Source: Patiriisocius marinistellae (lineage in GTDB: Bacteria > Bacteroidota > Bacteroidia > Flavobacteriales > Flavobacteriaceae). Taken from it: a stretch of 64,000 nt of DNA. The position numbers and the translations under genes are program-made. A model generated the notes under the pieces. It saw nothing but the letters and a program-made list of their open reading frames with translations, was not told the DNA's origin and did not search any database. Location of the stretch: contig NZ_BKCF01000005.1 in assembly GCF_009014635.1 (NCBI RefSeq), positions 62,001-126,000 of the forward strand. The letters are read 5' to 3'. This document shows positions 1 to 64,000 of the stretch, in pieces (positions within the stretch are counted from its first letter, which is position 1; every line of letters begins with the position of its first letter).

Positions 1-252
1 ACAAATATGGCGCAACTTACAGAGGAAGTAGGAGAGGTAGCCCGTATTATAGCAAGAAGATATGGTGAGCAAAGCGAAAAAGAGAGTGATAAAAATAAAG
101 ACCTAGGAGAAGAGCTAGCAGATGTCATGTTTGTAGTTTTGTGTCTCGCCAATCAAACAGGTGTTAATTTGCAAGAGGCTTTTGATAAAAAGTTAGACAT
201 TAAAACTAAACGCGATCACGACCGTCATCATAACAATGAAAAACTTAAATAA
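1..252 (+). CDS. MazG-like nucleotide pyrophosphohydrolase, 5' end outside window
   Basis: The reading frame is open from the first base, so the gene starts upstream and only about 83 C-terminal codons are present. The segment carries EEVGEV followed by GEELADVMF, the paired acidic helices that bind magnesium in the all-alpha NTP pyrophosphohydrolase (MazG) fold. Family members hydrolyse nucleoside triphosphates to monophosphates plus pyrophosphate, often to clean the nucleotide pool. The met at 7-9 is internal by comparison with the family, which normally has one more helix before it. The stop codon overlaps the start of the next gene (TAATG), which suggests translational coupling. The substrate cannot be told from this fragment. 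Confidence 0.85.
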   Translation, partial: TNMAQLTEEVGEVARIIARRYGEQSEKESDKNKDLGEELADVMFVVLCLANQTGVNLQEAFDKKLDIKTKRDHDRHHNNEKLK

Positions 253-491
253 TGTTTAAAAGGATAATAAATTATAAAGGTTTTTGGAAGTCCGTTTTAA
301 TTCTAGGTGTGAGTTTTGGGGTTATACTATTTCTTTTAAAATGGGCGTTTTCTGGTTTTTCATTTGAAAATCTATCACCCACACCTCGTTTTTTTATTGG
401 TTGGGCGATGACCTCGCTTTTTTATGGTTTAATAATGACTTTCATAAAATTTTGGGCAAAGCTCAAAGAAAAAGACAATCGTAGTAAATGA
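252..491 (+). CDS. small membrane protein, function unknown
   Basis: This 79-residue protein has two hydrophobic stretches, about residues 14-32 and 47-66, separated by a short Pro/Ser-rich loop. It ends in a basic, charged tail, so a two-pass inner-membrane protein is likely. It starts on the TAATG overlap with the MazG-like gene and its stop overlaps the start of aroA by 4 bp, so the three genes form one tight transcription unit. I do not recognise a characterised family. The tight packing and reasonable codon use support it as a real gene. Confidence 0.7.
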   Translation: MFKRIINYKGFWKSVLILGVSFGVILFLLKWAFSGFSFENLSPTPRFFIGWAMTSLFYGLIMTFIKFWAKLKEKDNRSK

Positions 492-1723
492 TAGCACAGC
501 TAAAAAAAATAAATACAGTAAAAAACGCAGTCGTTGCTATCACTGGATCAAAAAGTGAGAGTAATCGATTGTTGATTTTACAAGCATTATTTCCAGACAT
601 TGCAATTGAAAACCTATCAAATAGTGACGATACTGTTGTGCTTAGTAAAGCATTAAAAAGCACTAACCCCGTTGTAGATATTCACCATGCGGGAACTGCA
701 ATGCGGTTTTTAACAGCGTATTTTGTAGCAAAAAAAGACTCAAATGTTGTGCTAACAGGTAGTTCAAGAATGCAAGAAAGGCCCATAGGGTTATTAGTAC
801 AAGCGTTACGAGAAATGGGTGCAAATATTGAATATCAAGAAAACGAAGGCTTTCCGCCACTGCAAATTAAAGGTGTTGAAAAGTTAAAAAATAAAGTAAC
901 AATAGCCGCGGGCGTGAGTAGTCAATATATTTCGGCATTAATGCTTATTGCGCCTAGTTTAAAAGAAGGACTAAAGATTGAATTGATAGGTGATATTACA
1001 TCGCGTCCTTATCTTGAAATGACATTAAAATTACTAAAAGAAATAGGTGTCACATATCATTTTCAAGGTCAAAACATTACAATTTCTCCTCTTACAAAGA
1101 TAGCTCCGCAAACAATAACAGTAGAGTCAGATTGGTCTTCGGCTTCTTATTTTTATAGTTTGGTAGCGCTCTCGAGTAACATGTCTGTGACGCTCTCTGC
1201 CTATAAAAAAGATAGCTTGCAAGGAGATGCTTCGCTAGCAACGGTGTATGAAAATTTTGGCGTGATTACTCAATTTAATGGCGATAATACCATTACTATA
1301 ACTAAAGAAAAAGAGGTTGATTTAACAGAGATACACCTTAATTTAATCAACACGCCAGATATTGCTCAAACAATTGCAGTGACAAGTTTTGGGTTGGGTA
1401 TTTCTTGTAATCTAACAGGTTTACATACGTTGAAAATTAAAGAGACAGACCGCCTTGAAGCTCTTAAAACTGAGCTCTCAAAACTTGGTGCTTCTATCAA
1501 TGTCACTAATAAATCCTTGCACCTTAAAGCAAATAGTGTAGCAAAAATTTCAGAAGTTAAAACAATTGAGACATACCAAGATCACCGTATGGCGATGGCA
1601 TTTGCTCCGTTAGCTTTGCTGTTTCCTGTCGCAATTGAAGATCCAATGGTTGTTTCAAAATCGTATCCAGAATTTTATAGTGATTTAGAAAAAATAGGAA
1701 TTAGCACTACATTTTTAGAATAA
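488..1723 (+). CDS. aroA: 3-phosphoshikimate 1-carboxyvinyltransferase (EPSP synthase)
   Basis: AroA joins phosphoenolpyruvate to shikimate-3-phosphate, the sixth step of the shikimate pathway to chorismate and aromatic amino acids. At 411 residues it is slightly shorter than the enterobacterial enzyme, as is usual in Flavobacteriia. Visible signatures are the N-terminal GSKSESNR (Lys and Arg that bind substrate), AGTAMRF and RMQERPIG (PEP loop), QYISALM, TPDIAQT with the catalytic-region Asp, KIKETDRL and YQDHRMAMAF near the C-terminus. The ATG at 488 overlaps the preceding gene by 4 bp. No terminator is evident just after the stop. Confidence 0.95.
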   Translation: MIAQLKKINTVKNAVVAITGSKSESNRLLILQALFPDIAIENLSNSDDTVVLSKALKSTNPVVDIHHAGTAMRFLTAYFVAKKDSNVVLTGSSRMQERPIGLLVQALREMGANIEYQENEGFPPLQIKGVEKLKNKVTIAAGVSSQYISALMLIAPSLKEGLKIELIGDITSRPYLEMTLKLLKEIGVTYHFQGQNITISPLTKIAPQTITVESDWSSASYFYSLVALSSNMSVTLSAYKKDSLQGDASLATVYENFGVITQFNGDNTITITKEKEVDLTEIHLNLINTPDIAQTIAVTSFGLGISCNLTGLHTLKIKETDRLEALKTELSKLGASINVTNKSLHLKANSVAKISEVKTIETYQDHRMAMAFAPLALLFPVAIEDPMVVSKSYPEFYSDLEKIGISTTFLE

Positions 1724-1743
1724 ATTTTTGATGTTAATATTTA

Positions 1744-1864
1744 CTTCGGAAATGTGACTATTTTTAAATAACTGCTATTAATTAAACCTATTGTTTGCAT
1801 TTTTCGTGATTATACAACTTAGTTTAATGAGATAAGAGCGCTTTGATACTTAATATTTCCGAAG
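1744..1864. repeat. pair of inverted CTTCGGAAAT words in the aroA-queA gap
   Basis: The 311-bp gap between aroA and queA holds one copy of the 10-bp word CTTCGGAAAT at 1744-1753 and its exact reverse complement at 1855-1864, about 100 bp apart and facing each other. The rest of the gap is AT-rich, with no open frame worth calling, until the queA promoter. The same word recurs across the window. Its role is unknown. Confidence 0.6.
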
Positions 1865-1973
1865 AAATTAAAGAGTTTTGAAATTTCGGGAAAGAAAAGA
1901 CTGCAAATTTCAACGTTTTATTTTTGTTTTTACCCTCATAATGAGATTCTTCAAAAGATAAATGCCGTTTTAC

Positions 1974-2005
1974 TTGACAACGCCTATCGCCAGATTGTAT
2001 ATTTG
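1974..2005 (+). promoter_or_regulatory. predicted Bacteroidetes promoter of queA
   Basis: TTG at 1974-1976 is followed after 21 bp by TATATTTG at 1998-2005. This matches the Bacteroidetes housekeeping pattern of a TTTG-like -33 element and a TAnnTTTG -7 element. Transcription would start near 2012, leaving a leader of about 20 nt before the queA ATG. Confidence 0.6.
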
Positions 2006-2034
2006 CAGCTTTTAAAACCTAAAATCAAGAACTT

Positions 2035-3090
2035 ATGGGGATGAAACTCTCACATTTTAATTTCGAATTACCTGAAGAACTTTTAGCTGAATATCCAAGT
2101 GAAGAAAGAGATGAGGCCAGATTGATGGTCTTAAACCGAAAAGAACAAACTATTGAGCATAAAATGTTCAAGGATTTAATTAACTACTTTGATGAGGATG
2201 ATATTCTTGTATTAAATAATACGAAGGTTTTTCCTGCTAGATTGTACGGAAATAAAGAAAAAACTGGTGCGAGAATTGAGGTATTTTTGTTGCGTGAGTT
2301 AAATCCAGAAACAAGGCTTTGGGATGTATTAGTTGACCCAGCTAGAAAAATAAGAATAGGAAATAAATTATATTTTGGCGATGACGAAACATTAGTTGCT
2401 GAGGTGATTGATAATACAACATCAAGAGGAAGAACGCTACGTTTTTTGTATGATGGGTCTTATGAAGAGTTTAGAAATAAATTAACTGAGCTTGGTGAAA
2501 CACCACTTCCTAAATATATTAAGCGTGAGGTTCAGCCAGAAGATGCTGAGCGTTACCAAACAATTTTTGCTAAGGAAGAAGGTGCTGTTGCAGCTCCAAC
2601 TGCAGGATTACACTTTTCTAAGCATTTATTAAAACGCCTAGAGATTAAGGGTGTTAAATTTCCAGAAGTTACTTTACATGTAGGTTTAGGAACTTTTAGT
2701 GCTGTTGAGGTTGAAGATCTTTCTAAGCACAAAATGGATAGCGAAGAGATGCATATTCCTGAGTCTTCTGTAGAGGTTATTAATGATGCAATTGCAAAAC
2801 AAAAACGTATTTGCGCAGTAGGTACTACTGTAATGCGCGCATTAGAAAGTTCAGTTTCATCAAAAGGAACTTTGAATGCTTATGATGGTTGGACAAATAA
2901 GTTTGTTTTTCCTCCTTATGATTTTAGTATTGCTAATACAATGGTTACTAATTTTCATACACCTAAATCAACATTATTAATGATGGTGAGTGCATTTGCG
3001 GGTCATGAATTTACTAAGAAGGCATACGAAGAAGCAATTAAAGAGAAGTACCGTTTTTACACTTACGGTGATGCTATGTTGATTATATAA
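2035..3090 (+). CDS. queA: S-adenosylmethionine:tRNA ribosyltransferase-isomerase
   Basis: QueA moves and isomerises the ribose of S-adenosylmethionine onto 7-aminomethyl-7-deazaguanine at tRNA position 34, giving epoxyqueuosine. The 351-residue product has the family hallmarks: the N-terminal [36 protein letters not shown], the [10 protein letters not shown] block, [18 protein letters not shown] and the C-terminal [16 protein letters not shown]. Two in-frame ATGs exist (2035 and 2041). The second gives the more usual MKLSHF start. It has its own promoter and terminator, so it is probably monocistronic. Confidence 0.96.
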
Positions 3091-3105
3091 TCAACTTTTA
3101 AAATT

Positions 3106-3137
3106 AAAAAATCCCGATGGCAACACCGGGATTTTTT
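3106..3137 (+). terminator. rho-independent terminator after queA
   Basis: A perfect 10-bp stem, AAAAATCCCG (3106-3115) with CGGGATTTTT (3127-3136), encloses an 11-nt loop and runs into a T tract. It lies 15 bp after the queA stop. Confidence 0.85.
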
Positions 3138-3186
3138 AATTTGTAGTGATTTGCTATTGATATGTGCTCTTTTTAAGTTATTTTAG

Positions 3187-4863
3187 TTGAGTTATTTATG
3201 GAGTTATATTAAGATTATTTTGAAAAAAATTACATATTTATTTTTTTTAATGGCAACAGGACTTTTGTTTTCACAAGAGCCCATAAGTTGGTCTTATGAT
3301 TTTGATGTTGCGCCAGAAATTATAGAGCTTCCTCGTCTTGATTTAGAAATAATTCAAGAACAAGATAGTATTAATGATCTTGATAAAAGCCAGCCTTGGC
3401 GTTACGGAATTGAAAGACCTGTTAGTTTAGATTTACAAAATCAAGGGACATGGACAGATCTTCCAGATGAGAATGGCCGACTATGGCAGGCTGCTATATG
3501 GAGCAGAGGTGCAGTTAATTTGAGTGTTAACTTTGATTCGTTTTATTTACCAGAAGGAAGCAAATTGCAGTTTTTCAATGAGGATAAAACCGATGTTTCA
3601 AAATTGTATGGAAATAAAGAGAATACTCCAAATAATAAAATAGCCTCTTGGTTTGTGGAGGGTGATTTGATTTACGTAGAGTATTTTGAGCCTTATTCTG
3701 TTGCTACAAATGTTGTATTAAAAATTGGTAGTGTTATTCATGGTTATAGAATGGGTAAAGTACATGAGTTGTTTGATACTAATCGGGGGTTGAATGATAG
3801 TGGTGATTGTAATTATGATGTAAATTGTCCTGTGGGAGAGGATTTTGATAATTATAAAGTTATTATAAAAAAAGCTGTTGCCTTGCTTACACTAGGTAAT
3901 GGGTATTTATGTTCTGCTTCTATGGTAAATAATACTGCTATGGATAAGACTCCGTATTTATTGACAGCAAATCATTGTTTACAAAATAGTGATCCATCTT
4001 TATGGAGCATCCGTTTTAACTGGGTAAGCCCAGATCCTGTTTGTGGAGAAGCTGTTAATAGCCTAGATATTCAAACAAATTTTACAATGAGTGGTACCGA
4101 GCTTATTTCTGCAAATGAGATAAGTGATTTTGCTTTAGTTAAGTTATATAATCCAGTACCAGTTTCATGGGATATTACATTTGCAGGTTGGGACAGGAGT
4201 GATTTGTTGCCGCAATTTCAAATTGGGATTCATCATCCTAACGGTGATATTATGAAAATATCTAGAGACGACGATGGTGCAACAAAAGAAAATGCAAATG
4301 GAACAGATGTTTGGCTTATAGGTGGAGTAAATGCTGGAAACGGCAACGGATGGGAAATAGGGACTACCGAAAGTGGATCCTCAGGGTCACCTCTATTTAA
4401 TGAAAATGGAAAAATTATAGGGCAACTTTATGCTGGTCAAGCTTCTTGCTTAGGAACTGAAACTAATAATGACTATGATATTTATGGTAGATTCGCTAGT
4501 TCTTGGGATTCTGGAAACACGCCACAAACAAGGCTTAAAGATTGGTTGGACCCAATTAATAGTGGACAAACCTCAATAGAGTCTGTTCAAAACATTCTTG
4601 GTTTACCAGATAATCAAATTACAGGAATTCTTGAAATTTATCCTAATCCAGCAACAACATCACTAACCATAACAAATAGTAAATATCCACATTTAGTATA
4701 TAGTTTCTATAGTGCTACTGGCCATAAGATAATGTCTGGTTCGCTTTCAAATACAGATAATAATTTGAATATAGCCAACTGTGCTGATGGTATCTATTTT
4801 TTAAATTTGGTTGATGAAGACTCAAATCAACAGATTACTAAAAAAATAGTAATTAATAAATAG
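3187..4863 (+). CDS. secreted trypsin-like serine protease with type IX sorting domain
   Basis: This is a predicted extracellular protease of the S1 fold, closest in look to lysyl endopeptidase-type enzymes. Numbering from 3187, the catalytic triad can be read as His263 (TANHC), Asp314 (SDFALVKL) and Ser399 (GSSGSP). The N-terminus is a signal peptide. Residues from about 480 form a Por-type C-terminal sorting domain (LEIYPNPATTSLTI to the final KKIVINK), which sends the protein through the type IX system. Both 3187 and 3220 are TTG codons. The 3220 start gives a compact signal peptide beginning MKKITYLFFL and may be the true one. No ATG precedes the signal peptide. A terminator follows. Confidence 0.88.
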   Translation: MSYLWSYIKIILKKITYLFFLMATGLLFSQEPISWSYDFDVAPEIIELPRLDLEIIQEQDSINDLDKSQPWRYGIERPVSLDLQNQGTWTDLPDENGRLWQAAIWSRGAVNLSVNFDSFYLPEGSKLQFFNEDKTDVSKLYGNKENTPNNKIASWFVEGDLIYVEYFEPYSVATNVVLKIGSVIHGYRMGKVHELFDTNRGLNDSGDCNYDVNCPVGEDFDNYKVIIKKAVALLTLGNGYLCSASMVNNTAMDKTPYLLTANHCLQNSDPSLWSIRFNWVSPDPVCGEAVNSLDIQTNFTMSGTELISANEISDFALVKLYNPVPVSWDITFAGWDRSDLLPQFQIGIHHPNGDIMKISRDDDGATKENANGTDVWLIGGVNAGNGNGWEIGTTESGSSGSPLFNENGKIIGQLYAGQASCLGTETNNDYDIYGRFASSWDSGNTPQTRLKDWLDPINSGQTSIESVQNILGLPDNQITGILEIYPNPATTSLTITNSKYPHLVYSFYSATGHKIMSGSLSNTDNNLNIANCADGIYFLNLVDEDSNQQITKKIVINK

Positions 4864-4886
4864 GCACATTTTGATATTTGATATGG

Positions 4887-4912
4887 ATTCCGTTTTCTAC
4901 GGAATTTTTTTT
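4887..4912 (+). terminator. terminator after the protease gene
   Basis: ATTCCGT (4887-4893) pairs with ACGGAAT (4899-4905) around a 5-nt loop and is followed by eight T residues. It lies 24 bp after the stop. Confidence 0.75.
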
Positions 4913-4943
4913 GCTTCATTGCCATCCATAAATTGTATTTTTG
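4910..4943 (+). promoter_or_regulatory. predicted promoter of rlmN with almost no leader
   Basis: TTTG at 4910-4913, a 22-bp spacer and TATTTTTG at 4936-4943 match the Bacteroidetes -33/-7 pattern. The rlmN ATG is only 7 bp downstream of the -7 element, so the mRNA would be leaderless or nearly so. The -33 element overlaps the T tract of the preceding terminator. Confidence 0.6.
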
Positions 4944-4950
4944 CCATTAA

Positions 4951-5991
4951 ATGAAATCAGATAAAAAAGACATACGGTCACTTTCTAAGGAACAGTTAAG
5001 AGAATTTTTCACAAGTATTGGGGACAAGCCTTTTCGTGGAAATCAAGTTTATGAATGGCTGTGGAGTAAAGGCGCTCATACATTTGATGGAATGACTAAC
5101 ATATCAAAAGAAACAAGAGCGCACCTTGAAGATAATTTTGTGATTAATCATATAGAAGTTGATAGTCTTCAACGTAGTGCAGATGGCACGGTTAAGAACG
5201 CTGTAAAACTCCATGATGGTCTTATTGTAGAATCTGTGCTTATTCCTACGAATAAAAGAACAACGGCTTGTGTGTCCTCTCAAGTGGGTTGTAGTTTAGA
5301 TTGTAAGTTTTGTGCAACGGCGAAGCTTAAGCGAATGCGAAATCTTAACCCTGACGAAATCTACGACCAAGTGGTTGCTATTGATAAGGAAAGTAGGCTC
5401 TACCATAATCGTCCACTTTCAAATATTGTATTTATGGGGATGGGAGAACCACTTATGAACTACAAAAATGTTTTAGCTTCCATAGAAAAGATTACTAGCG
5501 AAGAAGGACTTGGGATGTCACCAAAACGAATTGTTGTATCAACTTCTGGTGTTCCTAAAATGATAAAAAAAATGGCAGATGATGATGTTAAATTTAATCT
5601 TGCAGTTTCACTTCATTCGGCAATTCAAGAAACAAGAGAGCAAATTATGCCTTTTGCTAAGTCATTTACGTTAACTGATTTAAAAGAAGCTTTAGAATAC
5701 TGGTATCAACAAACAGGTAAGAGCGTTACCTATGAATATATTGTTTGGGGTGGTATTAATGATAAAGATGTGGATGTTAAAGCGCTCGTTCAATTTTGTA
5801 GTTATATTCCTTGCAAGGTGAATATTATTGAATACAACCCTATTGATGATGGGGAATTTCAGCAAGCAGAAAATGCAGCTATTGATAATTATATTTCAAC
5901 TTTAGAAAAAGCCAGAATTCCTGTAACTGTTAGAAGAAGTAGAGGTAAAGATATTGATGCTGCTTGTGGACAATTAGCAAATAAGGCATAA
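4951..5991 (+). CDS. rlmN: 23S rRNA (adenine2503-C2)/tRNA (adenine37-C2) methyltransferase
   Basis: RlmN is a radical-SAM enzyme that methylates C2 of A2503 in 23S rRNA and of A37 in some tRNAs, which affects translational fidelity. The 346-residue product has the CX3CX2C iron-sulfur motif CSLDCKFC (Cys114, Cys118, Cys121), the SAM-binding stretch VFMGMGEPLMNY, and the C-terminal DAACGQL. Cys339 there matches the cysteine that is transiently methylated in the dual-cysteine mechanism. It appears monocistronic, with its own promoter and a strong bidirectional terminator. Confidence 0.97.
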   Translation: MKSDKKDIRSLSKEQLREFFTSIGDKPFRGNQVYEWLWSKGAHTFDGMTNISKETRAHLEDNFVINHIEVDSLQRSADGTVKNAVKLHDGLIVESVLIPTNKRTTACVSSQVGCSLDCKFCATAKLKRMRNLNPDEIYDQVVAIDKESRLYHNRPLSNIVFMGMGEPLMNYKNVLASIEKITSEEGLGMSPKRIVVSTSGVPKMIKKMADDDVKFNLAVSLHSAIQETREQIMPFAKSFTLTDLKEALEYWYQQTGKSVTYEYIVWGGINDKDVDVKALVQFCSYIPCKVNIIEYNPIDDGEFQQAENAAIDNYISTLEKARIPVTVRRSRGKDIDAACGQLANKA

Positions 5992-5992
5992 A

Positions 5993-6026
5993 AAAAAGAG
6001 CGTTACAATATTGTAACGCTCTTTTT
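5993..6026. terminator. bidirectional terminator, perfect 34-bp palindrome
   Basis: The 34 bp are a perfect inverted repeat centred between 6009 and 6010, with GAGCGTTACAAT arms and A/T runs on both ends. It sits between the convergent rlmN (+) and the secreted protein gene (-), so it can terminate both. Confidence 0.9.
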
Positions 6027-6043
6027 GATTAAAAGACGAATCT

Positions 6044-6877
6044 TTATTTTTTTACAAATTTGAAAGACTTTTCAGCTCCTTCTATTGAAACTTTACCAAT
6101 GTAAACACCAGTGTTAAGATTTCCTAAGTTGATTTGAGCTTCAGTTAGGCCAATTGTTTGAGTCATAACTTGTTTTCCTGTAATATCAAAAACTGTAATA
6201 TTATTCATTGCAACACGATTAGAAATGTTAAGCGTATTGTTTGCGTCTACAAAAAAGCTAAATGCTAAAAGATTTTGTTCTGGAGTATTTAACGCTCCTT
6301 GATCTCCAGCTGCAATTGCTGTGTCAGGAGTAGACTCATATGCAAAATCAGTTACTGTGAATCCGTCAGCTGTTACTCCTTCAAAACCAACCCACCCGTA
6401 GTGAGTATTACCATCAATTTGAAAAGCTACACCAGCAAAACCGTCAGGAGTGTTGTTTCCATCACCACAAAAAGTACCAGCAATTCCATCTAAATAACAT
6501 AGTGATCCTACATTACCAAAATCTCCAGTTCCAGCGCTAATCATATCGCCTTCGTCAAGGTTAAGTGCATATGTGTAGTTACCTACTAAAGACCCTACAG
6601 TTAATCCAGAAACTTCAAGCATTTCATTATTAATAGCTGTAAACGCTTCACCAGCACCACCAACTAATCCATAAATCATTCTTAAGTCATCAGTCCCATC
6701 TGCATTAAAGTCAATGTAGAAAGGGTCAGTTCCAGCTGCTGATACAGCTACAAAATCAGGGTCAAGATCTGTGTAAACAACTTGTCCAGATGCATCTGCA
6801 ACACCAGCAATGGCTAGTGATAAAGCTCCGTACTTAGCAACATTGTTTGATAAGTTTTTTTTAGTATTTTTTTTCAT
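6044..6877 (-). CDS. secreted protein with type IX sorting domain, function unknown
   Basis: The 277-residue product starts with a lysine-rich signal peptide, and the hydrophobic core GALSLAIAGVADASG ends near residue 32. A middle domain is rich in Asp, Gly and aromatics and includes DFNADGTDDLR, which resembles a calcium-binding loop. The last 75 residues or so (LAFSFFVDANNTLNIS to KSFKFVKK) form a typical Por-type C-terminal sorting domain. The protein is therefore probably exported by the type IX system and released or anchored at the surface. The middle domain gives no reliable function. It is divergent from the next gene and shares the 6878-6970 promoter gap with it. Confidence 0.75.
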   Translation of the reverse strand: MKKNTKKNLSNNVAKYGALSLAIAGVADASGQVVYTDLDPDFVAVSAAGTDPFYIDFNADGTDDLRMIYGLVGGAGEAFTAINNEMLEVSGLTVGSLVGNYTYALNLDEGDMISAGTGDFGNVGSLCYLDGIAGTFCGDGNNTPDGFAGVAFQIDGNTHYGWVGFEGVTADGFTVTDFAYESTPDTAIAAGDQGALNTPEQNLLAFSFFVDANNTLNISNRVAMNNITVFDITGKQVMTQTIGLTEAQINLGNLNTGVYIGKVSIEGAEKSFKFVKK

Positions 6878-6970
6878 GATTTTTATTTTTAAAAGTTTAC
6901 TTTCGTTTTTTTACGAAAAAAATTCAAGCGTAAATATACAAAAAAATAATAAACTCCTAATTTAGTTTGT

Positions 6971-7132
6971 ATGAAAGGAAGAGGAAAAATTGTAACTAAA
7001 ACATTATCAAATAGTAAGGGTTTAGATCCTTTAAGGCCAACCATTAATAGCTCTTTAGCTCATTTGGCATATGGTCATTTATCTTTTGTCGCATGGAGAG
7101 AATTAAAAAAGAAGAGCAATGAAGAAAAATAA
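6971..7132 (+). CDS. 53-residue basic peptide, overlaps the next gene
   Basis: ATG at 6971 opens a 53-codon frame (MKGRGKIVTK to ELKKKSNEEK) that ends at TAA 7130-7132, overlapping the start of the phosphatase-sulfotransferase gene by 14 bp in another frame. The peptide is basic, has no membrane segment, and I know of no family for it. The overlap geometry is typical of translational coupling and its codons are AT-ending like those of its neighbours. These are the only grounds for calling it. It could instead be an upstream leader frame. Confidence 0.5.
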   Translation: MKGRGKIVTKTLSNSKGLDPLRPTINSSLAHLAYGHLSFVAWRELKKKSNEEK

Positions 7133-9665
7133 AGTATTACTGATAGGTTGGGATGCAGCTGATTGGAAAATTATAGGACCTTTAATTGCTAAGGGGTTGA
7201 TGCCTAATTTAAAAAAAATGATTCAGAATGGTGTTTATGGTAATATGAGTACAATGGATCCTCCATATAGTCCTATGTTATGGAGTTCTGTTGCTACTGG
7301 TAAGACACCTGATAAGCATGGAGTTTTAGGTTTTATTGAGGTTTCACCTCAAAACTCTCTTCGTCCAGTAACTGCTCATTCTAGGAAGTCTAGAGCTTTA
7401 TGGAATATACTTCATAATCAAAATTTGAAAAGTAACATGGTTGGCTGGTGGCCTAGCTTTCCTGCTGAACCTATCAACGGGGTTATTGTTACAGATAAGT
7501 TTCAAAAAGTAGGGAAAGAGATTAACAAACTTAAAGTAATCAATGAAAATGCGATACACCCGCAAAGTTTGGCAAGTGATTTGAAGAAATTAAGAATGCA
7601 TCCAAGTGAAATCACGAAAGAGCATATTTTGCCATTTATTCCTAAAGCCGCAAAAGTAGATCAAACAAACCCTGAGAAAGCAAAAAAGAATGGCTTGATT
7701 CCATTTGCACAAGTCATGGCTGAAAATGTTTCAATTCATAATGCGGCTACGTACTTATTAGATAATACTGAATGGGATTTTATGGGCATATATTATGATT
7801 ATATAGATCATATGTGTCATGGTTTTATGAAATTTCACCCTCCAAAACTCGCTAGAATTGAACCTGAGGATTTTGAAATTTATAATGATGTTGTTAATAG
7901 TGCATATCGTTTTCAAGATATGATGCTAGGTCGTACTTTGGATATGGTAGACAGTAATACTACGGTTATAGTTATGTCTGATCATGGTTTTGAATCTGGA
8001 GATAAGAGGATATTAGAAATGCCTAAAGTTAATGCAGCACCTGCACTAGATCACAGGCAATTTGGGATGTTTGTAGCAATGGGACCCAACATTAAAAAGA
8101 ATGAAAAAATATTTGGCATTAGTTTAATTGATATTGCACCAACTATTTTAAATCATTTTAATCTTCCTGTAGGGAAAGATATGGATGGAAAAGTTATTCT
8201 TGATATGTATGAAAAGCCCAAAGCTCCAAAATATATTAATAGCTGGGAGGATATAGAAGGTGATTTTGGTGAGCTTAAAAAAGAGGACGAGTCTGTTTTT
8301 TCTGATGAAGAAACAATGCAACAGCTTATTGAGTTAGGCTACATAGATAAGCCTGATGATAAAATTGAAGTTGCAGTCCATAATACTAAATGTGATTTAA
8401 AACATAATCTTGCAAGAGTTTATTCTGGTAAAAGGGATTTCATTTCTTCAAAAGAATTATTGTTAGAATTAGTCCAAGAGAAAAGTTCTAAGCATTTAGC
8501 TCATTATTATATTGATTTAATAAATGTATGCTTGAGATTAAAAGAATTTAATGATGCAGAAAAATTTATTAATGAATTTAAGGAAATAGATACAGATGTC
8601 AAATTTAACATTCATTATCTTGAGGCAGATATGTTTATTGGTAAAGGCAATTTAAGGGGAGCTGAAAAAGTACTAAAAGAAAAATTTAAAAATGGTGGGA
8701 ATTCAGAAACATTATATAGGCTTGGTGAAGTGTTTAAAGCACAAAGCAAGTTTGATTTAGCTAAAGAGTGTTTTGAAAAAGCAATCGATAATGAGCCAGA
8801 TAAGGCAAAATTTAATAAAGCATTAGCCGAAGTTCTAATTGAACTTGGGGAATATGAAGAGGCAGCAGAATATGCTTTTACAAGTATTGAATTAGTAAAA
8901 TTCTACCCAGAAGCTCATTATGTATTAGGTAGAGCGTTAGAAAAGCTAGGTGATGTAGAAAATGCAAAACTAGCATTTGAAACTGCCGCAAAATTAAGGC
9001 CTCAAACTTATCACAGAGCACAAAAAGCTGCTGAGAATATGAGTGAAAAACTAGCTATGATTGAGCTAAATGATAAAATAACATTTAAACATAGAAAAAA
9101 TCAAATAGTTATAGTATCGGGTTTACCTAGATCAGGAACTTCTTTAATGATGCAAATGCTAAATGAAGGAGGGCTACAACCGTTGGTCGATGGTAAAAGA
9201 GAGGCAGATGTTTCAAACCCCAAAGGATATTTTGAATTTGAACCAGTCATGTCAATTCATAAAGATAATTCTTGGTTAGATAGAGGGCAAGATAAAGCGG
9301 TAAAGATAGTTGCTCCCTTATTAAAGTATATAGACCCACAATTTCGCTATAAAATTATCTTTATGAAAAGAGATTTAAATGAGATTATTAAGTCTCAACG
9401 CGTAATGACTGGAAAGGATGCAGAAATAATGCCTGTTAACATATATAATTCCTATGTTAAACTTTTAGGAGATATTGATAAATGGAAAGAAAATGAACCA
9501 GGTGTAGAAGTTATCTATATGGATTATAAAGATGTATTAGAAAATCCAACTGTTGCCGCATCTAAAGTAAAATCGTTTGTAGGAACAGATTTAGATATTG
9601 ACAAAATGGCTAGTTGTATAGATGTAAGTTTATATAGAAATAAGATTACAACTACAGCTAAATAA
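7119..9665 (+). CDS. alkaline-phosphatase-superfamily/TPR/sulfotransferase fusion
   Basis: Three parts are visible in 848 residues. Residues 1 to about 385 are a type I phosphodiesterase/nucleotide pyrophosphatase domain: the N-terminal LLIGWDAADW metal site, YSPMLWSSVATG around the expected Ser/Thr nucleophile, DHMCHG, SDHGFES (Asp288-His289) and ALDHRQFG. Residues about 420-660 are TPR-like helical repeats. Residues about 663-848 are a sulfotransferase-type P-loop domain with GLPRSGTS (668-675), the 5'-phosphosulfate loop for PAPS, and an RDLNEIIKSQR helix. There is no signal peptide, so it should be cytoplasmic. It may transfer or remove sulfate or phosphate groups on a surface glycan or lipid. 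The substrate is unknown. Confidence 0.8.
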   Translation: MKKNKVLLIGWDAADWKIIGPLIAKGLMPNLKKMIQNGVYGNMSTMDPPYSPMLWSSVATGKTPDKHGVLGFIEVSPQNSLRPVTAHSRKSRALWNILHNQNLKSNMVGWWPSFPAEPINGVIVTDKFQKVGKEINKLKVINENAIHPQSLASDLKKLRMHPSEITKEHILPFIPKAAKVDQTNPEKAKKNGLIPFAQVMAENVSIHNAATYLLDNTEWDFMGIYYDYIDHMCHGFMKFHPPKLARIEPEDFEIYNDVVNSAYRFQDMMLGRTLDMVDSNTTVIVMSDHGFESGDKRILEMPKVNAAPALDHRQFGMFVAMGPNIKKNEKIFGISLIDIAPTILNHFNLPVGKDMDGKVILDMYEKPKAPKYINSWEDIEGDFGELKKEDESVFSDEETMQQLIELGYIDKPDDKIEVAVHNTKCDLKHNLARVYSGKRDFISSKELLLELVQEKSSKHLAHYYIDLINVCLRLKEFNDAEKFINEFKEIDTDVKFNIHYLEADMFIGKGNLRGAEKVLKEKFKNGGNSETLYRLGEVFKAQSKFDLAKECFEKAIDNEPDKAKFNKALAEVLIELGEYEEAAEYAFTSIELVKFYPEAHYVLGRALEKLGDVENAKLAFETAAKLRPQTYHRAQKAAENMSEKLAMIELNDKITFKHRKNQIVIVSGLPRSGTSLMMQMLNEGGLQPLVDGKREADVSNPKGYFEFEPVMSIHKDNSWLDRGQDKAVKIVAPLLKYIDPQFRYKIIFMKRDLNEIIKSQRVMTGKDAEIMPVNIYNSYVKLLGDIDKWKENEPGVEVIYMDYKDVLENPTVAASKVKSFVGTDLDIDKMASCIDVSLYRNKITTTAK

Positions 9666-9691
9666 AAATTAAAGAAAATTTAGGATAGATA

Positions 9692-9732
9692 AAGGCACAT
9701 TATTATTGATTTAATACTGTGCCTTATTTTTT
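9692..9732 (+). terminator. terminator after the fusion gene
   Basis: AAGGCACA (9692-9699) pairs with TGTGCCTT (9718-9725) and an A/T run follows. The loop is long (18 nt), so it is weaker than others here. A TATTTTTG -7-like element at 9737-9744 follows and may serve the next gene. Confidence 0.6.
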
Positions 9733-9752
9733 ACTGTATTTTTGATAAACAA

Positions 9753-10730
9753 ATGAAAATAGTAGCGCAGATAAAATTACCCATAGTAGCCGAAATGGAA
9801 CTTTTTGAAAAGAAGTTTTCAAAATCCATGACTTCAAAAGTTGCGCTTCTCAATCGCATAACACATTACGTTGTTAATAGAAAAGGAAAACAAATGAGAC
9901 CTATGTTTGTTTTTTTAATAGCAAAAATGAACGGCGCTGGCGAAGTTAATGAGCGTACCTATCGAGGTGCCTCAGTCATTGAGTTGATTCATACAGCAAC
10001 ACTCGTTCATGATGATGTAGTTGATGATAGTAATAGAAGACGAGGTTTTTTCTCAGTCAATGCGCTTTGGAAAAATAAAATTGCTGTGCTTGTTGGAGAT
10101 TTTCTGCTCTCAAAGGGATTGCTACTTTCAATAGATAACGGCGATTTTGATTTACTTAAAATAATATCAGTCGCAGTACGGGAGATGAGCGAAGGTGAGT
10201 TACTACAAATTGAAAAAGCGAGAAACCTTGATATTACTGAAGAAATTTATTTCGAAATAATCCGCCAGAAAACCGCTACATTAATTGCTGCATGTTGCGC
10301 CATGGGAGCCCAATCTGTAAATGCACCTCAAAATGCCGTAGCACAAATGCGTAAATTTGGAGAGCTAATAGGTATCGCATTCCAGATAAAAGATGATTTA
10401 TTTGATTACGGAGAAGAAGCAATTGGTAAACCTACCGGAATAGATATTAAAGAAAAAAAAATGACGCTTCCTTTAATATATGTTATAAATAATGCTTCAG
10501 CTAAAGAAAAGCGATGGCTCATTAATTCTGTAAAAAATAAAAACCACGATAAAAAACGAGTTAAAGAAGTAATTACTTTTGTTAAAAATAATGGAGGGTT
10601 AGAATACGCTATAAAAACTATGAAAAGTTATCAGCATAAAGCATTACAAATTCTTCAAGAATACCCAAAATCTCAATATAGAGACTCCTTAGAGCTCATG
10701 GTCAACTATGTTATTGATAGAAAGAAATAA
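9753..10730 (+). CDS. trans-type polyprenyl diphosphate synthase
   Basis: This enzyme condenses isopentenyl diphosphate onto an allylic primer to make a long all-trans chain, most likely the octaprenyl-class side chain of menaquinone. In the 325-residue product both aspartate-rich motifs are intact: DDVVD at residues 87-91, followed by RRR, and DDLFD at 214-218. GKQMRP near residue 45-50 is the IPP-binding basic stretch. A -7-like element lies 9 bp upstream of the ATG, so the mRNA leader is very short. The chain length cannot be read with confidence, so I give no symbol. IspB-type octaprenyl synthase is the best guess. Confidence 0.9.
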   Translation: MKIVAQIKLPIVAEMELFEKKFSKSMTSKVALLNRITHYVVNRKGKQMRPMFVFLIAKMNGAGEVNERTYRGASVIELIHTATLVHDDVVDDSNRRRGFFSVNALWKNKIAVLVGDFLLSKGLLLSIDNGDFDLLKIISVAVREMSEGELLQIEKARNLDITEEIYFEIIRQKTATLIAACCAMGAQSVNAPQNAVAQMRKFGELIGIAFQIKDDLFDYGEEAIGKPTGIDIKEKKMTLPLIYVINNASAKEKRWLINSVKNKNHDKKRVKEVITFVKNNGGLEYAIKTMKSYQHKALQILQEYPKSQYRDSLELMVNYVIDRKK

Positions 10731-10777
10731 TGGCAAGTTTAAATCATTCTTCTTTTAATGATAAAAATAAATCCTTT

Positions 10778-10787
10778 CTTCGGAAAT
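10778..10787 (+). repeat. CTTCGGAAAT word
   Basis: One exact copy of the recurrent 10-bp word lies in the 204-bp gap between the prenyl synthase and the sigma factor. The same gap has a short inverted repeat, ACTGA-ATA-TCAGT, at 10806-10818. Nothing else there is recognisable. Confidence 0.6.
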
Positions 10788-10934
10788 TTTAATTAAATTA
10801 AAAACACTGAATATCAGTAGTTTGTGTCGTTTTGTTTCTAAGATTTAAATTTTCTTCACTTTTTTTTAAATCTCCAGACAACCATACCAACAATTGCTGC
10901 GTCTTTAAAATAGAAACCATCTGTAAGCTATATT

Positions 10935-11501
10935 TTGAAACTCATTTCATTACATAAAAATTACACCACTCTTATTGCAAAAGCAAGCAAAGGAAATAGA
11001 AAAGCGCAGCAGCAATTGTTTGAGCTTTTCGCTCCAAAAATGCTTAGCGTATGTCGTAAGTATATGAAACATCAAGACGCAGCAGAGTCTGTAATGTTAG
11101 CAGGCTTTTTAAAAGTGTTTACAAACTTAAACTCATTTAAAGCAGAAGGTAGTTTTGAAGGTTGGATACGAAGGATAATGGTGAACGAATCAATTTCGCA
11201 GCTTAGAAAAGATAAAAAGCTGGATTTTAAAGACACTGTGGTGATTGAGAATTCAATTGAGCATGTTACTTATCTAGAAAGTGAAATGGAAGTCGAAGAG
11301 ATTCAAATAATAATAGACACATTACCAGATGGATACAAAACAGTTTTTATTCTATATGCTATTGAAGGATACAAACACAGCGAAATTAGCGAGATGTTGC
11401 AAATAAGTGAAAGCACATCAAAAACACAGTTGTTTAAAGCACGAAAAGTGTTACAACAACGCATTAATAAACTAGAAAATACGCATTATGGAACCCATTA
11501 A
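10935..11501 (+). CDS. RNA polymerase sigma factor, ECF type
   Basis: A 188-residue sigma-70 family protein with region 2 (about residues 25-95, including SFEGWIRRIMVNESISQLRK) and region 4 (about 125-180, with YKTVFILYAIEGYKHSEIS and the helix-turn-helix after it). The start is a TTG; the next in-frame ATG would remove part of region 2, so TTG is preferred. It overlaps the following membrane protein gene by 14 bp, a usual arrangement for a sigma factor and its regulator. The promoters it controls are unknown, though the secreted protein two genes on is a natural candidate. Confidence 0.88.
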   Translation: MKLISLHKNYTTLIAKASKGNRKAQQQLFELFAPKMLSVCRKYMKHQDAAESVMLAGFLKVFTNLNSFKAEGSFEGWIRRIMVNESISQLRKDKKLDFKDTVVIENSIEHVTYLESEMEVEEIQIIIDTLPDGYKTVFILYAIEGYKHSEISEMLQISESTSKTQLFKARKVLQQRINKLENTHYGTH

Positions 11502-12375
11502 ATTTGAAGAAAACAGCCGGGAGAAGTTTGAGGAGCGTGAGTTACAACCTTCGGCCGGAGCCTGGGACAAGTTAGAGGCTATGCTTGAAAAAGAGCAGCC
11601 TATTAAAAAAACTGGAGGATTCCCGTGGCTGGCAATTGCTGCAAGTTTTATAGGCTTTGTCATTATTGCATCTATTTATTTTAATCAAAATGATACAAAA
11701 GATAGTCTTGTAAATGAGGATATTCCTTCTGAAATTTTAAAAGAAGACCCAGCAAAATCTCCATACAAAACTGTAGAAGAAATTCAAAAAGAAAAAGAAG
11801 CGGTTGCCGAAACTGTAAAACAACATAAAAAAGCAAATCAAGCCGAAGATGAGAAAGTTAATGCAAATGAAAATCAAGTTGTTTCTGTGACTAATAAAAA
11901 CACAAAGATTAAAAATAAAATTAATAACAATAATGCTGGCAAATTGCAAAAATCGCAGCAAGTAAATAGTAATACGCTAAAAAATATAAACAATACCCTT
12001 ATTGATAATTTAGGTCAAATTTCGGCTTTGCCAATTAAAGAAAAACCAACAACGATAAATACAAATAAAGAGGACTTAAACTTACAAGTTACACCATCTT
12101 TAAATAAGGTTGACGCAGTTGTTGCTCAAATTAAAGACATTAAAAACAAAAATGGCAATGTTACCGAAAACGAAATTAATGCGCTACTTGCTACTGCTCA
12201 AGAGGAAATAAAATTACAACGTTTGTTTAATGCCTCGTCTGGCAAGGTAGATGCAATGGCACTGCTGGGAGAGGTTGAGATGGAAATGCAACAATCGTTT
12301 AGGGAGAAAGTTTTTTATGCTTTAGGCGAAGGGTTTGAGCAATTGCGAACCACTATAGCAGACCGTAATAATTAA
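11488..12375 (+). CDS. single-pass membrane protein, possible anti-sigma factor
   Basis: The 295-residue protein has a charged N-terminal segment of about 45 residues, one transmembrane helix at about 50-70 (WLAIAASFIGFVIIASIYF), then a long Lys/Asn/Gln-rich and probably disordered region and a helical C-terminal part ending QLRTTIADRN. It starts inside the sigma factor gene (14-bp overlap), so the two are translationally coupled. Position and topology suggest it holds the sigma factor at the membrane, with the long part outside the cytoplasm as sensor. I see no zinc-finger anti-sigma motif, so this role is inferred from context only. Confidence 0.65.
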   Translation: MEPIKFEENSREKFEERELQPSAGAWDKLEAMLEKEQPIKKTGGFPWLAIAASFIGFVIIASIYFNQNDTKDSLVNEDIPSEILKEDPAKSPYKTVEEIQKEKEAVAETVKQHKKANQAEDEKVNANENQVVSVTNKNTKIKNKINNNNAGKLQKSQQVNSNTLKNINNTLIDNLGQISALPIKEKPTTINTNKEDLNLQVTPSLNKVDAVVAQIKDIKNKNGNVTENEINALLATAQEEIKLQRLFNASSGKVDAMALLGEVEMEMQQSFREKVFYALGEGFEQLRTTIADRNN

Positions 12376-12432
12376 ATATAAATTATTGATTAAAAGTAAA
12401 TTAAAAATAAAAACAATGTTTTGACTGTAAGA

Positions 12433-12451
12433 CCTTCCGTCTTGCGGAAGG
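12433..12451 (+). promoter_or_regulatory. hairpin in the leader of the secreted protein gene
   Basis: CCTTCCG (12433-12439) and CGGAAGG (12445-12451) form a GC-rich 7-bp stem with a TCTTG loop, 21 bp before the next ATG. No T tract follows, so it is not a terminator. It may stabilise the mRNA or affect translation. Confidence 0.4.
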
Positions 12452-12472
12452 GACACTTAAACTCAAAAAACA

Positions 12473-13498
12473 ATGAAAACACACACACTAGTATTCGCAT
12501 TATCACTTTGGATTATATCAATTTTTGCAGCAGTTGCGCAAGAAGCCGAGATGGATAAAAAAAGAGATTTAATTGTGCAAGCTGAAAAAGCAGCATTAAA
12601 AGCAGAAGTTGATAATATTAATAAAAGGCTTGATAATGGAACAATTAATTTGCAAGAAGCAGAAGGGTTAAAAGTGGATGCTGCTACAAAACATGCTTTA
12701 AACATTGAAAATAAAGTTGCGATACTAGAAAATAGAGTAGCCTTAAATGAGCGTAATGGAGAGACGGTAGAAAGTAAAAGTAAATTTAAAATTACATTTG
12801 GAGATGACGGTTTAGATTTTAATAATTCAAATGATACAACTTATAAACGTAAAGAAGACATTCGCACGTACTCAAGCTTTACTTTTGCCTTTGGTCTTAA
12901 TAATGCAATAGCAGATGGACGATCATTAGATGATTCGCCTTATAAAATAGGAGGTAGTCGTTTTGCCGAAATAGGGCTATCATGGTCAACAAGAGTATTT
13001 AAAGAAAGTAATTTTTTAAGGGTGCGATACGGACTTTCATTTCAATTCAACGGTCTAAAAGCTGATGATAATAAGTACTTTGTAGAAAATGGAGCGCAAA
13101 CAGAATTAGAAGAATATCCGTTAGATCTTAACAAACAAAAATTAAGAATGGATCACCTAGTAATCCCACTTCATTTTGAGTTTGGTCCATCAAAAAAAAT
13201 TGTTAGAGATGACTATTTTAGATACAATACAGAGAATAGTCTTAGAATAGGATTAGGAGGATATGCTGGAGTTAACTTATCTACAGTCCAAAAATTAAAA
13301 TTTGATGATGAAGGGCAAGATGTGAAGCAAAAACAAAAAGGCAATTTTAATACAAACAATTTTATTTATGGTTTGAGTGCTTATGCAGGCTGGGGAGAAA
13401 CTTCTATATATTTAAAATACGACTTAAACCCTATATTTAAAAACAATATTATCGAAGAGCGCAATGTCTCATTAGGGATACGTTTTGATTTTGAATAA
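12473..13498 (+). CDS. exported coiled-coil/beta-barrel-like protein, function unknown
   Basis: The 341-residue product begins with a clear signal peptide (MKTHTLVFALSLWIISIF, cleavage near AVAQ). Residues about 25-105 are a helical, Lys/Glu-rich stretch likely to form a coiled coil. From about residue 115 the sequence alternates aromatic and polar residues (YSSFTFAFGLNN, IGLSWSTRVF, LGGYAGVNL, LGIRFDFE at the end), the look of an outer-membrane beta-barrel with a C-terminal aromatic. It follows the sigma factor and membrane protein genes and is probably part of that envelope-response unit. A terminator follows. Confidence 0.65.
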   Translation: MKTHTLVFALSLWIISIFAAVAQEAEMDKKRDLIVQAEKAALKAEVDNINKRLDNGTINLQEAEGLKVDAATKHALNIENKVAILENRVALNERNGETVESKSKFKITFGDDGLDFNNSNDTTYKRKEDIRTYSSFTFAFGLNNAIADGRSLDDSPYKIGGSRFAEIGLSWSTRVFKESNFLRVRYGLSFQFNGLKADDNKYFVENGAQTELEEYPLDLNKQKLRMDHLVIPLHFEFGPSKKIVRDDYFRYNTENSLRIGLGGYAGVNLSTVQKLKFDDEGQDVKQKQKGNFNTNNFIYGLSAYAGWGETSIYLKYDLNPIFKNNIIEERNVSLGIRFDFE

Positions 13499-13519
13499 AC
13501 TACATTTGTGTTAGTTAGA

Positions 13520-13555
13520 AAAAAGAGATTTCAGGGAAACCAGAAATCTCTTTTT
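13520..13555 (+). terminator. rho-independent terminator
   Basis: AAAAAGAGATTTC (13520-13532) pairs perfectly with GAAATCTCTTTTT (13543-13555) around a 10-nt loop, 21 bp after the stop. Confidence 0.88.
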
Positions 13556-13662
13556 GATATTTTAGTAAAGTGTGGCCAAATTTTAAGGCAAAGCCGAAAT
13601 GTGGTCAACATGCTACAAATTGTATTTCATTTATGTAATTTTGTTTTCTTCAATGAATACAA

Positions 13663-15624
13663 ATGATTAGCCGTACCACCATAGATAATGTTTTTGAAAC
13701 TGCTCGCGTAGAGGAAGTTATTGGTGATTTTGTGCAACTCAAAAAGTCTGGAAGTAATTTTAAAGGATTGAGTCCATTTACAGATGAGCGCTCTCCCAGT
13801 TTTATGGTGAGTCCCGTAAAACAAATTTGGAAAGATTTTTCTAGTGGAAAAGGTGGAAATGCAGTTACATTTTTAATGGAGCATGAGCACTTTACCTACC
13901 CAGAAGCCATTAAATACCTCGCAAAAAAATACGGTATTGAAATTGAGGAAACCGAACAAACCAGCGAACAAAAAGAACAAGCAAATGAACGAGAGAGTTT
14001 GTATCTCGTCAATGAATTTGCAAAGCAATATTTTCACAATACACTCTTAAAAACAGAGCCAGGAAAGGCTATTGGACTTTCTTACTTTAAAGAGCGTGGG
14101 TTTACAGATGATACAATTGAAGCATTTTCACTGGGTTATTCTATAGATGATTGGTCTGCTTTTACAGATGCTGCTGTCAAAAAAGGCTACAAATTAGAAT
14201 TTCTAGAAAAAACGGGACTTACTATTATAAAAGGTGAGAAACAGTTTGACCGTTTTAAAGGACGGATAATGTTTCCTATATTGAGTATGAGTGGGCGCAC
14301 GTTAGGTTTTGGAGGACGTATTTTAGTCAATGATAAAAAAGCTGCAAAATACTTAAACTCTCCAGAGAGTGAAGTGTATCATAAAAGTAAAGTGCTTTAT
14401 GGTATTTATCATGCAAAGCAAAGTATTGCAAAGGAAGATAACTGTTATTTAGTAGAAGGATATACAGATGTTATCCAACTATATCAAAGAGGAATTCAAA
14501 ATGTTGTTTCATCTTCAGGAACAGCATTAACACCAGAGCAAATAAGGCTTGTTAATAGACTTACAAATAACATAACAGTACTCTTTGATGGTGACGCTGC
14601 AGGACTAAGAGCATCTTTGCGTGGTGTAGATTTGATATTAGAGCAGGGGATGAATGTTCGTATTTGCACCTTTCCGGAGGGGGAAGACCCAGATAGTTTT
14701 GCAAAGAATAATACGCTAGAGGATATACAAGCATATTTATTGGAACAGTCACAAGACTTCATTTCATTTAAAGCATCACTCTTAGCAAACGAAGCTAAAA
14801 ATGATCCTATAAAAAAAGCTGAAACCATTCGAGATATGGTGATAAGCATTTCTAAAATTCCTGATGTTATTAAACAGGAAGTTTATATTAAAGAGTGTTC
14901 TCGTATAATGGATATTAGCGAGGAGGTATTGTTCAACACACTAGCGCAAATCCAGCAAAAAGATAATAAGGAAGCTTCAAAAAAACAAGCAGAACCAAGT
15001 AAGCCTTTTGAAGTTATAACTGCTGAAAAGCAACCAGCTAAAAAGGTAGATGTTCAATTTGAGTTGGAACGAAAAATTATTCAATTGTTGCTTCTCTACG
15101 GAATGCAAGAAGAAGAGTTTGAGGATTTAATTCTTGAAACAAATGAAAAAGGAGATATATCATTTCAGCCCGAAATAATTACTACAAAAGTATTTGAGAA
15201 AGTCTACTTAGATCTACAAGAAGACGAAATAGAATTTACGAATGATGATTTTAAAAATTTGTATTTCATAATAATTGATAGCCTTAATCAGCAACAGGAT
15301 TTTAAAGTAGATACATTTATCAATGAGCTAGAACCAGAAAATGCAAATGTGGTCTCTACCATATTGATGGAAGAGGAAAAGTATGTATTACACGACTGGA
15401 GTAGCAAAGAGATTTATGTGAAGCAAAAGACAACCACAGTTGCACAAGTAGTGAGCGAAACTATTTTAAACCTTCGCAGGTATTTAGTGACTAAAAAAAT
15501 AAACGAGTTAATAACTTCGCCAGTTGAAGGCGGTGAGTATAAAGACAGAAGCGTATTGGAAACCGTTAAGGATTACAATACGCTACATCATATAATTTCA
15601 GAAAAGCTAAGACGCGTTGTTTAG
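13663..15624 (+). CDS. dnaG: DNA primase lacking the usual zinc ligands
   Basis: DnaG makes RNA primers for replication. The 653-residue product has the N-terminal zinc-ribbon fold region (1-100), the RNA polymerase core with a TOPRIM domain (about 258-345, Glu265 in VEGYTD and LFDGDAAG) and a helical C-terminal helicase-binding part. In the first domain the usual zinc ligands are replaced: GLCPFH reads GLSPFT (Ser37, Thr40), and the Cys pair of HCFGCG reads KDFSSG (Asp58, Ser61). The fold seems otherwise kept. TAATTTTG at 13636-13643 is a likely -7 element just before the ATG. The 3' end faces the response regulator gene, 12 bp apart. Confidence 0.95.
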   Translation: MISRTTIDNVFETARVEEVIGDFVQLKKSGSNFKGLSPFTDERSPSFMVSPVKQIWKDFSSGKGGNAVTFLMEHEHFTYPEAIKYLAKKYGIEIEETEQTSEQKEQANERESLYLVNEFAKQYFHNTLLKTEPGKAIGLSYFKERGFTDDTIEAFSLGYSIDDWSAFTDAAVKKGYKLEFLEKTGLTIIKGEKQFDRFKGRIMFPILSMSGRTLGFGGRILVNDKKAAKYLNSPESEVYHKSKVLYGIYHAKQSIAKEDNCYLVEGYTDVIQLYQRGIQNVVSSSGTALTPEQIRLVNRLTNNITVLFDGDAAGLRASLRGVDLILEQGMNVRICTFPEGEDPDSFAKNNTLEDIQAYLLEQSQDFISFKASLLANEAKNDPIKKAETIRDMVISISKIPDVIKQEVYIKECSRIMDISEEVLFNTLAQIQQKDNKEASKKQAEPSKPFEVITAEKQPAKKVDVQFELERKIIQLLLLYGMQEEEFEDLILETNEKGDISFQPEIITTKVFEKVYLDLQEDEIEFTNDDFKNLYFIIIDSLNQQQDFKVDTFINELEPENANVVSTILMEEEKYVLHDWSSKEIYVKQKTTTVAQVVSETILNLRRYLVTKKINELITSPVEGGEYKDRSVLETVKDYNTLHHIISEKLRRVV

Positions 15625-15636
15625 CTTTATAATTTT

Positions 15637-16269
15637 TTACCCAAATTGAAACATTCTTGATTGGTGAATCAAATCTGCAAGATTATCAACTTTAAGTTTC
15701 TTTAATAATCTAGTTTTGTATGTGCTAACGGTTTTTTCGTTAATATCAAGCGCATTTGCGATGTCCTTATTTCTTTTTCCGCTAGAAAGTAAGTTAAGTA
15801 CTTCAATCTCTCTTGAAGACAATTTTTTGTAACGGCTAATAGCGTTGCTCTCACCTACATTTCTACTTGTAAAGGTTGAAGTTAACTCTTCATTTAAGAA
15901 TATACCCCCTTTAGCAATCTGCTTCATAGCTTTCATGAAGGTCTTTGTGTTAGCCGTTTTAGGAACATAACCAGCTGCGCCAGATTTGATAGAGCGTAAA
16001 GCATAAATCTCTTCAGGGTGACATGAAAAAATTAAAACACGCATTCCAGGAAATTCAGTTTTAATACCTCTTAGTGCATTTATACCATTAATGTTTGGAA
16101 TATCAATCTCCATAATTAAAATATCAGGAGTGTTTTCTCTTAAACTATCGTAAAGTTCTTCTGCATTTGTAGCCTTACCTATAATAGAAAAAGTTTCATT
16201 TTTCTTAAGCATGCTAGTGATTCCCTTTCGGGTTATTGGGTGGTGATCTGCAATTAAAACGGTCTTCAT
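15637..16269 (-). CDS. NarL/LuxR-type response regulator with Glu at the phospho-site
   Basis: Receiver domain (1-120) plus LuxR-type helix-turn-helix (about 143-205, LSSREIEVLNLLSSG then DIANALDINEKTVSTYKTRL). The place of the phospho-accepting Asp is taken by Glu54 (DILIMEIDIP; codon GAG at complement 16108-16110), and the acidic pair is DHH rather than DDH (Asp8-His9). The conserved Lys (GYVPK) is present. Glu can mimic phospho-Asp, so the protein may be permanently active or phosphorylation-independent. No histidine kinase gene is adjacent. It lies downstream of nadE on the same strand, with a gap of about 140 bp. Confidence 0.88.
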   Translation of the reverse strand: MKTVLIADHHPITRKGITSMLKKNETFSIIGKATNAEELYDSLRENTPDILIMEIDIPNINGINALRGIKTEFPGMRVLIFSCHPEEIYALRSIKSGAAGYVPKTANTKTFMKAMKQIAKGGIFLNEELTSTFTSRNVGESNAISRYKKLSSREIEVLNLLSSGKRNKDIANALDINEKTVSTYKTRLLKKLKVDNLADLIHQSRMFQFG

Positions 16270-16412
16270 AAAGCTTTTACTGTAAGGTTGCTGCTAGTTT
16301 ATTATTAGAGGGAATAATCCTGTAATACTAATACTACAAACCAAATGTAGGTAAACATGTGATTCCTACATTTTCTTTTCGTTATAAGACTTATAAACTC
16401 GTTTAATAACGG

Positions 16413-17204
16413 TTATTTGCGTAAATTCGATGGAATTTCGCACACCGGGATAGGGTTCATTTTATGTTGATTAGCTCTGTTTAGCCTAGTGTATATATCA
16501 AAAACCTCTTTTTTTCGACCTGTAAAATCGTCAATATTTTTTCCTACATCAACCATTTGCATTGCCCATTCTAATTCGTCATAACTAGCCCCTATTTGAT
16601 CTTCATCGGTTCTACTGTCGCCAAAGAGTCCATCAGTAGGTGCAGCTTTTAAAATGCTGTCTTGAACTTCTATATGTGCTCCAATCGCATAAACTTCACT
16701 CTTCATTAAATCTGCTATAGGACTTAAATCTACACCGCCATCACCATATTTTGTGTAAAACCCCACGCCAAAATCCTCAACTTTATTCCCCGTTCCTGCT
16801 ACTAAGTACCTGTGTAATCCTGCAAAATAATAAAGTGTTGTCATGCGTAGTCTAGCACGTGTATTTGCAAGAGATAAGTCTAAAAAGGTGTCATCTGCTG
16901 TAAAAGGTACCTGAGATTTAAAACTCTCAAAAGTGGGAGTGAGGTTTACCTCTACATTAGTTACATTTAAAAAACGCTTTTTAAGTTGTGCAATATGTTC
17001 ATCACCACGCGTTACTTGACTTTTCGCTTGGTGAATAGGCATTGTAACGCAAAGAGTTCTCAAACCTGTCATAGCGCATAGTGTTGAAGTTACCGCGCTA
17101 TCTATACCACCGCTTACGCCTACTACAAAGCCATCCATTCCCGCTTTTTGAGCATACTCTTTTAACCAGTTTACAATATGGTTTGTTACTTTTTCTGTGT
17201 GCAT
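16413..17204 (-). CDS. nadE: ammonia-dependent NAD synthetase
   Basis: NadE adenylates nicotinic acid adenine dinucleotide and aminates it to NAD. The 263-residue product has the PP-loop SGGIDSA near residues 31-37, the second ATP/NaAD-binding region AGTGNKVEDFGVGFYTKYGDGG and the LSPIADLMKSEVYAIG block. It lacks a glutaminase domain, so it must use free ammonia. The gene diverges from gldB; the gap between them holds a CTTCGGAAAT word. Confidence 0.95.
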   Translation of the reverse strand: MHTEKVTNHIVNWLKEYAQKAGMDGFVVGVSGGIDSAVTSTLCAMTGLRTLCVTMPIHQAKSQVTRGDEHIAQLKKRFLNVTNVEVNLTPTFESFKSQVPFTADDTFLDLSLANTRARLRMTTLYYFAGLHRYLVAGTGNKVEDFGVGFYTKYGDGGVDLSPIADLMKSEVYAIGAHIEVQDSILKAAPTDGLFGDSRTDEDQIGASYDELEWAMQMVDVGKNIDDFTGRKKEVFDIYTRLNRANQHKMNPIPVCEIPSNLRK

Positions 17205-17237
17205 ATCTTTTTGTGTTTTTATCTTTAATTTACAATG

Positions 17238-17247
17238 CTTCGGAAAT
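17238..17247 (+). repeat. CTTCGGAAAT word
   Basis: One exact copy of the recurrent 10-bp word lies in the divergent gap between nadE and gldB, upstream of a TATTTTTG -7-like element at 17303-17310 that may drive gldB. Confidence 0.6.
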
Positions 17248-17396
17248 ATAAAACCTCCTATTTTTTTTGGATATGTTTAAAGTATCACCAACCATTAAAT
17301 TGTATTTTTGCAATCAACCAAATGATAAAAATAGCATTGCACTGTAAAATTAATAAAAAGGAATTGCGTTCCATAGGTTCATCATGTTTTAATTCT

Positions 17397-18356
17397 ATGA
17401 AAAAGTTATTGTTGTTATTCATTTCCGTAGGCATGCTTATAGCTTGTGAGCAAAAAAGTACGGTTGAAAAGGAAATTGAAAAAATCTCTGTTGATGTTTC
17501 GGTATTGCGTTTTGATAAAGTTTTTGCAAAAGCATCTATTACAGATTTGCCAAAACTTAAATCTCAGTATCCAATGTTCTTCTCACCTCGTGTGTCAGAT
17601 AGTATCTACGAGCAAAGATTGAACGATACATTACAGCACCAACTTGAAGATGAGGTCTTAAAAGCATTCCCGTCTGAAGAAAAATTAAGCGATGAATTAG
17701 GGCCTTTATTTCAGCATATAAAATATTATTTTCCACGATTTAATGAACCAACGATTGCAACTGTTATTTCAGATGTTGATTATGATAATAAAGTAATTAT
17801 TGCAGATACGCTATTAGTAGTTTCACTTGACACGTATTTGGGGTCAGATCATTTTTTCTATTCAGACATCAGTAAGTTTATAACTAAGAATATGCGATCT
17901 GAACAGATAATGCCAGATATAGCAACGCAGTATGTAAGAAAATTAGTGAGTCCTCCAGGCTCAAACAGTCTCCTTTCTCAAATGATTTACTTCGGAAAAG
18001 AGCTGTATTTAAAAGATATTTGGTTACCAGAAATTTCCGAAGCAGAAAGAATAGGATATACAGATGCCGAAATGCAGTGGGCAAAAGCCAACGAAGAACA
18101 AATATGGCGTTATTTTGTAGAGCGAGAAATGCTATTTAATACTGACCCTAAACTGTCTCCACGTTTTATAAACCCTGCGCCTTTTACAAAATTTTATCTT
18201 GATATAGATAATGAATCTCCTGGAATGATGGGTAGATATATGGGATGGCAAATTGTACGCTCATTTATGGAAAAAAACGAAGTTACTCCGCAACAATTAT
18301 TATTATTTGATGCCGAAACTTTATATCAAAAATCAAAATACAAACCAAAAAAATAA
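17397..18356 (+). CDS. gldB: gliding motility lipoprotein GldB
   Basis: GldB is an essential lipoprotein of the Bacteroidetes gliding and type IX secretion apparatus in Flavobacterium johnsoniae. I chose the ATG at 17397 because it gives a clean lipoprotein signal (MKKLLLLFISVGMLIAC, lipid Cys at residue 17). An in-frame extension back to 17235 would bury this signal. The mature part matches GldB as I remember it (VSVLRFDKVFA, KYYFPRF, YLGSDHFFYS, MGWQIVRSFM). gldC follows after 7 bp, the usual order. Its presence implies the cell glides or at least uses the linked secretion system, in line with the two Por-sorted proteins encoded nearby. Confidence 0.92.
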   Translation: MKKLLLLFISVGMLIACEQKSTVEKEIEKISVDVSVLRFDKVFAKASITDLPKLKSQYPMFFSPRVSDSIYEQRLNDTLQHQLEDEVLKAFPSEEKLSDELGPLFQHIKYYFPRFNEPTIATVISDVDYDNKVIIADTLLVVSLDTYLGSDHFFYSDISKFITKNMRSEQIMPDIATQYVRKLVSPPGSNSLLSQMIYFGKELYLKDIWLPEISEAERIGYTDAEMQWAKANEEQIWRYFVEREMLFNTDPKLSPRFINPAPFTKFYLDIDNESPGMMGRYMGWQIVRSFMEKNEVTPQQLLLFDAETLYQKSKYKPKK

Positions 18357-18363
18357 AAAGCTC

Positions 18364-18702
18364 ATGGCAAAACAGCATACTTCACAAATTTCAATTAATG
18401 TAGCACTTGATGAAAATAAAGTTCCAGAAAAATTACATTGGACAGCTCAAGATGGCGGTATAAATAATCAAGAAACAAAAGCACTTTTGTTATCTGTATG
18501 GGACCAAAAAAACCAAGAGTCTTTACGTATTGATTTGTGGACAAAAGATATGCCGCTTGATGAGATGAAAGTCTTTTTTCATCAAACACTTAGCGCAATG
18601 ACAGATACATTTCAACGAGCAACAAATGATGAGAAAATGGCAGATACCATGCGTGATTTTTGTGATTATTTTGCAGAAAAATTAGAAATTAAGAAAAAAT
18701 AA
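18364..18702 (+). CDS. gldC: gliding motility protein GldC
   Basis: This small 112-residue soluble protein with no signal peptide is the standard partner of gldB, and deletion reduces gliding in F. johnsoniae. Recognisable stretches are the N-terminal ISINVALDENKVPE, WTAQDGG and the C-terminal DTMRDFCDYFAEKL. The ATG at 18364 is chosen over an upstream in-frame start inside gldB because the conserved protein begins there and sits 7 bp after the gldB stop. Its molecular role is unclear. Confidence 0.92.
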   Translation: MAKQHTSQISINVALDENKVPEKLHWTAQDGGINNQETKALLLSVWDQKNQESLRIDLWTKDMPLDEMKVFFHQTLSAMTDTFQRATNDEKMADTMRDFCDYFAEKLEIKKK

Positions 18703-18734
18703 ATTTGTCTTTTAAGGCTTTTTTACTTTAGCTT

Positions 18735-19091
18735 ATGAAGCTCATATTCGTCTATAATGCAAACTCTGGAGTTGTCAATGGGTTGTTGGACAGCGTGCAT
18801 AAAATGGTAAGTCCTTCGACTTACGATTGCAGACTGTGCGATGTTACTTTTGGATTTTTTGCAGAAAAAGAGGAATGGAAAGAATTTAGAGAAACTTCAA
18901 ATCTGGACATGGTGTTTTTGCATAAAGACGAGTTTTTAAAAAAATATCGTTCAAAGTGGTTAGCAAAATATACATTTCCTGTTATACTTCAAGAAGAGGG
19001 TGGGGAGCTTTTTGTATTTATAAATACCCCAACGTTGAATATAGTAGAAAATACAACTCAATTGATGACTGAAATAAATGAGAGGGTTTAA
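18735..19091 (+). CDS. conserved hypothetical protein
   Basis: A 118-residue soluble protein starting MKLIFVYNANSG, with a predicted beta-strand opening, a single CRLCD motif near residue 33 and an aromatic-rich middle. I know it only as a small uncharacterised protein of Flavobacteriia. It follows gldC by 32 bp and converges on engB. No catalytic motif is evident. Confidence 0.7.
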   Translation: MKLIFVYNANSGVVNGLLDSVHKMVSPSTYDCRLCDVTFGFFAEKEEWKEFRETSNLDMVFLHKDEFLKKYRSKWLAKYTFPVILQEEGGELFVFINTPTLNIVENTTQLMTEINERV

Positions 19092-19100
19092 TTTTGTAAT

Positions 19101-19724
19101 TTAATAATCAAGTTTATCAATTGAGTCTGCAACTTCATCATTTACATTTTCAACATAGTCTAATAGCTCATCTCTCCCTATGTATTTGCTAGAAGATGTT
19201 ATAAAGTACTGTGGCATTTCTTCCCATGTTTCGAGCATTTTTTGTTCGTAAGAGGCTAAATTTCTTTCAAGTGCACCTGGTTTTAGTTTGTCTGCTTTGG
19301 TAAAAATAATGTTGAATGGAATAGCGCTTTCGCCTAAATATTGCATAAACTCCATATCAATAGGTTGAGGTTCGTGACGACAATCTATGAGCACAAAAGC
19401 AAGTACCAATTGCTTGCGTTTTTCAAAATAATCGGTAATAAATTTTTGAAAAGTTTTTTTTGCTTTTTTTGATACACGCGCATAACCATAACCAGGTAAA
19501 TCTACTAAAAACCAATTTTTGTTAATCAAAAAATGGTTTATTAACTGTGTCTTTCCAGGCCGCCCTGAGGTTTTTGCGAGATTTTTTTGGTCAACAAGCA
19601 TGTTGATAAGTGAAGATTTACCCACATTACTTCGGCCTATAAAGGCATACTCTGGTAACCTGTCTTTAGGGCATTTAGCAACTTCACTGTTGCTCATCGT
19701 AAATTCTGCGCTTTTTATTTTCAT
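19101..19724 (-). CDS. engB: ribosome biogenesis GTPase EngB (YihA/YsxC)
   Basis: This essential GTPase is needed for late assembly of the large ribosomal subunit. The 207-residue product has the full set of G motifs: P-loop GRSNVGKSS (30-38), the G2 threonine in [11 protein letters not shown]3 DLPGYG and G4 FTKADK. The C-terminal helix ends in a SIDKLDY tail. The upstream gap (19725-19975) is its likely promoter region and contains two GTGCGCTA repeats 10 bp apart (19775-19782 and 19785-19792). Confidence 0.95.
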
Positions 19725-19975
19725 ATTTATTGTCGCGTATGCGGGTAGCTTTAAATTATTAGCTAATGTTTGAAGTGCGCTAAGGTGCGCTAGAGTTCAT
19801 TCTGATTACAAAGATATGTAAAATGGATAGTGAGTACTATATGTAATTTTTTTAGGATTTAAAAACTGTATCATCCAAATGAAAAATTGTTGGTACGATT
19901 ATTTATAAATTTAAGCTGAGCGGAATGAGGTATAATGTGGAAAAATTAGTTTTTGACTAAACTCTAAACCTTAGA

Positions 19976-20740
19976 TTAATACCCTCGTTTTTCTAACCAA
20001 GCAAATAAAAGTTCATTGAAAGCATCTGGATGTTCCATCATTGCGGCGTGACCACATTTTTCAATCCAAAACAAATCACTATCAGGTAATTTTTCATTGA
20101 ATTCTTTTGCAACTTCGGGTGGAGTAACGTTGTCATTCTCACCCCAAATAATGCAAACAGGAGTATTCATTTTAGGCAAATCTTTACCCATATTATGTCG
20201 TATCGCACTTTTTGCAATCGAAAGTGTGCGAATCAATTTATTACGATCATTAACTGTTTCGTAAACTTCATCAACAATTTCTTTAGTAGCTACTTTAGGG
20301 TCGTAAAAAACGTTTTCAGCTTTTTTCTGTATGTAGTCACGGTCGCCTCTTTTAGGGTAGCTTTCACCCATTGCGCTTTCGTAAAGTCCAGAACTTCCAG
20401 TGATTACTAAGGCTTTTATAAGTTCAGGATACAATTTTGTACATAGTAAACCTATGTGTCCCCCAAGTGAATTACCTAGCAATATTACATCTTTCATTTT
20501 TTTATGATCGATGAATTCCTTTACATATTTAGAGAAATTTTTAACATTAGTTTTAAGAATAGGCATGTCGTAAATAGGCAATACCGGAATTAAAACTTTA
20601 TAACCTTTAGGTGGAAAAAAATTAGCAACCCCGTCAAAATTACTAAGACCTCCCATCAACCCATGAAGTATAATTATTGGAGTGCCTTCGCCAATTTCTA
20701 GATAGCTAAACTTTCCTTCTTTTTTAAGTTGATTGGTCAT
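19976..20740 (-). CDS. alpha/beta hydrolase, substrate unknown
   Basis: A 254-residue protein of the alpha/beta hydrolase fold with the oxyanion stretch LHGLMGG, nucleophile elbow GNSLGG (Ser91), acid Asp203 (GENDNVTPP) and His231 (KCGHAAMMEHP). There is no signal peptide. It is divergent from mraZ, a neighbour relationship I remember from many Flavobacteriia, but its substrate is not known. Esterase or C-C hydrolase activity is plausible. Confidence 0.85.
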   Translation of the reverse strand: MTNQLKKEGKFSYLEIGEGTPIIILHGLMGGLSNFDGVANFFPPKGYKVLIPVLPIYDMPILKTNVKNFSKYVKEFIDHKKMKDVILLGNSLGGHIGLLCTKLYPELIKALVITGSSGLYESAMGESYPKRGDRDYIQKKAENVFYDPKVATKEIVDEVYETVNDRNKLIRTLSIAKSAIRHNMGKDLPKMNTPVCIIWGENDNVTPPEVAKEFNEKLPDSDLFWIEKCGHAAMMEHPDAFNELLFAWLEKRGY

Positions 20741-20781
20741 TGAGTTGATTGCAATTATAGAAACAAAAGTACATTATTTTT

Positions 20782-20915
20782 TTCGGAAATATTAACCACT
20801 TGTTAACCGATTAATTTCAAATTACTATCCGTTTTACGGAAGTTGTTGAAAACAATCTGATATTGTTGAGGCACAATGATTTATAGATTATTTGATGTGC
20901 ATAAAATTTCCGAAG
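20782..20915. repeat. inverted TTCGGAAAT / ATTTCCGAAG words upstream of mraZ
   Basis: TTCGGAAAT at 20782-20790 (one base short of the full word) and ATTTCCGAAG at 20906-20915 face each other across 115 bp in the divergent gap between the hydrolase and mraZ. The second copy abuts the first MraZ-box-like repeat. Confidence 0.5.
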
Positions 20916-20978
20916 TGGTAAAACTTATCAACAAAGTGGTAAAGAGTGGGAAAAAGTGGGAAATACTTTTTATATTTG
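20915..20978 (+). promoter_or_regulatory. MraZ-box operator and promoter of the dcw cluster
   Basis: GTGGTA at 20936, GTGGGA at 20946 and GTGGGA at 20956 recur at exactly 10-bp steps, with one more GTGGTA at 20915, two turns upstream. This matches the known MraZ target, tandem TGGG repeats at about 10-bp spacing. TATATTTG at 20971-20978 fits the Bacteroidetes -7 element. MraZ bound here would sit at the -33 region and control its own operon. Confidence 0.8.
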
Positions 20979-21034
20979 ACTTCTATCGTTGTCGTATATA
21001 GTTTCGGCATTTTCAAGTAGTTAGCTCAAAAATC

Positions 21035-21505
21035 ATGACCAATTTAATTGGAACATACGAATGTAAGGCAGACGTCAAAGGACGTGTGATGGTTCCTTCG
21101 GCTTTAAAAAAGCAGTTGGACCCTGTTGCAACGGGTGGTTTTGTGATTAAAAGAGCTGTATTTCAACCTTGCTTGGAGTTGTATCCAATGGTAGAATGGG
21201 ATGCGTTGATGGAGAAAATGAGTAAGCTTAACCGGTTTAACCGCAAGAATGTGGATTTCATTCGCAGGTTTACTGCGGGGGTAAAAACGGTTGAGCTTGA
21301 TGCGTCTGGTAGGTTAAACATACCTAAAGATCTTGCTTTGTTTGCAGGTATCACTAAGGAGATAGTCATTTCTTCGGCAATTAATATTGTTGAGATTTGG
21401 GATAAAGAAAAATATGAACAGGCTATTGACGATGCTGCCAACGACTTTGCGGACTTGGCAGAACAAGTAATGGGCGACGTAGAAAACAGCGATGGAATAT
21501 CATAA
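21035..21505 (+). CDS. mraZ: transcriptional regulator MraZ
   Basis: MraZ is the first gene of the division and cell wall cluster and binds its own promoter. The 156-residue product has two SpoVT-AbrB-like swapped-hairpin halves, seen as YECKADVKGRVMVPSALKKQ near the N-terminus and VELDASGRLNIPKDLA in the second half. It overlaps rsmH by 14 bp. The matching operator of tandem GTGGK repeats lies about 75 bp upstream. Confidence 0.95.
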   Translation: MTNLIGTYECKADVKGRVMVPSALKKQLDPVATGGFVIKRAVFQPCLELYPMVEWDALMEKMSKLNRFNRKNVDFIRRFTAGVKTVELDASGRLNIPKDLALFAGITKEIVISSAINIVEIWDKEKYEQAIDDAANDFADLAEQVMGDVENSDGIS

Positions 21506-22388
21506 TCCAGTATTGTTACATGAGACGGTTGATGGTTTGGCTATTAAGCCAGATGGGGTGTATGTAGATGTTACGTTTGGCGGAGGTGGTCATTCAAGAG
21601 AGATTTTGAGAAGGCTTGGTGAAAACGGAAAATTAATTGCTTTTGATCAAGACAAGGATGCATTAGAGAATGCGCTTGATGATCCTAGGTTTTTGTTGGT
21701 AAATGAGAATTTTAGGTTTTTAAAGCGATTTTTAAGATTTCATGGTTACAAAGAAGTTGATGGAATTTTAGGAGACTTTGGAGTTTCTTCGCATCAATTT
21801 GATGTTGCGGAGAGAGGCTTTTCAACAAGATTTGAGGCTGATTTAGATATGCGAATGAATCAAGATAGTCCATTTTCTGCTTACGATGTTATTAATAAGT
21901 ATGAGGAATCTCAATTGCGAGATGTGTTTTTTAAGTATGGCGAATTAAGGGCAGCAGCAGGAATGGCTAGAATAATTTGTGAGAACCGAAAAGAGACTCG
22001 AATTACGTCAAGTGATCAGTTAAAAAGTGCCTTAGGGCGATTTTTGCCTAAACACAGAGAAAATAAAATTTTAGCACAAATCTATCAAGCAATCCGTATA
22101 GAGGTTAATCAGGAGTTGGATGTTTTAAAAGAGTTTTTAGAGCAAACTGTAGATGTTTTAAAAGTAGATGGAAGGTTGAGTCTTATAAGTTATCATAGTT
22201 TAGAGGATAGATTAGTAAAACGATTTATGCGTAATGGTATGTTTGAGGGCGAGCCAGAGAAGGATGTTTTTGGTAGGGTAGAAGTGCCATTGAAGCCAGT
22301 AGGTAAATTCATTATACCTACTCCCGAAGAGATAAAAATAAATAACAGAGCAAGAAGTGCAAAATTGCGAGTTGCAAAAAAGCTATAA
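21492..22388 (+). CDS. rsmH: 16S rRNA (cytosine1402-N4)-methyltransferase
   Basis: RsmH (MraW) methylates N4 of C1402 in the decoding centre of 16S rRNA. The 298-residue product carries YHNPVLLHETVDGL, the SAM-binding DVTFGGGGHS, GDFGVSSHQFDVAERGFS, DMRMNQ and the C-terminal NNRARSAKLRVA. The ATG at 21492 overlaps mraZ by 14 bp, consistent with coupled translation in the dcw operon. Confidence 0.96.
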   Translation: MEYHNPVLLHETVDGLAIKPDGVYVDVTFGGGGHSREILRRLGENGKLIAFDQDKDALENALDDPRFLLVNENFRFLKRFLRFHGYKEVDGILGDFGVSSHQFDVAERGFSTRFEADLDMRMNQDSPFSAYDVINKYEESQLRDVFFKYGELRAAAGMARIICENRKETRITSSDQLKSALGRFLPKHRENKILAQIYQAIRIEVNQELDVLKEFLEQTVDVLKVDGRLSLISYHSLEDRLVKRFMRNGMFEGEPEKDVFGRVEVPLKPVGKFIIPTPEEIKINNRARSAKLRVAKKL

Positions 22389-22709
22389 ATGAAAAAAAGC
22401 TTTTTAAATTTTATTAAAGGAAAATTTTTAGTCAATGATGATGCTTTTAGCAATTGGAGGTTCATTATTTTTTTAAGTCTATTAGCCTTGGTGATGATTG
22501 GTAGCAGTCATACTGCAGATAAGAAAGTTCATCGCATAGCGGCACTTAATAATAAGGTGAAAGAGTTGAAAAGTGAGCGGTTAGATTTGCGAAAACAAGT
22601 TACTCAGCTAAAAATGGAAAGTAAAATTACAGCAGTAATGTTAAAAAAAGGGTTGGTTCCTAGTGAAACACCTCCACAAGTAATAACAATTATAAATAAA
22701 GAAAACTAG
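22389..22709 (+). CDS. ftsL: FtsL-like division protein
   Basis: A 106-residue bitopic protein with a basic cytoplasmic N-terminus, one transmembrane helix at about 28-45 (IIFLSLLALVMI) and a following coiled coil (about 52-85, NNKVKELKSERLDLRKQ). This is the architecture of FtsL, which with FtsQ and FtsB activates FtsW/FtsI at the septum. It starts one base after the rsmH stop and lies directly before ftsI, the standard position. Sequence conservation in FtsL is poor, so position carries much of the call. Confidence 0.85.
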   Translation: MKKSFLNFIKGKFLVNDDAFSNWRFIIFLSLLALVMIGSSHTADKKVHRIAALNNKVKELKSERLDLRKQVTQLKMESKITAVMLKKGLVPSETPPQVITIINKEN

Positions 22710-22713
22710 CGCG

Positions 22714-24717
22714 GTGCCTATACAAGAAAAAAACATATTAAACCGCTTATATTTTATTGCCGGAGGTATGTTTCTCTTCGCGCTTTTAATTGCGTTAAAA
22801 TTAGTCGACATTCAATTTGTAGATGGAGATAAATATCGTGAACTCGCTACTAAGAACACGACAAAAAATGCAATAATCCCAGCAAATAGAGGTAACGTTT
22901 ATGCAGATGATGGGAGTCTTCTTGCGAGCTCTGTGCCCAAATATGATATTAGGTTTGACGCTGTGACAGTTGCTTCAAAAGATTTTAAAGAATTTTTAGT
23001 TCCGCTTTCAAAAGAGCTAGGGGTAATGTTTGGAAAGCCAGCATCTTATTATCAAAATGTATTTAGAAAAGCACGAGCAAATAAAAACAGGTATTTGCTA
23101 ATTGCAAAAAATCTTGGCTATTCAGATTATATAAAAATAAAATCAATGCCGCTTTTTGAAAAGGGGCCTTATAAGGGTGGAATTATAGTTGATCAAAAGA
23201 CTGTTCGTGAACACCCTATGGGAAAAATAGGAGAACGTCTAGTTGGGAGTGAAGACAGAAATATTCCGGGTCATTATTCAATAGGATTGGAGGGTGCGTT
23301 TCATCAAATGTTAAGTGGGAAAGAGGGAAAACGATTAAAACAAAAAATTGCTAAAGGGCAATGGAAGCCTGTTTATGATGAAAATGAAGTAGAGCCACAA
23401 GATGGATATGATGTAATTTCTACTATAAATGTAAATATGCAAGACATTGCGCATCATGCGTTATTAAAACAATTAGAGGAGTATGAAGCAGATCATGGTA
23501 GTGTAATTGTCATGGAGGTGGCAACGGGCGAAATAAAGGCTGTTTCAAATCTAGGTAAAGGTGCTGGAAATAAATATTACGAAAGATTGAATTATGCGGT
23601 AGGGGAATCAACAGAGCCCGGTTCAACCTTTAAAACAGTAGCAATGACTGTAGCTTTAAATCATAAAGTGATTGATACAAGTACGGTTGTGGATACTAAA
23701 AAAGGGAGTGATAGATTTTATGGCAGAACAATTTCGGACTCTAAACATGGTGGTTATGGCGAAATTTCAGCAGCAAAAGCATTAGAGGTTTCTTCAAATA
23801 TAGGGTTTGCTAGACTAATTGATGACGCCTACAAAGACAATCCAAAAAAATTTACAGACCAGGTTAAAAAGTGGGGTCTTGGAGAAAAATTAGGAATCCC
23901 TATAATCGGGGAGGCTAATCCTGTAATACCTGAGGAAGGTGATGCACTGTGGTCACGTAACGCATTGCCGTCTATTGCTTATGGTTATAATTTACAGATG
24001 ACACCTTTGCAAATACTTACATTTTATAATGCTATCGCTAATAATGGAAAAATGGTTAAGCCACATTTTATTAAAGAAATTAGGGCTTGGGATGAACAGA
24101 TTAAGCGTGTAGATGTAGAGGTGCTTGATGAGCAAATAGCTTCAGAAAACACCTTAAATAAAGTAAAAGCTATTCTTGAAAATATTGTAAAACGGGGAAC
24201 AGGTAAAACGTTGTATTCAAAAAACTTTTCAATGGCAGGAAAAACAGGGACTGCTAGAAAGGATTACGGAAATTTTGAAGAATGGAAAAAAGAAAAAAAA
24301 TACGTTTCGTCTTTTGCAGGTTATTTTCCGGCAGATAAACCTAAGTATAGTTGCATTGTGGTTATCCATGAGCCAAGTACAAAAAAAGGATATTATGGCG
24401 CAGATGTTACAGGACCGGTTTTTAAAAGAATAGCTCAAAAGATTTTTACAGACAGTCCTTTGCGTGCTCAAGTTGCAGATGTTGATGCTATAGATGTTAA
24501 AATTGAGAAGGATTATAGTACGTATTATAAAAATGCTCAAACTAGATTCCAAAAATTACCAGACGTGAGAGGAATGGCTGGGATGGATGCGGTTTCAATT
24601 TTAGAAAATTTAGGATACAAAGTTAAATTAAAAGGTAATGGAACAGTAAAATCGCAGTCCATTCCAGCAGGTCAATCTTTGAAAAAAGGAACTCAAATAG
24701 AACTCAATTTATCGTGA
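22714..24717 (+). CDS. ftsI: septal penicillin-binding protein (transpeptidase) with PASTA domain
   Basis: Class B PBP that cross-links septal peptidoglycan. The 667-residue product has an N-terminal membrane anchor (about 10-28), a PBP dimerisation domain, a transpeptidase domain with the three active-site motifs STFK (Ser304-Lys307), SSN (360-362) and KTG (510-512), and a C-terminal PASTA domain (about 605-667, LPDVRGMAGMDAVSILENLG). PASTA domains can sense peptidoglycan or lipid II. The start is GTG, 4 bp after ftsL. The stop overlaps murE's GTG. Confidence 0.95.
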   Translation: MPIQEKNILNRLYFIAGGMFLFALLIALKLVDIQFVDGDKYRELATKNTTKNAIIPANRGNVYADDGSLLASSVPKYDIRFDAVTVASKDFKEFLVPLSKELGVMFGKPASYYQNVFRKARANKNRYLLIAKNLGYSDYIKIKSMPLFEKGPYKGGIIVDQKTVREHPMGKIGERLVGSEDRNIPGHYSIGLEGAFHQMLSGKEGKRLKQKIAKGQWKPVYDENEVEPQDGYDVISTINVNMQDIAHHALLKQLEEYEADHGSVIVMEVATGEIKAVSNLGKGAGNKYYERLNYAVGESTEPGSTFKTVAMTVALNHKVIDTSTVVDTKKGSDRFYGRTISDSKHGGYGEISAAKALEVSSNIGFARLIDDAYKDNPKKFTDQVKKWGLGEKLGIPIIGEANPVIPEEGDALWSRNALPSIAYGYNLQMTPLQILTFYNAIANNGKMVKPHFIKEIRAWDEQIKRVDVEVLDEQIASENTLNKVKAILENIVKRGTGKTLYSKNFSMAGKTGTARKDYGNFEEWKKEKKYVSSFAGYFPADKPKYSCIVVIHEPSTKKGYYGADVTGPVFKRIAQKIFTDSPLRAQVADVDAIDVKIEKDYSTYYKNAQTRFQKLPDVRGMAGMDAVSILENLGYKVKLKGNGTVKSQSIPAGQSLKKGTQIELNLS

Positions 24718-26177
24718 TTATTTTAAAAGACATACTCTATAGGGTTTCCCTCAATAAAGTTGTGGGCAATACCGCTGTTGCTATTCGTGATATCAATTTT
24801 GATAGTAGAAAAGTAGGGTTAGATGACGTTTTTGTTGCCATTAATGGTGTGCAAAGTAATGGGCATGACTTTATAAAAATGGCGGTTGACAAAGGTGCTA
24901 TTGCAATAATCTGTGAAAAAATCCCAGATATTACGGTTAATGGAATTGTATATGTAGAAGTCGCAGATAGTAAAAAGGCATTAGCAATAATGGCATCTAA
25001 TTTTTACAATAATCCTTCTAAAAATTTAAGATTAGTTGGAGTTACAGGTACAAACGGTAAAACGACAATTTCAACATTGCTTTATAATTTATTTACTGAA
25101 GCAGGATATGAATGTGGGCTTCTTTCAACGGTTAAAATATTAGTCGGCAAAAAAAAATATAAAACATCACACACTACCCCTGATAGTTTAACAATTAATA
25201 AGTATTTAGCCGAAATGCTAGATGCTGGAGTAGAATTTTGTTTCATGGAAGTGAGTAGTCACGGCATTCACCAAAAAAGAACGGAAGGACTCCATTTTCA
25301 AGGCGGAATCTTTACAAATTTATCGCATGATCATTTAGATTATCATAAGGACTTTAAAGAATATCGTGATGTTAAAAAAGCTTTTTTTGATCAATTGCCA
25401 AAACAAGCTTTTGCGCTTGTAAATACTGATGATAAAAATGGAAATGTCATGTTGCAAAACACTGCAGCAAAAAAGTATACATACGCTTTAAAAAGCTATG
25501 CAGATTATCAAGCAAATATTTTAGAAAACCAATTTTCAGGTTTATTGCTTAAGATTAATAACAATGAGCTTTGGGTAAAACTCATAGGTAATTTTAATGC
25601 CTATAATGTATTAGCAATTTATGCAACTGCAGATTTACTTGGGCTAGAGTCTTTAGAGATTTTGCAATTATTGAGTACATTAGAAAGTGTAGATGGAAGA
25701 TTTCAATACACTATTTCAGAATCAAAAATTACTGCTATAGTAGATTATGCGCATACCCCAGATGCACTTCAAAATGTTCTTGAAACAATCAACACAATCC
25801 GTACAGGAAATGAAGAGCTTATAACGGTTGTAGGTTGTGGAGGAGATAGAGATGCTACAAAACGTCCCAAAATGGGAGGAATCGCAGCACAATTAAGTAC
25901 AAAAGCAATATTTACTAGCGATAACCCACGTACCGAAAATCCAGAAACAATAATAGAACAAATTGAAGCTGGTGTTTCACCTGTAGATTATAAAAAAACA
26001 TTATCAATTTCAGATAGAAAACAAGCTATTAAAACCGCATGTCAAATGGCAAATGAAGGAGATATAATTCTTATTGCTGGTAAAGGACATGAAACATACC
26101 AAGAAGTAAACGGAGAACGTACAGACTTTGATGATTATAAAATTGTAAATAACCTTTTAATGACCCTAAATAAATAA
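24714..26177 (+). CDS. murE: UDP-MurNAc-tripeptide synthetase, meso-diaminopimelate type
   Basis: MurE adds the third amino acid to UDP-MurNAc-L-Ala-D-Glu. The 487-residue product has the ATP loop [10 protein letters not shown] (109-118), the YAHTPDAL ligase motif and the specificity motif DNPR ([10 protein letters not shown]), which marks meso-diaminopimelate rather than lysine as substrate. The GTG start overlaps the ftsI stop (GTGA). The peptidoglycan of this organism should therefore be of the usual Gram-negative A1-gamma type. Confidence 0.96.
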
Positions 26178-26178
26178 T

Positions 26179-27411
26179 ATGTTATACTATTTATTCGAAT
26201 TTTTAGAGAAGAATTATCAGTTGCCAGGGGCGGGTCTGTTTGGGTTTATCACCTTTAGAGCAGCATTAGCGGTAATTACTTCTCTACTTATAGCAACTGT
26301 TTGGGGAAAGAAAATCATTCGCATTTTGCAACGTAAGCAAATGGGAGAAACTATCCGAGATTTAGGATTGGAAGGTCAAGTTGAAAAAGCTGGAACACCT
26401 ACAATGGGTGGTTTGATTATTATCCTCGCAACCTTAATTCCAGTACTGTTATTTGCAAGATTAGATAACATTTATGTAATCATGCTAATTGTAACAACGC
26501 TTTGGATGGGAGCAATTGGTTTTCTTGATGACTATTTAAAAAAGTTTAAAAATGATAAAGCGGGGCTTCCGGGAAAGTTCAAAGTGGTAGCGCAAGTAGG
26601 ATTAGGAATATTTGTAGGAGCTATTATGATGTTCCATCCAGACGTAACTGTAAAACGAGAAAAAATCAATCCAAAAAATGGAACGGAGTTATTAACTCAA
26701 AATTCCCCAAGAGAGTTTTATCCTGCCGAAAACACCTTGCTAACAACAATCCCATTTGTAAAAGAAAACGAATTTAATTACGAGAGTTTAATCTCTTGGG
26801 CTGGAGAAAACTATAAAAATTATATCTGGTTGATTTTTATCCCTATTGTAATTATCATAGTCACTGCTGTCTCTAATGGTGCCAATCTTACTGATGGAAT
26901 TGATGGACTCGCTGCAGGAACTTCAGCAATTATTGCGGTCACATTGGCTCTGTTTGCGTGGGTTTCGGGGAACGCAATATTTTCAGACTATTTGAATGTC
27001 ATGTACATTCCTAATACCGGTGAAGTTACCATTTTTATTATGGCATTTGTGGGAGCACTCATTGGGTTTTTATGGTATAACGCATATCCTGCACAAGTTT
27101 TTATGGGGGATACGGGGAGTTTGACAATTGGTGGAATTATCGCCGTGATTGCAATTATAATTAGAAAAGAGCTTTTAATCCCTCTACTCTGTGGAATTTT
27201 CTTAATGGAAAATTTATCTGTAGTAATGCAGGTGGGGTGGTTTAAATACACAAGAAAGAAATTTGGTGAAGGTCGCAGGATTTTTAGAATGAGCCCGCTA
27301 CATCATCATTATCAAAAAGGAGGTTTTCATGAAAGCAAAATTGTAACACGATTTTGGATTGTTGGGATTTTCTTGGCGGTATTAACTATTGTGACTTTGA
27401 AGATAAGATAA
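26179..27411 (+). CDS. mraY: phospho-MurNAc-pentapeptide transferase
   Basis: MraY moves phospho-MurNAc-pentapeptide from UDP onto undecaprenyl phosphate to make lipid I in the inner membrane. The 410-residue polytopic protein has KAGTPTMGG, the FLDDYLKK aspartate pair, [23 protein letters not shown] and [11 protein letters not shown]. It is longer than the E. coli enzyme (360) because of an insert at about residues 155-205 between membrane helices, which I believe is common in Bacteroidetes. It starts one base after the murE stop. Confidence 0.96.
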
Positions 27412-27420
27412 AGAGCCATA

Positions 27421-28755
27421 ATGGAAAAAATGATAGCAATACTTGGAGCAGGAGAGAGTGGCGTGGGAACAGCATTGCTTGCTAAGAAGAATGGATATGA
27501 GGTTTTTGTGTCTGACTTCGGAAATATTAAGGAGAAGTATAAAAAGGTGCTCATTGAAAATATGATTAACTGGGAAGAAGGAGGTCATTCTCAAGCTAAA
27601 ATTTTAAAAGCATCGCTTGTAATGAAAAGTCCAGGAATTCCAGAAAAGGCCCCTATTGTAAGGTTGTTAATAGAAAATAACGTTCCGGTAATTTCTGAAA
27701 TTGAATTTGCATCACAATTTACAAATGCAACAATTGTAGCAATCACAGGAAGTAATGGAAAAACAACGACGGCATCATTGACATATTCGATTTTGAATTC
27801 AGCTTTAAATGTAGCACTAGGTGGCAACATAGGCGATAGTTTCGCGCAGCAAGTTTCCGAAGAAAAGTACGAGAATTTTGTACTTGAGTTAAGTAGTTTT
27901 CAGCTTGACGGAATTAAAAATTTTGCTCCGCACATTGCAATAGTGACAAACCTTAGTCCTGACCATTTAGATAGATATGATTATAAATATGAAAATTATA
28001 TCGCTTCAAAATTTAGGATAACAATGAACCAGACGGAGGATGATTATTTCATCTATGATGGAGATGATGACGAGATTAAAAAGTGGTTGGATAGTAATCC
28101 AATTAAAGCAAATAAAATACCTTTTTCTATAACTAGAAAAGTAGATGAAGGAGCATATATAGAAAACAATAACATACATATTAATATACATAATACCCAT
28201 TTTACTATGCCAATAGCAACATTAGGAATGCAAGGACAACACAATACAAAAAATGCCATGGCGGCATCAACTGTTGCGACACTACTTAAGATTAGAAAAC
28301 AAACAATACGAGAATGTCTTGAAAATTTTCAAGGTGTAGAACATCGTTTAGAAAAAGTATTAAAAATTAATAATGTGATGTATATAAATGATAGCAAAGC
28401 AACAAATGTGAATGCTACATTTTATGCGTTAGATAGTATGCAAACACCTACGGTATGGATTGTAGGTGGTGTGGATAAAGGCAATGATTATGAAGAGCTT
28501 TTGCGATTAGTAAATGAAAAGGTTAAAGCAATTATCTGTTTGGGTGTAGATAATGAAAAAATCAAAGCGCATTTTAGCAATATAGTAGAAACAATAGTTG
28601 AAACTGCAGGAATGGAAGAGGCCGTGAAAGTGGCATATAAATTAGCAGATAGAAATGATACGGTATTGTTAAGTCCTGCATGTGCAAGTTTTGATTTATT
28701 TGAAAACTATGAAGATAGAGGAAGACAATTTAAAGAAGCTGTAAGAAAGCTTTAA
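27421..28755 (+). CDS. murD: UDP-MurNAc-L-alanine:D-glutamate ligase
   Basis: The 444-residue enzyme adds D-glutamate to UDP-MurNAc-L-Ala. Visible are the N-terminal UDP-binding fold AILGAGESGVGTALLAKK, ATP loop GSNGKTTT, the LSPDHLDRYD motif, GVEHRLE, NDSKATN and the C-terminal SPACASFDLFENYEDRG. It lies 9 bp after mraY. A CTTCGGAAAT word falls inside the reading frame at 27516-27525, encoding DFGN. Confidence 0.96.
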   Translation: MEKMIAILGAGESGVGTALLAKKNGYEVFVSDFGNIKEKYKKVLIENMINWEEGGHSQAKILKASLVMKSPGIPEKAPIVRLLIENNVPVISEIEFASQFTNATIVAITGSNGKTTTASLTYSILNSALNVALGGNIGDSFAQQVSEEKYENFVLELSSFQLDGIKNFAPHIAIVTNLSPDHLDRYDYKYENYIASKFRITMNQTEDDYFIYDGDDDEIKKWLDSNPIKANKIPFSITRKVDEGAYIENNNIHINIHNTHFTMPIATLGMQGQHNTKNAMAASTVATLLKIRKQTIRECLENFQGVEHRLEKVLKINNVMYINDSKATNVNATFYALDSMQTPTVWIVGGVDKGNDYEELLRLVNEKVKAIICLGVDNEKIKAHFSNIVETIVETAGMEEAVKVAYKLADRNDTVLLSPACASFDLFENYEDRGRQFKEAVRKL

Positions 28756-28858
28756 TGATTTAAAAATGTTGAATAGCACATTTTAAATAAGAATAATCAT
28801 TTGGCATCAAATCTTAAACCTAAATAAAATTAAAGTTTAGATTATTATAAACAATAAA

Positions 28859-30052
28859 GTGAAACAGTTTTTTAAAAACATACAAGGAGACAGGACAATA
28901 TGGGCGGTAGTAGGACTATTGGCTTTATTTTCGTTTTTGCCTGTTTACAGCGCAAGTAGTAACCTTGCATATTTGTATGGGGATGGAAGTACATTTAAGT
29001 TTTTAGCAAAGCATTTTGCCCATTTAGTTTTGGGGTTTGCAATTTTATACGGAGTTCATAAAATTCCGTACCGTTATTTTAGAGGTTTGTCAATAATAGC
29101 ATTGCCAGCAGTCATAATTTTGTTACTTATTACTATAGCACAAGGAACTACCATAGGTGGTGCAAATGCGAGTCGCTGGATTAGAGTGCCTTTAGTAGGG
29201 TTTACTTTTCAAACATCAACCTTAGCAGCAGTAGTTTTAATGACATATGTTGCTAGGTATTTGTCAAGTATAAAAGATAAAGCTATTACATTTAAAGAAA
29301 CTTTATTGCCTCTTTGGTTACCAGTTTTTCTAGTGTTGGCACTTATTTTGCCAGCAAATTTTTCTACCACAGCAATCATATTTGCTATGGTAGTTTTACT
29401 AGTTTTTATCGGGGGATACCCTTTGCGATATTTGGGTATTATACTTGGAGCAGGGTTCTTGATGCTCACATTATTTGTGCTAAGTGCAAAAGCTTTTCCA
29501 GGGGTTTTTCCTAATCGTGTTGATACATGGATTAGCCGAATTGAGAATTTTACAGATAAAAAAGATACCGAAGCAGATTACCAAATTGAAAGGTCAAAGA
29601 TAGCAATAGCCTCTGGCATGGTGACGGGTCTTGGTCCTGGTAAAAGCGTGCAGAAAAACTTTTTGCCTCAATCATCATCAGATTTTATTTATGCAATTAT
29701 CGTAGAAGAATGGGGTCTCGTAGGAGGTTTAGTACTTATGTTTCTATATCTCATATTGCTATTTAGACTGGTGATTGTAGCACATAAATCAAATTCAATG
29801 TTTGGTAAATTATTAGTTATTGGAGTTGGGTTGCCCATAGTATTTCAAGCACTCATAAATATGGCAGTTGCGGTAGAATTATTCCCAGTTACAGGGCAAA
29901 CATTGCCTTTGATAAGTAGTGGAGGAACAAGTATATGGATGACGTGTTTAGCATTAGGGATGGTGTTGAGTGTAGCCGCAAAAAGAGAAATAGAGAAAAA
30001 AGATCTTGAAACAACAGATAATCCATTAGATGTTTTGTCTCAAGCGATGTAA
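28859..30052 (+). CDS. ftsW: septal peptidoglycan glycosyltransferase FtsW
   Basis: SEDS-family polymerase that pairs with FtsI. The 397-residue protein has about ten membrane helices and the SEDS signatures GGANASRWIRVP, NFSTTAIIF, QSSSDFIYAIIVEEWGLVGG and the C-terminal LPLISSGGTS. The start is GTG. It is separated from murD by 103 bp with no evident terminator. Confidence 0.95.
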   Translation: MKQFFKNIQGDRTIWAVVGLLALFSFLPVYSASSNLAYLYGDGSTFKFLAKHFAHLVLGFAILYGVHKIPYRYFRGLSIIALPAVIILLLITIAQGTTIGGANASRWIRVPLVGFTFQTSTLAAVVLMTYVARYLSSIKDKAITFKETLLPLWLPVFLVLALILPANFSTTAIIFAMVVLLVFIGGYPLRYLGIILGAGFLMLTLFVLSAKAFPGVFPNRVDTWISRIENFTDKKDTEADYQIERSKIAIASGMVTGLGPGKSVQKNFLPQSSSDFIYAIIVEEWGLVGGLVLMFLYLILLFRLVIVAHKSNSMFGKLLVIGVGLPIVFQALINMAVAVELFPVTGQTLPLISSGGTSIWMTCLALGMVLSVAAKREIEKKDLETTDNPLDVLSQAM

Positions 30053-30109
30053 AAAATTAAAAGAGTCCTTTCTACGGAAATATATTGCACCGTTTAAATG
30101 TTTTTATAA

Positions 30110-31222
30110 ATAAAGAAAAGTATCAAAAAAGAACGACCATATCGATTTATAGTTTCAGGTGGTGGAACAGGCGGACATATTTATCCGGCTATTGCCATTG
30201 CTAATGAATTGAAGTTGCGTTTCCCAAATGCAGAGTTTCTTTTCGTTGGCGCAAAAGACCGAATGGAGATGGAAAAAGTTCCGCAAGCTGGATATAAAAT
30301 TGAAGGATTGTGGATCTCAGGTTTACAGCGAAACCTATCATTCAAAAATTTAAAATTTCCGCTTAAATTAATTTCAAGTTTATCAAGATCTCGAAGCATT
30401 ATTAAAAAATTTAAACCAGATGTGGCAATAGGTACAGGGGGTTACGCAAGTGCACCATTATTAAAAGTAGCTTCAATGCGTAAAATACCGTGCTTGATTC
30501 AAGAACAAAATGGACATGCTGGAATTACAAATAAGTGGCTTAGCAAAACAGTACAGAAAATTTGTGTCGCTTATGATGGTATGGAAAAGTTTTTTCCTGC
30601 TGAAAAATTAGTACAAACAGGAAATCCTGTGCGTCAAGATTTGCTAGATATTTCTGGGCAACGAGATGAGGCATTAAAGTTTTTCAAATTAGATAAAACA
30701 AAAAAAACATTACTTGTTTTAGGAGGGAGTTTAGGTGCTGGGAAAATTAATCAGTTAGTTGTCAATGCATTGAGTGTGTTTAAAAAAGAAAATGTTCAAG
30801 TTATTTGGCAATGCGGTAATTTGTATTATGAGCAATACAAAGAAGAAAATAAAGGAGTTATTCAAGTACATGCTTTTTTAAATAGAATGGATTTAGCATA
30901 TGCTGCTGCAGATATTGTTGTAAGTAGATCTGGAGCGTTATCAGTTTCTGAGTTATGCTTGGTTGGAAAACCAGTAATATTTATTCCTTCGCCTAACGTT
31001 GCGGAGGATCACCAAACAAAAAACGCATTGGCAATCTCAGAAAAAGATGCAGCCATATTGTTGCAAGAAAAAGATGCAGATAATTCTTTTGAAGATACTA
31101 TTAGTTCATTAATTAATGATACCGTAAAACAAGATGAGTTATCAAAAAATATAAAAAAAATAGCAAAACCAAACGCTACAAAAGATATTGTAAATGAGGT
31201 AGTTAGTTTGATTGAAAAATAA
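30110..31222 (+). CDS. murG: lipid II synthase MurG, start codon unclear
   Basis: MurG transfers GlcNAc from UDP-GlcNAc to lipid I on the inner face of the membrane. The frame contains the full N-terminal glycine-rich loop [12 protein letters not shown], then [29 protein letters not shown], the sugar-nucleotide loop [10 protein letters not shown] and [17 protein letters not shown]. No ATG, GTG or TTG exists in frame before the glycine loop: the stop TAA at 30107-30109 closes the frame upstream, and the first in-frame TTG, at 30209, lies beyond the loop. I place the start just after the stop, at ATA 30110; ATC 30122 is another option. The ATG at 30098 is in frame but is stopped after three codons. 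Confidence 0.88.
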
Positions 31223-31311
31223 GATAATATACAAGATATTCGGGTTGCATCAATTTGTCGCTCCTCAACAAATAGGCGCTCCCGGATATTTTAAAATAGG
31301 ATAGAAAATAA

Positions 31312-32709
31312 ATGAGCATATTAAAAAATATAAACACCATCTACTTTATCGGCATTGGCGGGATAGGGATGAGTGCGCTTGCTCGTTTTGCAAAAGTAAA
31401 AGGATTAGATGTCTTTGGATATGATAAAACCGAAACTGCACTAACAAAGAAGCTAATTTCTGAAGGTATTACGGTAGGTTATGAAGATGAAATTTCGGCT
31501 TTGCCAAAAAACATTTCTCATAAAAAAAATGTATTAGTCGTTTATACGCCTGCGATACCTAAGGATAATGTTATATTTAATTGGTTTCAATCTGAGGGTT
31601 ATGACATGATGAAACGTGCAAAATTGCTAGGCGAAATCACAAAAGATACCTTATGTTTGGCTGTCGCTGGAACACATGGAAAGACAACGACGTCGGCAAT
31701 TTTAGGTCATTTGTTAGCGGAATGTAATATGCCAGTTACTGCTTTTTTGGGTGGTATAGCAGAAAATTATAAATCAAATTTTATTAGTCGCGGGACCAAA
31801 ATTACTGTGGTTGAGGCTGATGAATTTGATCGCTCATTTTTAACCCTTAGCCCAGACATTGCCTGTGTTACGTCAATGGATGCAGACCATTTAGATATTT
31901 ATGGAAGTGCTACAGAAATAGAAAAATCATTTAATGATTTTGCTGCATTATTATCTAACGAAGACCATTTATTATATAGAAAAGGCCTGCCTTTAAAAGG
32001 GCAATCTGTAGCTATCGAAGAAACTGCAGCATTTGAAGCACAAAATGTACGAATTAAAGATGGTGCGTATCGTTTTGATTTTAAAACACCAGATCAAATT
32101 TTAAAAAATTTGCAATTTTTATTGCCTGGACATCATAATCTACACAATGCAATAACAGCACTAGGAATGGCACTTCTAGCAGGAGCGCCAACTAGCGAGC
32201 TACCTAGAGCTCTCTCCGGTTTTAAAGGGGTTGAGCGCAGGTTTAGTTATAAGATAAAATGTGATAACTTAGTGTTGATTGATGATTATGCACATCATCC
32301 CACAGAGATTAATGCGCTTTTTCAGGCAGTTGCCGAAATGTACCCTGGCGATGAAAAGTTAATTGTTTTTCAGCCACATCTATTTAGCCGAACAAAAGAC
32401 TTTGTTGATGGATTTGCCGAAAGCTTAGCCCAATTTGACCAGATACTGTTGTTAGATATTTATCCTGCAAGAGAAAAGCCAATTGAGGGTGTAAGTTCAG
32501 GTTGGTTATTGACAAAAATTCATACTGTTTTAAAAGACAGTAAAATGCAAGACAATCAAAGAAATAAGGAAATAGCTAAAATTGTAACAAAAACCGAACT
32601 AGTTAAGGAAATAAAAAAATCAAAATGTCGTATTAAACTGCTCGTAGGAGCAGGAGACATAGGAGCAGAAGTTGAAAACATAACTAAAATACTGAACAAT
32701 GAAAGTTAA
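31312..32709 (+). CDS. murC: UDP-MurNAc:L-alanine ligase
   Basis: MurC attaches the first L-alanine to UDP-MurNAc. The 465-residue product has the N-terminal dinucleotide-like fold IYFIGIGGIGMSALAR, ATP loop AGTHGKTTTSA, EADEFDRSFL, DDYAHHPTEI and FQPHLFSRTKDF. It lies 89 bp after murG; the gap has an imperfect inverted repeat (ATATTCGGG with CCCGGATAT, one mismatch). It overlaps ftsQ by 11 bp. Confidence 0.96.
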   Translation: MSILKNINTIYFIGIGGIGMSALARFAKVKGLDVFGYDKTETALTKKLISEGITVGYEDEISALPKNISHKKNVLVVYTPAIPKDNVIFNWFQSEGYDMMKRAKLLGEITKDTLCLAVAGTHGKTTTSAILGHLLAECNMPVTAFLGGIAENYKSNFISRGTKITVVEADEFDRSFLTLSPDIACVTSMDADHLDIYGSATEIEKSFNDFAALLSNEDHLLYRKGLPLKGQSVAIEETAAFEAQNVRIKDGAYRFDFKTPDQILKNLQFLLPGHHNLHNAITALGMALLAGAPTSELPRALSGFKGVERRFSYKIKCDNLVLIDDYAHHPTEINALFQAVAEMYPGDEKLIVFQPHLFSRTKDFVDGFAESLAQFDQILLLDIYPAREKPIEGVSSGWLLTKIHTVLKDSKMQDNQRNKEIAKIVTKTELVKEIKKSKCRIKLLVGAGDIGAEVENITKILNNES

Positions 32710-33415
32710 TTGGGGCCTAATAAAGGTTATTGTTTTGGTTGGCTTAGTTGTGTTTTTGTACAGCTTTACCAACAAACGAAATAGTGCTAGAAATCTTTCA
32801 AAAATTGAAGTAGAATTTGTAGATGAGAATGACCCGTTTATAACGCTTAAAACAGTTGATAAATTGTTAATACAAAAATACAACAGTGTGACTAACGTCC
32901 TTAAAGAAAGATTAGTTTTGAAAGAAGCCGAAAAGCGCTTACTGCAGAACGATATGATACGTGATGCCCAGGTTTTTATAACTGTAGATGGTGTTCTAGG
33001 AGCAAAAATTGAACAGCGCAATCCAGTTGCAAGGGTAGCCGCAATAAATGATTTTTATATTGACGCAGATGGTAAAAAAATGCCATTGTCAAAAGTGTAT
33101 TCTGCAAGAGTGCCTTTAGTCACTGGAAATATAGAAACAGATTTTACAGTATTGACTTCGCTACTCTTAACAATTAGAGATGATAATTTTTTGAATCAAA
33201 CCATTGTAGGGTTGCACGTTTCTAAAAACAATTTTGTGATAATGAAAGTGCGAAAGCAGGACTTTCAAGTAAATTTTGGGAAGCTTATAGACGAAGATAA
33301 AAAGTTTCAAAATTTTAAGGCGTTCTATCAACAGGCACTAAATGATGGAACGTTGAGTGAGTATAAAAGTGTTGATTTGCAGTTCGGGAGTCAAGTAGTT
33401 GCAACAAAAAAGTAA
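32699..33415 (+). CDS. ftsQ: division protein FtsQ/DivIB
   Basis: A 238-residue bitopic protein with a short cytoplasmic N-terminus, one membrane helix (about 5-22, IKVIVLVGLVVFLYSF) and a periplasmic POTRA-like and beta domain containing RDAQVFITVDGVLGAKIEQRNPVAR spread over residues 95-120. FtsQ forms the FtsQLB complex that recruits FtsW/FtsI. Overlap with murC (11 bp) and a 4-bp gap to ftsA support the call, since sequence conservation is low. Confidence 0.9.
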   Translation: MKVNWGLIKVIVLVGLVVFLYSFTNKRNSARNLSKIEVEFVDENDPFITLKTVDKLLIQKYNSVTNVLKERLVLKEAEKRLLQNDMIRDAQVFITVDGVLGAKIEQRNPVARVAAINDFYIDADGKKMPLSKVYSARVPLVTGNIETDFTVLTSLLLTIRDDNFLNQTIVGLHVSKNNFVIMKVRKQDFQVNFGKLIDEDKKFQNFKAFYQQALNDGTLSEYKSVDLQFGSQVVATKK

Positions 33416-33419
33416 GGTT

Positions 33420-34772
33420 ATGGAACAAAAAAACATCGCTGTAGGACTAGATATTGGGACCACAAAAATTGTGGCAATGATAGGGGCTAAAAACGATTAT
33501 GGAAAAGTAGAGATTTTGGGCATTGGAAAGTCTAAAAGTCTTGGTGTGCATCGTGGTGTTGTAAATAACATTACGCAAACTATCCAGTCTATACAACAAG
33601 CAGTACAAGAAGCAGAAACATCTTCTGGTTTAAAAATTGAAGATGTAGTAGTTGGAATTGCAGGACAACACATACGTAGTTTGCAACATAGTGATTATAT
33701 AACACGCCACAATAGTGATGAAGTTATAGATGAAGATGATATTGATCGTTTGTGCAATCAAGTACACAAACTTGTAATGCTTCCAGGAGAAGAAATAATT
33801 CATGTATTGCCGCAAGATTTTAAAGTCGATGGACAGGCAGAGATAAAAGAGCCTATAGGAATGTACGGTGGTAGACTTGAAGCAAATTTTCATGTAGTTG
33901 TTGGGCAAGTAGCTTCGATAAAAAACATAGGGCGTTGTGTAAAAAGTAGCGGTCTTGAATTAAGTGGTATTACACTTGAACCTTTAGCTTCTGCAAACGC
34001 AGTGTTAAGTCAAGAAGAAAAAGAAGCTGGAGTTGCTTTAATTGATATAGGTGGTGGAACTACAGACCTGGCAATTTTTAAAGATGGAATTATTAGGCAC
34101 ACAGCAGTTATTCCTTTTGGCGGAAATGTAATTACCGAAGACATCAAAGAAGGATGTAGTATTATAGAGAAACAAGCAGAATTACTTAAAATAAAGTTTG
34201 GTTCTGCGTGGCCTGGGGAAAATAAAGACAACGAAATTGTTTCAATCCCTGGTCTTCGTGGCAGAGAACCAAAGGAGATTACGTTAAAAAACCTTTCAAA
34301 AATCATTCATGCAAGAGTGGTAGAGATTGTAGAACAGGTGTATTTAGAAATTAAAAATTATGGTCACGAAGATCAAAAGAAAAAATTAATAGCTGGAATA
34401 GTATTAACAGGTGGTGGAGCACAATTGCAACACCTTAAACAACTTGTAGAATATATTACAGGGATGGATACTAGAATAGGATATCCTAACGAGCATTTAG
34501 CTGGCGATAGTGATAGTGAAACTACTAGTCCATTGTATGCTACAGCTGTTGGATTAGTAATGAATAGTATTGAGTCTAAGAAGCGTGCAAAAATCCTTTC
34601 AGAGCAAGAAAAGATTGAAGAAAAGCAAAACAGAATTTTAGCTTCAGAAAAAATTGAAAATGAAGCAGAAATTTCCGAAGAAATTGAAGAGCCAAAAGTA
34701 CAAAAACAAGGAAAAAGGTTTTTTGATAAATGGGCAGAAAAGTTTAAAGATTTTTTAGACAATGCAGAATAA
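33420..34772 (+). CDS. ftsA: division protein FtsA
   Basis: Actin-like ATPase that tethers FtsZ filaments to the membrane. I use the ATG at 33420 (MEQKNIAVGLDIGTTK), 450 residues; a TTG seven codons upstream is also in frame but overlaps ftsQ. Visible are phosphate 1 GLDIGTTKI, the 1C domain, phosphate 2 LIDIGGGTTDLAIF and the adenosine motif GIVLTGGGAQL. The C-terminal helix (KRFFDKWAEKFKDFLDNAE) is amphipathic and should be the membrane anchor. A Glu/Lys-rich linker precedes it and contains one CTTCGGAAAT word on the minus strand. Confidence 0.95.
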   Translation: MEQKNIAVGLDIGTTKIVAMIGAKNDYGKVEILGIGKSKSLGVHRGVVNNITQTIQSIQQAVQEAETSSGLKIEDVVVGIAGQHIRSLQHSDYITRHNSDEVIDEDDIDRLCNQVHKLVMLPGEEIIHVLPQDFKVDGQAEIKEPIGMYGGRLEANFHVVVGQVASIKNIGRCVKSSGLELSGITLEPLASANAVLSQEEKEAGVALIDIGGGTTDLAIFKDGIIRHTAVIPFGGNVITEDIKEGCSIIEKQAELLKIKFGSAWPGENKDNEIVSIPGLRGREPKEITLKNLSKIIHARVVEIVEQVYLEIKNYGHEDQKKKLIAGIVLTGGGAQLQHLKQLVEYITGMDTRIGYPNEHLAGDSDSETTSPLYATAVGLVMNSIESKKRAKILSEQEKIEEKQNRILASEKIENEAEISEEIEEPKVQKQGKRFFDKWAEKFKDFLDNAE

Positions 34773-34857
34773 GTAGAAGTTAGGAAAAAATAAAATTATA
34801 AGTAGAGTAAGAATCACTCTATTTTATTGATAATAAACCTCGCAAAAAAGTAATAAT

Positions 34858-36963
34858 ATGAGCAGTAACACAGAATTTGAAAACATTGCGTTTGATCTGC
34901 CAAAGAATCAATCTAACGTCATTAAAGTAATAGGCGTAGGTGGCGGCGGCAGCAATGCTATTAACCATATGTTTAATCAAGGAATCAAAGGCGTTGACTT
35001 TGTTATTTGTAATACAGATGCGCAGGCTCTCGAAAACAGTAGTGTGCCAAATAAAATACAGTTAGGTGTGGATCTAACAGAAGGTCTTGGGGCTGGTGCA
35101 AATCCTAAGGTGGGAGAACAGAGTGCTGTAGAAAGTATGGCAGATATTAAGAACATGTTAACTACAAATACTAAGATGATTTTTATCACGGCTGGTATGG
35201 GTGGTGGAACTGGAACTGGAGCTGCACCTATTATTGCGAGAATGGCGAAAGATCTTGATATTTTGACTGTGGGTATTGTAACAATTCCTTTTCAATTTGA
35301 AGGGAAGTTGCGTAATGAGCAGGCACTAGTAGGTGTTGAAAATCTACGTGCAAATGTAGATTCACTAGTTGTAATTAATAACAATAAACTACGTGAGGTC
35401 TACGGAAATTTAGGCTTCAAAGCAGGATTTTCAAAAGCAGATGAAGTATTAGCAACAGCAGCGCGAGGTATTGCCGAAGTTATTACACATCATTATACTC
35501 AAAACATTGACCTTAGGGATGCAAAGACTGTACTCTCAAATAGTGGAACTGCAATTATGGGTAGTGCAACTGCAAGTGGTGCAAACAGGGCGCATGATGC
35601 AATAAGTAAAGCATTAGACTCTCCATTGTTGAATGATAATAAAATAGCCGGAGCTAAAAATGTTTTACTACTAATCGTATCTGGAGCCGAAGAGATTACT
35701 ATTGATGAGATAGGTGAAATTAGTGACCATATTCAAAATGAGGCAGGACACAGTGCAAATATTATTATGGGTGTTGGTGATGATGACGCTCTAGAAGGTG
35801 CAATTTCAATTACTGTAATTGCAACGGGTTTTGACGCGGAACAACAAAATGAAATTAGCAATACTGAAACCAAGAAAATAATCCACACGCTCGAAGAGGA
35901 GCAAAAGGCAGAGCAAGACTTGACAACAAATGTTACTGCTTCTCCAGTGGAACTTCCTAAGGCTGAAGTGCCTCCTGCTCCTGTTGTTCCAGAACCTGCA
36001 AAAGTGATTCGTCACACATTGTTTGAAGAGGAGGAAATACAAACAATCAAACTTACTCCCAAAGCAGTTGTTGAAGCACCAGTACAAAACAAAATTCCTT
36101 TTGAGGGCTATGTGGCTACATCAAATTTTATAAAAAATATTGATGTGGAATCTACAGCAGTAGATATACATGTACTTGCTGAGTTTGAGCAATTGATTAT
36201 TAATGAAATTGATGTAAATGATTTTGAAATAGTTAAACCTAAAGAAGCTGAAGAAACCAAAACTCAAGAAGCTATAATTTCTTCGGAAATAGAACAACCT
36301 ACTACTGTCGATTTTACAATAAACACAGTTAAAAAAGAAGTTTTTAATGAAGCGGAAATTTCCGAAGAGAAAGAAGAGGAAAGTGCAGTTGGGAATTCGA
36401 TGTTAATGTTTGATATGCCAATAAATGATGTTGAAGAAGAGACTGCCGAAGTGATCAAGCATGATTTGCAAGTTGAGGATATTCAAGTAAATGACCATGT
36501 TGAAGTAATACCAGTTAATGAACAGACTAAAGATGGGATTAGGCGTTACAGTCTTGATGATTATCAAGAAAAAGAAGAAGAGTTGTTAAGCGCAAAACCT
36601 ACGCAAAAAGTAGCTGAAGAAACGATTGTTTTTGAAACAAAGACGGTGCCTCAAACAGAAATAGAAGCTGATACTGAATATGAAGTTGCTGAGATTGATC
36701 CAATGAACGCTCCCATTTCACAATTATTGAAAGACCGTACTGAGGAACGTAAGCGTAAGTTGAAAGACTTTAACTACAAATTTAGGAACAGTGGATCAAA
36801 ATTAGAAGATATTGAAAAGCAACCTGCTTATAAACGTGCTGGTATTGAGTTAGAGGATGCAAAAAATTCTGGAAGTAGCATCTCAAGAACTTCGGTAAAT
36901 ACTGATGATGACAATATTGATTTAAGAACTAATAATAGTTTTTTACATGATAACGTTGATTAA
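34858..36963 (+). CDS. ftsZ: cell division GTPase FtsZ with very long C-terminal linker
   Basis: Tubulin homologue that forms the Z ring. Residues about 15-325 are the conserved GTPase and T7 domains, with GGGGSNAINHM, the signature GMGGGTGTGAAP, NNNKLREVYG and the synergy-loop region. After residue 325 comes an acidic, low-complexity linker of more than 300 residues, then a short conserved end (NIDLRTNNSFLHDNVD). At 701 residues it is nearly twice the E. coli length; long linkers are usual in Flavobacteriia. Two inverted CTTCGGAAAT words lie in the linker (36281 and 36358). A terminator closes the dcw cluster. Confidence 0.96.
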   Translation: MSSNTEFENIAFDLPKNQSNVIKVIGVGGGGSNAINHMFNQGIKGVDFVICNTDAQALENSSVPNKIQLGVDLTEGLGAGANPKVGEQSAVESMADIKNMLTTNTKMIFITAGMGGGTGTGAAPIIARMAKDLDILTVGIVTIPFQFEGKLRNEQALVGVENLRANVDSLVVINNNKLREVYGNLGFKAGFSKADEVLATAARGIAEVITHHYTQNIDLRDAKTVLSNSGTAIMGSATASGANRAHDAISKALDSPLLNDNKIAGAKNVLLLIVSGAEEITIDEIGEISDHIQNEAGHSANIIMGVGDDDALEGAISITVIATGFDAEQQNEISNTETKKIIHTLEEEQKAEQDLTTNVTASPVELPKAEVPPAPVVPEPAKVIRHTLFEEEEIQTIKLTPKAVVEAPVQNKIPFEGYVATSNFIKNIDVESTAVDIHVLAEFEQLIINEIDVNDFEIVKPKEAEETKTQEAIISSEIEQPTTVDFTINTVKKEVFNEAEISEEKEEESAVGNSMLMFDMPINDVEEETAEVIKHDLQVEDIQVNDHVEVIPVNEQTKDGIRRYSLDDYQEKEEELLSAKPTQKVAEETIVFETKTVPQTEIEADTEYEVAEIDPMNAPISQLLKDRTEERKRKLKDFNYKFRNSGSKLEDIEKQPAYKRAGIELEDAKNSGSSISRTSVNTDDDNIDLRTNNSFLHDNVD

Positions 36964-36992
36964 ATTATAAAAACAGCTTAACCTACTAATTA

Positions 36993-37027
36993 AAAAACGA
37001 GTACTCTAATTTTGAGTGCTCGTTTTT
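36993..37027 (+). terminator. terminator closing the dcw cluster
   Basis: AAAAACGAGTACTC (36993-37006) pairs with GAGTGCTCGTTTTT (37014-37027), with one G-T pair, around a 7-nt loop and ending in T residues. Confidence 0.88.
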
Positions 37028-37278
37028 GTTTTTATAAAATTTTTTTAATAAATGAGTACAATTAAAGAAGTAGTCTATTTGACAAATGTCAACTCAATGA
37101 GTAATTTTATCATTAAATACATTGTGATTATTATACTTTATATTTATACTTTAGAACTAAATTTATCATAGAGGGATTTTAAAGGTAAATAATTTTCTAA
37201 TTAGCAATGTATTACTGAAAATTTAATTAATTAAGCCTTCTTAGTTTTTTAAAATAATTATCAAAGAAAGAAGTAGCA
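37028..37278. other. gap between ftsZ terminator and the storage-like locus
   Basis: About 250 bp of AT-rich DNA. I see a small palindrome, TTGAC-AAAT-GTCAA (37079-37092), and AT-rich TATACTTTATA stretches that could be promoter DNA, but no clear TAnnTTTG element, no open frame and no RNA gene. Confidence 0.4.
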
Positions 37279-37911
37279 ATGACAAAGAAGACAGCAGAGA
37301 CAGCATCATTTATGGTGCGCTTTAATCAGAAAATTTATACAGAAAAAGGAGAGAACAAAGTGCAATGGCGTGGTAAAGTGAGTCATGTACAAGGTGGTGA
37401 AGAACTTAATTTTTTAGACTTTAATGATGCGGCAGCTTTTATTCAAGAACGTTTGGCTGCACTTACTTTAGATGCTACTCAAGATAAGTCTACTGAGGAG
37501 CAAGAGAGTATACTAAAAAAGAGTTATTCTCTGTTTAAGACATTTGCTGCTACAGGTCCGCAGTTTTTAAAAGAAACATTGAAAGATCCTCGAAAGCAAG
37601 TAGCGCATTTACAAGATCAACTAAATGAATACGGAGAAGAGTTGCTTGAAAAAGTGCCTATTGATCAATGGCGAAATGCTTCAAAATCTGATTTTCAAGA
37701 TATTAAAGAGTCGATAAGTGCGCTAACAATAGCGGTTGCAAAGTTAAATAAAAAGGTAGAATCTTTAAATGGAGCTACGCTAGAGAAAAAGCCTGCATCA
37801 AGAAAAACTACAGTAAAGAAAACACCGCCAAAAAAAACTCCAGTTAATAAAAGTACTGTAAGTATTAAAAAAAAGACTACAGCAAAAAAGGCTAAACCTA
37901 CAAAGAAGTAA
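37279..37911 (+). CDS. soluble protein with lysine-rich histone-like tail
   Basis: The 210-residue protein has an N-terminal part (1-80) with alternating strands and VQWRGKVSHVQGGEELNFLDF, a helical middle (about 85-155, GPQFLKETLKDP to ALTIAVAKLNKKVESL) with coiled-coil character, and a tail from about 160 made of Lys, Thr, Pro and Ala repeats (KKTPPKKTPVNK). Such tails bind DNA or RNA without sequence preference and also occur on granule-associated proteins such as PhaF. It is 8 bp upstream of the BTAD regulator and probably co-transcribed with it. I do not recognise a family for the N-terminal part. Confidence 0.7.
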   Translation: MTKKTAETASFMVRFNQKIYTEKGENKVQWRGKVSHVQGGEELNFLDFNDAAAFIQERLAALTLDATQDKSTEEQESILKKSYSLFKTFAATGPQFLKETLKDPRKQVAHLQDQLNEYGEELLEKVPIDQWRNASKSDFQDIKESISALTIAVAKLNKKVESLNGATLEKKPASRKTTVKKTPPKKTPVNKSTVSIKKKTTAKKAKPTKK

Positions 37912-37919
37912 ACGGCTTT

Positions 37920-38723
37920 ATGATTGAACTCACTACACAGCTTGATGAGCTTCTTAAATTTCAAGAAGAAGCACTTATAAGGTTTCAAACCTTAGGCAAT
38001 TTTGTGCTTTGGCGTGAGGGAGTAAAAGTGAATTCTAAGGATTGGGGAAGAGATAAAACAGTACAACTTATACAATACCTTATTTGTTATAGACAGCGGC
38101 ACGCTCTCCATAAGGAACATATTATGGAGCACCTGTGGGAAGAAGGTGATGACCGTGATTTTAAAGTGGCGCTACACGGAGTTAATAAAATATTAGAGCC
38201 AGACAGACCTTCTCGTACAGAACCACTATATGTAGAGCGCCAGGGTGTTACATACCAGCTCAACTTAGAAAAAGTATGGATAGATGCAGAAGCTGTTGAA
38301 AAATACATTGCAATCGGTAATGAAGCGCTTGCTTCTAATATTGTTTGTGCAAAAAAAGCATTTAAAGCTGCAATTTCAATGTATCAAGGGAGTTATTTGC
38401 CTAATAGGATTTTTGAAGACTGGACTACAGAAGAAAGAGAAAAACTTCAAATTTTAATTTTAGGTGCTTATACCGTACTTGCAGAATTGATTGTTGAAGA
38501 AAATCCTATGGAAAGTGTACGCCTTACACAACAAGCGATTGCCATAGATGCTACATGGGAAGACGCATACAAAATTCAGATGCAAGCTTATATTGCAAAA
38601 GGGAATCGTCCTCAGGCATTAAAAACTTATCAAAAATGTGTTGATGTACTTGATAAGGAATATGGCATTGATCCATTACCTGCAACTAAAAATCTTCTTA
38701 AAGAGATTGAAGCTATAGCTTAA
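37920..38723 (+). CDS. BTAD (SARP-like) transcriptional regulator
   Basis: The 267-residue protein has an N-terminal winged-helix-like domain (about 1-110, with FQTLGNFVLWREG and KTVQLIQYLICYR) and a C-terminal bacterial transcriptional activation domain of TPR-like helices (about 120-265, FKAAISMYQGSYLPN, RLTQQAIAIDATWEDAYKIQMQAY, ALKTYQKCVDVLDKEYGIDPLP). This is the layout of SARP-type activators, which bind 11-bp-spaced direct repeats near promoters. Two such repeat sets lie just downstream, before the phasin-like genes, so those genes are its likely targets. SARP-type activators are best known from Streptomyces. Confidence 0.85.
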   Translation: MIELTTQLDELLKFQEEALIRFQTLGNFVLWREGVKVNSKDWGRDKTVQLIQYLICYRQRHALHKEHIMEHLWEEGDDRDFKVALHGVNKILEPDRPSRTEPLYVERQGVTYQLNLEKVWIDAEAVEKYIAIGNEALASNIVCAKKAFKAAISMYQGSYLPNRIFEDWTTEEREKLQILILGAYTVLAELIVEENPMESVRLTQQAIAIDATWEDAYKIQMQAYIAKGNRPQALKTYQKCVDVLDKEYGIDPLPATKNLLKEIEAIA

Positions 38724-38727
38724 AGTA

Positions 38728-38737
38728 CTTCGGAAAT
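38728..38737 (+). repeat. CTTCGGAAAT word
   Basis: One exact copy of the recurrent word starts 4 bp after the regulator stop. A degenerate reverse copy (ATTTCCGCGA) follows within 30 bp, so a weak hairpin may form at the 3' end of this transcript. Confidence 0.55.
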
Positions 38738-38829
38738 ATATTTATTTTAAAATTTCCGCGAAAGCGAAATCCTTACTATCAAAGAGTTTCTATCTATTTT
38801 CAATATTAATTTTCTTGTTTATAAGTTAT

Positions 38830-38865
38830 CTGTAACTCATCTGTAACTGCTTGATTATATGTTTG
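38830..38865 (+). promoter_or_regulatory. promoter 1 with 11-bp direct repeats (SARP-type site)
   Basis: CTGTAACT occurs at 38830-38837 and again at 38841-38848, an 11-bp period. A TATGTTTG -7 element follows at 38858-38865, 9 bp after the second repeat. SARP activators bind repeats with this period and a similar distance to the -10 box. The -33 position is covered by the repeats and has no good TTTG, which fits an activator-dependent promoter. Confidence 0.65.
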
Positions 38866-38906
38866 CAGCATAAAAATTAATAATCCAATCTCACAATACA
38901 CATATT

Positions 38907-39164
38907 ATGGCAACAAAACCAAAAAGAACAAAGCAAACACTTATTGAAAAAGCAGCGAACGGAGCACTTGCTTTAACTACTAAAGCAAATGACTTTGCAC
39001 TTAAAACAACGGAGCGTGCTTTTAAAACTTCTTTTAAAATGACAGAGAAATGTATGGGTGTTACTTATAAGATGGTAAAAAAAGGATTAGAGGTTTCTGC
39101 AACTCAGCAAGAAATGACTTTTGATGTTTTGAATAGTATTAAGAAAAAAGTAATTAAAAAATAA
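38907..39164 (+). CDS. small phasin-like protein 1
   Basis: An 85-residue, basic, almost fully helical protein without signal peptide. Its motif KANDFALKTTE near residue 30 and the C-terminal TQQEMTFDVLNSIKKK recur in the 95-residue protein two genes downstream, so the two are paralogues. Length, amphipathic helices and lack of Cys resemble phasins, which coat polymer or lipid inclusions, but the sequence is too short to prove this. The gene has its own promoter with direct repeats. Confidence 0.65.
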   Translation: MATKPKRTKQTLIEKAANGALALTTKANDFALKTTERAFKTSFKMTEKCMGVTYKMVKKGLEVSATQQEMTFDVLNSIKKKVIKK

Positions 39165-39189
39165 AACGCTAAATATCTAGCAATCAACT

Positions 39190-39225
39190 TTGCAACTCAT
39201 CTGTAACTCGCAGATTGTATGTTTG
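39190..39225 (+). promoter_or_regulatory. promoter 2, near-duplicate of promoter 1
   Basis: TTGCAACT (39190-39197) and CTGTAACT (39201-39208) repeat with an 11-bp period, and TATGTTTG lies at 39218-39225, again 9 bp after the second repeat. The segment from the repeats to GCATCATA aligns with promoter 1 over about 40 bp with few changes. Confidence 0.65.
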
Positions 39226-39264
39226 CATCATAATTAAAACAATAACATAAAAACAATATATAAA

Positions 39265-40290
39265 ATGGCTACAACAAAAAAGAATATAACTAAGAAGACT
39301 GCTACAAAAGCAACATCTAAAGTAAATAAATTGAACAACTCATTAGTAAATGCTTCAATGGCAGCGATCAATACAACTGTTGAAAATGGAGAGAAATGGC
39401 AAAAATTGACTAAAAAATTAATTAAGCAATCTGAGCCTATTCGCACGAAGCAAATGAATATGATTTTTGAAACTGCAACTGCTGTAAAAAATCAAGCGAC
39501 CTCTGGAAAAGAGCGTATGATGGATTTAGTAGGGTATGATGGAACTACTGTAGATAAAGCGGTAAAGTACGCAAAAAACAATCCTGTTAGTAAAAAAGTA
39601 ATTAGCACTGCAGAAGGTGTAATTGAGAAAGTTACAGAGAACCCGATGGTGAAGAAAGTTGAAAAAACAACTGACGGAATCAAAAAAATGAGCATCGCTA
39701 AATTTAACGATGTAAAAGAAGATGTTCTTGAACAAGCTCAAAAAATACTTCATAGAGGAGAAGAGATTGTAGAAGATGCTAAAGCTCCTAAGAAAACTTC
39801 AAAGCAAGTAAAGGCTAAAGGTGCTGCTAAAGTAAAAGCGGTTCGTAAGACTACAACTAAGAAAACTACTGTAGCAAAGAAAGCTACTGCAAAAAAGGTA
39901 AAAGCTGTAAAAGAAACTGCTAAAGCGATTGTAAAGGAAGTAAAAGCTCAGGGTACTGATAAGGTAGCTGATATTAAAGAAACTGGAAAAGAAAAAGTTG
40001 CAGAAGTAAAAACAGCTACTAAGAAAGCGGTAAAAACTATAGCAAAGGATGATTTAAAAATTATTCACGGAATTGGACCTAAATTAGAAGGTGTTTTTAA
40101 TAAAAATGGAATAAACACTTACGGTGAACTTGCAAAAGTTGATGCTACTAAGATTGAAGCGATTTTAGATGAAGCTGGACCTGTATTTAAAAATATTGAC
40201 ACAAAGGACTGGAAGAAACAAGCAGAGGTAGGTGCAGAAGGTGGTGAAGAGGCTCTTAAAACATGGGTAGCTCGTTATAGAACTGTATAA
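39265..40290 (+). CDS. phasin-like, histone-H1-like protein with helix-hairpin-helix end
   Basis: Three parts in 341 residues. Residues about 10-165 are a helical region resembling phasins (SLVNASMAAINTTVENGEKW, then IFETATAVKNQATSGKERM). Residues about 165-260 are a Lys/Ala/Thr/Val tail of the histone-H1/AlgP kind (KKATAKKVKAVKETAKA). Residues about 262-341 form a helix-hairpin-helix domain (LKIIHGIGPKLEGVFNKNGI) of a type found in DNA-binding and L21-associated proteins. Phasin plus basic tail is the plan of Pseudomonas PhaF, which links storage granules to the nucleoid. The extra domain adds a second possible nucleic-acid contact. Confidence 0.7.
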   Translation: MATTKKNITKKTATKATSKVNKLNNSLVNASMAAINTTVENGEKWQKLTKKLIKQSEPIRTKQMNMIFETATAVKNQATSGKERMMDLVGYDGTTVDKAVKYAKNNPVSKKVISTAEGVIEKVTENPMVKKVEKTTDGIKKMSIAKFNDVKEDVLEQAQKILHRGEEIVEDAKAPKKTSKQVKAKGAAKVKAVRKTTTKKTTVAKKATAKKVKAVKETAKAIVKEVKAQGTDKVADIKETGKEKVAEVKTATKKAVKTIAKDDLKIIHGIGPKLEGVFNKNGINTYGELAKVDATKIEAILDEAGPVFKNIDTKDWKKQAEVGAEGGEEALKTWVARYRTV

Positions 40291-40321
40291 TTAATGATTA
40301 TAATTTTATAAAATATACAAG

Positions 40322-40609
40322 ATGAAAAAGAAAGTAAATGTGAAGAACGCTAAAGGAATGATTTCTAAGGCAATGAATACTTCAAAAACAGCAGTAACAA
40401 AAGCAAATGATTTTGCTTTAAACACTACAGAGGTTGTGGTTACTGGATCATTAGAAGCTACTGCACAGTGGCAAACAGTTGCAGATAATGCTATTAAAGG
40501 TGGTCTTAAGCTTGCTAAAAACCAACAAGATTTAGTGTTTGACGTATTAAACGAAATTAAAAGCCAAGTAAAAGAAAGTAAAAAGAGATTCTCAAAACTT
40601 GTGGCTTAA
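40322..40609 (+). CDS. small phasin-like protein 2
   Basis: A 95-residue basic helical protein, paralogous to the 85-residue protein upstream (shared KANDFAL.TTE and QQDLVFDVLNEIKSQ). It follows the histone-like gene by 31 bp, without a new promoter, and ends before a terminator, so it is co-transcribed with the gene before it. A coat protein for intracellular inclusions is the best guess. No enzymatic motif is present. Confidence 0.65.
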   Translation: MKKKVNVKNAKGMISKAMNTSKTAVTKANDFALNTTEVVVTGSLEATAQWQTVADNAIKGGLKLAKNQQDLVFDVLNEIKSQVKESKKRFSKLVA

Positions 40610-40640
40610 ATATTAGATTTTAAGTAATTAATAATTGGAA

Positions 40641-40679
40641 GAAACCGAGTTGTATATTATAATGCAGCTCGGTTTTTTT
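40641..40679 (+). terminator. terminator after the phasin-like genes
   Basis: AAACCGAGTTG with CAGCTCGGTTT (one G-T pair) forms the stem, followed by seven T residues. It separates the phasin-like genes from the lipid enzymes. Confidence 0.85.
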
Positions 40680-40818
40680 ATTTAAGAAAAGCACATTAAA
40701 TACATTCTAATTTTGCTATTTTTAACAAAATCTGCTTTTTAAAATCCTTTTAGTATTTATTGTGTTTTATAAAGTCTGAAATGAGGTATATTAAATTAAT
40801 TAGTATTTGTTGTAAATT

Positions 40819-41472
40819 TTGGCCAAACAAAACAAAATAACGGAAGCACACATTATCGATTTTTATATGGATGATGTAACAAATCTAGGTGAAAAACCAG
40901 ATGATGTTGAATTGTTTGCTGCATCACATAAATTTGAAGCAGCGCAATTTTATAAACATTTCGAAGATTTTAAAGATTTAGACCGTAGCATTTTTAAAAT
41001 CCTGATTGACACATCTATCGCCACACTTGCAGAAAGTGGAGATTTTATTTCGTTTAATAAAAAAGACAAACTTTTAAGTCTATTTTTCACCTTCTTTGAA
41101 AACCTGAATTTAAATAGAGATTTTTGTGTTATTACTATAAAAAGTTATGGAATTAGTTTGAGTACTTTATCATTATTTTCTGAGCTTAAAGAAAGTTTTA
41201 TACAATTTATGGACTCTTTGAAACTCGAGACTTTAAGTATTAACCTTGAAGCGTTAGAGTCTATCCAGAAAAAATCAATAAATGAAGCTGCTTGGGTACA
41301 ACTTTTGCTTACTATTAAATTTTGGATGACAGATGAATCTGAGCAATGTCAAAAAACAGATATTTTCATTGAAAAATCTATTAATACCAGTCTAGAACTG
41401 CTCAATACTCAATCGCTAAATAATATTATTGATTTAGGAAAATTTCTGTACGCCGAAAAATTTAAGTCCTAA
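40819..41472 (+). CDS. TetR-like protein, degenerate DNA-binding region
   Basis: A 217-residue all-helical protein starting at TTG (MAKQNKITEAHIIDFYMDD). The N-terminal 60 residues have the outline of a TetR helix-turn-helix (KFEAAQFYKHFEDFKDLDRSIF resembles the end of the recognition helix and the helix after it), but the usual Gly and hydrophobic pattern is weak. The rest matches a TetR ligand-binding fold in length. It is 9 bp upstream of the ABC1 kinase gene and heads the lipid-enzyme operon, so it may regulate that operon or serve as an accessory factor. Confidence 0.6.
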   Translation: MAKQNKITEAHIIDFYMDDVTNLGEKPDDVELFAASHKFEAAQFYKHFEDFKDLDRSIFKILIDTSIATLAESGDFISFNKKDKLLSLFFTFFENLNLNRDFCVITIKSYGISLSTLSLFSELKESFIQFMDSLKLETLSINLEALESIQKKSINEAAWVQLLLTIKFWMTDESEQCQKTDIFIEKSINTSLELLNTQSLNNIIDLGKFLYAEKFKS

Positions 41473-41481
41473 AAGAATATT

Positions 41482-42804
41482 ATGAAAACTACTAAAGATA
41501 TACCACTATCAAAAATACACCGCGCTTCTAAGTTATTGCAAACAGGAGCAAAAGTGGGTGTAAATTATCTTAAATATTATGGAGATAAGATGGTGAGTTC
41601 AGAAGAAGAAGCAAAAGAGCGCTTAAATGAAAATAATGCAAATGATATTTACGACAGTTTAAAAACTCTTAAAGGTAGTGCGCTAAAAATGGCTCAAATG
41701 ATGAGTATGGAGAAAAATATAATGCCTAAAGCATTTGTAGAAAAATTTTCGCTATCTCAATTTTCGGTGCCACCATTATCTGCTCCTTTAGTTTTAAAAA
41801 CGTTTAAAAAATCTTTTGGAAAATTTCCAGATCAATTATTTGATAGCTTTAATACAACAGCTACAAATGCAGCTAGTATAGGGCAGGTACATCAAGCAAA
41901 AAAGGATGGAAAAATCCTTGCGGTAAAAATCCAGTACCCTGGGGTAGCGCATAGTATTCAATCAGATCTAGCCATCGTAAAGCCAATAGCGATGAAAATG
42001 TTCAATATAAAAGGGGAGCATTCTGAGCGTTATTTTAATGAAGTTGAAAATAAGCTTATTGAAGAAACAGACTATGTTCTAGAATTAGAGCAAAGTGAAG
42101 AAGTAGCAAAAGCTTGTACACATATTTCCAATCTCCATTTTCCAGTATATTATCCAGAATATTGCTCAGATCAAATCATTACAATGGATTGGATGAAAGG
42201 TATTCACTTGTCTGAATTTACTCAAATTAATACGGATCAAGAAGTAGCAAATAAATTAGGGCAGGCGCTTTGGGACTTTTATATGTATCAAATTCATGTC
42301 TTACGTAAAGTTCATGCAGATCCCCATCCCGGCAATTTTTTAGTTTCTGAAACTAACGAACTCGTTGCGCTTGATTTTGGTTGTATGAAAATGATACCAG
42401 ATACATTTTATAATCCTTATTTTGAGCTTTTTAAAAGGGATGTAATTGATGATCCAAAAAGCTTCAAAAAAAATCTTATGGCTTTGGAAGTGTTACGAAA
42501 GGATGATTCAAAAGAAGAACTTACATTTTTCACACAGATGTTTTACGAGGTGTTGGAGTTATTTATTTCGCCATTTCAAAATGATACTTTTGATTTTTCA
42601 GACGAGACATTTTTTGAGAAAATTTCGGCATTAGGAGAACAATATATGAAAAAATCAAACCTTAAAAATATGAATGGAAATAGAGGATCTAGACATATTA
42701 TTTATATGAATCGTACCTTTTTTGGGCTTTTTAGCTTGATGTTTGACCTTAAAGCAAAAAATATTAAAATTCGAAATTATAACACTTTCGCGTTAGCAAA
42801 ATAA
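41482..42804 (+). CDS. ABC1/UbiB-family atypical kinase
   Basis: A 440-residue cytoplasmic protein of the ABC1 (UbiB/COQ8) family. Visible are the KxGQ-like helix region LKGSALKMAQMM (about 63-74), the alanine-rich loop ASIGQVHQA (131-139), lysine 149 in AVKIQYPG, the catalytic HADPHPGNFL and the metal-binding ALDFGCMK. Members act as ATPases or kinases that support lipid, often prenyl-lipid, metabolism. Here the gene lies between a TetR-like protein and WS/DGAT, so a part in neutral-lipid synthesis or storage is inferred. It is unlikely to be the ubiquinone UbiB, since flavobacteria use menaquinone. Confidence 0.85.
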   Translation: MKTTKDIPLSKIHRASKLLQTGAKVGVNYLKYYGDKMVSSEEEAKERLNENNANDIYDSLKTLKGSALKMAQMMSMEKNIMPKAFVEKFSLSQFSVPPLSAPLVLKTFKKSFGKFPDQLFDSFNTTATNAASIGQVHQAKKDGKILAVKIQYPGVAHSIQSDLAIVKPIAMKMFNIKGEHSERYFNEVENKLIEETDYVLELEQSEEVAKACTHISNLHFPVYYPEYCSDQIITMDWMKGIHLSEFTQINTDQEVANKLGQALWDFYMYQIHVLRKVHADPHPGNFLVSETNELVALDFGCMKMIPDTFYNPYFELFKRDVIDDPKSFKKNLMALEVLRKDDSKEELTFFTQMFYEVLELFISPFQNDTFDFSDETFFEKISALGEQYMKKSNLKNMNGNRGSRHIIYMNRTFFGLFSLMFDLKAKNIKIRNYNTFALAK

Positions 42805-42837
42805 AATTAATCACCCATTAAATTGCATATAACAACA

Positions 42838-44676
42838 ATGGCAAAGAAATTAGATATAAAAGATATTGTACAAGACGCTCTAGATGGCTCAATTAAACAG
42901 ATTTCAGGTTCAGATGCAGCTTTTTTATATGCTGAATCACCTACAAGTCCTATGCATATTGCATCATTGAACATCGTTGAAGGCTCCTTAAATTTTAAAG
43001 ATTTTAAGAAAATTGTTGCTTCAAAAATGCACTTGATTCCAAAATTTCGCCAACGATTGCTTAATGTGCCAATGAATCTAGATTATCCTTATTGGGTAGA
43101 TGATCCTAATTTTGACTTAGATCTTCATCTCAACCGTATAAAGTTGCCAGATCCTTCTAATTGGAAGACATTGAGGTCATTAACCTCTAGTATTTTCAGT
43201 GCGCCGTTAGATCTTCGCCGTCCATTGTGGTCAATTCATTTTATTGAAGGAATTGATGAGATTGCTCAAGTACCTAAGGGTTCAGTAGCAATTGTAAGTA
43301 AAGTGCATCATGTAATGATAGATGGTAGCTCTGGAGTAGGAATTATGGGTGTGCTTTTCGACAATGAAAAGAATTTAAAAGATATTAAGCGTGATGCTCC
43401 TAAATCCTTTGATCCAGATCCATTACCGGATGATTTGAGTTTGCTGCTTAAAAGTGGATATGGTTTTATAAAAAATCCGTTTAAAATACCTAAAACTATT
43501 GTTGAGACTACATACTCTTTTATAAAAAACAAAGCTTCTAAGACGCTTAGTATACAAAAAGAGTTTGCTTCTGCTAGGTATCCAGTTCCTATTACGATTT
43601 TTAATGAAAATATTTCAGCAAAAAGAACTTGGGGAACAGCAATATTATCATTTGATCGTATTAATACACTTCGCAAAATAACTGGTGGAAGTGTAAACGA
43701 TATTATTCTTGCTTTTTGTGCTGGAGCAATTCGGAAATACCTTAAAGATAGGGAGAAATTGCCTCTACAGCCACTTGTAGCAAATGTGCCTATATCCATT
43801 CGTGGAGAAGATACATCTCATAATAATCAAATTGCAAATATGATGATACAACTAGCGACTCACATAGAAGATCCGCTAGAGCGTCTTGAATATATTCAAG
43901 AACAAACAATGTTAGGGAAGTCTAGACATAAAACAATGGGAGCTAAAACGTTATCAAAAATGGCAGATGCTGTTCCTTTTGGTTTAGCAAACTTAGCTGC
44001 TGGATTGTATAGCAAGTACAATATTAAGGACTTACATAGACCTCCATTTAATGTTACAATTACAAATGTTCCTGGACCTCGTAATACACTCTATCTTAAT
44101 GGTCATAAAGTAGTTTCTGTTTTTACACTTACACCAGTTGTTGATGGATTTGGTCTTATTATAGCGGCTTTTAGTTATAACGAAAATGTAACCATTACAG
44201 CAACTTCAGATGCTAAAACAATGCCTGATGCAGATAAGTTTGCTCGTTACATTCGTGAGTCTGCAAATGAACTTGAAAAAATTATTTTAGATAATGAAAA
44301 GGCTAAAGTTAAAGTAACTAAAGTCAAAAAAGATAATAGTAAAAGTGCTTCATTCTTTAGTACGTTTAAACGGTATTTAAACAAACAAAAATCCATTGAT
44401 AGTAAATTAAAAGGGATTTACCATATTGATGTAGATATGGGTGTAACCAGTCAATGTTGGGAAATAAACCTTACACAAGAAAAGCCTACAATAAAGAAGT
44501 CAAAAAACCTCGATCCTACTACTTTAATGGAAATTGAAGACGCAAATTTATACGATTTATATAAGGGTAATTTACTTTTTGATGAGTTGAAAATTCAACA
44601 ACGATTAAAATTATCTGGAACTGTAGCAAACAAGAAAAAGTTTACTAACCTTCTTAAGGCTTTTTTGAACAGATAA
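42838..44676 (+). CDS. wax ester synthase/diacylglycerol acyltransferase with SCP2-like tail
   Basis: WS/DGAT enzymes acylate fatty alcohols or diacylglycerol to make storage wax esters or triacylglycerol. The active-site HHVMIDG (HHxxxDG) lies at residues 157-163, and PLWSIHFIEG, NDIILAFCAGAIRKYL, ANVPISIR and NVPGPRNTLY are typical. The 612 residues (ATG at 42838; an in-frame TTG lies five codons upstream) exceed the usual length of about 460-500. The extra C-terminal region (about 500-612, YHIDVDMGVTSQCWEINL and LYDLYKGNLLFDELKIQ) looks like an SCP2 sterol-carrier lipid-binding domain. It lies 1 bp before the monoacylglycerol-lipase-like gene. Confidence 0.9.
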   Translation: MAKKLDIKDIVQDALDGSIKQISGSDAAFLYAESPTSPMHIASLNIVEGSLNFKDFKKIVASKMHLIPKFRQRLLNVPMNLDYPYWVDDPNFDLDLHLNRIKLPDPSNWKTLRSLTSSIFSAPLDLRRPLWSIHFIEGIDEIAQVPKGSVAIVSKVHHVMIDGSSGVGIMGVLFDNEKNLKDIKRDAPKSFDPDPLPDDLSLLLKSGYGFIKNPFKIPKTIVETTYSFIKNKASKTLSIQKEFASARYPVPITIFNENISAKRTWGTAILSFDRINTLRKITGGSVNDIILAFCAGAIRKYLKDREKLPLQPLVANVPISIRGEDTSHNNQIANMMIQLATHIEDPLERLEYIQEQTMLGKSRHKTMGAKTLSKMADAVPFGLANLAAGLYSKYNIKDLHRPPFNVTITNVPGPRNTLYLNGHKVVSVFTLTPVVDGFGLIIAAFSYNENVTITATSDAKTMPDADKFARYIRESANELEKIILDNEKAKVKVTKVKKDNSKSASFFSTFKRYLNKQKSIDSKLKGIYHIDVDMGVTSQCWEINLTQEKPTIKKSKNLDPTTLMEIEDANLYDLYKGNLLFDELKIQQRLKLSGTVANKKKFTNLLKAFLNR

Positions 44677-44677
44677 T

Positions 44678-45613
44678 ATGCATTATAATACCCATACCTT
44701 TACTGCCAATGATGGCGAAATCATTTGTTATTATAAATGGAGTTGTGATTCAGCTATTTCTCAACGAGGTATTATTCAAATAGCGCACGGTATAGGCGAA
44801 CATGCAGGACGGTATGATACTATTGCACACCGATTACAAAAAGAAGGATTTACTGTATATGCCAATGATCACCGAGCCCATGGTAAAACTGCAGAAGTTA
44901 AAAGGCTTTTTGGCTATTATGACGGTGGGGATTATTTTAAGGATGTGGTAGAGGATATGCATAGTCTTTCACAACTTATGCGGGAAGAAAATCCTAATAA
45001 AAAGTTTATTCTTTTTGGTCATAGTATGGGCTCCTTGCTTAGCCGTAAATATGTACTCAAATTTGGCAATGAAATTGATGCTTTGATTCTTTCTGGTACA
45101 GCAAACTTTATAAAAGGCTTAGGACATTTTGGACTTGCAGCTACTAAGGCCGTTGTTGCAATTAGAGGTCGAGAGAGAGGGAATGAAACCTTACGGACTT
45201 TATTTTTTGATGAATTTAATAAAAAATTTAAGCCTAACCGTACAAAACTGGATTGGATAAGTAGTGATGAAAATGCTGTAGATATATTTGAAGCAGATCC
45301 TTATCGTATTGAAAATTTTTCTTTAGGAGTATTTGCAGATATTATTTCAAATTCACGCTTATTAAATAAAAAAGAGGCATTTATAAAAACGCCTGATAAT
45401 CTCCCCATATTAATATTTTCAGGAGATAAAGATCCTGTAGGAGAGATGGGAAAAGGGGTTACAAAAGTGGCTGAAAAATATAAAAATAATGGCAATGAGG
45501 ACCTTACATTTAACCTTTATGAAGATGGTCGTCACGAGATGCTGAATGAAACTAATAGTAAAGAAGTAGAAGAAGACATTATAACGTGGCTCAACCTACA
45601 AATCCCCAAATAA
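44678..45613 (+). CDS. monoacylglycerol-lipase-like alpha/beta hydrolase
   Basis: A 311-residue serine hydrolase of the lysophospholipase/monoglyceride lipase group (serine aminopeptidase S33-like). It has HGIGEHAGRY, NDHRAHGKT, nucleophile elbow GHSMGS (Ser116), an acid in FSGDKDPVG and a His in DGRHEMLNE. No signal peptide is present. It starts 1 bp after the WS/DGAT stop and its stop abuts the next gene, so it is firmly in the operon. It may release fatty acids from partial glycerides during lipid turnover. Confidence 0.88.
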   Translation: MHYNTHTFTANDGEIICYYKWSCDSAISQRGIIQIAHGIGEHAGRYDTIAHRLQKEGFTVYANDHRAHGKTAEVKRLFGYYDGGDYFKDVVEDMHSLSQLMREENPNKKFILFGHSMGSLLSRKYVLKFGNEIDALILSGTANFIKGLGHFGLAATKAVVAIRGRERGNETLRTLFFDEFNKKFKPNRTKLDWISSDENAVDIFEADPYRIENFSLGVFADIISNSRLLNKKEAFIKTPDNLPILIFSGDKDPVGEMGKGVTKVAEKYKNNGNEDLTFNLYEDGRHEMLNETNSKEVEEDIITWLNLQIPK

Positions 45614-46783
45614 ATGAACGATAAACTGCCCTTATATAAAACCTTTATAAAATTTGCCGCTACGCTAGGCACTCTCAATGGATTATCAATTTCAGAAAGT
45701 AAAAAAGTACTTTTAAATAATTTTGAGATACACCCTAATAATGAGCAAATTTTGCCGCTTATTGAAAAATTAGAAATTGAACAAGATGAGGATATACGGT
45801 TTTTATTTAATGAGTGTATTCGCATTTGCGATGAGCTAGGTCCTAGTCGAGAATATATCACTTTGTTAGTAATTCTTGAGGGGATTACTTCAATAGTTTC
45901 AGAAAACGGAACGCTAAAACAAAATGAAATTGCGAATTCAGTACTTCAAAAATTTAAAGATGAAATTACCTTAATCAACCAGAAAATACCTAAACCTCCA
46001 TTATTTAATATGTTATTAGAAACACGTTCACTTATAGAATGGACGTCAATCTATTGTATTTATCCTTTTATTCCGAAACGGATTAAAGGTGAAGGTCGTC
46101 CCGTTTTGTTGATACCACCGTACTTAGGAGATGATTATTCTACATCATTTGTCCGAAAGTATTTAACATCACTTGGATTTAAAACCTATAAATGGGAAAT
46201 GGGTTTTAATATGGTTAAATCACATTATATTCCTAGATTAGAAGAAAAATTAGACGATATTTATCAAGCACATGGTGAAAAGGTAAGTATAGTAGGCTGG
46301 AGTGGAGGAGGTATTTTCGCAAAGATTATGGCAAATCGTCATCCTAATCAAGTAGAACAAATAATAACAATTGCATCACCAGTATGGGGTGTAATGGAGA
46401 TGAAAACACCAGTGTATGGTATTCTAGAGTTTTTTAGAGGAAAGTCCTTAAAAGACAGAAATAAAAGATTTCTAGAAGAACTTGAGCCTATACCTGATGT
46501 GCCAGTAACCTGTATTTATACAAAAACTGATGGTCTTGTACCTTGGAAACACTGTATGGAAGCAGAGAGCTACCGCAACAATATTCGTAACATCGAAGTT
46601 TTTGGGAGCCATTCTGGTCTTGGTGCAAATGCTAGTGTACTTCTGATAACTGCAAATGCATTAAGCGCTAATATTCAGGGACAGACGATCCAAGAGGCTA
46701 CAAACAATATAGAGCGAGTGCTATATCCATTTTATTGGAAAAATAAAAAACGTAGATTCTCTTTTAAGAAGAAAAAAATATAG
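45614..46783 (+). CDS. alpha/beta hydrolase with extra helical N-terminal domain
   Basis: 389 residues. Residues 1 to about 135 are helical, rich in Glu/Asn, without a match I know. Residues about 155-389 are an alpha/beta hydrolase: VLLIPPYLGDDY, nucleophile elbow GWSGGG (Ser230), ASPVWGV, TKTDGLVPW (acid) and GSHSGLG (His). The fold detail resembles lipases and, more distantly, PHA synthase/depolymerase relatives, but the nucleophile is Ser, not the Cys of PHA synthases. It is flanked by lipid genes on both sides with 0 and 16 bp gaps, so an acyl-ester or acyl-CoA substrate is likely. Confidence 0.75.
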   Translation: MNDKLPLYKTFIKFAATLGTLNGLSISESKKVLLNNFEIHPNNEQILPLIEKLEIEQDEDIRFLFNECIRICDELGPSREYITLLVILEGITSIVSENGTLKQNEIANSVLQKFKDEITLINQKIPKPPLFNMLLETRSLIEWTSIYCIYPFIPKRIKGEGRPVLLIPPYLGDDYSTSFVRKYLTSLGFKTYKWEMGFNMVKSHYIPRLEEKLDDIYQAHGEKVSIVGWSGGGIFAKIMANRHPNQVEQIITIASPVWGVMEMKTPVYGILEFFRGKSLKDRNKRFLEELEPIPDVPVTCIYTKTDGLVPWKHCMEAESYRNNIRNIEVFGSHSGLGANASVLLITANALSANIQGQTIQEATNNIERVLYPFYWKNKKRRFSFKKKKI

Positions 46784-46799
46784 TTATAAGTTAAAACCA

Positions 46800-49700
46800 A
46801 TGGAACATATAATCAACCATCCCAATTTTCAAAAAGCCTTAAAACGAGTAGCGAGAGAAGAAGATATCCCGTTAGCAAAAGTGCAAAAAGAAGGAGAGAA
46901 ATACATCAGAGAATTGTATGCGGAGCAACACCCAATGGCAAAAATGCTGTCCGTTCGTGGGTTTGATTATATTCTTTCTAGAGCTTATAGTGACAAAATT
47001 GATGTTGACCCTAAGGGGATTAAAAAGTTGATGAAGTTAATGCGTCAAAATTCTGTCGCATTTATAATGACACATAAAACATATTTAGACACCTTAGTTC
47101 TTATATCAACTTTAGCTCGCTATGGGATGCCAGTTCCATATTCTTTTGGAGGCAAAAATCTTGCTTTTCCAGGGCTTAAACAATTAGGTAACAACGCTGG
47201 ACTTATTTTTATTCGTCGAAGCTTTAAAGACAATGCTATTTATAAGGTAGCATTACGTCACTACATATCTACAATTATTGATAAAGGGGACCATCTCACT
47301 TGGAATATTGAAGGAACTCGCTCTAGAACAGGAAAAATTCTGCACCCACAAATGGGCATCTTAAAGTATATTATGGATGCTGAAAAGCAGAGTAGTAAAT
47401 CCATAAAATATGTTCCTGTCTCTATTGTTTATGACCTTATCCCAGATGTAAAGGAGATGACAGAACAAGCTAAAGGTGGACAAAAACAATCTGAAAATCT
47501 TAAAAAAGGGTTTGACTATGTACGTAATTTAGCAAACGATTTTGGTCGTGCAGCTATACGTTTTGGTGATCCTGTTGAAATGGATGATAGTCATAATGCA
47601 ATAGTACCTCAATTAGAAGAAAATACATACAAGAATAAAAATTCACTACCAAGATTTGCTTTTGAGCTTATTCATCAAGCTTCAATGATAACACCTGTTA
47701 CAACAGTTTCACTAGTTTGTAATGTACTGCTCAATGATTTTGCCCTTACCAAAAAGGAGATAGAGTTTAAGGTGAATAAGTTGATGGAATATATTGAAAA
47801 AAAACAACAAAATTCATTGCTTGATAGAGGCAATCCTATTGCTGTAAGCATTCAGAAAGCTCTTAATTTATTGCAAGGAGCAGGAATTGTTCAAAAAAGC
47901 CGTGCAGGTCAAAAGGCACAGTATAGTTTAATCTCATCAGAATATCTCCCAGCTACGTATTATGCAAATATGGCTGCGGGACATTTTTATCATGCCGCCT
48001 TCATAGAAATGGCACTTGCTAAAATTAAGGATGATACTTCTAAAAACCGTATTGTACGTTTTTGGGAAGAGATTATGAATTTACGAAACTTATTTAAGTT
48101 TGAATTTTTTTATACAAATAAACCCAAATTTAGCGCGGAGATTGAAGAAGAATTGAGTCGTTTTCATAGAAATTGGCGCTCTATATTAAGTGATCCATCT
48201 AAAAATGTGGAAGACATTTTGAAGAAGCAAAATTTATTTGTTTCTAGAGCACTTTTATTGACATATTTAGAGGCAGATAAAGTTGTTTGTCACACGCTCA
48301 ATAATTGGGATGAAGATGACAAATTTAAACCAGCTGAGTTTCTAGAGCTTTGTATGTTTAAAGGTAAAGAATTACACTGGCAAACGCGTATTACAAGATT
48401 AGATAGTGTTTCAAAACCATTTTTGAGTAATGCTTTACGTTTTGCTGAAAATGCAAAATTGACACCTGTAAACCAGCAACTAGATTATAAAAAGCTAGAA
48501 AATTGGATGTTGCAATTAGAAGACCTTACGCAGAGGCTAGCATATCTCAAATCTATTGAAGTTGATCCTAGTGTAAAAGTACTTGAGCAAATGGCAAGCC
48601 AGCAGGGTCTTGTTCCGCTTTCTGAGGACAAAGCAAAAATAAAAAAAGCAGATGCTCAAGAGGGTGGACCACATATTGCTGCGTATTTTGATATGGACAG
48701 AACACTTATCAATGATTTTTCGGCAAAGAAGTTTATGACCACTCGTTTATTTAGTGGTGCAACAACAATTAAAGAATATCTCACGCAATTTATGACGGCG
48801 CTTGTATTTTCATTTGGAAATAGAGATTTTGAAATTTTGACAAAAATAGCAGCCTTAGGAGTTAAAGGAATTTCCGAAAAGTCTTTTGTTCAATTAGGTC
48901 AGGATGTTTTTGATGATTATTTAGCAACTACAATATATCCCGAGTCGAGGAAACTTGTGGAAAAACATTTAGAACTAGGGCATAGAGTGGTTATAATTTC
49001 CGCAGCTACTACATATCAAATAGAACCTATTGCTAGGGAGTTAGGAATTTCCGAAGTATATGCAACAAGAATGGAGCTTCGTAAAGGTAAGTTTACAGGT
49101 CGTGTTGCTGAGATGTGCTGGGGAGAAGGTAAGGCTCGCGCTGCTCGTACTTTTGCAAAAAAGAATGATATAGATCTTTCAAAAAGCTTTTTCTACTCAG
49201 ATGCTATAGATGATTACCCACTTTTTAAAATTGTAGGTAACCCAGTAGCAACAAACCCTGATAAAGCACTTTCTCAAGTTGCTTTTGAAAATGATTGGCC
49301 TATTTTGCGTTTTGAACAACCTGCTGTGAAACCTGTTGTAAATGGGTTGCGAACTGGGCTTGCTATTGCTAGTATTTATCCTTCTGCAATGAAAGGAGCG
49401 GTTAAGGGGTTAATAACAATGTCTAGGCAGGAAGCGGCAAATACTACTTTTGCAAGCATAGGTAATTTAGGGACTAAACTAGCAGGTCTAGAGGTTTCGG
49501 TTAAGGGTGCTCACAACTTAAAAGATTTTCGTCCAGCGGTATTCTGCTTTAATCATCAAAGTGCAGCAGACTTTTTTATTTTGATGAAAATTTTAAGAAA
49601 CAATATTACGGGTGTTGCAAAAAAGGAATTAGAGAGAACTCCTATAGGTCCTATTTTTTCAGCTTTAGGAGCGATATATGTAGATAGAAGTAATAAAGAG

Positions 49701-50033
49701 AAAGCTATTGAAGCTATGGAGCCAGCTGTAGAGGCATTAAAAAATGGAATATCTGTCGTCATTGCCCCAGAAGGTACGCGTAGTGGTAGTGTTGAGCTTG
49801 GTAAGTTTAAAAAAGGAGCTTTTCACTTAGCAATGCAAGCTGGAGTACCCATTATCCCTATTGTGATAAAAAATGCTTATAAAGCAATGCCAAAAGGTAC
49901 CACGGCATTACGACCAACACATATTGAGGTAGTAGCTCTAGATCCAGTTGATACTGGTTTATGGAAATTAAAGGATATTGATAAGAATATTGAGTATGTA
50001 CGTAATCTTTATTTAAAAGAACTCAACAATTAA
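46800..50033 (+). CDS. PlsB-like acyltransferase/HAD phosphatase/PlsC acyltransferase fusion
   Basis: A 1077-residue protein with three enzyme modules. Residues about 1-350 look like a glycerol-3-phosphate acyltransferase: HKTYLD (His92-Asp97, HX4D) and EGTRSRTGK (from 171); the region after it (350-610) resembles the helical C-terminal part of PlsB. Residues about 625-830 are a HAD-IB phosphatase (YFDMDRTL, nucleophile Asp631, acid Asp633; SDAIDDYPLF). Residues about 885-1077 are a PlsC 1-acylglycerol-3-phosphate acyltransferase (NHQSAAD, His919-Asp924; PEGTRSGS, Glu991). One chain could turn glycerol-3-phosphate into phosphatidate. HAD-PlsC fusions are known in actinobacteria. Confidence 0.88.
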   Translation: MEHIINHPNFQKALKRVAREEDIPLAKVQKEGEKYIRELYAEQHPMAKMLSVRGFDYILSRAYSDKIDVDPKGIKKLMKLMRQNSVAFIMTHKTYLDTLVLISTLARYGMPVPYSFGGKNLAFPGLKQLGNNAGLIFIRRSFKDNAIYKVALRHYISTIIDKGDHLTWNIEGTRSRTGKILHPQMGILKYIMDAEKQSSKSIKYVPVSIVYDLIPDVKEMTEQAKGGQKQSENLKKGFDYVRNLANDFGRAAIRFGDPVEMDDSHNAIVPQLEENTYKNKNSLPRFAFELIHQASMITPVTTVSLVCNVLLNDFALTKKEIEFKVNKLMEYIEKKQQNSLLDRGNPIAVSIQKALNLLQGAGIVQKSRAGQKAQYSLISSEYLPATYYANMAAGHFYHAAFIEMALAKIKDDTSKNRIVRFWEEIMNLRNLFKFEFFYTNKPKFSAEIEEELSRFHRNWRSILSDPSKNVEDILKKQNLFVSRALLLTYLEADKVVCHTLNNWDEDDKFKPAEFLELCMFKGKELHWQTRITRLDSVSKPFLSNALRFAENAKLTPVNQQLDYKKLENWMLQLEDLTQRLAYLKSIEVDPSVKVLEQMASQQGLVPLSEDKAKIKKADAQEGGPHIAAYFDMDRTLINDFSAKKFMTTRLFSGATTIKEYLTQFMTALVFSFGNRDFEILTKIAALGVKGISEKSFVQLGQDVFDDYLATTIYPESRKLVEKHLELGHRVVIISAATTYQIEPIARELGISEVYATRMELRKGKFTGRVAEMCWGEGKARAARTFAKKNDIDLSKSFFYSDAIDDYPLFKIVGNPVATNPDKALSQVAFENDWPILRFEQPAVKPVVNGLRTGLAIASIYPSAMKGAVKGLITMSRQEAANTTFASIGNLGTKLAGLEVSVKGAHNLKDFRPAVFCFNHQSAADFFILMKILRNNITGVAKKELERTPIGPIFSALGAIYVDRSNKEKAIEAMEPAVEALKNGISVVIAPEGTRSGSVELGKFKKGAFHLAMQAGVPIIPIVIKNAYKAMPKGTTALRPTHIEVVALDPVDTGLWKLKDIDKNIEYVRNLYLKELNN

Positions 50034-50066
50034 ATTATTGAAGTAACTGAAATTAAAACCAATGTT

Positions 50067-51068
50067 ATGAAATTAAAAGTAGGATTATTGGGTGGTGGTT
50101 CTTGGGGAACTACCGTAGCTTCATTAACGTCAAAAAACGCAAAAACTACGCTTTGGGCAAGAAATCAAGAAACTGTCGATGAAATTAATGAGCATCACAC
50201 TAATAGCAAATATTTACCTGGGGCACTTTTGCATAAAGGTTTAAGAGCATCATCAAGTATTGAGGAAGTTGTGAGCACGGCAGATGTTTTGGTAATGGGT
50301 GTGCCTTCTCAACATTTTAGAGATGTTCTAAAAGATGCGAAAAAATATATAAGACCGTGGATACCTATCGTAAGTCTCGCTAAAGGATTAGAACTTGGTA
50401 CAAAAATGAGAATGACTCAAATTATTGAAGAAGAACTACCAGGTCATCCAGCTGGGGTACTTACGGGACCAAACCTTGCCAAGGAAATTCATAGCGGTCA
50501 AGCTGCAGCTGCAGTTATAGCTATGGTTGATAAAACAATAGCAAAAGAGCTACAAGGAGTTTTTAATTCGGGACTCTTTAGGGTTTACAGAAATACAGAT
50601 GTAGTAGGCTGTGAGCTGGGCGGAGCATTAAAAAACATTATGGCGATTGCTACAGGAATGGGAGATGGTGCAAATGCTGGTGATAATACGCGTGCTGCAT
50701 TGATTACAAGAGGACTATCTGAGCTTACCAGACTAGGTACTGCGATGGGAGGACGCCGTCGTACATTTGCTGGCCTTGCAGGCATGGGAGATTTAGTAGC
50801 CACGTGTTCAAGTTCAAAAAGTAGAAATCATCATGTAGGGTTTGAAATAGGAAGAGGTAAAAGTCTAGAACAAATCATTGCGGAGATGAATGAAGTCGCA
50901 GAGGGAGTAAAAACAGCAAAAGCGGTTATGGAACTTGCTAAAGAACATAATGTGAGCATGCCTATTTCTGAGGAAGTCTATAAAGTATTGTATGAAGGAA
51001 ATTCTGTTTACGATGCTTTCAAAGGGCTTATTAACTTAGAGAGTGGCTCAGAAGCAGAACCAGGATAG
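50067..51068 (+). CDS. gpsA: NAD(P)-dependent glycerol-3-phosphate dehydrogenase
   Basis: GpsA reduces dihydroxyacetone phosphate to sn-glycerol-3-phosphate, the backbone of glycerolipids. The 333-residue product has the nucleotide-binding LGGGSWGTT, VPSQHFRDVL, SLAKGLE, GPNLAKEI, catalytic Lys in ELGGALKNIMAIA, and GLAGMGDLVATC. It follows the acyltransferase fusion by 33 bp and so would feed its substrate directly to the protein encoded next to it. It is the last gene of the lipid operon. Confidence 0.95.
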   Translation: MKLKVGLLGGGSWGTTVASLTSKNAKTTLWARNQETVDEINEHHTNSKYLPGALLHKGLRASSSIEEVVSTADVLVMGVPSQHFRDVLKDAKKYIRPWIPIVSLAKGLELGTKMRMTQIIEEELPGHPAGVLTGPNLAKEIHSGQAAAAVIAMVDKTIAKELQGVFNSGLFRVYRNTDVVGCELGGALKNIMAIATGMGDGANAGDNTRAALITRGLSELTRLGTAMGGRRRTFAGLAGMGDLVATCSSSKSRNHHVGFEIGRGKSLEQIIAEMNEVAEGVKTAKAVMELAKEHNVSMPISEEVYKVLYEGNSVYDAFKGLINLESGSEAEPG

Positions 51069-51217
51069 CCTTTATTATTTGCCCAATTAAATAAATGAAT
51101 AAATTAAATGTTTTTATTCAGACAAAGCACTATTTAATAAATGCTGAGTAGTGAAAATTGATTGTTTACGTATTTATTTATATCTACTCGCTTAAAAGTA
51201 AGTAACATCAAAGTTAT

Positions 51218-51278
51218 GTTCTCTTCGGAAATATTAATGCATTAAGCCATTTTAAAATAATTAAAATTTCCGAAGAAA
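51218..51278. repeat. inverted CTTCGGAAAT pair forming a hairpin, gpsA-acs gap
   Basis: CTTCGGAAAT at 51223-51232 and ATTTCCGAAG at 51266-51275 are flanked by further complementary bases (TTAAT with ATTAA), giving an imperfect stem of about 18 bp over a loop of about 20 nt. No T tract follows. It lies in the 419-bp gap between gpsA and acs. The remaining gap is AT-rich with no open frame or RNA gene that I can see; it should contain the acs promoter, but I see no clear TAnnTTTG there. Confidence 0.55.
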
Positions 51279-51487
51279 AGCATATATCTTCAAATAACAA
51301 TATCTATAAATTTATAGAGTAAATTTCTCTTAAGTAAAATTATTTCTAAAAGAAGGTATTGTTAAAAATCTTTGTAAATTACTGCTTGTAATCACAAAGA
51401 GTTTTAACAATAACCAATTATTGTTTACCAATTATTAAATTAATATCAAGCACAAACGTGGATTGATGCACAAAATAATTTTTATTA

Positions 51488-53395
51488 ATGAGTAATTATC
51501 ACATAAAACATCTTGAAGAATATTATCAAGTTTATAGAAAGTCGGTACGAAATCCAGAGTCGTTTTGGGAAGAAATAGCAGAGGAACATTTTTTGTGGCG
51601 AAAAAAGTGGGATAATGTTCTTAGTTGGGATTTTAAAAAACCAGAAGTTAAATGGTTTGAGGGAGCAAAATTAAATATCACTGAAAACTGTATTGATAGA
51701 CATCTTGCTACAAGAGGGGATAAAACGGCTATTTTATTTGAACCCAATGATCCAAATGAGGGAGCAGAACATATTACTTACAAGCAATTATATCATCGTG
51801 TTAATCAGTTTGCAAATGTTTTAAAAGAACAGGGTGTTAAGAAAGGTGACCGCGTTTGTATTTATGTGCCAATGATTCCTGAGTTAGCAATCTCTGTACT
51901 TGCTTGTGCTAGGATAGGTGCAATACATTCGGTAGTATTTGCAGGATTTTCATCCACAGCCTTATCAACTAGAATAAATGATAGTGATTGTAAACTGGTT
52001 ATTACCGCAGATGGTTCATACCGTGGTTCAAAAACAATTGACTTAAAAGGTATTGTAGATGAAGCCTTAGAATCATGCAATGGTGTTGAAACTGTATTAG
52101 TTGCAAAGCGAATTAATTCAAATATTTCTATGAAAGAAGGTCGTGATACTTGGTTGCAACCTTTGTTAGACGAAGCTTCAAATCAATGCAAAGCAGAAAT
52201 TATGGATGCCGAAGACCCGTTGTTTATTTTATATACTTCGGGCTCAACAGGTAAACCAAAAGGGATGGTTCACACAACGGCAGGTTATATGGTTTATACG
52301 GCATATACTTTTAAAAACGCATTTCAGTATAAAGAAAACGATTTGTACTGGTGTACTGCAGATATAGGTTGGATTACTGGCCATAGTTATATAGTGTATG
52401 GTCCATTAGCAAACGGGGCAACAACCGTATTGTTTGAAGGAGTACCAAGTTATCCAGATTTTGGACGTTTTTGGGATATTGTAGATAAGCACAAAGTAAA
52501 TCAATTTTATACAGCTCCAACAGCTATTAGAGCTTTGGCAAAACAAGGAGTTGAACTAGTTGAAAAGTATGATTTGTCTTCTTTAAAAGTTTTAGGTAGT
52601 GTAGGGGAACCGATAAATGAAGAAGCGTGGCATTGGTATAACGACAATGTGGGAAAAAATAAAAGTCCAATTATAGACTCTTGGTGGCAAACAGAAACTG
52701 GAGGAATAATGATTACCCCTATTCCATATGTTACTCCCACAAAGCCTACTTACGCAACATTGCCTTTTATAGGTATTCAACCTTGTTTAATGGATGAAAA
52801 TGGTGTAGAGTTAAAAGGCAATCAAGTAGATGGCCGTCTATGTATTAAGTTTCCTTGGCCTAGTATTGCCAGAACTATTTGGGGAAATCACCAGCGATAT
52901 AAAGACACTTATTTTTCAACTTATGAGAATATGTATTTTACGGGAGATGGAGCGTTGCGTGATGAGGTGGGCTATTATAGAATTACAGGAAGAGTAGATG
53001 ATGTTATTATTGTATCTGGGCATAATCTGGGGACAGCGCCTATTGAAGATGCTATAAATGAACATCCCGCTGTTGCAGAAAGTGCCATCGTGGGATTCCC
53101 TCATGATGTAAAAGGGAGTGCTTTATATGGTTATATAACTTTAAAGGATGTGGGTGAAAGTAGAAATCATGATAACCTTAGAAAGGAAATAAATCAATTA
53201 ATTTCTGATAGAATAGGTCCAATATCAAAATTAGAAAAAATTCAATTTACACAAGGATTACCAAAAACGCGTTCTGGTAAAATTATGCGTAGAATTTTAC
53301 GAAAAATTGCCGAAAAAGATACAAGTAACCTAGGTGATACAAGTACACTTTTAAATCCCGAATGTGTTCAGGACATTATGGATAATGTTTTATAA
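51488..53395 (+). CDS. acs: acetyl-CoA synthetase (AMP-forming)
   Basis: Acs activates acetate to acetyl-CoA through acetyl-AMP. The 635-residue product has the AMP-binding loop YTSGSTGKPKGMVHT, the acetate pocket region WWQTETGGIMITP, YFTGDGALRD, GRVDDVIIVSGHNLGT and the C-terminal lysine motif TRSGKIMRRILRK (the Lys that is acetylated for control in other bacteria). It stands alone, with 419 bp upstream and a terminator downstream. It could supply acetyl-CoA for lipid synthesis encoded upstream, but nothing shows co-regulation. Confidence 0.95.
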   Translation: MSNYHIKHLEEYYQVYRKSVRNPESFWEEIAEEHFLWRKKWDNVLSWDFKKPEVKWFEGAKLNITENCIDRHLATRGDKTAILFEPNDPNEGAEHITYKQLYHRVNQFANVLKEQGVKKGDRVCIYVPMIPELAISVLACARIGAIHSVVFAGFSSTALSTRINDSDCKLVITADGSYRGSKTIDLKGIVDEALESCNGVETVLVAKRINSNISMKEGRDTWLQPLLDEASNQCKAEIMDAEDPLFILYTSGSTGKPKGMVHTTAGYMVYTAYTFKNAFQYKENDLYWCTADIGWITGHSYIVYGPLANGATTVLFEGVPSYPDFGRFWDIVDKHKVNQFYTAPTAIRALAKQGVELVEKYDLSSLKVLGSVGEPINEEAWHWYNDNVGKNKSPIIDSWWQTETGGIMITPIPYVTPTKPTYATLPFIGIQPCLMDENGVELKGNQVDGRLCIKFPWPSIARTIWGNHQRYKDTYFSTYENMYFTGDGALRDEVGYYRITGRVDDVIIVSGHNLGTAPIEDAINEHPAVAESAIVGFPHDVKGSALYGYITLKDVGESRNHDNLRKEINQLISDRIGPISKLEKIQFTQGLPKTRSGKIMRRILRKIAEKDTSNLGDTSTLLNPECVQDIMDNVL

Positions 53396-53430
53396 GAGTA
53401 AAATAATTATAGATGTAATTATATTTAACG

Positions 53431-53460
53431 CACAACTATTTTTTTAGTTGTGTTTTTTTT
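53431..53460 (+). terminator. terminator after acs
   Basis: CACAACTA (53431-53438) pairs with TAGTTGTG (53445-53452), followed by a T tract. Confidence 0.8.
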
Positions 53461-53620
53461 TTAGAGCAATAAAACAAGTGTCTTTAAATTGAATAAATTA
53501 AAAATCCAATTTAATGTTTCATAGTATTTTAATATTCTTTACTTCAAATAGACTAGTTTTGCCGGCTTAAATTCACTCAAAATAATCTGTATAAATTATC
53601 TAGCTATAATTTTTAATAAT

Positions 53621-54454
53621 ATGTTGAAAAAATCAATTTATTATATGATCGTTAGCGCTATGGCATTTACTTTCTTAAATGTTATTGTGAAACTCCTTGG
53701 TAGATTTGATGTAGCTCAAATTGTTTTCTTTAGATCTGTGGGTTCTTTGATTTTTACATTCTGGTTTTTGGCTAAACACAAAATAGCTCCTTTGGGAAAT
53801 AAAAAGGCATTATTAGTTTTAAGAGGAGTAGCAGGATTACTTTCTATGGGACTCTTCTTTGCTGCCATAAAAGAATTGCAATTAGGATCAGCTGTTTCTT
53901 TGCGATACACTTCGCCAATTTTTGCCTTAATTTTTGCATTACTTTTTTTGAAGGAAAAAATTAAACCCATCCAATGGCTCTTTATAAGCATTGCTTTTTT
54001 AGGAGTTTTATTAATGAAAGGGTTTGATACTGAAGTTAACGGTATAGGGATGATTTATATCCTAGGTTCGGCAATCTTTAGTGGATTTGTATTTATAATA
54101 ATTAGGAAGATAGGGGACCGAGATCATCCTGTTGTTGTCGTAAATTATTTTATGATTATCGCTGCAATAGTTAGTGGGTTTTTTGCTATTTATAACTGGA
54201 AAACTCCCATAGGATTAGACTGGTTTTTTCTACTAAGTCTTGGAGTTTTTGGTTATGTAGGTCAATATTTTATGACTAAAGCTTTTCAGATAGAGAAGAC
54301 CAATCTTGTAGCCCCATTAAAATATTTAGAAGTTATTTTTACAATGCTACTAGGTTTTATGTGGTTTAATGAAATCTACTCTTTTTGGACTTTAGCGGGT
54401 ATTTTATTAGTAATAACTGGGTTGCTTTTAAATACATTATTGAAACGCAATTAA
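53621..54454 (+). CDS. EamA/DMT-family transporter
   Basis: A 277-residue protein with ten predicted membrane helices in two EamA repeats (about 5-135 and 145-275), for example FFRSVGSLIFTFWF and VTGLLLNTLL at the end. Drug/metabolite transporters of this family export or import small metabolites. The substrate cannot be read from sequence. It has its own upstream gap of 225 bp and is not obviously tied to the flanking acs or alginate genes. Confidence 0.85.
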   Translation: MLKKSIYYMIVSAMAFTFLNVIVKLLGRFDVAQIVFFRSVGSLIFTFWFLAKHKIAPLGNKKALLVLRGVAGLLSMGLFFAAIKELQLGSAVSLRYTSPIFALIFALLFLKEKIKPIQWLFISIAFLGVLLMKGFDTEVNGIGMIYILGSAIFSGFVFIIIRKIGDRDHPVVVVNYFMIIAAIVSGFFAIYNWKTPIGLDWFFLLSLGVFGYVGQYFMTKAFQIEKTNLVAPLKYLEVIFTMLLGFMWFNEIYSFWTLAGILLVITGLLLNTLLKRN

Positions 54455-54636
54455 ATTTTAAGCTATCGTAACTTCATTTTTTCCCTTTGTAATTTTTCTG
54501 AAATATTTAGATTTTATTACGCCACAATTGCATACATACATATAAATAATAAGTACGTTATTAAAAATTAATGTTATTGCACAATCTTTAATTTTAAAGG
54601 ATATAATTTACATCATGATATTTTTTTAACACAAAA

Positions 54637-54691
54637 TTTGTTTTTAAAATATTAATATGCATATATTTGGTAAACCAATTTGGTAAACCAA
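54637..54691 (+). promoter_or_regulatory. promoter with double TTGGTAAACCAA operator, alginate lyase genes
   Basis: TTTG at 54637-54640, a 21-bp spacer and TATATTTG at 54662-54669 form a good Bacteroidetes promoter. TTGGTAAACCAA follows at 54667-54678 and 54680-54691, 13 bp apart, overlapping the -7 element and covering the start site. The half-sites TTGGT/ACCAA resemble FadR-type GntR operators. A bound protein here would block transcription until an inducer, probably an alginate breakdown product, releases it. The remaining gap from 54455 is plain AT-rich DNA. Confidence 0.75.
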
Positions 54692-54743
54692 TTTTTTATT
54701 TTTAAGAAGATATCTCTTAAACTTCAAAATAAATAAACAAAAT

Positions 54744-57059
54744 ATGTCCATAAAACCACTATTAATTTTAGCCTTGGCTATTATTACAATACTATCTTCT
54801 TGCGATACAAAACAAGAGAATCATATTATTGTCAGTGATATAGCAGGTTATAATAATGCAATTTCAAAAGCAGAGCCAGGAGATGCTATTATATTAAAAA
54901 ATGGTGTTTGGAAAGATGCTGAATTTATTTTTATTGCTAATGGTACAAAAGAAAATCCAATAACATTAAAAGCAGAAACACCTGGAAAAGTTTTTATTGA
55001 AGGTGTATCAAGTTTAAAACTTGGTGGAAATTATTTAGTCGTTGACGGCTTACATTTTAAAAATGGTTATTCCCCATCCAATGCAGTTGTAGAGTTTTGG
55101 GTTGATGAAAATAACATTGCAAACCATAGTACTTTAACAAACTGTGTTATTGAGGATTTTAACAAAATGTCAAGGGATGATTCAGACCTTTGGGTATTGT
55201 TAAGAGGTAGGCATAACACTTTAAGTAATTGTTATATTGAAGGAAAAACTAACCGAGGCCCTACGGTGAGAGTAGACGTTGCAGGAAGAGAAAGTATAAA
55301 TAACTATCATCAAATTATCAATAACCATTTTGGGCCAAGACCAACTAAAGGTGGTGCTAGTGGAGAAACCATACAAATAGGCGATAGTTTTACCTCTATG
55401 TCGCCGAGCTACACTATGGTTGCAAATAATCTATTCGAAAAATGCAATGGGGAGGTTGAGATTATATCAAGTAAAACAAATTTTAATGAATTTAGAAACA
55501 ATGTTTTTTATCAAAGCGAGGGTTCATTAGTTACACGTCACGGAAATTATGCAACCATCAACGGAAATTATTTTATTGGTGATGGTGTAAATGAAAATTA
55601 TGGTGGAATTAGAATAATAAATACAGGACATACAGTTACAAACAACTATTTCTACAGCATAATAGGAAAGAACTTTAGAAGTCCTCTAGCTGTCATGAAT
55701 GGCATTCCAAAATCACCTTTAAATAGATACAATCAAGTCACAGATCTTGTAGTTGCATATAATACTTATATTAATTGTGCATCTCCGTGGCAGTTTGGGG
55801 TAGGCACAAACATTAATCAAAAAGATGTTTTGCCGCTGTCCGAAATTCGTTCTGCACGTCCAATAAGGTCTATTGTTGCAAACAATGTTATTTACAATGA
55901 AAAAGGAGACCCAGCTCCTATTATCGAACATGATGAAGCAGATGGTGTATCTTTTAAAAGTAATGTAATTAACAATCAAGCCGTTGCTTTTAAATCTCAT
56001 AAAGGGGTGAAAAATGTAAATTTCAAGGTAAAAGAAATTGCTCCTAATATTTACATACCCTCTGAGACTTTAAATACTAAGGCTTTTCAAGGATTTGGAT
56101 TTGATGAATTTTCAAAAGATCTCTTCGGAAATTCTAGACAAAATGATAATTTGGTTGGGGCAAGTGTAACTACTGATATAAAAAACCCAATGATTTTAGA
56201 TAAATCAAAATATGGAGCAAAATGGTATTCAAATGAAAAAGAGCTAAAAGAACCCACCACACATAATGTTACTAATGCAGATGAATTAAAAATAAAAATA
56301 GATGACGCTGAAGATGGTGATATTATAATGTTAAAGATGGGTAATTATAATATTGATTCTTCATTACAGATTAACAAAAAACTTAACATTACGGCTGAAG
56401 ATAACTCAAACACTACAATTAATTATTCTGGCGCTAAAAACACCCCGCTTTTTGAATTACAACCTAAAGGGTTTTTAGACCTAAAAAATTTAGCTATAAA
56501 AGGAACAAACTCCCAATTTACATTTTCTAGTTTAAAAGAAAACATGTTTACTCATTTTGGGTTAAATGTTTCAAACTGTGTAATAAGTGATTTTGATTAT
56601 GTATTAAAAGTATATAAAGAATCATTTGCAGAACGTATAACTTTTCAAAACACAACGATTTTAAATTGTGTAAATGGATTAGAACTATCTGAAGAAACAA
56701 ACGATAAAGGAGATTACAATACGGAATATTTAACCATTAAAAATTGTGTATTCACAAATATCGATAAAAATGTAATTGACTATTATCGAGGCGGATATGA
56801 TGAATCAACTATAGGTGGAAATCTACTTCTTACAAATTCTACATTCACTAATTGCGGTGCAAAAGAAGAGAACGGAATTTTAATAAATACACGTGGTATT
56901 ATAAATGTTAATATTTCAGAAAATACCTTTAAAAATAATCCTGTAAAATTAGTTGCGCTACTTTGGGGTGCAAAAAATAACTCACATGCAAACAATAAAA
57001 TTTCTAACTCAGGAGAGATCATTGTAGAAGAAAACTTAAAGCTTAAGTTATTCTATTAA
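54744..57059 (+). CDS. alginate lyase, polysaccharide lyase family 6
   Basis: PL6 enzymes cleave alginate, often at guluronate-rich blocks, by beta-elimination. The 771-residue protein starts with a lipoprotein signal (lipid Cys20, TILSSC). Residues about 30-440 are a right-handed beta-helix with the two catalytic residues of the family: Lys244 (SSKTNFNEF) and Arg265 (VTRHGNY), 21 apart as in AlyGC. A second beta-helix (about 500-771) matches the two-domain members that are often exolytic. It is the first gene of the alginate locus and is followed by two PL7 genes. Confidence 0.92.
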   Translation: MSIKPLLILALAIITILSSCDTKQENHIIVSDIAGYNNAISKAEPGDAIILKNGVWKDAEFIFIANGTKENPITLKAETPGKVFIEGVSSLKLGGNYLVVDGLHFKNGYSPSNAVVEFWVDENNIANHSTLTNCVIEDFNKMSRDDSDLWVLLRGRHNTLSNCYIEGKTNRGPTVRVDVAGRESINNYHQIINNHFGPRPTKGGASGETIQIGDSFTSMSPSYTMVANNLFEKCNGEVEIISSKTNFNEFRNNVFYQSEGSLVTRHGNYATINGNYFIGDGVNENYGGIRIINTGHTVTNNYFYSIIGKNFRSPLAVMNGIPKSPLNRYNQVTDLVVAYNTYINCASPWQFGVGTNINQKDVLPLSEIRSARPIRSIVANNVIYNEKGDPAPIIEHDEADGVSFKSNVINNQAVAFKSHKGVKNVNFKVKEIAPNIYIPSETLNTKAFQGFGFDEFSKDLFGNSRQNDNLVGASVTTDIKNPMILDKSKYGAKWYSNEKELKEPTTHNVTNADELKIKIDDAEDGDIIMLKMGNYNIDSSLQINKKLNITAEDNSNTTINYSGAKNTPLFELQPKGFLDLKNLAIKGTNSQFTFSSLKENMFTHFGLNVSNCVISDFDYVLKVYKESFAERITFQNTTILNCVNGLELSEETNDKGDYNTEYLTIKNCVFTNIDKNVIDYYRGGYDESTIGGNLLLTNSTFTNCGAKEENGILINTRGIINVNISENTFKNNPVKLVALLWGAKNNSHANNKISNSGEIIVEENLKLKLFY

Positions 57060-57084
57060 TAATAAAAAAAATAAATTTCAGTCA

Positions 57085-58128
57085 ATGAAAAACATCGTAT
57101 ATATAATAGTTATATTTTTTGTCATAGTTGCTTGTAAAGACAAGGTGCAAAATATTTCAGAAGAAATTACACAGACCAATGAGATTGTAAAATATCCAAG
57201 TGATGTTTTACCATTTATGAACCAATGGAAAATTTTATTAGGTGACGGCACCGATAATGAAACGTTGGTTAATTACACAAAAAAAGATTTTTTCTATGTT
57301 GAAAATGATAGTGTAACAAATTGGGTAGTTTATAAAACACCAAACTCAGGGATTACTTCAAAAAATTCAGGGAATACAAGAACAGAATTAGGACAAAAAA
57401 AACGCTGGATTCCTGAAACTGGAGGTAAACTTACTGGAACACTTAAAGTTCAACACGTCTCCACTACTGGTGATGCGAGAGTCGCTGCTTCATACTCAGT
57501 AGTTGTAGGGCAAATTCACAGTGATGAAGGCCATAAAAATGAGCCCTTAAAAATATTTTACAAAAAATTTCCTGGGCATGAAAAAGGTTCAGTTTTTTGG
57601 AATTATGAAATTAATACAGAAGGGGATAATTCAAAAAGATGGGATTTTTCTACCGCCGTGTGGGGGCATGATATGTCAGTTATTGGAGAAGGCTCAAATA
57701 CTTACCCTAAAGAGCCTGAAAATGGTATTGCTTTAGGGGAGGAATTTGCTTATGAAATAAATGTTTTTAAAGGTATAATGTATCTCACATTTACAAACGA
57801 CACACAAGACACTAAGACCTTTACAAAAAACTTATTAGTGTCAGACTACTCAAAGAAATCTAATATCCCTCAACAGACGATAACTTTATTTTCATCTATA
57901 GGTCAAGATGGTACTGAAAGAGCAAATGCTTATGCTGGGGAATTACAATTTTTTAAACAAGGAGCTTACAATCAAACAAATGGAAAGAACCCTAAAACAA
58001 ATATGGTGTGGAGTACGGGGTCAGAAATTTATGAAGGAGATATAAAAAAGCAATATGAAAACGGGAGCTACGCAGAAGTCTGGTTTAAAGAAGCTTCTTT
58101 AAGTTCTGGAACTGCCCCAAACAATTAA
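57085..58128 (+). CDS. alginate lyase, polysaccharide lyase family 7 (copy 1)
   Basis: A 347-residue lipoprotein (lipid Cys17 in FVIVAC) with a PL7 beta-jelly-roll. The three family motifs are visible: NTRTELG (Arg of R-T-E-L), GQIHSDEG (catalytic QIH) and FFKQGAYNQ (YFKxGxYNQ, with the catalytic Tyr). The QIH form is usually linked to guluronate-containing substrates. It lies 25 bp after the PL6 gene and is very similar to the next gene, so the pair arose by tandem duplication. Surface or periplasmic anchoring is likely. Confidence 0.92.
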   Translation: MKNIVYIIVIFFVIVACKDKVQNISEEITQTNEIVKYPSDVLPFMNQWKILLGDGTDNETLVNYTKKDFFYVENDSVTNWVVYKTPNSGITSKNSGNTRTELGQKKRWIPETGGKLTGTLKVQHVSTTGDARVAASYSVVVGQIHSDEGHKNEPLKIFYKKFPGHEKGSVFWNYEINTEGDNSKRWDFSTAVWGHDMSVIGEGSNTYPKEPENGIALGEEFAYEINVFKGIMYLTFTNDTQDTKTFTKNLLVSDYSKKSNIPQQTITLFSSIGQDGTERANAYAGELQFFKQGAYNQTNGKNPKTNMVWSTGSEIYEGDIKKQYENGSYAEVWFKEASLSSGTAPNN

Positions 58129-58157
58129 AATATATAAAATTTTCTAACCAAAATATA

Positions 58158-59273
58158 ATGAAAAATAAAACTAATATAAGTTTCATCAACTTTTCAATAC
58201 CGGGACTACTATTCTTGTTTTTTGTTACTCTCTTACCACTAAATAGTTGTAAAGATGAAAGTAAAGAATCAAAAAAAGAAGAAAAAGGATTTTCAAAAAT
58301 AGAATACCCAAGCGATGTAATCCCTTTTTTTAATAAATGGAATTTAATTTTAGGTGACGGCTCAAATGCTGGAGTTGCAGAAAAATTTAAAAAAGAAGAC
58401 TTCTTTTACACTGAAAATGATGATAAAAATAATTGGGTGGTTTTCAAAGCACCAAATTCAGGAGATACACATGGGACGTCAAATAACACAAGAACAGAAT
58501 TAGCACAATTAAAAAAGTGGTATCCAAAAACAGCTAATGATAAGTTATCTGCTACACTAAAAGTAATGAATGTTTCAACTACGGGGGATGCCCGAGTCGC
58601 TGCATCGTATTCGGTTGTTGTGGGTCAAATACATAGTGCTGATGGTCATGAAAATGAACCGCTAAAAATTTTTTATAAAAAATTTCCAGGGCACACTAAA
58701 GGTTCTGTTTTTTGGAATTACGAGATTAATACAGCTGGTGATGATAACTCTAAAAGATGGGATTATTCTACACCTGTCTGGGGTTATGACTTTTCTAAAG
58801 TAGGCGAAAGCCCTGATACATATCCAGAAGAACCAACTGATGGTATTGCTTTAGGAGAAGAGTTTAGTTATGAAATTAAAGTCCTTGATGGTGTTATGAG
58901 TTTAACATTTACCAGCAAATCAAACAAAACCAAAACGTTTTCAAAAAACTTATTAGAATCTGAATATTTCGAAAAGTCTAGCACTCCAAAACAAACACAG
59001 AATTTATTTGTGCCAATAGGCCAAGATGGAGTGGAGCGTAAGAATGCTTATGCTAATGAAGGTTGTTTTTTTAAGCTAGGTTGCTACAATCAAACAAACG
59101 GGAAGTCTCCTGAAGTAAATATGAATTGGTGCTCTGGTGCAGAAACGCATGGAGGAGACATCCAAAAACAATATGCAGATGGAAGCTATGCAGAAGTTTG
59201 GTTTAAAACAGGAAGCATATTTGTAAGTGATGCTGCCGTTTCAAACGAAGAATATTTTACTAAAAATGATTAA
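58158..59273 (+). CDS. alginate lyase, polysaccharide lyase family 7 (copy 2)
   Basis: A 371-residue paralogue of the preceding lyase, with the same motifs in slightly changed form: NTRTELAQ, GQIHSADG and FFKLGCYNQ. The lipoprotein signal has its Cys at about residue 31 (LLPLNSC). It differs from copy 1 by a longer Lys/Glu-rich spacer after the signal, extra Cys residues (GCFFKLGC) and a longer C-terminal tail. The central block from STTGDARVAASYS to VFWNYEINT is almost unchanged between copies. Divergent ends suggest the copies sit in different places or act on different chain lengths. Confidence 0.92.
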   Translation: MKNKTNISFINFSIPGLLFLFFVTLLPLNSCKDESKESKKEEKGFSKIEYPSDVIPFFNKWNLILGDGSNAGVAEKFKKEDFFYTENDDKNNWVVFKAPNSGDTHGTSNNTRTELAQLKKWYPKTANDKLSATLKVMNVSTTGDARVAASYSVVVGQIHSADGHENEPLKIFYKKFPGHTKGSVFWNYEINTAGDDNSKRWDYSTPVWGYDFSKVGESPDTYPEEPTDGIALGEEFSYEIKVLDGVMSLTFTSKSNKTKTFSKNLLESEYFEKSSTPKQTQNLFVPIGQDGVERKNAYANEGCFFKLGCYNQTNGKSPEVNMNWCSGAETHGGDIQKQYADGSYAEVWFKTGSIFVSDAAVSNEEYFTKND

Positions 59274-59334
59274 ACATTAATTATGAAATGCAATTATAAA
59301 ATTTTGCATATTAATATAAATAAAATGATAAACT

Positions 59335-59682
59335 ATGAAAACATTTGGAGCAAGTAAAGAATTTCTATTAGATAAAAACCAAGAATGGGAGGTTGTTGGT
59401 GAAGGCGTTAAAAGAAAAATTATGGGTTATGATGATAAGATTATGCTTGTCAAAGTAGAATTTGATACAGGAGGAATTGGTTACAAACATGAACATCATC
59501 ATTCTCAAGTAACATATGTTGAAAGTGGTTCATTTGATTTTTCAATTGGGGAAGAAACTAGAACTGTAAAAGGAGGAGATTCTGTTTATATTCCTCCACA
59601 TGTAATGCATGGAGCTATTTGTACAGAAAAAGGAATTCTTATTGATGTATTTAGTCCAATTCGTGAAGATTTCATGAAATAG
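59335..59682 (+). CDS. kdgF: KdgF-like cupin for unsaturated uronates
   Basis: KdgF speeds the linearisation of 4,5-unsaturated monouronates from alginate or pectin to 4-deoxy-L-erythro-5-hexoseulose uronate (DEH). The 115-residue single cupin has the metal-binding HEHHHSQVTY (52-61), YIPPHVMHG (second metal site, His92) and a C-terminal DVFSPIRED with the catalytic-region Asp. There is no signal peptide, so it acts in the cytoplasm on products the lyases release. Its place directly after PL6 and two PL7 genes supports the role strongly. Confidence 0.92.
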   Translation: MKTFGASKEFLLDKNQEWEVVGEGVKRKIMGYDDKIMLVKVEFDTGGIGYKHEHHHSQVTYVESGSFDFSIGEETRTVKGGDSVYIPPHVMHGAICTEKGILIDVFSPIREDFMK

Positions 59683-59727
59683 CCTTGAAATTTTACGGAT
59701 AATACTTTTTAATTAACAATATTTTAA

Positions 59728-59770
59728 TATATTTGGTAAACCAATCTGGTAAACCAATTTGGTTTGCCAA
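59728..59770 (+). promoter_or_regulatory. second TTGGTAAACCAA operator set, before susC
   Basis: TATATTTG at 59728-59735 fits a -7 element. It overlaps TTGGTAAACCAA (59733-59744), followed by CTGGTAAACCAA (59746-59757) and a weaker TTGGTTTGCCAA (59759-59770), all 13 bp apart. The 34 bp from 59727 match 54661-54694 with one change. The -33 match is poor (T-rich only). This set probably controls susC/susD in step with the lyase genes. Confidence 0.7.
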
Positions 59771-59771
59771 A

Positions 59772-59830
59772 AAAAAAGGACGGGCACACACCTATCCTTT
59801 TTATAATATTACTTCTTTGGAGGGAAGTAA
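59772..59830 (+). other. hairpins in the kdgF-susC gap
   Basis: An A-run, AAGGACGGG, loop and CCTATCCTTTTT (59772-59802) form a terminator-like hairpin with one mismatch. A second hairpin follows, TTACTTC (59809-59815) with GAAGTAA (59824-59830). Because the -7 element and operators lie upstream of them, both would be in the susC leader and may attenuate or stabilise that transcript as well as end kdgF mRNA. Confidence 0.5.
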
Positions 59831-59929
59831 ATTTCACGTAGTAGCGAACTAAAACATGAAATGCAAAGATATTAAAATGCAATTTTGTTTTTAAGTGTCT
59901 ATGATTAACTAATCATTAAATTTTTAAAT

Positions 59930-62900
59930 ATGAATTTAAAAACAAAGTTAAATTTAATTATCATGCTTTTTAGTAGCATTGTAATAATAGCGCAGGATAA
60001 CTACTCACTCACGGGTACTGTAGTTTCTGCAGTTGATCAAATGGGAGTTCCTGGGGCAAACGTAATAGTTAAAGACACGTCTAGTGGTGCAATTACAGAT
60101 TTTGATGGAAACTTTGAAGTTGAGGTTAAGAGTGGTGATGTTTTAAAAATTTCATATATAGGATTTGTTACTCAAGAAATTTTAATCTCTAATCAAACTA
60201 CATTAAACGTAATATTAGCTGAAGATGCTAATAATTTAGACGAGGTTGTAGTTGTAGGTTATGGAACTCAACGTAAAAGTCATGTAACGGGTTCTGTAGC
60301 TAAAGTAGAAGGAGGAGATCTTGCAGCCATACAAGCTAGTCGTGTTGATGAGGCTCTTGCGGGTAAACTTGCGGGTGTCTTAATTCAAAACCAAGATGGT
60401 TCACCCGGTGCAGATCCTAAGATACAAGTAAGGGCTGCGTCTTCAATTAATGGTAATTCAAACCCGTTGATTGTAGTTGATGGATATCCAATTTCTGGGA
60501 GTTTAGCAACCGTCAACCCTAATGATATACAAAGTTTAGAAGTTCTTAAAGATGCGGCTTCAGCTGCAATTTATGGATCTAGAGGAGCCAATGGTGTTAT
60601 TTTAGTAACTACTAAAAAAGGAAAATCTGGCGAGCCTAGATTTAGTTATAATGCTTACACTAGTATTTCAAGTGTTTATAAAAGTGATAGAATTAATAGT
60701 ACCGCTGGCGAATGGGCAAATACATTAGAAACTGGGATAGCAAACGGTACATATGATGTTTCTGAGTTAGATCCTGCTTTCGTTAATTACAAAATTAATG
60801 CATACAGAAATTCACCAGATGTATGGGCTGTTGAAGATTGGTTATACGGTGAAGGTTATAGTAACAGCCATGATTTTAGCTATAGTGGTGGTTCCGAAAA
60901 CTCAAATTATTTTGCTTCAATAGGGTATCAAAATACAGATGGAGTTGTAAGAACCGAAGGTTTTGAAAGAGTAAATGCTCGTTTAAATGTAGAAACTAAA
61001 TTGGGAGATAAATTTGAAACAGGGCTAAGCTTTAATGGATTTGTATCCAAAAGAGATATTATAGGTCATGATCAAAGAGATCTTATAAGGGCTTATAATA
61101 TTAGCCCAATTTACCACACAGCAGAGTCTATTGCATTTGTACAGCAATTAGATCAACAAGCACAGGCATTAGGTCTTGATCCATTTGATGCTGGTTACAG
61201 AGCAGGCCCAGATGCTCCTTTTAATCAAAGTATCTACACATTACAACCTGGTGATACAGCTCAAGACTGGCATTATGGGAGGAACGGTAACGGTATTGGA
61301 GGGTCTGGAGATGCTGGTCCGGCAACAAAGCTCGACAATACAGATAGATGGCAAAAAACGTATTTTGGAAATGTGTCTACATATCTACAATATAATATTA
61401 TTAAAGGTTTAAATATTAAAGCAGTATTAGGAGCGGATCTTAGAGATACTGAAGATTATTTTTACAGAGGACTTGAATTTGATGCAAGAGCAAGATCTAA
61501 TCAAACTGCTTTAGATCAAACAAATATAAAGCAAACCTCAACGTTAAGTGAAACCACATTAAATTATGCTACAACTATAGGTAAGCATGATGTTTCAGCA
61601 GTAGCTGGAATTGAATTCCAAAAAATATTTTTTAAAGGCACTGCCTTAAGAGGTACAAATGTTCCTTTTAGTGATATTATTAATTATAATTTACTAAGAC
61701 CTGAAGATATTGTAGTTACAGAAAGAGATGAGACTATTTCTAGATGGAGTTATTTTGGTAGAGTTAATTATGCGTTTGATAATCGATATTTAATAACTGC
61801 GTCTGTAAGGAGAGATGGTGATTCTCGTTTTGGAGCTAATAACAGATACGCTACATTTCCCGCACTTTCATTAGGGTGGAATGTACATAATGAAGCTTTT
61901 TACAACTTCGATCTTATTAGTTTGTTAAAACCAAGATTTAGTACCGGTTCTTTAGGTTCTACTTCAGATTTAGGAGCTTATAACTCGTTAAGTTTATTAA
62001 ACCCACAACCTACAGCATATGGTACGGGGTTTCTTATCCCAGATGATATAGCAAATTCAGATTTGACATGGCAAACAAATACGGAAACTAACTATGGTTT
62101 AGACTTAGGTTTTTTAAATAACCGTATTAGACTAGGGATGGATTATTACACTTCGGATATTGAAGACATTTTAATAAATCAAAGTGTTTCTGAAGTTTTT
62201 GGTACTCCTTCAATAAGACTTAACTCTGGTGATGTAAGAAGCTCAGGGTTTGAACTTGAAATTTCAGCAGGAATTATTAGAAGCGAAAATTTAAGATGGG
62301 ATTTTGGTGCTAACCTTTCTACAGTAAAGACAGAAATCACAGATTTAGGTGGCTTAGATGAACTACCTCAAGCAATTTATGGTCAAAGTGGTAGAGGTCC
62401 CGTTTTTAGAAACTATGTGGGTGGAGAAATTGGAGAAATGTGGGGAATCGAAACAACTGGAGCTGTTGAGGACAATTATATTACAGATCCAACAAGGGTT
62501 ATAGATACAAATAGTTCTGCATTTTATGTAGTTGATCAAAATGGGGATGGTGTAATTGACAAAACTAAAACCGTTGAAGAAGGTGGAGATTTAGTGAAAA
62601 TTGGACAAAATACCCCAGATTTTTACTACGGTTTTAATAGTACAGTAAATTATAAAGATTTTGATTTGTCATTTCAATTTCAGGGAGCAGAAGGAGGAGA
62701 TGTTTGGAATGTAGATCCAATTTATTACAATTCAGAATTCGGTGGTAGATTACGTGATAGTTTTGACGCAAATAATGATGGTATTGCAGATCATAATGGA
62801 CAGCATTATTTAGATTCTAACAATCAATTAGATGCTCAACTACAAGATGCTTCTTTTTTAGCATTGCGAAATTTAACTATTGGATACACACTTAAACCAG

Positions 62901-63112
62901 AGTTGATATCACAAGTAGGTTTAGATTCGGCGAGAATATATCTGGCATCATCTAATTTACTTTATTTCTGGGGTGATGATTATACCTCTTACAATCCAGA
63001 AGGTGTTGAGACTAATAATGCTGATTATCTAGGACCAACCACTTATGGAGTACAAGTAGGAGCAAGTCCTATAGTAAGAAGTTTCGCTTTTGGTATGAAT
63101 GTTAATTTTTAA
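59930..63112 (+). CDS. SusC/RagA-type TonB-dependent outer membrane transporter
   Basis: A 1060-residue outer-membrane protein that imports oligosaccharides together with a SusD lipoprotein. It has a signal peptide (about 1-22), a carboxypeptidase-D-like regulatory domain (about 25-105, LTGTVVSAVDQMGVPGANV), the TonB-linked plug with LDEVVVVGYGTQ and SIYGSRGANGVILVTTKKG-like residues, and a large beta-barrel ending in aromatic FAFGMNVNF. Placement after PL6, PL7 and KdgF genes and the shared operator make alginate oligomers the likely cargo. It is followed by susD after 12 bp. Confidence 0.93.
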   Translation: MNLKTKLNLIIMLFSSIVIIAQDNYSLTGTVVSAVDQMGVPGANVIVKDTSSGAITDFDGNFEVEVKSGDVLKISYIGFVTQEILISNQTTLNVILAEDANNLDEVVVVGYGTQRKSHVTGSVAKVEGGDLAAIQASRVDEALAGKLAGVLIQNQDGSPGADPKIQVRAASSINGNSNPLIVVDGYPISGSLATVNPNDIQSLEVLKDAASAAIYGSRGANGVILVTTKKGKSGEPRFSYNAYTSISSVYKSDRINSTAGEWANTLETGIANGTYDVSELDPAFVNYKINAYRNSPDVWAVEDWLYGEGYSNSHDFSYSGGSENSNYFASIGYQNTDGVVRTEGFERVNARLNVETKLGDKFETGLSFNGFVSKRDIIGHDQRDLIRAYNISPIYHTAESIAFVQQLDQQAQALGLDPFDAGYRAGPDAPFNQSIYTLQPGDTAQDWHYGRNGNGIGGSGDAGPATKLDNTDRWQKTYFGNVSTYLQYNIIKGLNIKAVLGADLRDTEDYFYRGLEFDARARSNQTALDQTNIKQTSTLSETTLNYATTIGKHDVSAVAGIEFQKIFFKGTALRGTNVPFSDIINYNLLRPEDIVVTERDETISRWSYFGRVNYAFDNRYLITASVRRDGDSRFGANNRYATFPALSLGWNVHNEAFYNFDLISLLKPRFSTGSLGSTSDLGAYNSLSLLNPQPTAYGTGFLIPDDIANSDLTWQTNTETNYGLDLGFLNNRIRLGMDYYTSDIEDILINQSVSEVFGTPSIRLNSGDVRSSGFELEISAGIIRSENLRWDFGANLSTVKTEITDLGGLDELPQAIYGQSGRGPVFRNYVGGEIGEMWGIETTGAVEDNYITDPTRVIDTNSSAFYVVDQNGDGVIDKTKTVEEGGDLVKIGQNTPDFYYGFNSTVNYKDFDLSFQFQGAEGGDVWNVDPIYYNSEFGGRLRDSFDANNDGIADHNGQHYLDSNNQLDAQLQDASFLALRNLTIGYTLKPELISQVGLDSARIYLASSNLLYFWGDDYTSYNPEGVETNNADYLGPTTYGVQVGASPIVRSFAFGMNVNF

Positions 63113-63124
63113 ATTAAAGAAAAG

Positions 63125-64000
63125 ATGAAAAAAGTATATATATTATTTTTAGGATCATTATTATTAACAATGTCTTGTAGCACAGACTTAGATGAAGTAC
63201 CACCAAACATTGCGAGTTCAGATTCTTTAACAGATTTCACTGGAGTTTTAAATGCTGCATATTATTACCAACTTGGTTCTGTAACACCAATGGCAGTAAT
63301 GGGCGATTTTAGAGCAGACAATGCATTAATGCAAGAAGCTCCATATACAGAGTTTGATGAATTTGACCCAGGGTTAACGGCAATGGAAGATCAGTTTTTT
63401 GGGCCGCTCTACACTGCATTATATAGATCAATATTAAGCGCTAATAATGTAATTTTAAATTCAGAAAACGCTACTCATATTGGCGAAGCAAAATTTTTAA
63501 GAGCTTTATCTTATTTTAAACTAGTTCAAGTATTTGGTGATGTAAGTGTTGTTTTAACCGTACCAGGAATTGAAGACATTCCTACATTTGATTTAACTAG
63601 ACAATCCACAACAGCAGTTTACGATACTGTAATTATTCCAGACTTACAAGATGCTATTGCAACCTTAAATAATGGCGGAATAACTACTGGTAGGGCATCT
63701 AGGTTAGCTGCTCAAGGACTACTTGGTAAAGTGTATGTCCACAGAGGCAGTTTTAGTAGTGCAGAACCTATTCTTGCAAATGTTTTAAGTGAAGCATCGT
63801 CAGCCGGTGTAACCTTGGAAGAAAACTACGAAGATATATTTGATTTGGCAAATGTTGAAAATTCTGAAATATTATTTGCTACTTTAATTTCTAGTTCTGT
63901 TGAAGACGAATATGGCTTTTCAGAATTTTGGGAATGGTATTTAGGACAAGATACTAAAGCACCTACGCCATTAGATCCAGATTTAGTTGCTGCTTTTGAT
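63125..64000 (+). CDS. SusD/RagB-type surface glycan-binding lipoprotein, 3' end outside window
   Basis: ATG at 63125 opens a frame that runs off the window (292 codons seen). It starts with a lipoprotein signal (MKKVYILFLG, lipid Cys in LTMSC at residue 18) and has SusD-type TPR helices, for example AKFLRALSYFKLVQVFGDV and ASRLAAQGLLGKVYVHRG. SusD proteins cap SusC barrels and bind glycans. It is 12 bp after the susC stop, the standard arrangement. About 200 or more residues are missing at the C-terminus. Confidence 0.93.
   Translation, partial: MKKVYILFLGSLLLTMSCSTDLDEVPPNIASSDSLTDFTGVLNAAYYYQLGSVTPMAVMGDFRADNALMQEAPYTEFDEFDPGLTAMEDQFFGPLYTALYRSILSANNVILNSENATHIGEAKFLRALSYFKLVQVFGDVSVVLTVPGIEDIPTFDLTRQSTTAVYDTVIIPDLQDAIATLNNGGITTGRASRLAAQGLLGKVYVHRGSFSSAEPILANVLSEASSAGVTLEENYEDIFDLANVENSEILFATLISSSVEDEYGFSEFWEWYLGQDTKAPTPLDPDLVAAFD

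Follow-up and report, generated by a model that had tools for sequence, protein, structure and literature searches.

A question raised by twelve adjacent genes in the flavobacterium Patiriisocius marinistellae is whether Bacteroidota, whose neutral-lipid synthesis and accumulation were called unexplored in 2023 (PMC10351704, consulted in part), possess a dedicated locus for storage-fat inclusions. The genes, P1 to P12, occupy positions 37279-51068 of the window, by which we mean the whole 64,000-nucleotide stretch of DNA that was analyzed. The gene set, conserved in some marine flavobacteria, appears to cover the whole course of fat-droplet formation, coating and breakdown. We estimate a probability of roughly 0.78 that it is a dedicated neutral-lipid inclusion locus, most likely for triacylglycerol, in which synthesis, mobilization, coating, sensing by P1 and a BTAD regulator, and lipid hand-over are combined. 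For Bacteroidota it supplies genes with which lipid-droplet biogenesis can be put to the test.

Gene content and transcription units

Analysis of the window recovered all 12 genes, each on the + strand, and the original prediction's description of genes lying together with mostly short gaps was borne out: eight of the 11 intergenic gaps are shorter than 35 bp, the remaining three measuring 183, 100 and 209 bp. Profile scans identified BTAD, ABC1, WS/DGAT and GpsA, a TetR-like C-terminal domain and two alpha/beta hydrolases. P1 (37279..37911) combines a small N-terminal domain, a helical phasin-like body and a Lys-rich tail, and adjoins P2 (37920..38723), a SARP-like regulator with a BTAD domain. 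P3 (38907..39164) and P5 (40322..40609) are small basic phasin-like proteins, related to each other and to the phasin-like head of P4 (39265..40290), which continues into a Lys/Ala/Thr-rich, histone-H1-like stretch and a C-terminal helix-hairpin-helix. The small helical proteins that had been predicted are present, although the coat-like candidates number four (P1, P3, P4 and P5) rather than three.

A terminator-like hairpin with a T run (40642..40679, + strand) lies between P5 and P6. The hairpin recurred at this place in 29 of 33 loci, in a scan that allowed loops of up to 21 and used the other gaps of the locus as control, and suggests two transcription units split at this point. A generic terminator scan found no excess (8 versus 7.5 in shuffles); with a loop limit of 8, it left the P5-P6 hairpin, whose loop is 18, unlisted. 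Because of this conserved hairpin we rejected, as stated, the reading of one operon under one regulator, and that claim is weakened further by a P6 that is probably not a DNA-binding repressor and by a TetR-ABC1 pair that is widespread and independent of WS/DGAT. A Bacteroidetes-type promoter pattern occurred in two of the 30 P1-upstream stretches; the remaining gap sets lacked it.

The distal genes encode the predicted lipid enzymes. P8 (42823..44676), a WS/DGAT with a SCP2-like C-terminal domain, matched TIGR02946 at 402.3 bits (cut-off 309.95), its SCP2 match falling just under the cut-off (20.4 versus 21.3 bits). The motif tests on homologues took in ORFs no shorter than 90% of the query; in them the HHxxxDG motif, visible in the window protein, was found in 42/42 near-full-length homologues of P8. 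The GxSxG motif was present in all 41 homologues of P9 (44678..45613), an alpha/beta hydrolase with distant likeness to monoacylglycerol lipases, and GxSxGG in all 42 homologues of P10 (45614..46783), a second, lipase- or esterase-like alpha/beta hydrolase with profile matches below cut-offs. P11 (46800..50033) is a single 1077-aa protein in which profile scans found GPAT_C, HAD and acyltransferase parts, that is, a PlsB-HAD-PlsC fusion (glycerol-3-phosphate acyltransferase, HAD phosphatase and lysophosphatidate acyltransferase). Its motifs Hx4D, EGTRS and DxDxT are visible in the window protein and were found in 21 of 22 full-length homologues. Loci that share the window's gene order contributed none of these, as their fetched stretches stop short. 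P12 (50067..51068) is a GpsA (glycerol-3-phosphate dehydrogenase) additional to, and different from, the other GpsA copy in the genome. Enzyme families, catalytic motifs and co-occurrence give good support to the roles predicted for these genes in synthesis and mobilization.

Conservation and co-occurrence with WS/DGAT

WS/DGAT is rare in Flavobacteriaceae, being found in nine of 249 genomes. Seven of the nine, the window's own included, share one set of twelve genes in one order, an arrangement beyond chance; of the other two loci, one is truncated at the edge of its contig and the other has a permuted order. Cultured carriers include Dokdonia sinensis, Winogradskyella ursingii and Polaribacter filamentus. 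In a sample of 80 of the 249 genomes, comprising the nine with WS/DGAT and 71 without, P1 and GPAT_C (the PlsB part of the fusion) were each present in 9/9 versus 0/71 genomes, as were the phasin-like proteins at E < 1e-8, with three weak matches besides. Locus-type GpsA (77-100% identical) showed the same trend (8/9 versus 0/21). The original prediction had proposed looking for synteny of phasin-like genes with WS/DGAT in relatives; in this comparison the phasin-like genes tracked WS/DGAT, and the prediction was not refuted.

A wider scan for P1, which was seeded by two peptide patterns and so reaches only near relatives of P1, gave 51 loci, 47 of which contain WS/DGAT and 12 of which have glycerol kinase or GlpD relatives within the stretch. 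The 51 loci overlap the other genome set (L061 and L011 are one locus) and therefore form no independent sample, and two of them (L087 and L090) come from one Polaribacter genome; duplicates (L010-L017, L041 and L013) were left out of the promoter-pattern, charge and composition, and motif tests. One Tenacibaculum locus on a long contig counts against the droplet-locus explanation, as it has P1-BTAD and WS/DGAT and lacks a phasin-like gene within the 10 kb examined. The flanks differ as far as seen, and ftsA, ftsZ and acs had no match in eight relative loci. A locus common to all Bacteroidota WS/DGAT genes was rejected, since 13 other loci, fetched out of 23 other WS/DGAT matches and at most 27% identical, carry none of the locus genes in the stretches fetched.

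Strongest among the new evidence is the occurrence of P1-BTAD near phaC in another phylum. P2 matched BTAD (PF03704) at 61.8 bits (cut-off 22.1) and adjoins P1 in 50 of the 51 loci, the remaining stretch ending at P1. Among 301 Chloroflexota genomes searched, full-length P1 was found in three (the P1 query alignment already contained a sequence from one of these), and in all three a BTAD gene adjoins P1 and phaC lies nearby. P1-BTAD therefore looks like a storage-granule module common to polyester and neutral-lipid inclusions, and this link across phyla suggests that different storage granules have a control part in common. Trans_reg_C, the N-terminal DNA-binding winged helix, had no match listed for the window P2 and a weak one (E 0.11) in another P1 locus, L110. 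No P1 was found on plasmids in PLSDB with the window and L110 proteins as queries.

Alternative readings of the locus

Profile scans placed none of the small proteins over a family cut-off, including the phasin families PF05597, PF09361 and TIGR01837 for P1, P3 and P5; the closest approaches were one of 17 in the P3/P5 set to Phasin_2 (E 0.029) and one of nine in the P1 set to TIGR01837 (E 0.069), both below cut-off, and P4 matched PhaH along its Lys-rich stretch only (22 bits, cut-off 250). Matches of P1 and the phasin-like set in a PDB sequence search were taken as coiled-coil or chance, and a structure model of P1 (pLDDT 52, low confidence) served only as a hint at domains. Coating by the phasin-like proteins is supported indirectly, by their tracking of WS/DGAT and by P1-BTAD within PHA operons of Chloroflexota, and from the Lys-rich stretches only (+21 in P4 and +16 in P1 of the window) we infer that droplets may be segregated via the nucleoid. 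Permuted loci and those of Saprospiraceae show a weak basic tail on P1.

Could P3, P4, P5 and the P1 tail instead be histone-H1-like nucleoid proteins that compact DNA in starvation and are co-regulated with fat storage, with no droplet coating? All of these are basic (pI about 10, 17-20% Lys), and P4 has a KTA-rich stretch together with a helix-hairpin-helix in five of eight aligned proteins (9/44 by a crude motif search). We nevertheless regard this reading as unlikely, given that the phasin-like proteins and P1 co-occur with WS/DGAT, that the H1-like repeat is missing from P3 and P5, and that the P1 of L110 lies in a PHA operon and has no basic tail. Wax esters as the product, in place of triacylglycerol, seem quite unlikely: WS/DGAT enzymes are frequently bifunctional, but GpsA, PlsB, PlsC and HAD yield glycerolipid precursors that wax esters do not need, and profile scans found no fatty acyl reductase among the twelve genes. 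A PF07993 search matched all 30 genomes and all 14 controls and is thus silent on the fatty-alcohol route for wax. Adjacency through shared ancestry alone would fit a patchy distribution and possible spread as a block, yet is very improbable, since the same gene set is kept in two different gene orders, Saprospiraceae keep a reduced set, the TetR-ABC1 pair sits elsewhere, away from the locus, in genome G072, and none of these genes occurs in the thirteen other Bacteroidota WS/DGAT loci.

The original prediction called P6 (40819..41472) TetR-like. The protein has a TetR fold, looks COQ9-like and carries an acidic N-terminal domain that probably does not bind DNA. A conventional TetR repressor role for P6, with acyl-CoA as the signal and the lipid genes as targets, would agree with its position as first gene of the second transcription unit, with Foldseek, where TetR and FadR structures came out on top and COQ9 was absent among the best 50 rows, and with the FadR entries that lie within 1 Z unit of COQ9 in VIA-align. 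We downgraded this reading to a doubtful one, as VIA-align ranked COQ9 third to sixth, the 15 families listed at E 0.1 for 37 P6 homologues do not include TetR_N, residues 9-50 carry a net negative charge in 36 of the 37, and P6 stays beside ABC1 in genomes lacking WS/DGAT. Its neighbor P7 (41482..42804), an ABC1/UbiB-family atypical kinase or ATPase with relatives in the PDB, matched ABC1 (PF03109) at 186.6 bits (cut-off 22.9), and its catalytic motif was found in 37/37 homologues, including six whose ABC1 locus has no WS/DGAT in the stretch. Because 49 of 71 genomes without WS/DGAT contain the P6-P7 pair, it was probably recruited into the locus.

Proposed function and known systems

Returning to the neutral-lipid inclusion reading, we propose that the locus-specific GpsA would supply glycerol-3-phosphate, which the PlsB-HAD-PlsC fusion would convert to lysophosphatidate, phosphatidate and, via the HAD domain, diacylglycerol; WS/DGAT would acylate this to triacylglycerol, and P9 and P10 would mobilize the stored lipid. 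P1, P3, P4 and P5 would coat the droplet, and the basic stretches of P1 and P4 may anchor it at the nucleoid. Granule sensing would fall to P1 together with the BTAD regulator, inclusion-bound P1 signaling the surface state to the regulator. The COQ9-like protein and its ABC1 partner, aided by the SCP2 tail of WS/DGAT, may pick up lipid substrate at the membrane and deliver it to this acyltransferase. More tentatively, with the odds against it, P1-BTAD may be a portable granule-surface sensor (for polyester granules in Chloroflexota and neutral-lipid droplets in Bacteroidota) and the COQ9-like/UbiB-like pair with the SCP2-tailed WS/DGAT an ATP-driven machine that passes lipid on as droplets grow. 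P1 would then dock the regulator through its N-terminal domain and the inclusion through its phasin body, and free inclusion surface would set coat-gene transcription.

Rv2483c of Mycobacterium tuberculosis, which we take to have a HAD part, lies in the cluster Rv2482c-Rv2485c (PlsB2, HAD-PlsC, WS/DGAT, LipQ). There, as in our locus, PlsB, PlsC, WS/DGAT and esterase genes are neighbors, whereas PlsB and PlsC are separate genes, and the consulted part of PMC10699116 names no P1-like, BTAD, phasin-like, COQ9-like or ABC1 neighbors. Bacteroidota WS/DGAT proteins of about 613 aa (SCP2 was detected in two of the four sequences) adjoin a putative acylglycerol-phosphate acyltransferase/hydrolase (PMC10351704, PLoS One 2023, section 25), and similar proteins are reported there from Polaribacter, Winogradskyella, Dokdonia and others. 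The SCP2 domain and the acyltransferase/hydrolase neighbor recall the P8 locus; the main text, as consulted, differs in naming no TetR and no ABC1, and mentions phasin once, in a Pseudomonadota scaffold. The claim that such a unit is not described for Bacteroidetes hence holds for the unit as a whole in the literature searched, and not for a SCP2-tailed WS/DGAT beside an acyltransferase/hydrolase.

The PHA granule proteins PhaF/PhaI, PhaM and PhaR offer parallels: PhaF joins a phasin body to a histone-like tail (PMC5658603, in part), and the regulator PhaR senses the granule surface (PMC9049629, in part). Here, in contrast, phasin-family membership by sequence is absent, a BTAD protein takes the place of the regulator, and granule contact would sit in a separate partner, P1. 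The presence of P1-BTAD with both PHA and fat inclusions suggests that granules of different chemistry can exchange coat proteins and control parts. MLDS of Rhodococcus is a lipid-body protein of the same kind as TadA/HBHA and PspA, a group with Lys-rich tails and DNA binding. Profile scans of the locus listed no match to the TadA/HBHA, PspA or MLDS families, and it differs from them in that several coat-like genes share one locus with synthesis genes. The actinobacterial TadA/HBHA and PspA regulate lipid-body size and shape (PMC10699116, in part).

The COQ8-COQ9 and UbiB-UbiJ modules resemble the center of the locus in that a UbiB-family kinase adjoins a COQ9-like lipid-binding fold, with a SCP2-like domain in the next protein. 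Both are lipid modules, and the plastoglobule ABC1 kinases are a further parallel. In contrast to UbiB, P7 falls far under the UbiB equivalog cut-off (TIGR01982; 150.8 versus 487.55 bits), and none of the twelve genes resembles a quinone gene. The locus may thus provide bacterial cases of a UbiB-family kinase tied to storage lipid rather than to quinone.

Gene content and organization of the locus

Analysis of the locus in the window (37279-51068), which lies in a genome of 3.3 Mb, revealed twelve genes, all on the + strand, with assignments consistent with profile scans. P1, a protein of 210 aa with a phasin-like body, comes first and is followed by P2, the BTAD regulator; the phasin-like genes P3 (85 aa), P4 (341 aa) and P5 (95 aa); P6, TetR-like; P7, an ABC1 kinase; P8, the WS/DGAT; P9 and P10, alpha/beta hydrolases; P11, a PlsB-HAD-PlsC fusion of 1077 aa; and P12, GpsA. 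Eight of the eleven intergenic gaps are shorter than 35 bp, and a terminator-like hairpin at 36993-37027 stands between ftsZ and the locus. None of the genes beside it (ftsA, ftsZ and acetyl-CoA synthetase) had a match in eight relative loci, indicating that the locus is not tied to one fixed site. There is good support for the original prediction that these genes constitute a neutral-lipid inclusion locus; the product is likely triacylglycerol and coating of the inclusions by locus proteins is probable, with DNA tethering and surface sensing offered as hypotheses.

Downstream of the last phasin-like gene, 29 of 33 loci have a hairpin with a T run (40642-40679 in the window); the same type was found in 1/40, 3/39, 1/23 and 0/20 cases for other gaps of the locus, and upstream of P1 in 6/30. 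We infer two transcription units in the window's arrangement, a coat-and-regulator unit separate from the synthesis unit.

Enzyme motifs were kept among homologues: HHxxxDG of P8 in 42/42, the serine motif of P9 in 41/41 and of P10 in 42/42, the catalytic loop of P7 in 37/37, and the P11 motifs in 21/22, the latter all from loci ordered unlike the window's. With E values of 1e-37 to 1e-34, the top PDB matches of P9 were unnamed alpha/beta hydrolases; monoacylglycerol lipases came next (1e-18 to 1e-11), aligned over the first 145 residues. P8 matched SCP2 slightly below the cut-off (20.4 vs 21.3); an SCP2 tail has been reported for such WS/DGAT proteins (PMC10351704).

P3, P5 and the head of P4 form one family, basic (pI about 10) and matching no known family above cut-off. 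Single matches to Perilipin (0.0073) and Phasin_2 (0.029), and of P4 to Apolipoprotein (0.0033), are weak and no more than suggestive; unrelated families reach similar scores. P4 carries an additional Lys-rich stretch (+21), and its helix-hairpin-helix was present in 5/8 aligned proteins and in 9/44 by a crude motif search. For P1, modelling suggests, with low confidence, a small sheet-helix domain followed by long helices.

Distribution among Flavobacteriaceae

Of 249 Flavobacteriaceae genomes, nine had WS/DGAT, representing 7 of 202 genera, and one order of the twelve genes is shared by seven of these nine carriers, the window's own included. One of these seven loci, L012, has an additional phasin-like gene. 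In the remaining carriers, the locus is broken by a contig end within WS/DGAT (G108) or permuted, with TetR-ABC1 elsewhere in the genome (G072).

Comparison of the nine carriers with 71 genomes lacking WS/DGAT bore out the expectation that lipid enzymes and phasin-like genes co-occur in relatives: P1 and PlsB (GPAT_C) were each found in 9/9 carriers vs 0/71 non-carriers and the phasin-like model matched 9/9 carriers, counts which, the carriers being related genomes, are not readable as a probability. Weak phasin-like matches in three of the 71 non-carriers (E 3.6e-4 to 9.1e-4, each covering about 43-56 positions of a frame of 265-288 aa) and a further one outside the locus in G108 (E 9e-5) were counted as unrelated on the search output alone. 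GpsA of the locus type (77-100% identical) occurred in 8/9 carriers vs 0/21 non-carriers tested, the exception being G108, whose locus is split over contigs; a second type (28-34% identical) occurred in 21/21 non-carriers and 8/9 carriers. The distribution of PlsB and locus-type GpsA indicates that the locus brings its own glycerolipid pathway, usually alongside the ordinary GpsA. In the carrier G175 the locus copy was the sole GpsA found and may have replaced the ordinary one.

TetR and ABC1 genes were present in 9/9 carriers, with the pair inside the locus in eight, and also in 49/71 genomes without WS/DGAT, where all 49 pairs lay within about 150 bp (coordinates judged by eye). This close pairing outside the locus shows that TetR-ABC1 is an independent flavobacterial module. 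In these 49 genomes the COQ9-like TetR-fold gene is immediately upstream of the ABC1 kinase gene (e.g. neighbourhoods L055-L058 and L060). In G142, a second ABC1 gene (L059, G142:C1:2843852-2845159) shares 69% identity with that of the window and lacked a TetR-like partner within the stretch examined.

P1 loci across species

A P1 scan of 84,980 species, one genome each, yielded 51 loci: 46 with flavobacterial titles, four from Saprospiraceae MAGs and one from an Anaerolineales MAG (L110). BTAD adjoins P1 in 50, the other (L111) stopping inside P1. WS/DGAT is found in 47, the rest being short contigs (L083, L104, L108) and L110. Phasin-like genes are found in 45; stretches cut short (L088, L090, L108, L111) have none, and L110 has different granule genes. 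In Tenacibaculum aquimarinum (L097:10001-17000), P1-BTAD and the lipid enzymes are kept with no phasin-like genes within the 10 kb examined.

P1 leads in 24 loci, as in the window; in 20, WS/DGAT to GpsA lead with P1-BTAD behind; three Saprospiraceae loci have a reduced gene set. The Polaribacter filamentus assembly shows two such loci on different contigs (L087, L090), representing either a true second copy or one locus duplicated in assembly. In 12 of the 51 loci the stretch includes a glycerol kinase or GlpD relative; at L013:10035-13211, glycerol kinase and GlpD (glycerol-3-phosphate dehydrogenase) form a single 1058-aa reading frame adjoining WS/DGAT. Among WS/DGAT matches in other Bacteroidota families, 13 of 23 neighbourhoods were compared (L042-L054); these encode a different WS/DGAT (22-27% identical), and none of the remaining locus genes was found in the stretches.

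A literature search at title and abstract level found no published description of the twelve-gene unit, the P1-BTAD granule module or the COQ9-like/ABC1 pair in Bacteroidetes; this is weak evidence of novelty, since most subscription journals lie outside its coverage.

P1 and BTAD in Chloroflexota

The most interesting element is a granule module that crosses phyla. The genes of L110 run BTAD, P1, a small helical-looking protein with no family match, a class I PhaC (TIGR01838, 650.7 vs cut-off 622.65), a PhaE-like protein (PF09712, 35.7 vs 25.7), a class III-type PhaC slightly under its cut-off (350.4 vs 365.3) and an SDR reductase. When 301 Chloroflexota genomes were searched with the P1 alignment, three had full-length P1. 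One, G624, is the genome of L110 and had contributed a row to that alignment; the other two, G639 and G756, were new. The N-terminal domain alone gave eight matches in seven further genomes (frames of 71-148 aa; L126-L133). For 7/8 the stretch includes a BTAD gene, in some cases as far as about 3 kb away, and this domain may partner BTAD proteins more generally.

In all three genomes with full-length P1, BTAD adjoins it and a PhaC homologue lies at most about 2.1 kb away, the neighbours in G639 and G756 being identified by tblastn with L110 proteins. This linkage is the best evidence for the granule reading of the original prediction and is independent of the weak phasin similarity. It indicates an association of P1 and its regulator with storage granules that spans two phyla and two kinds of store.
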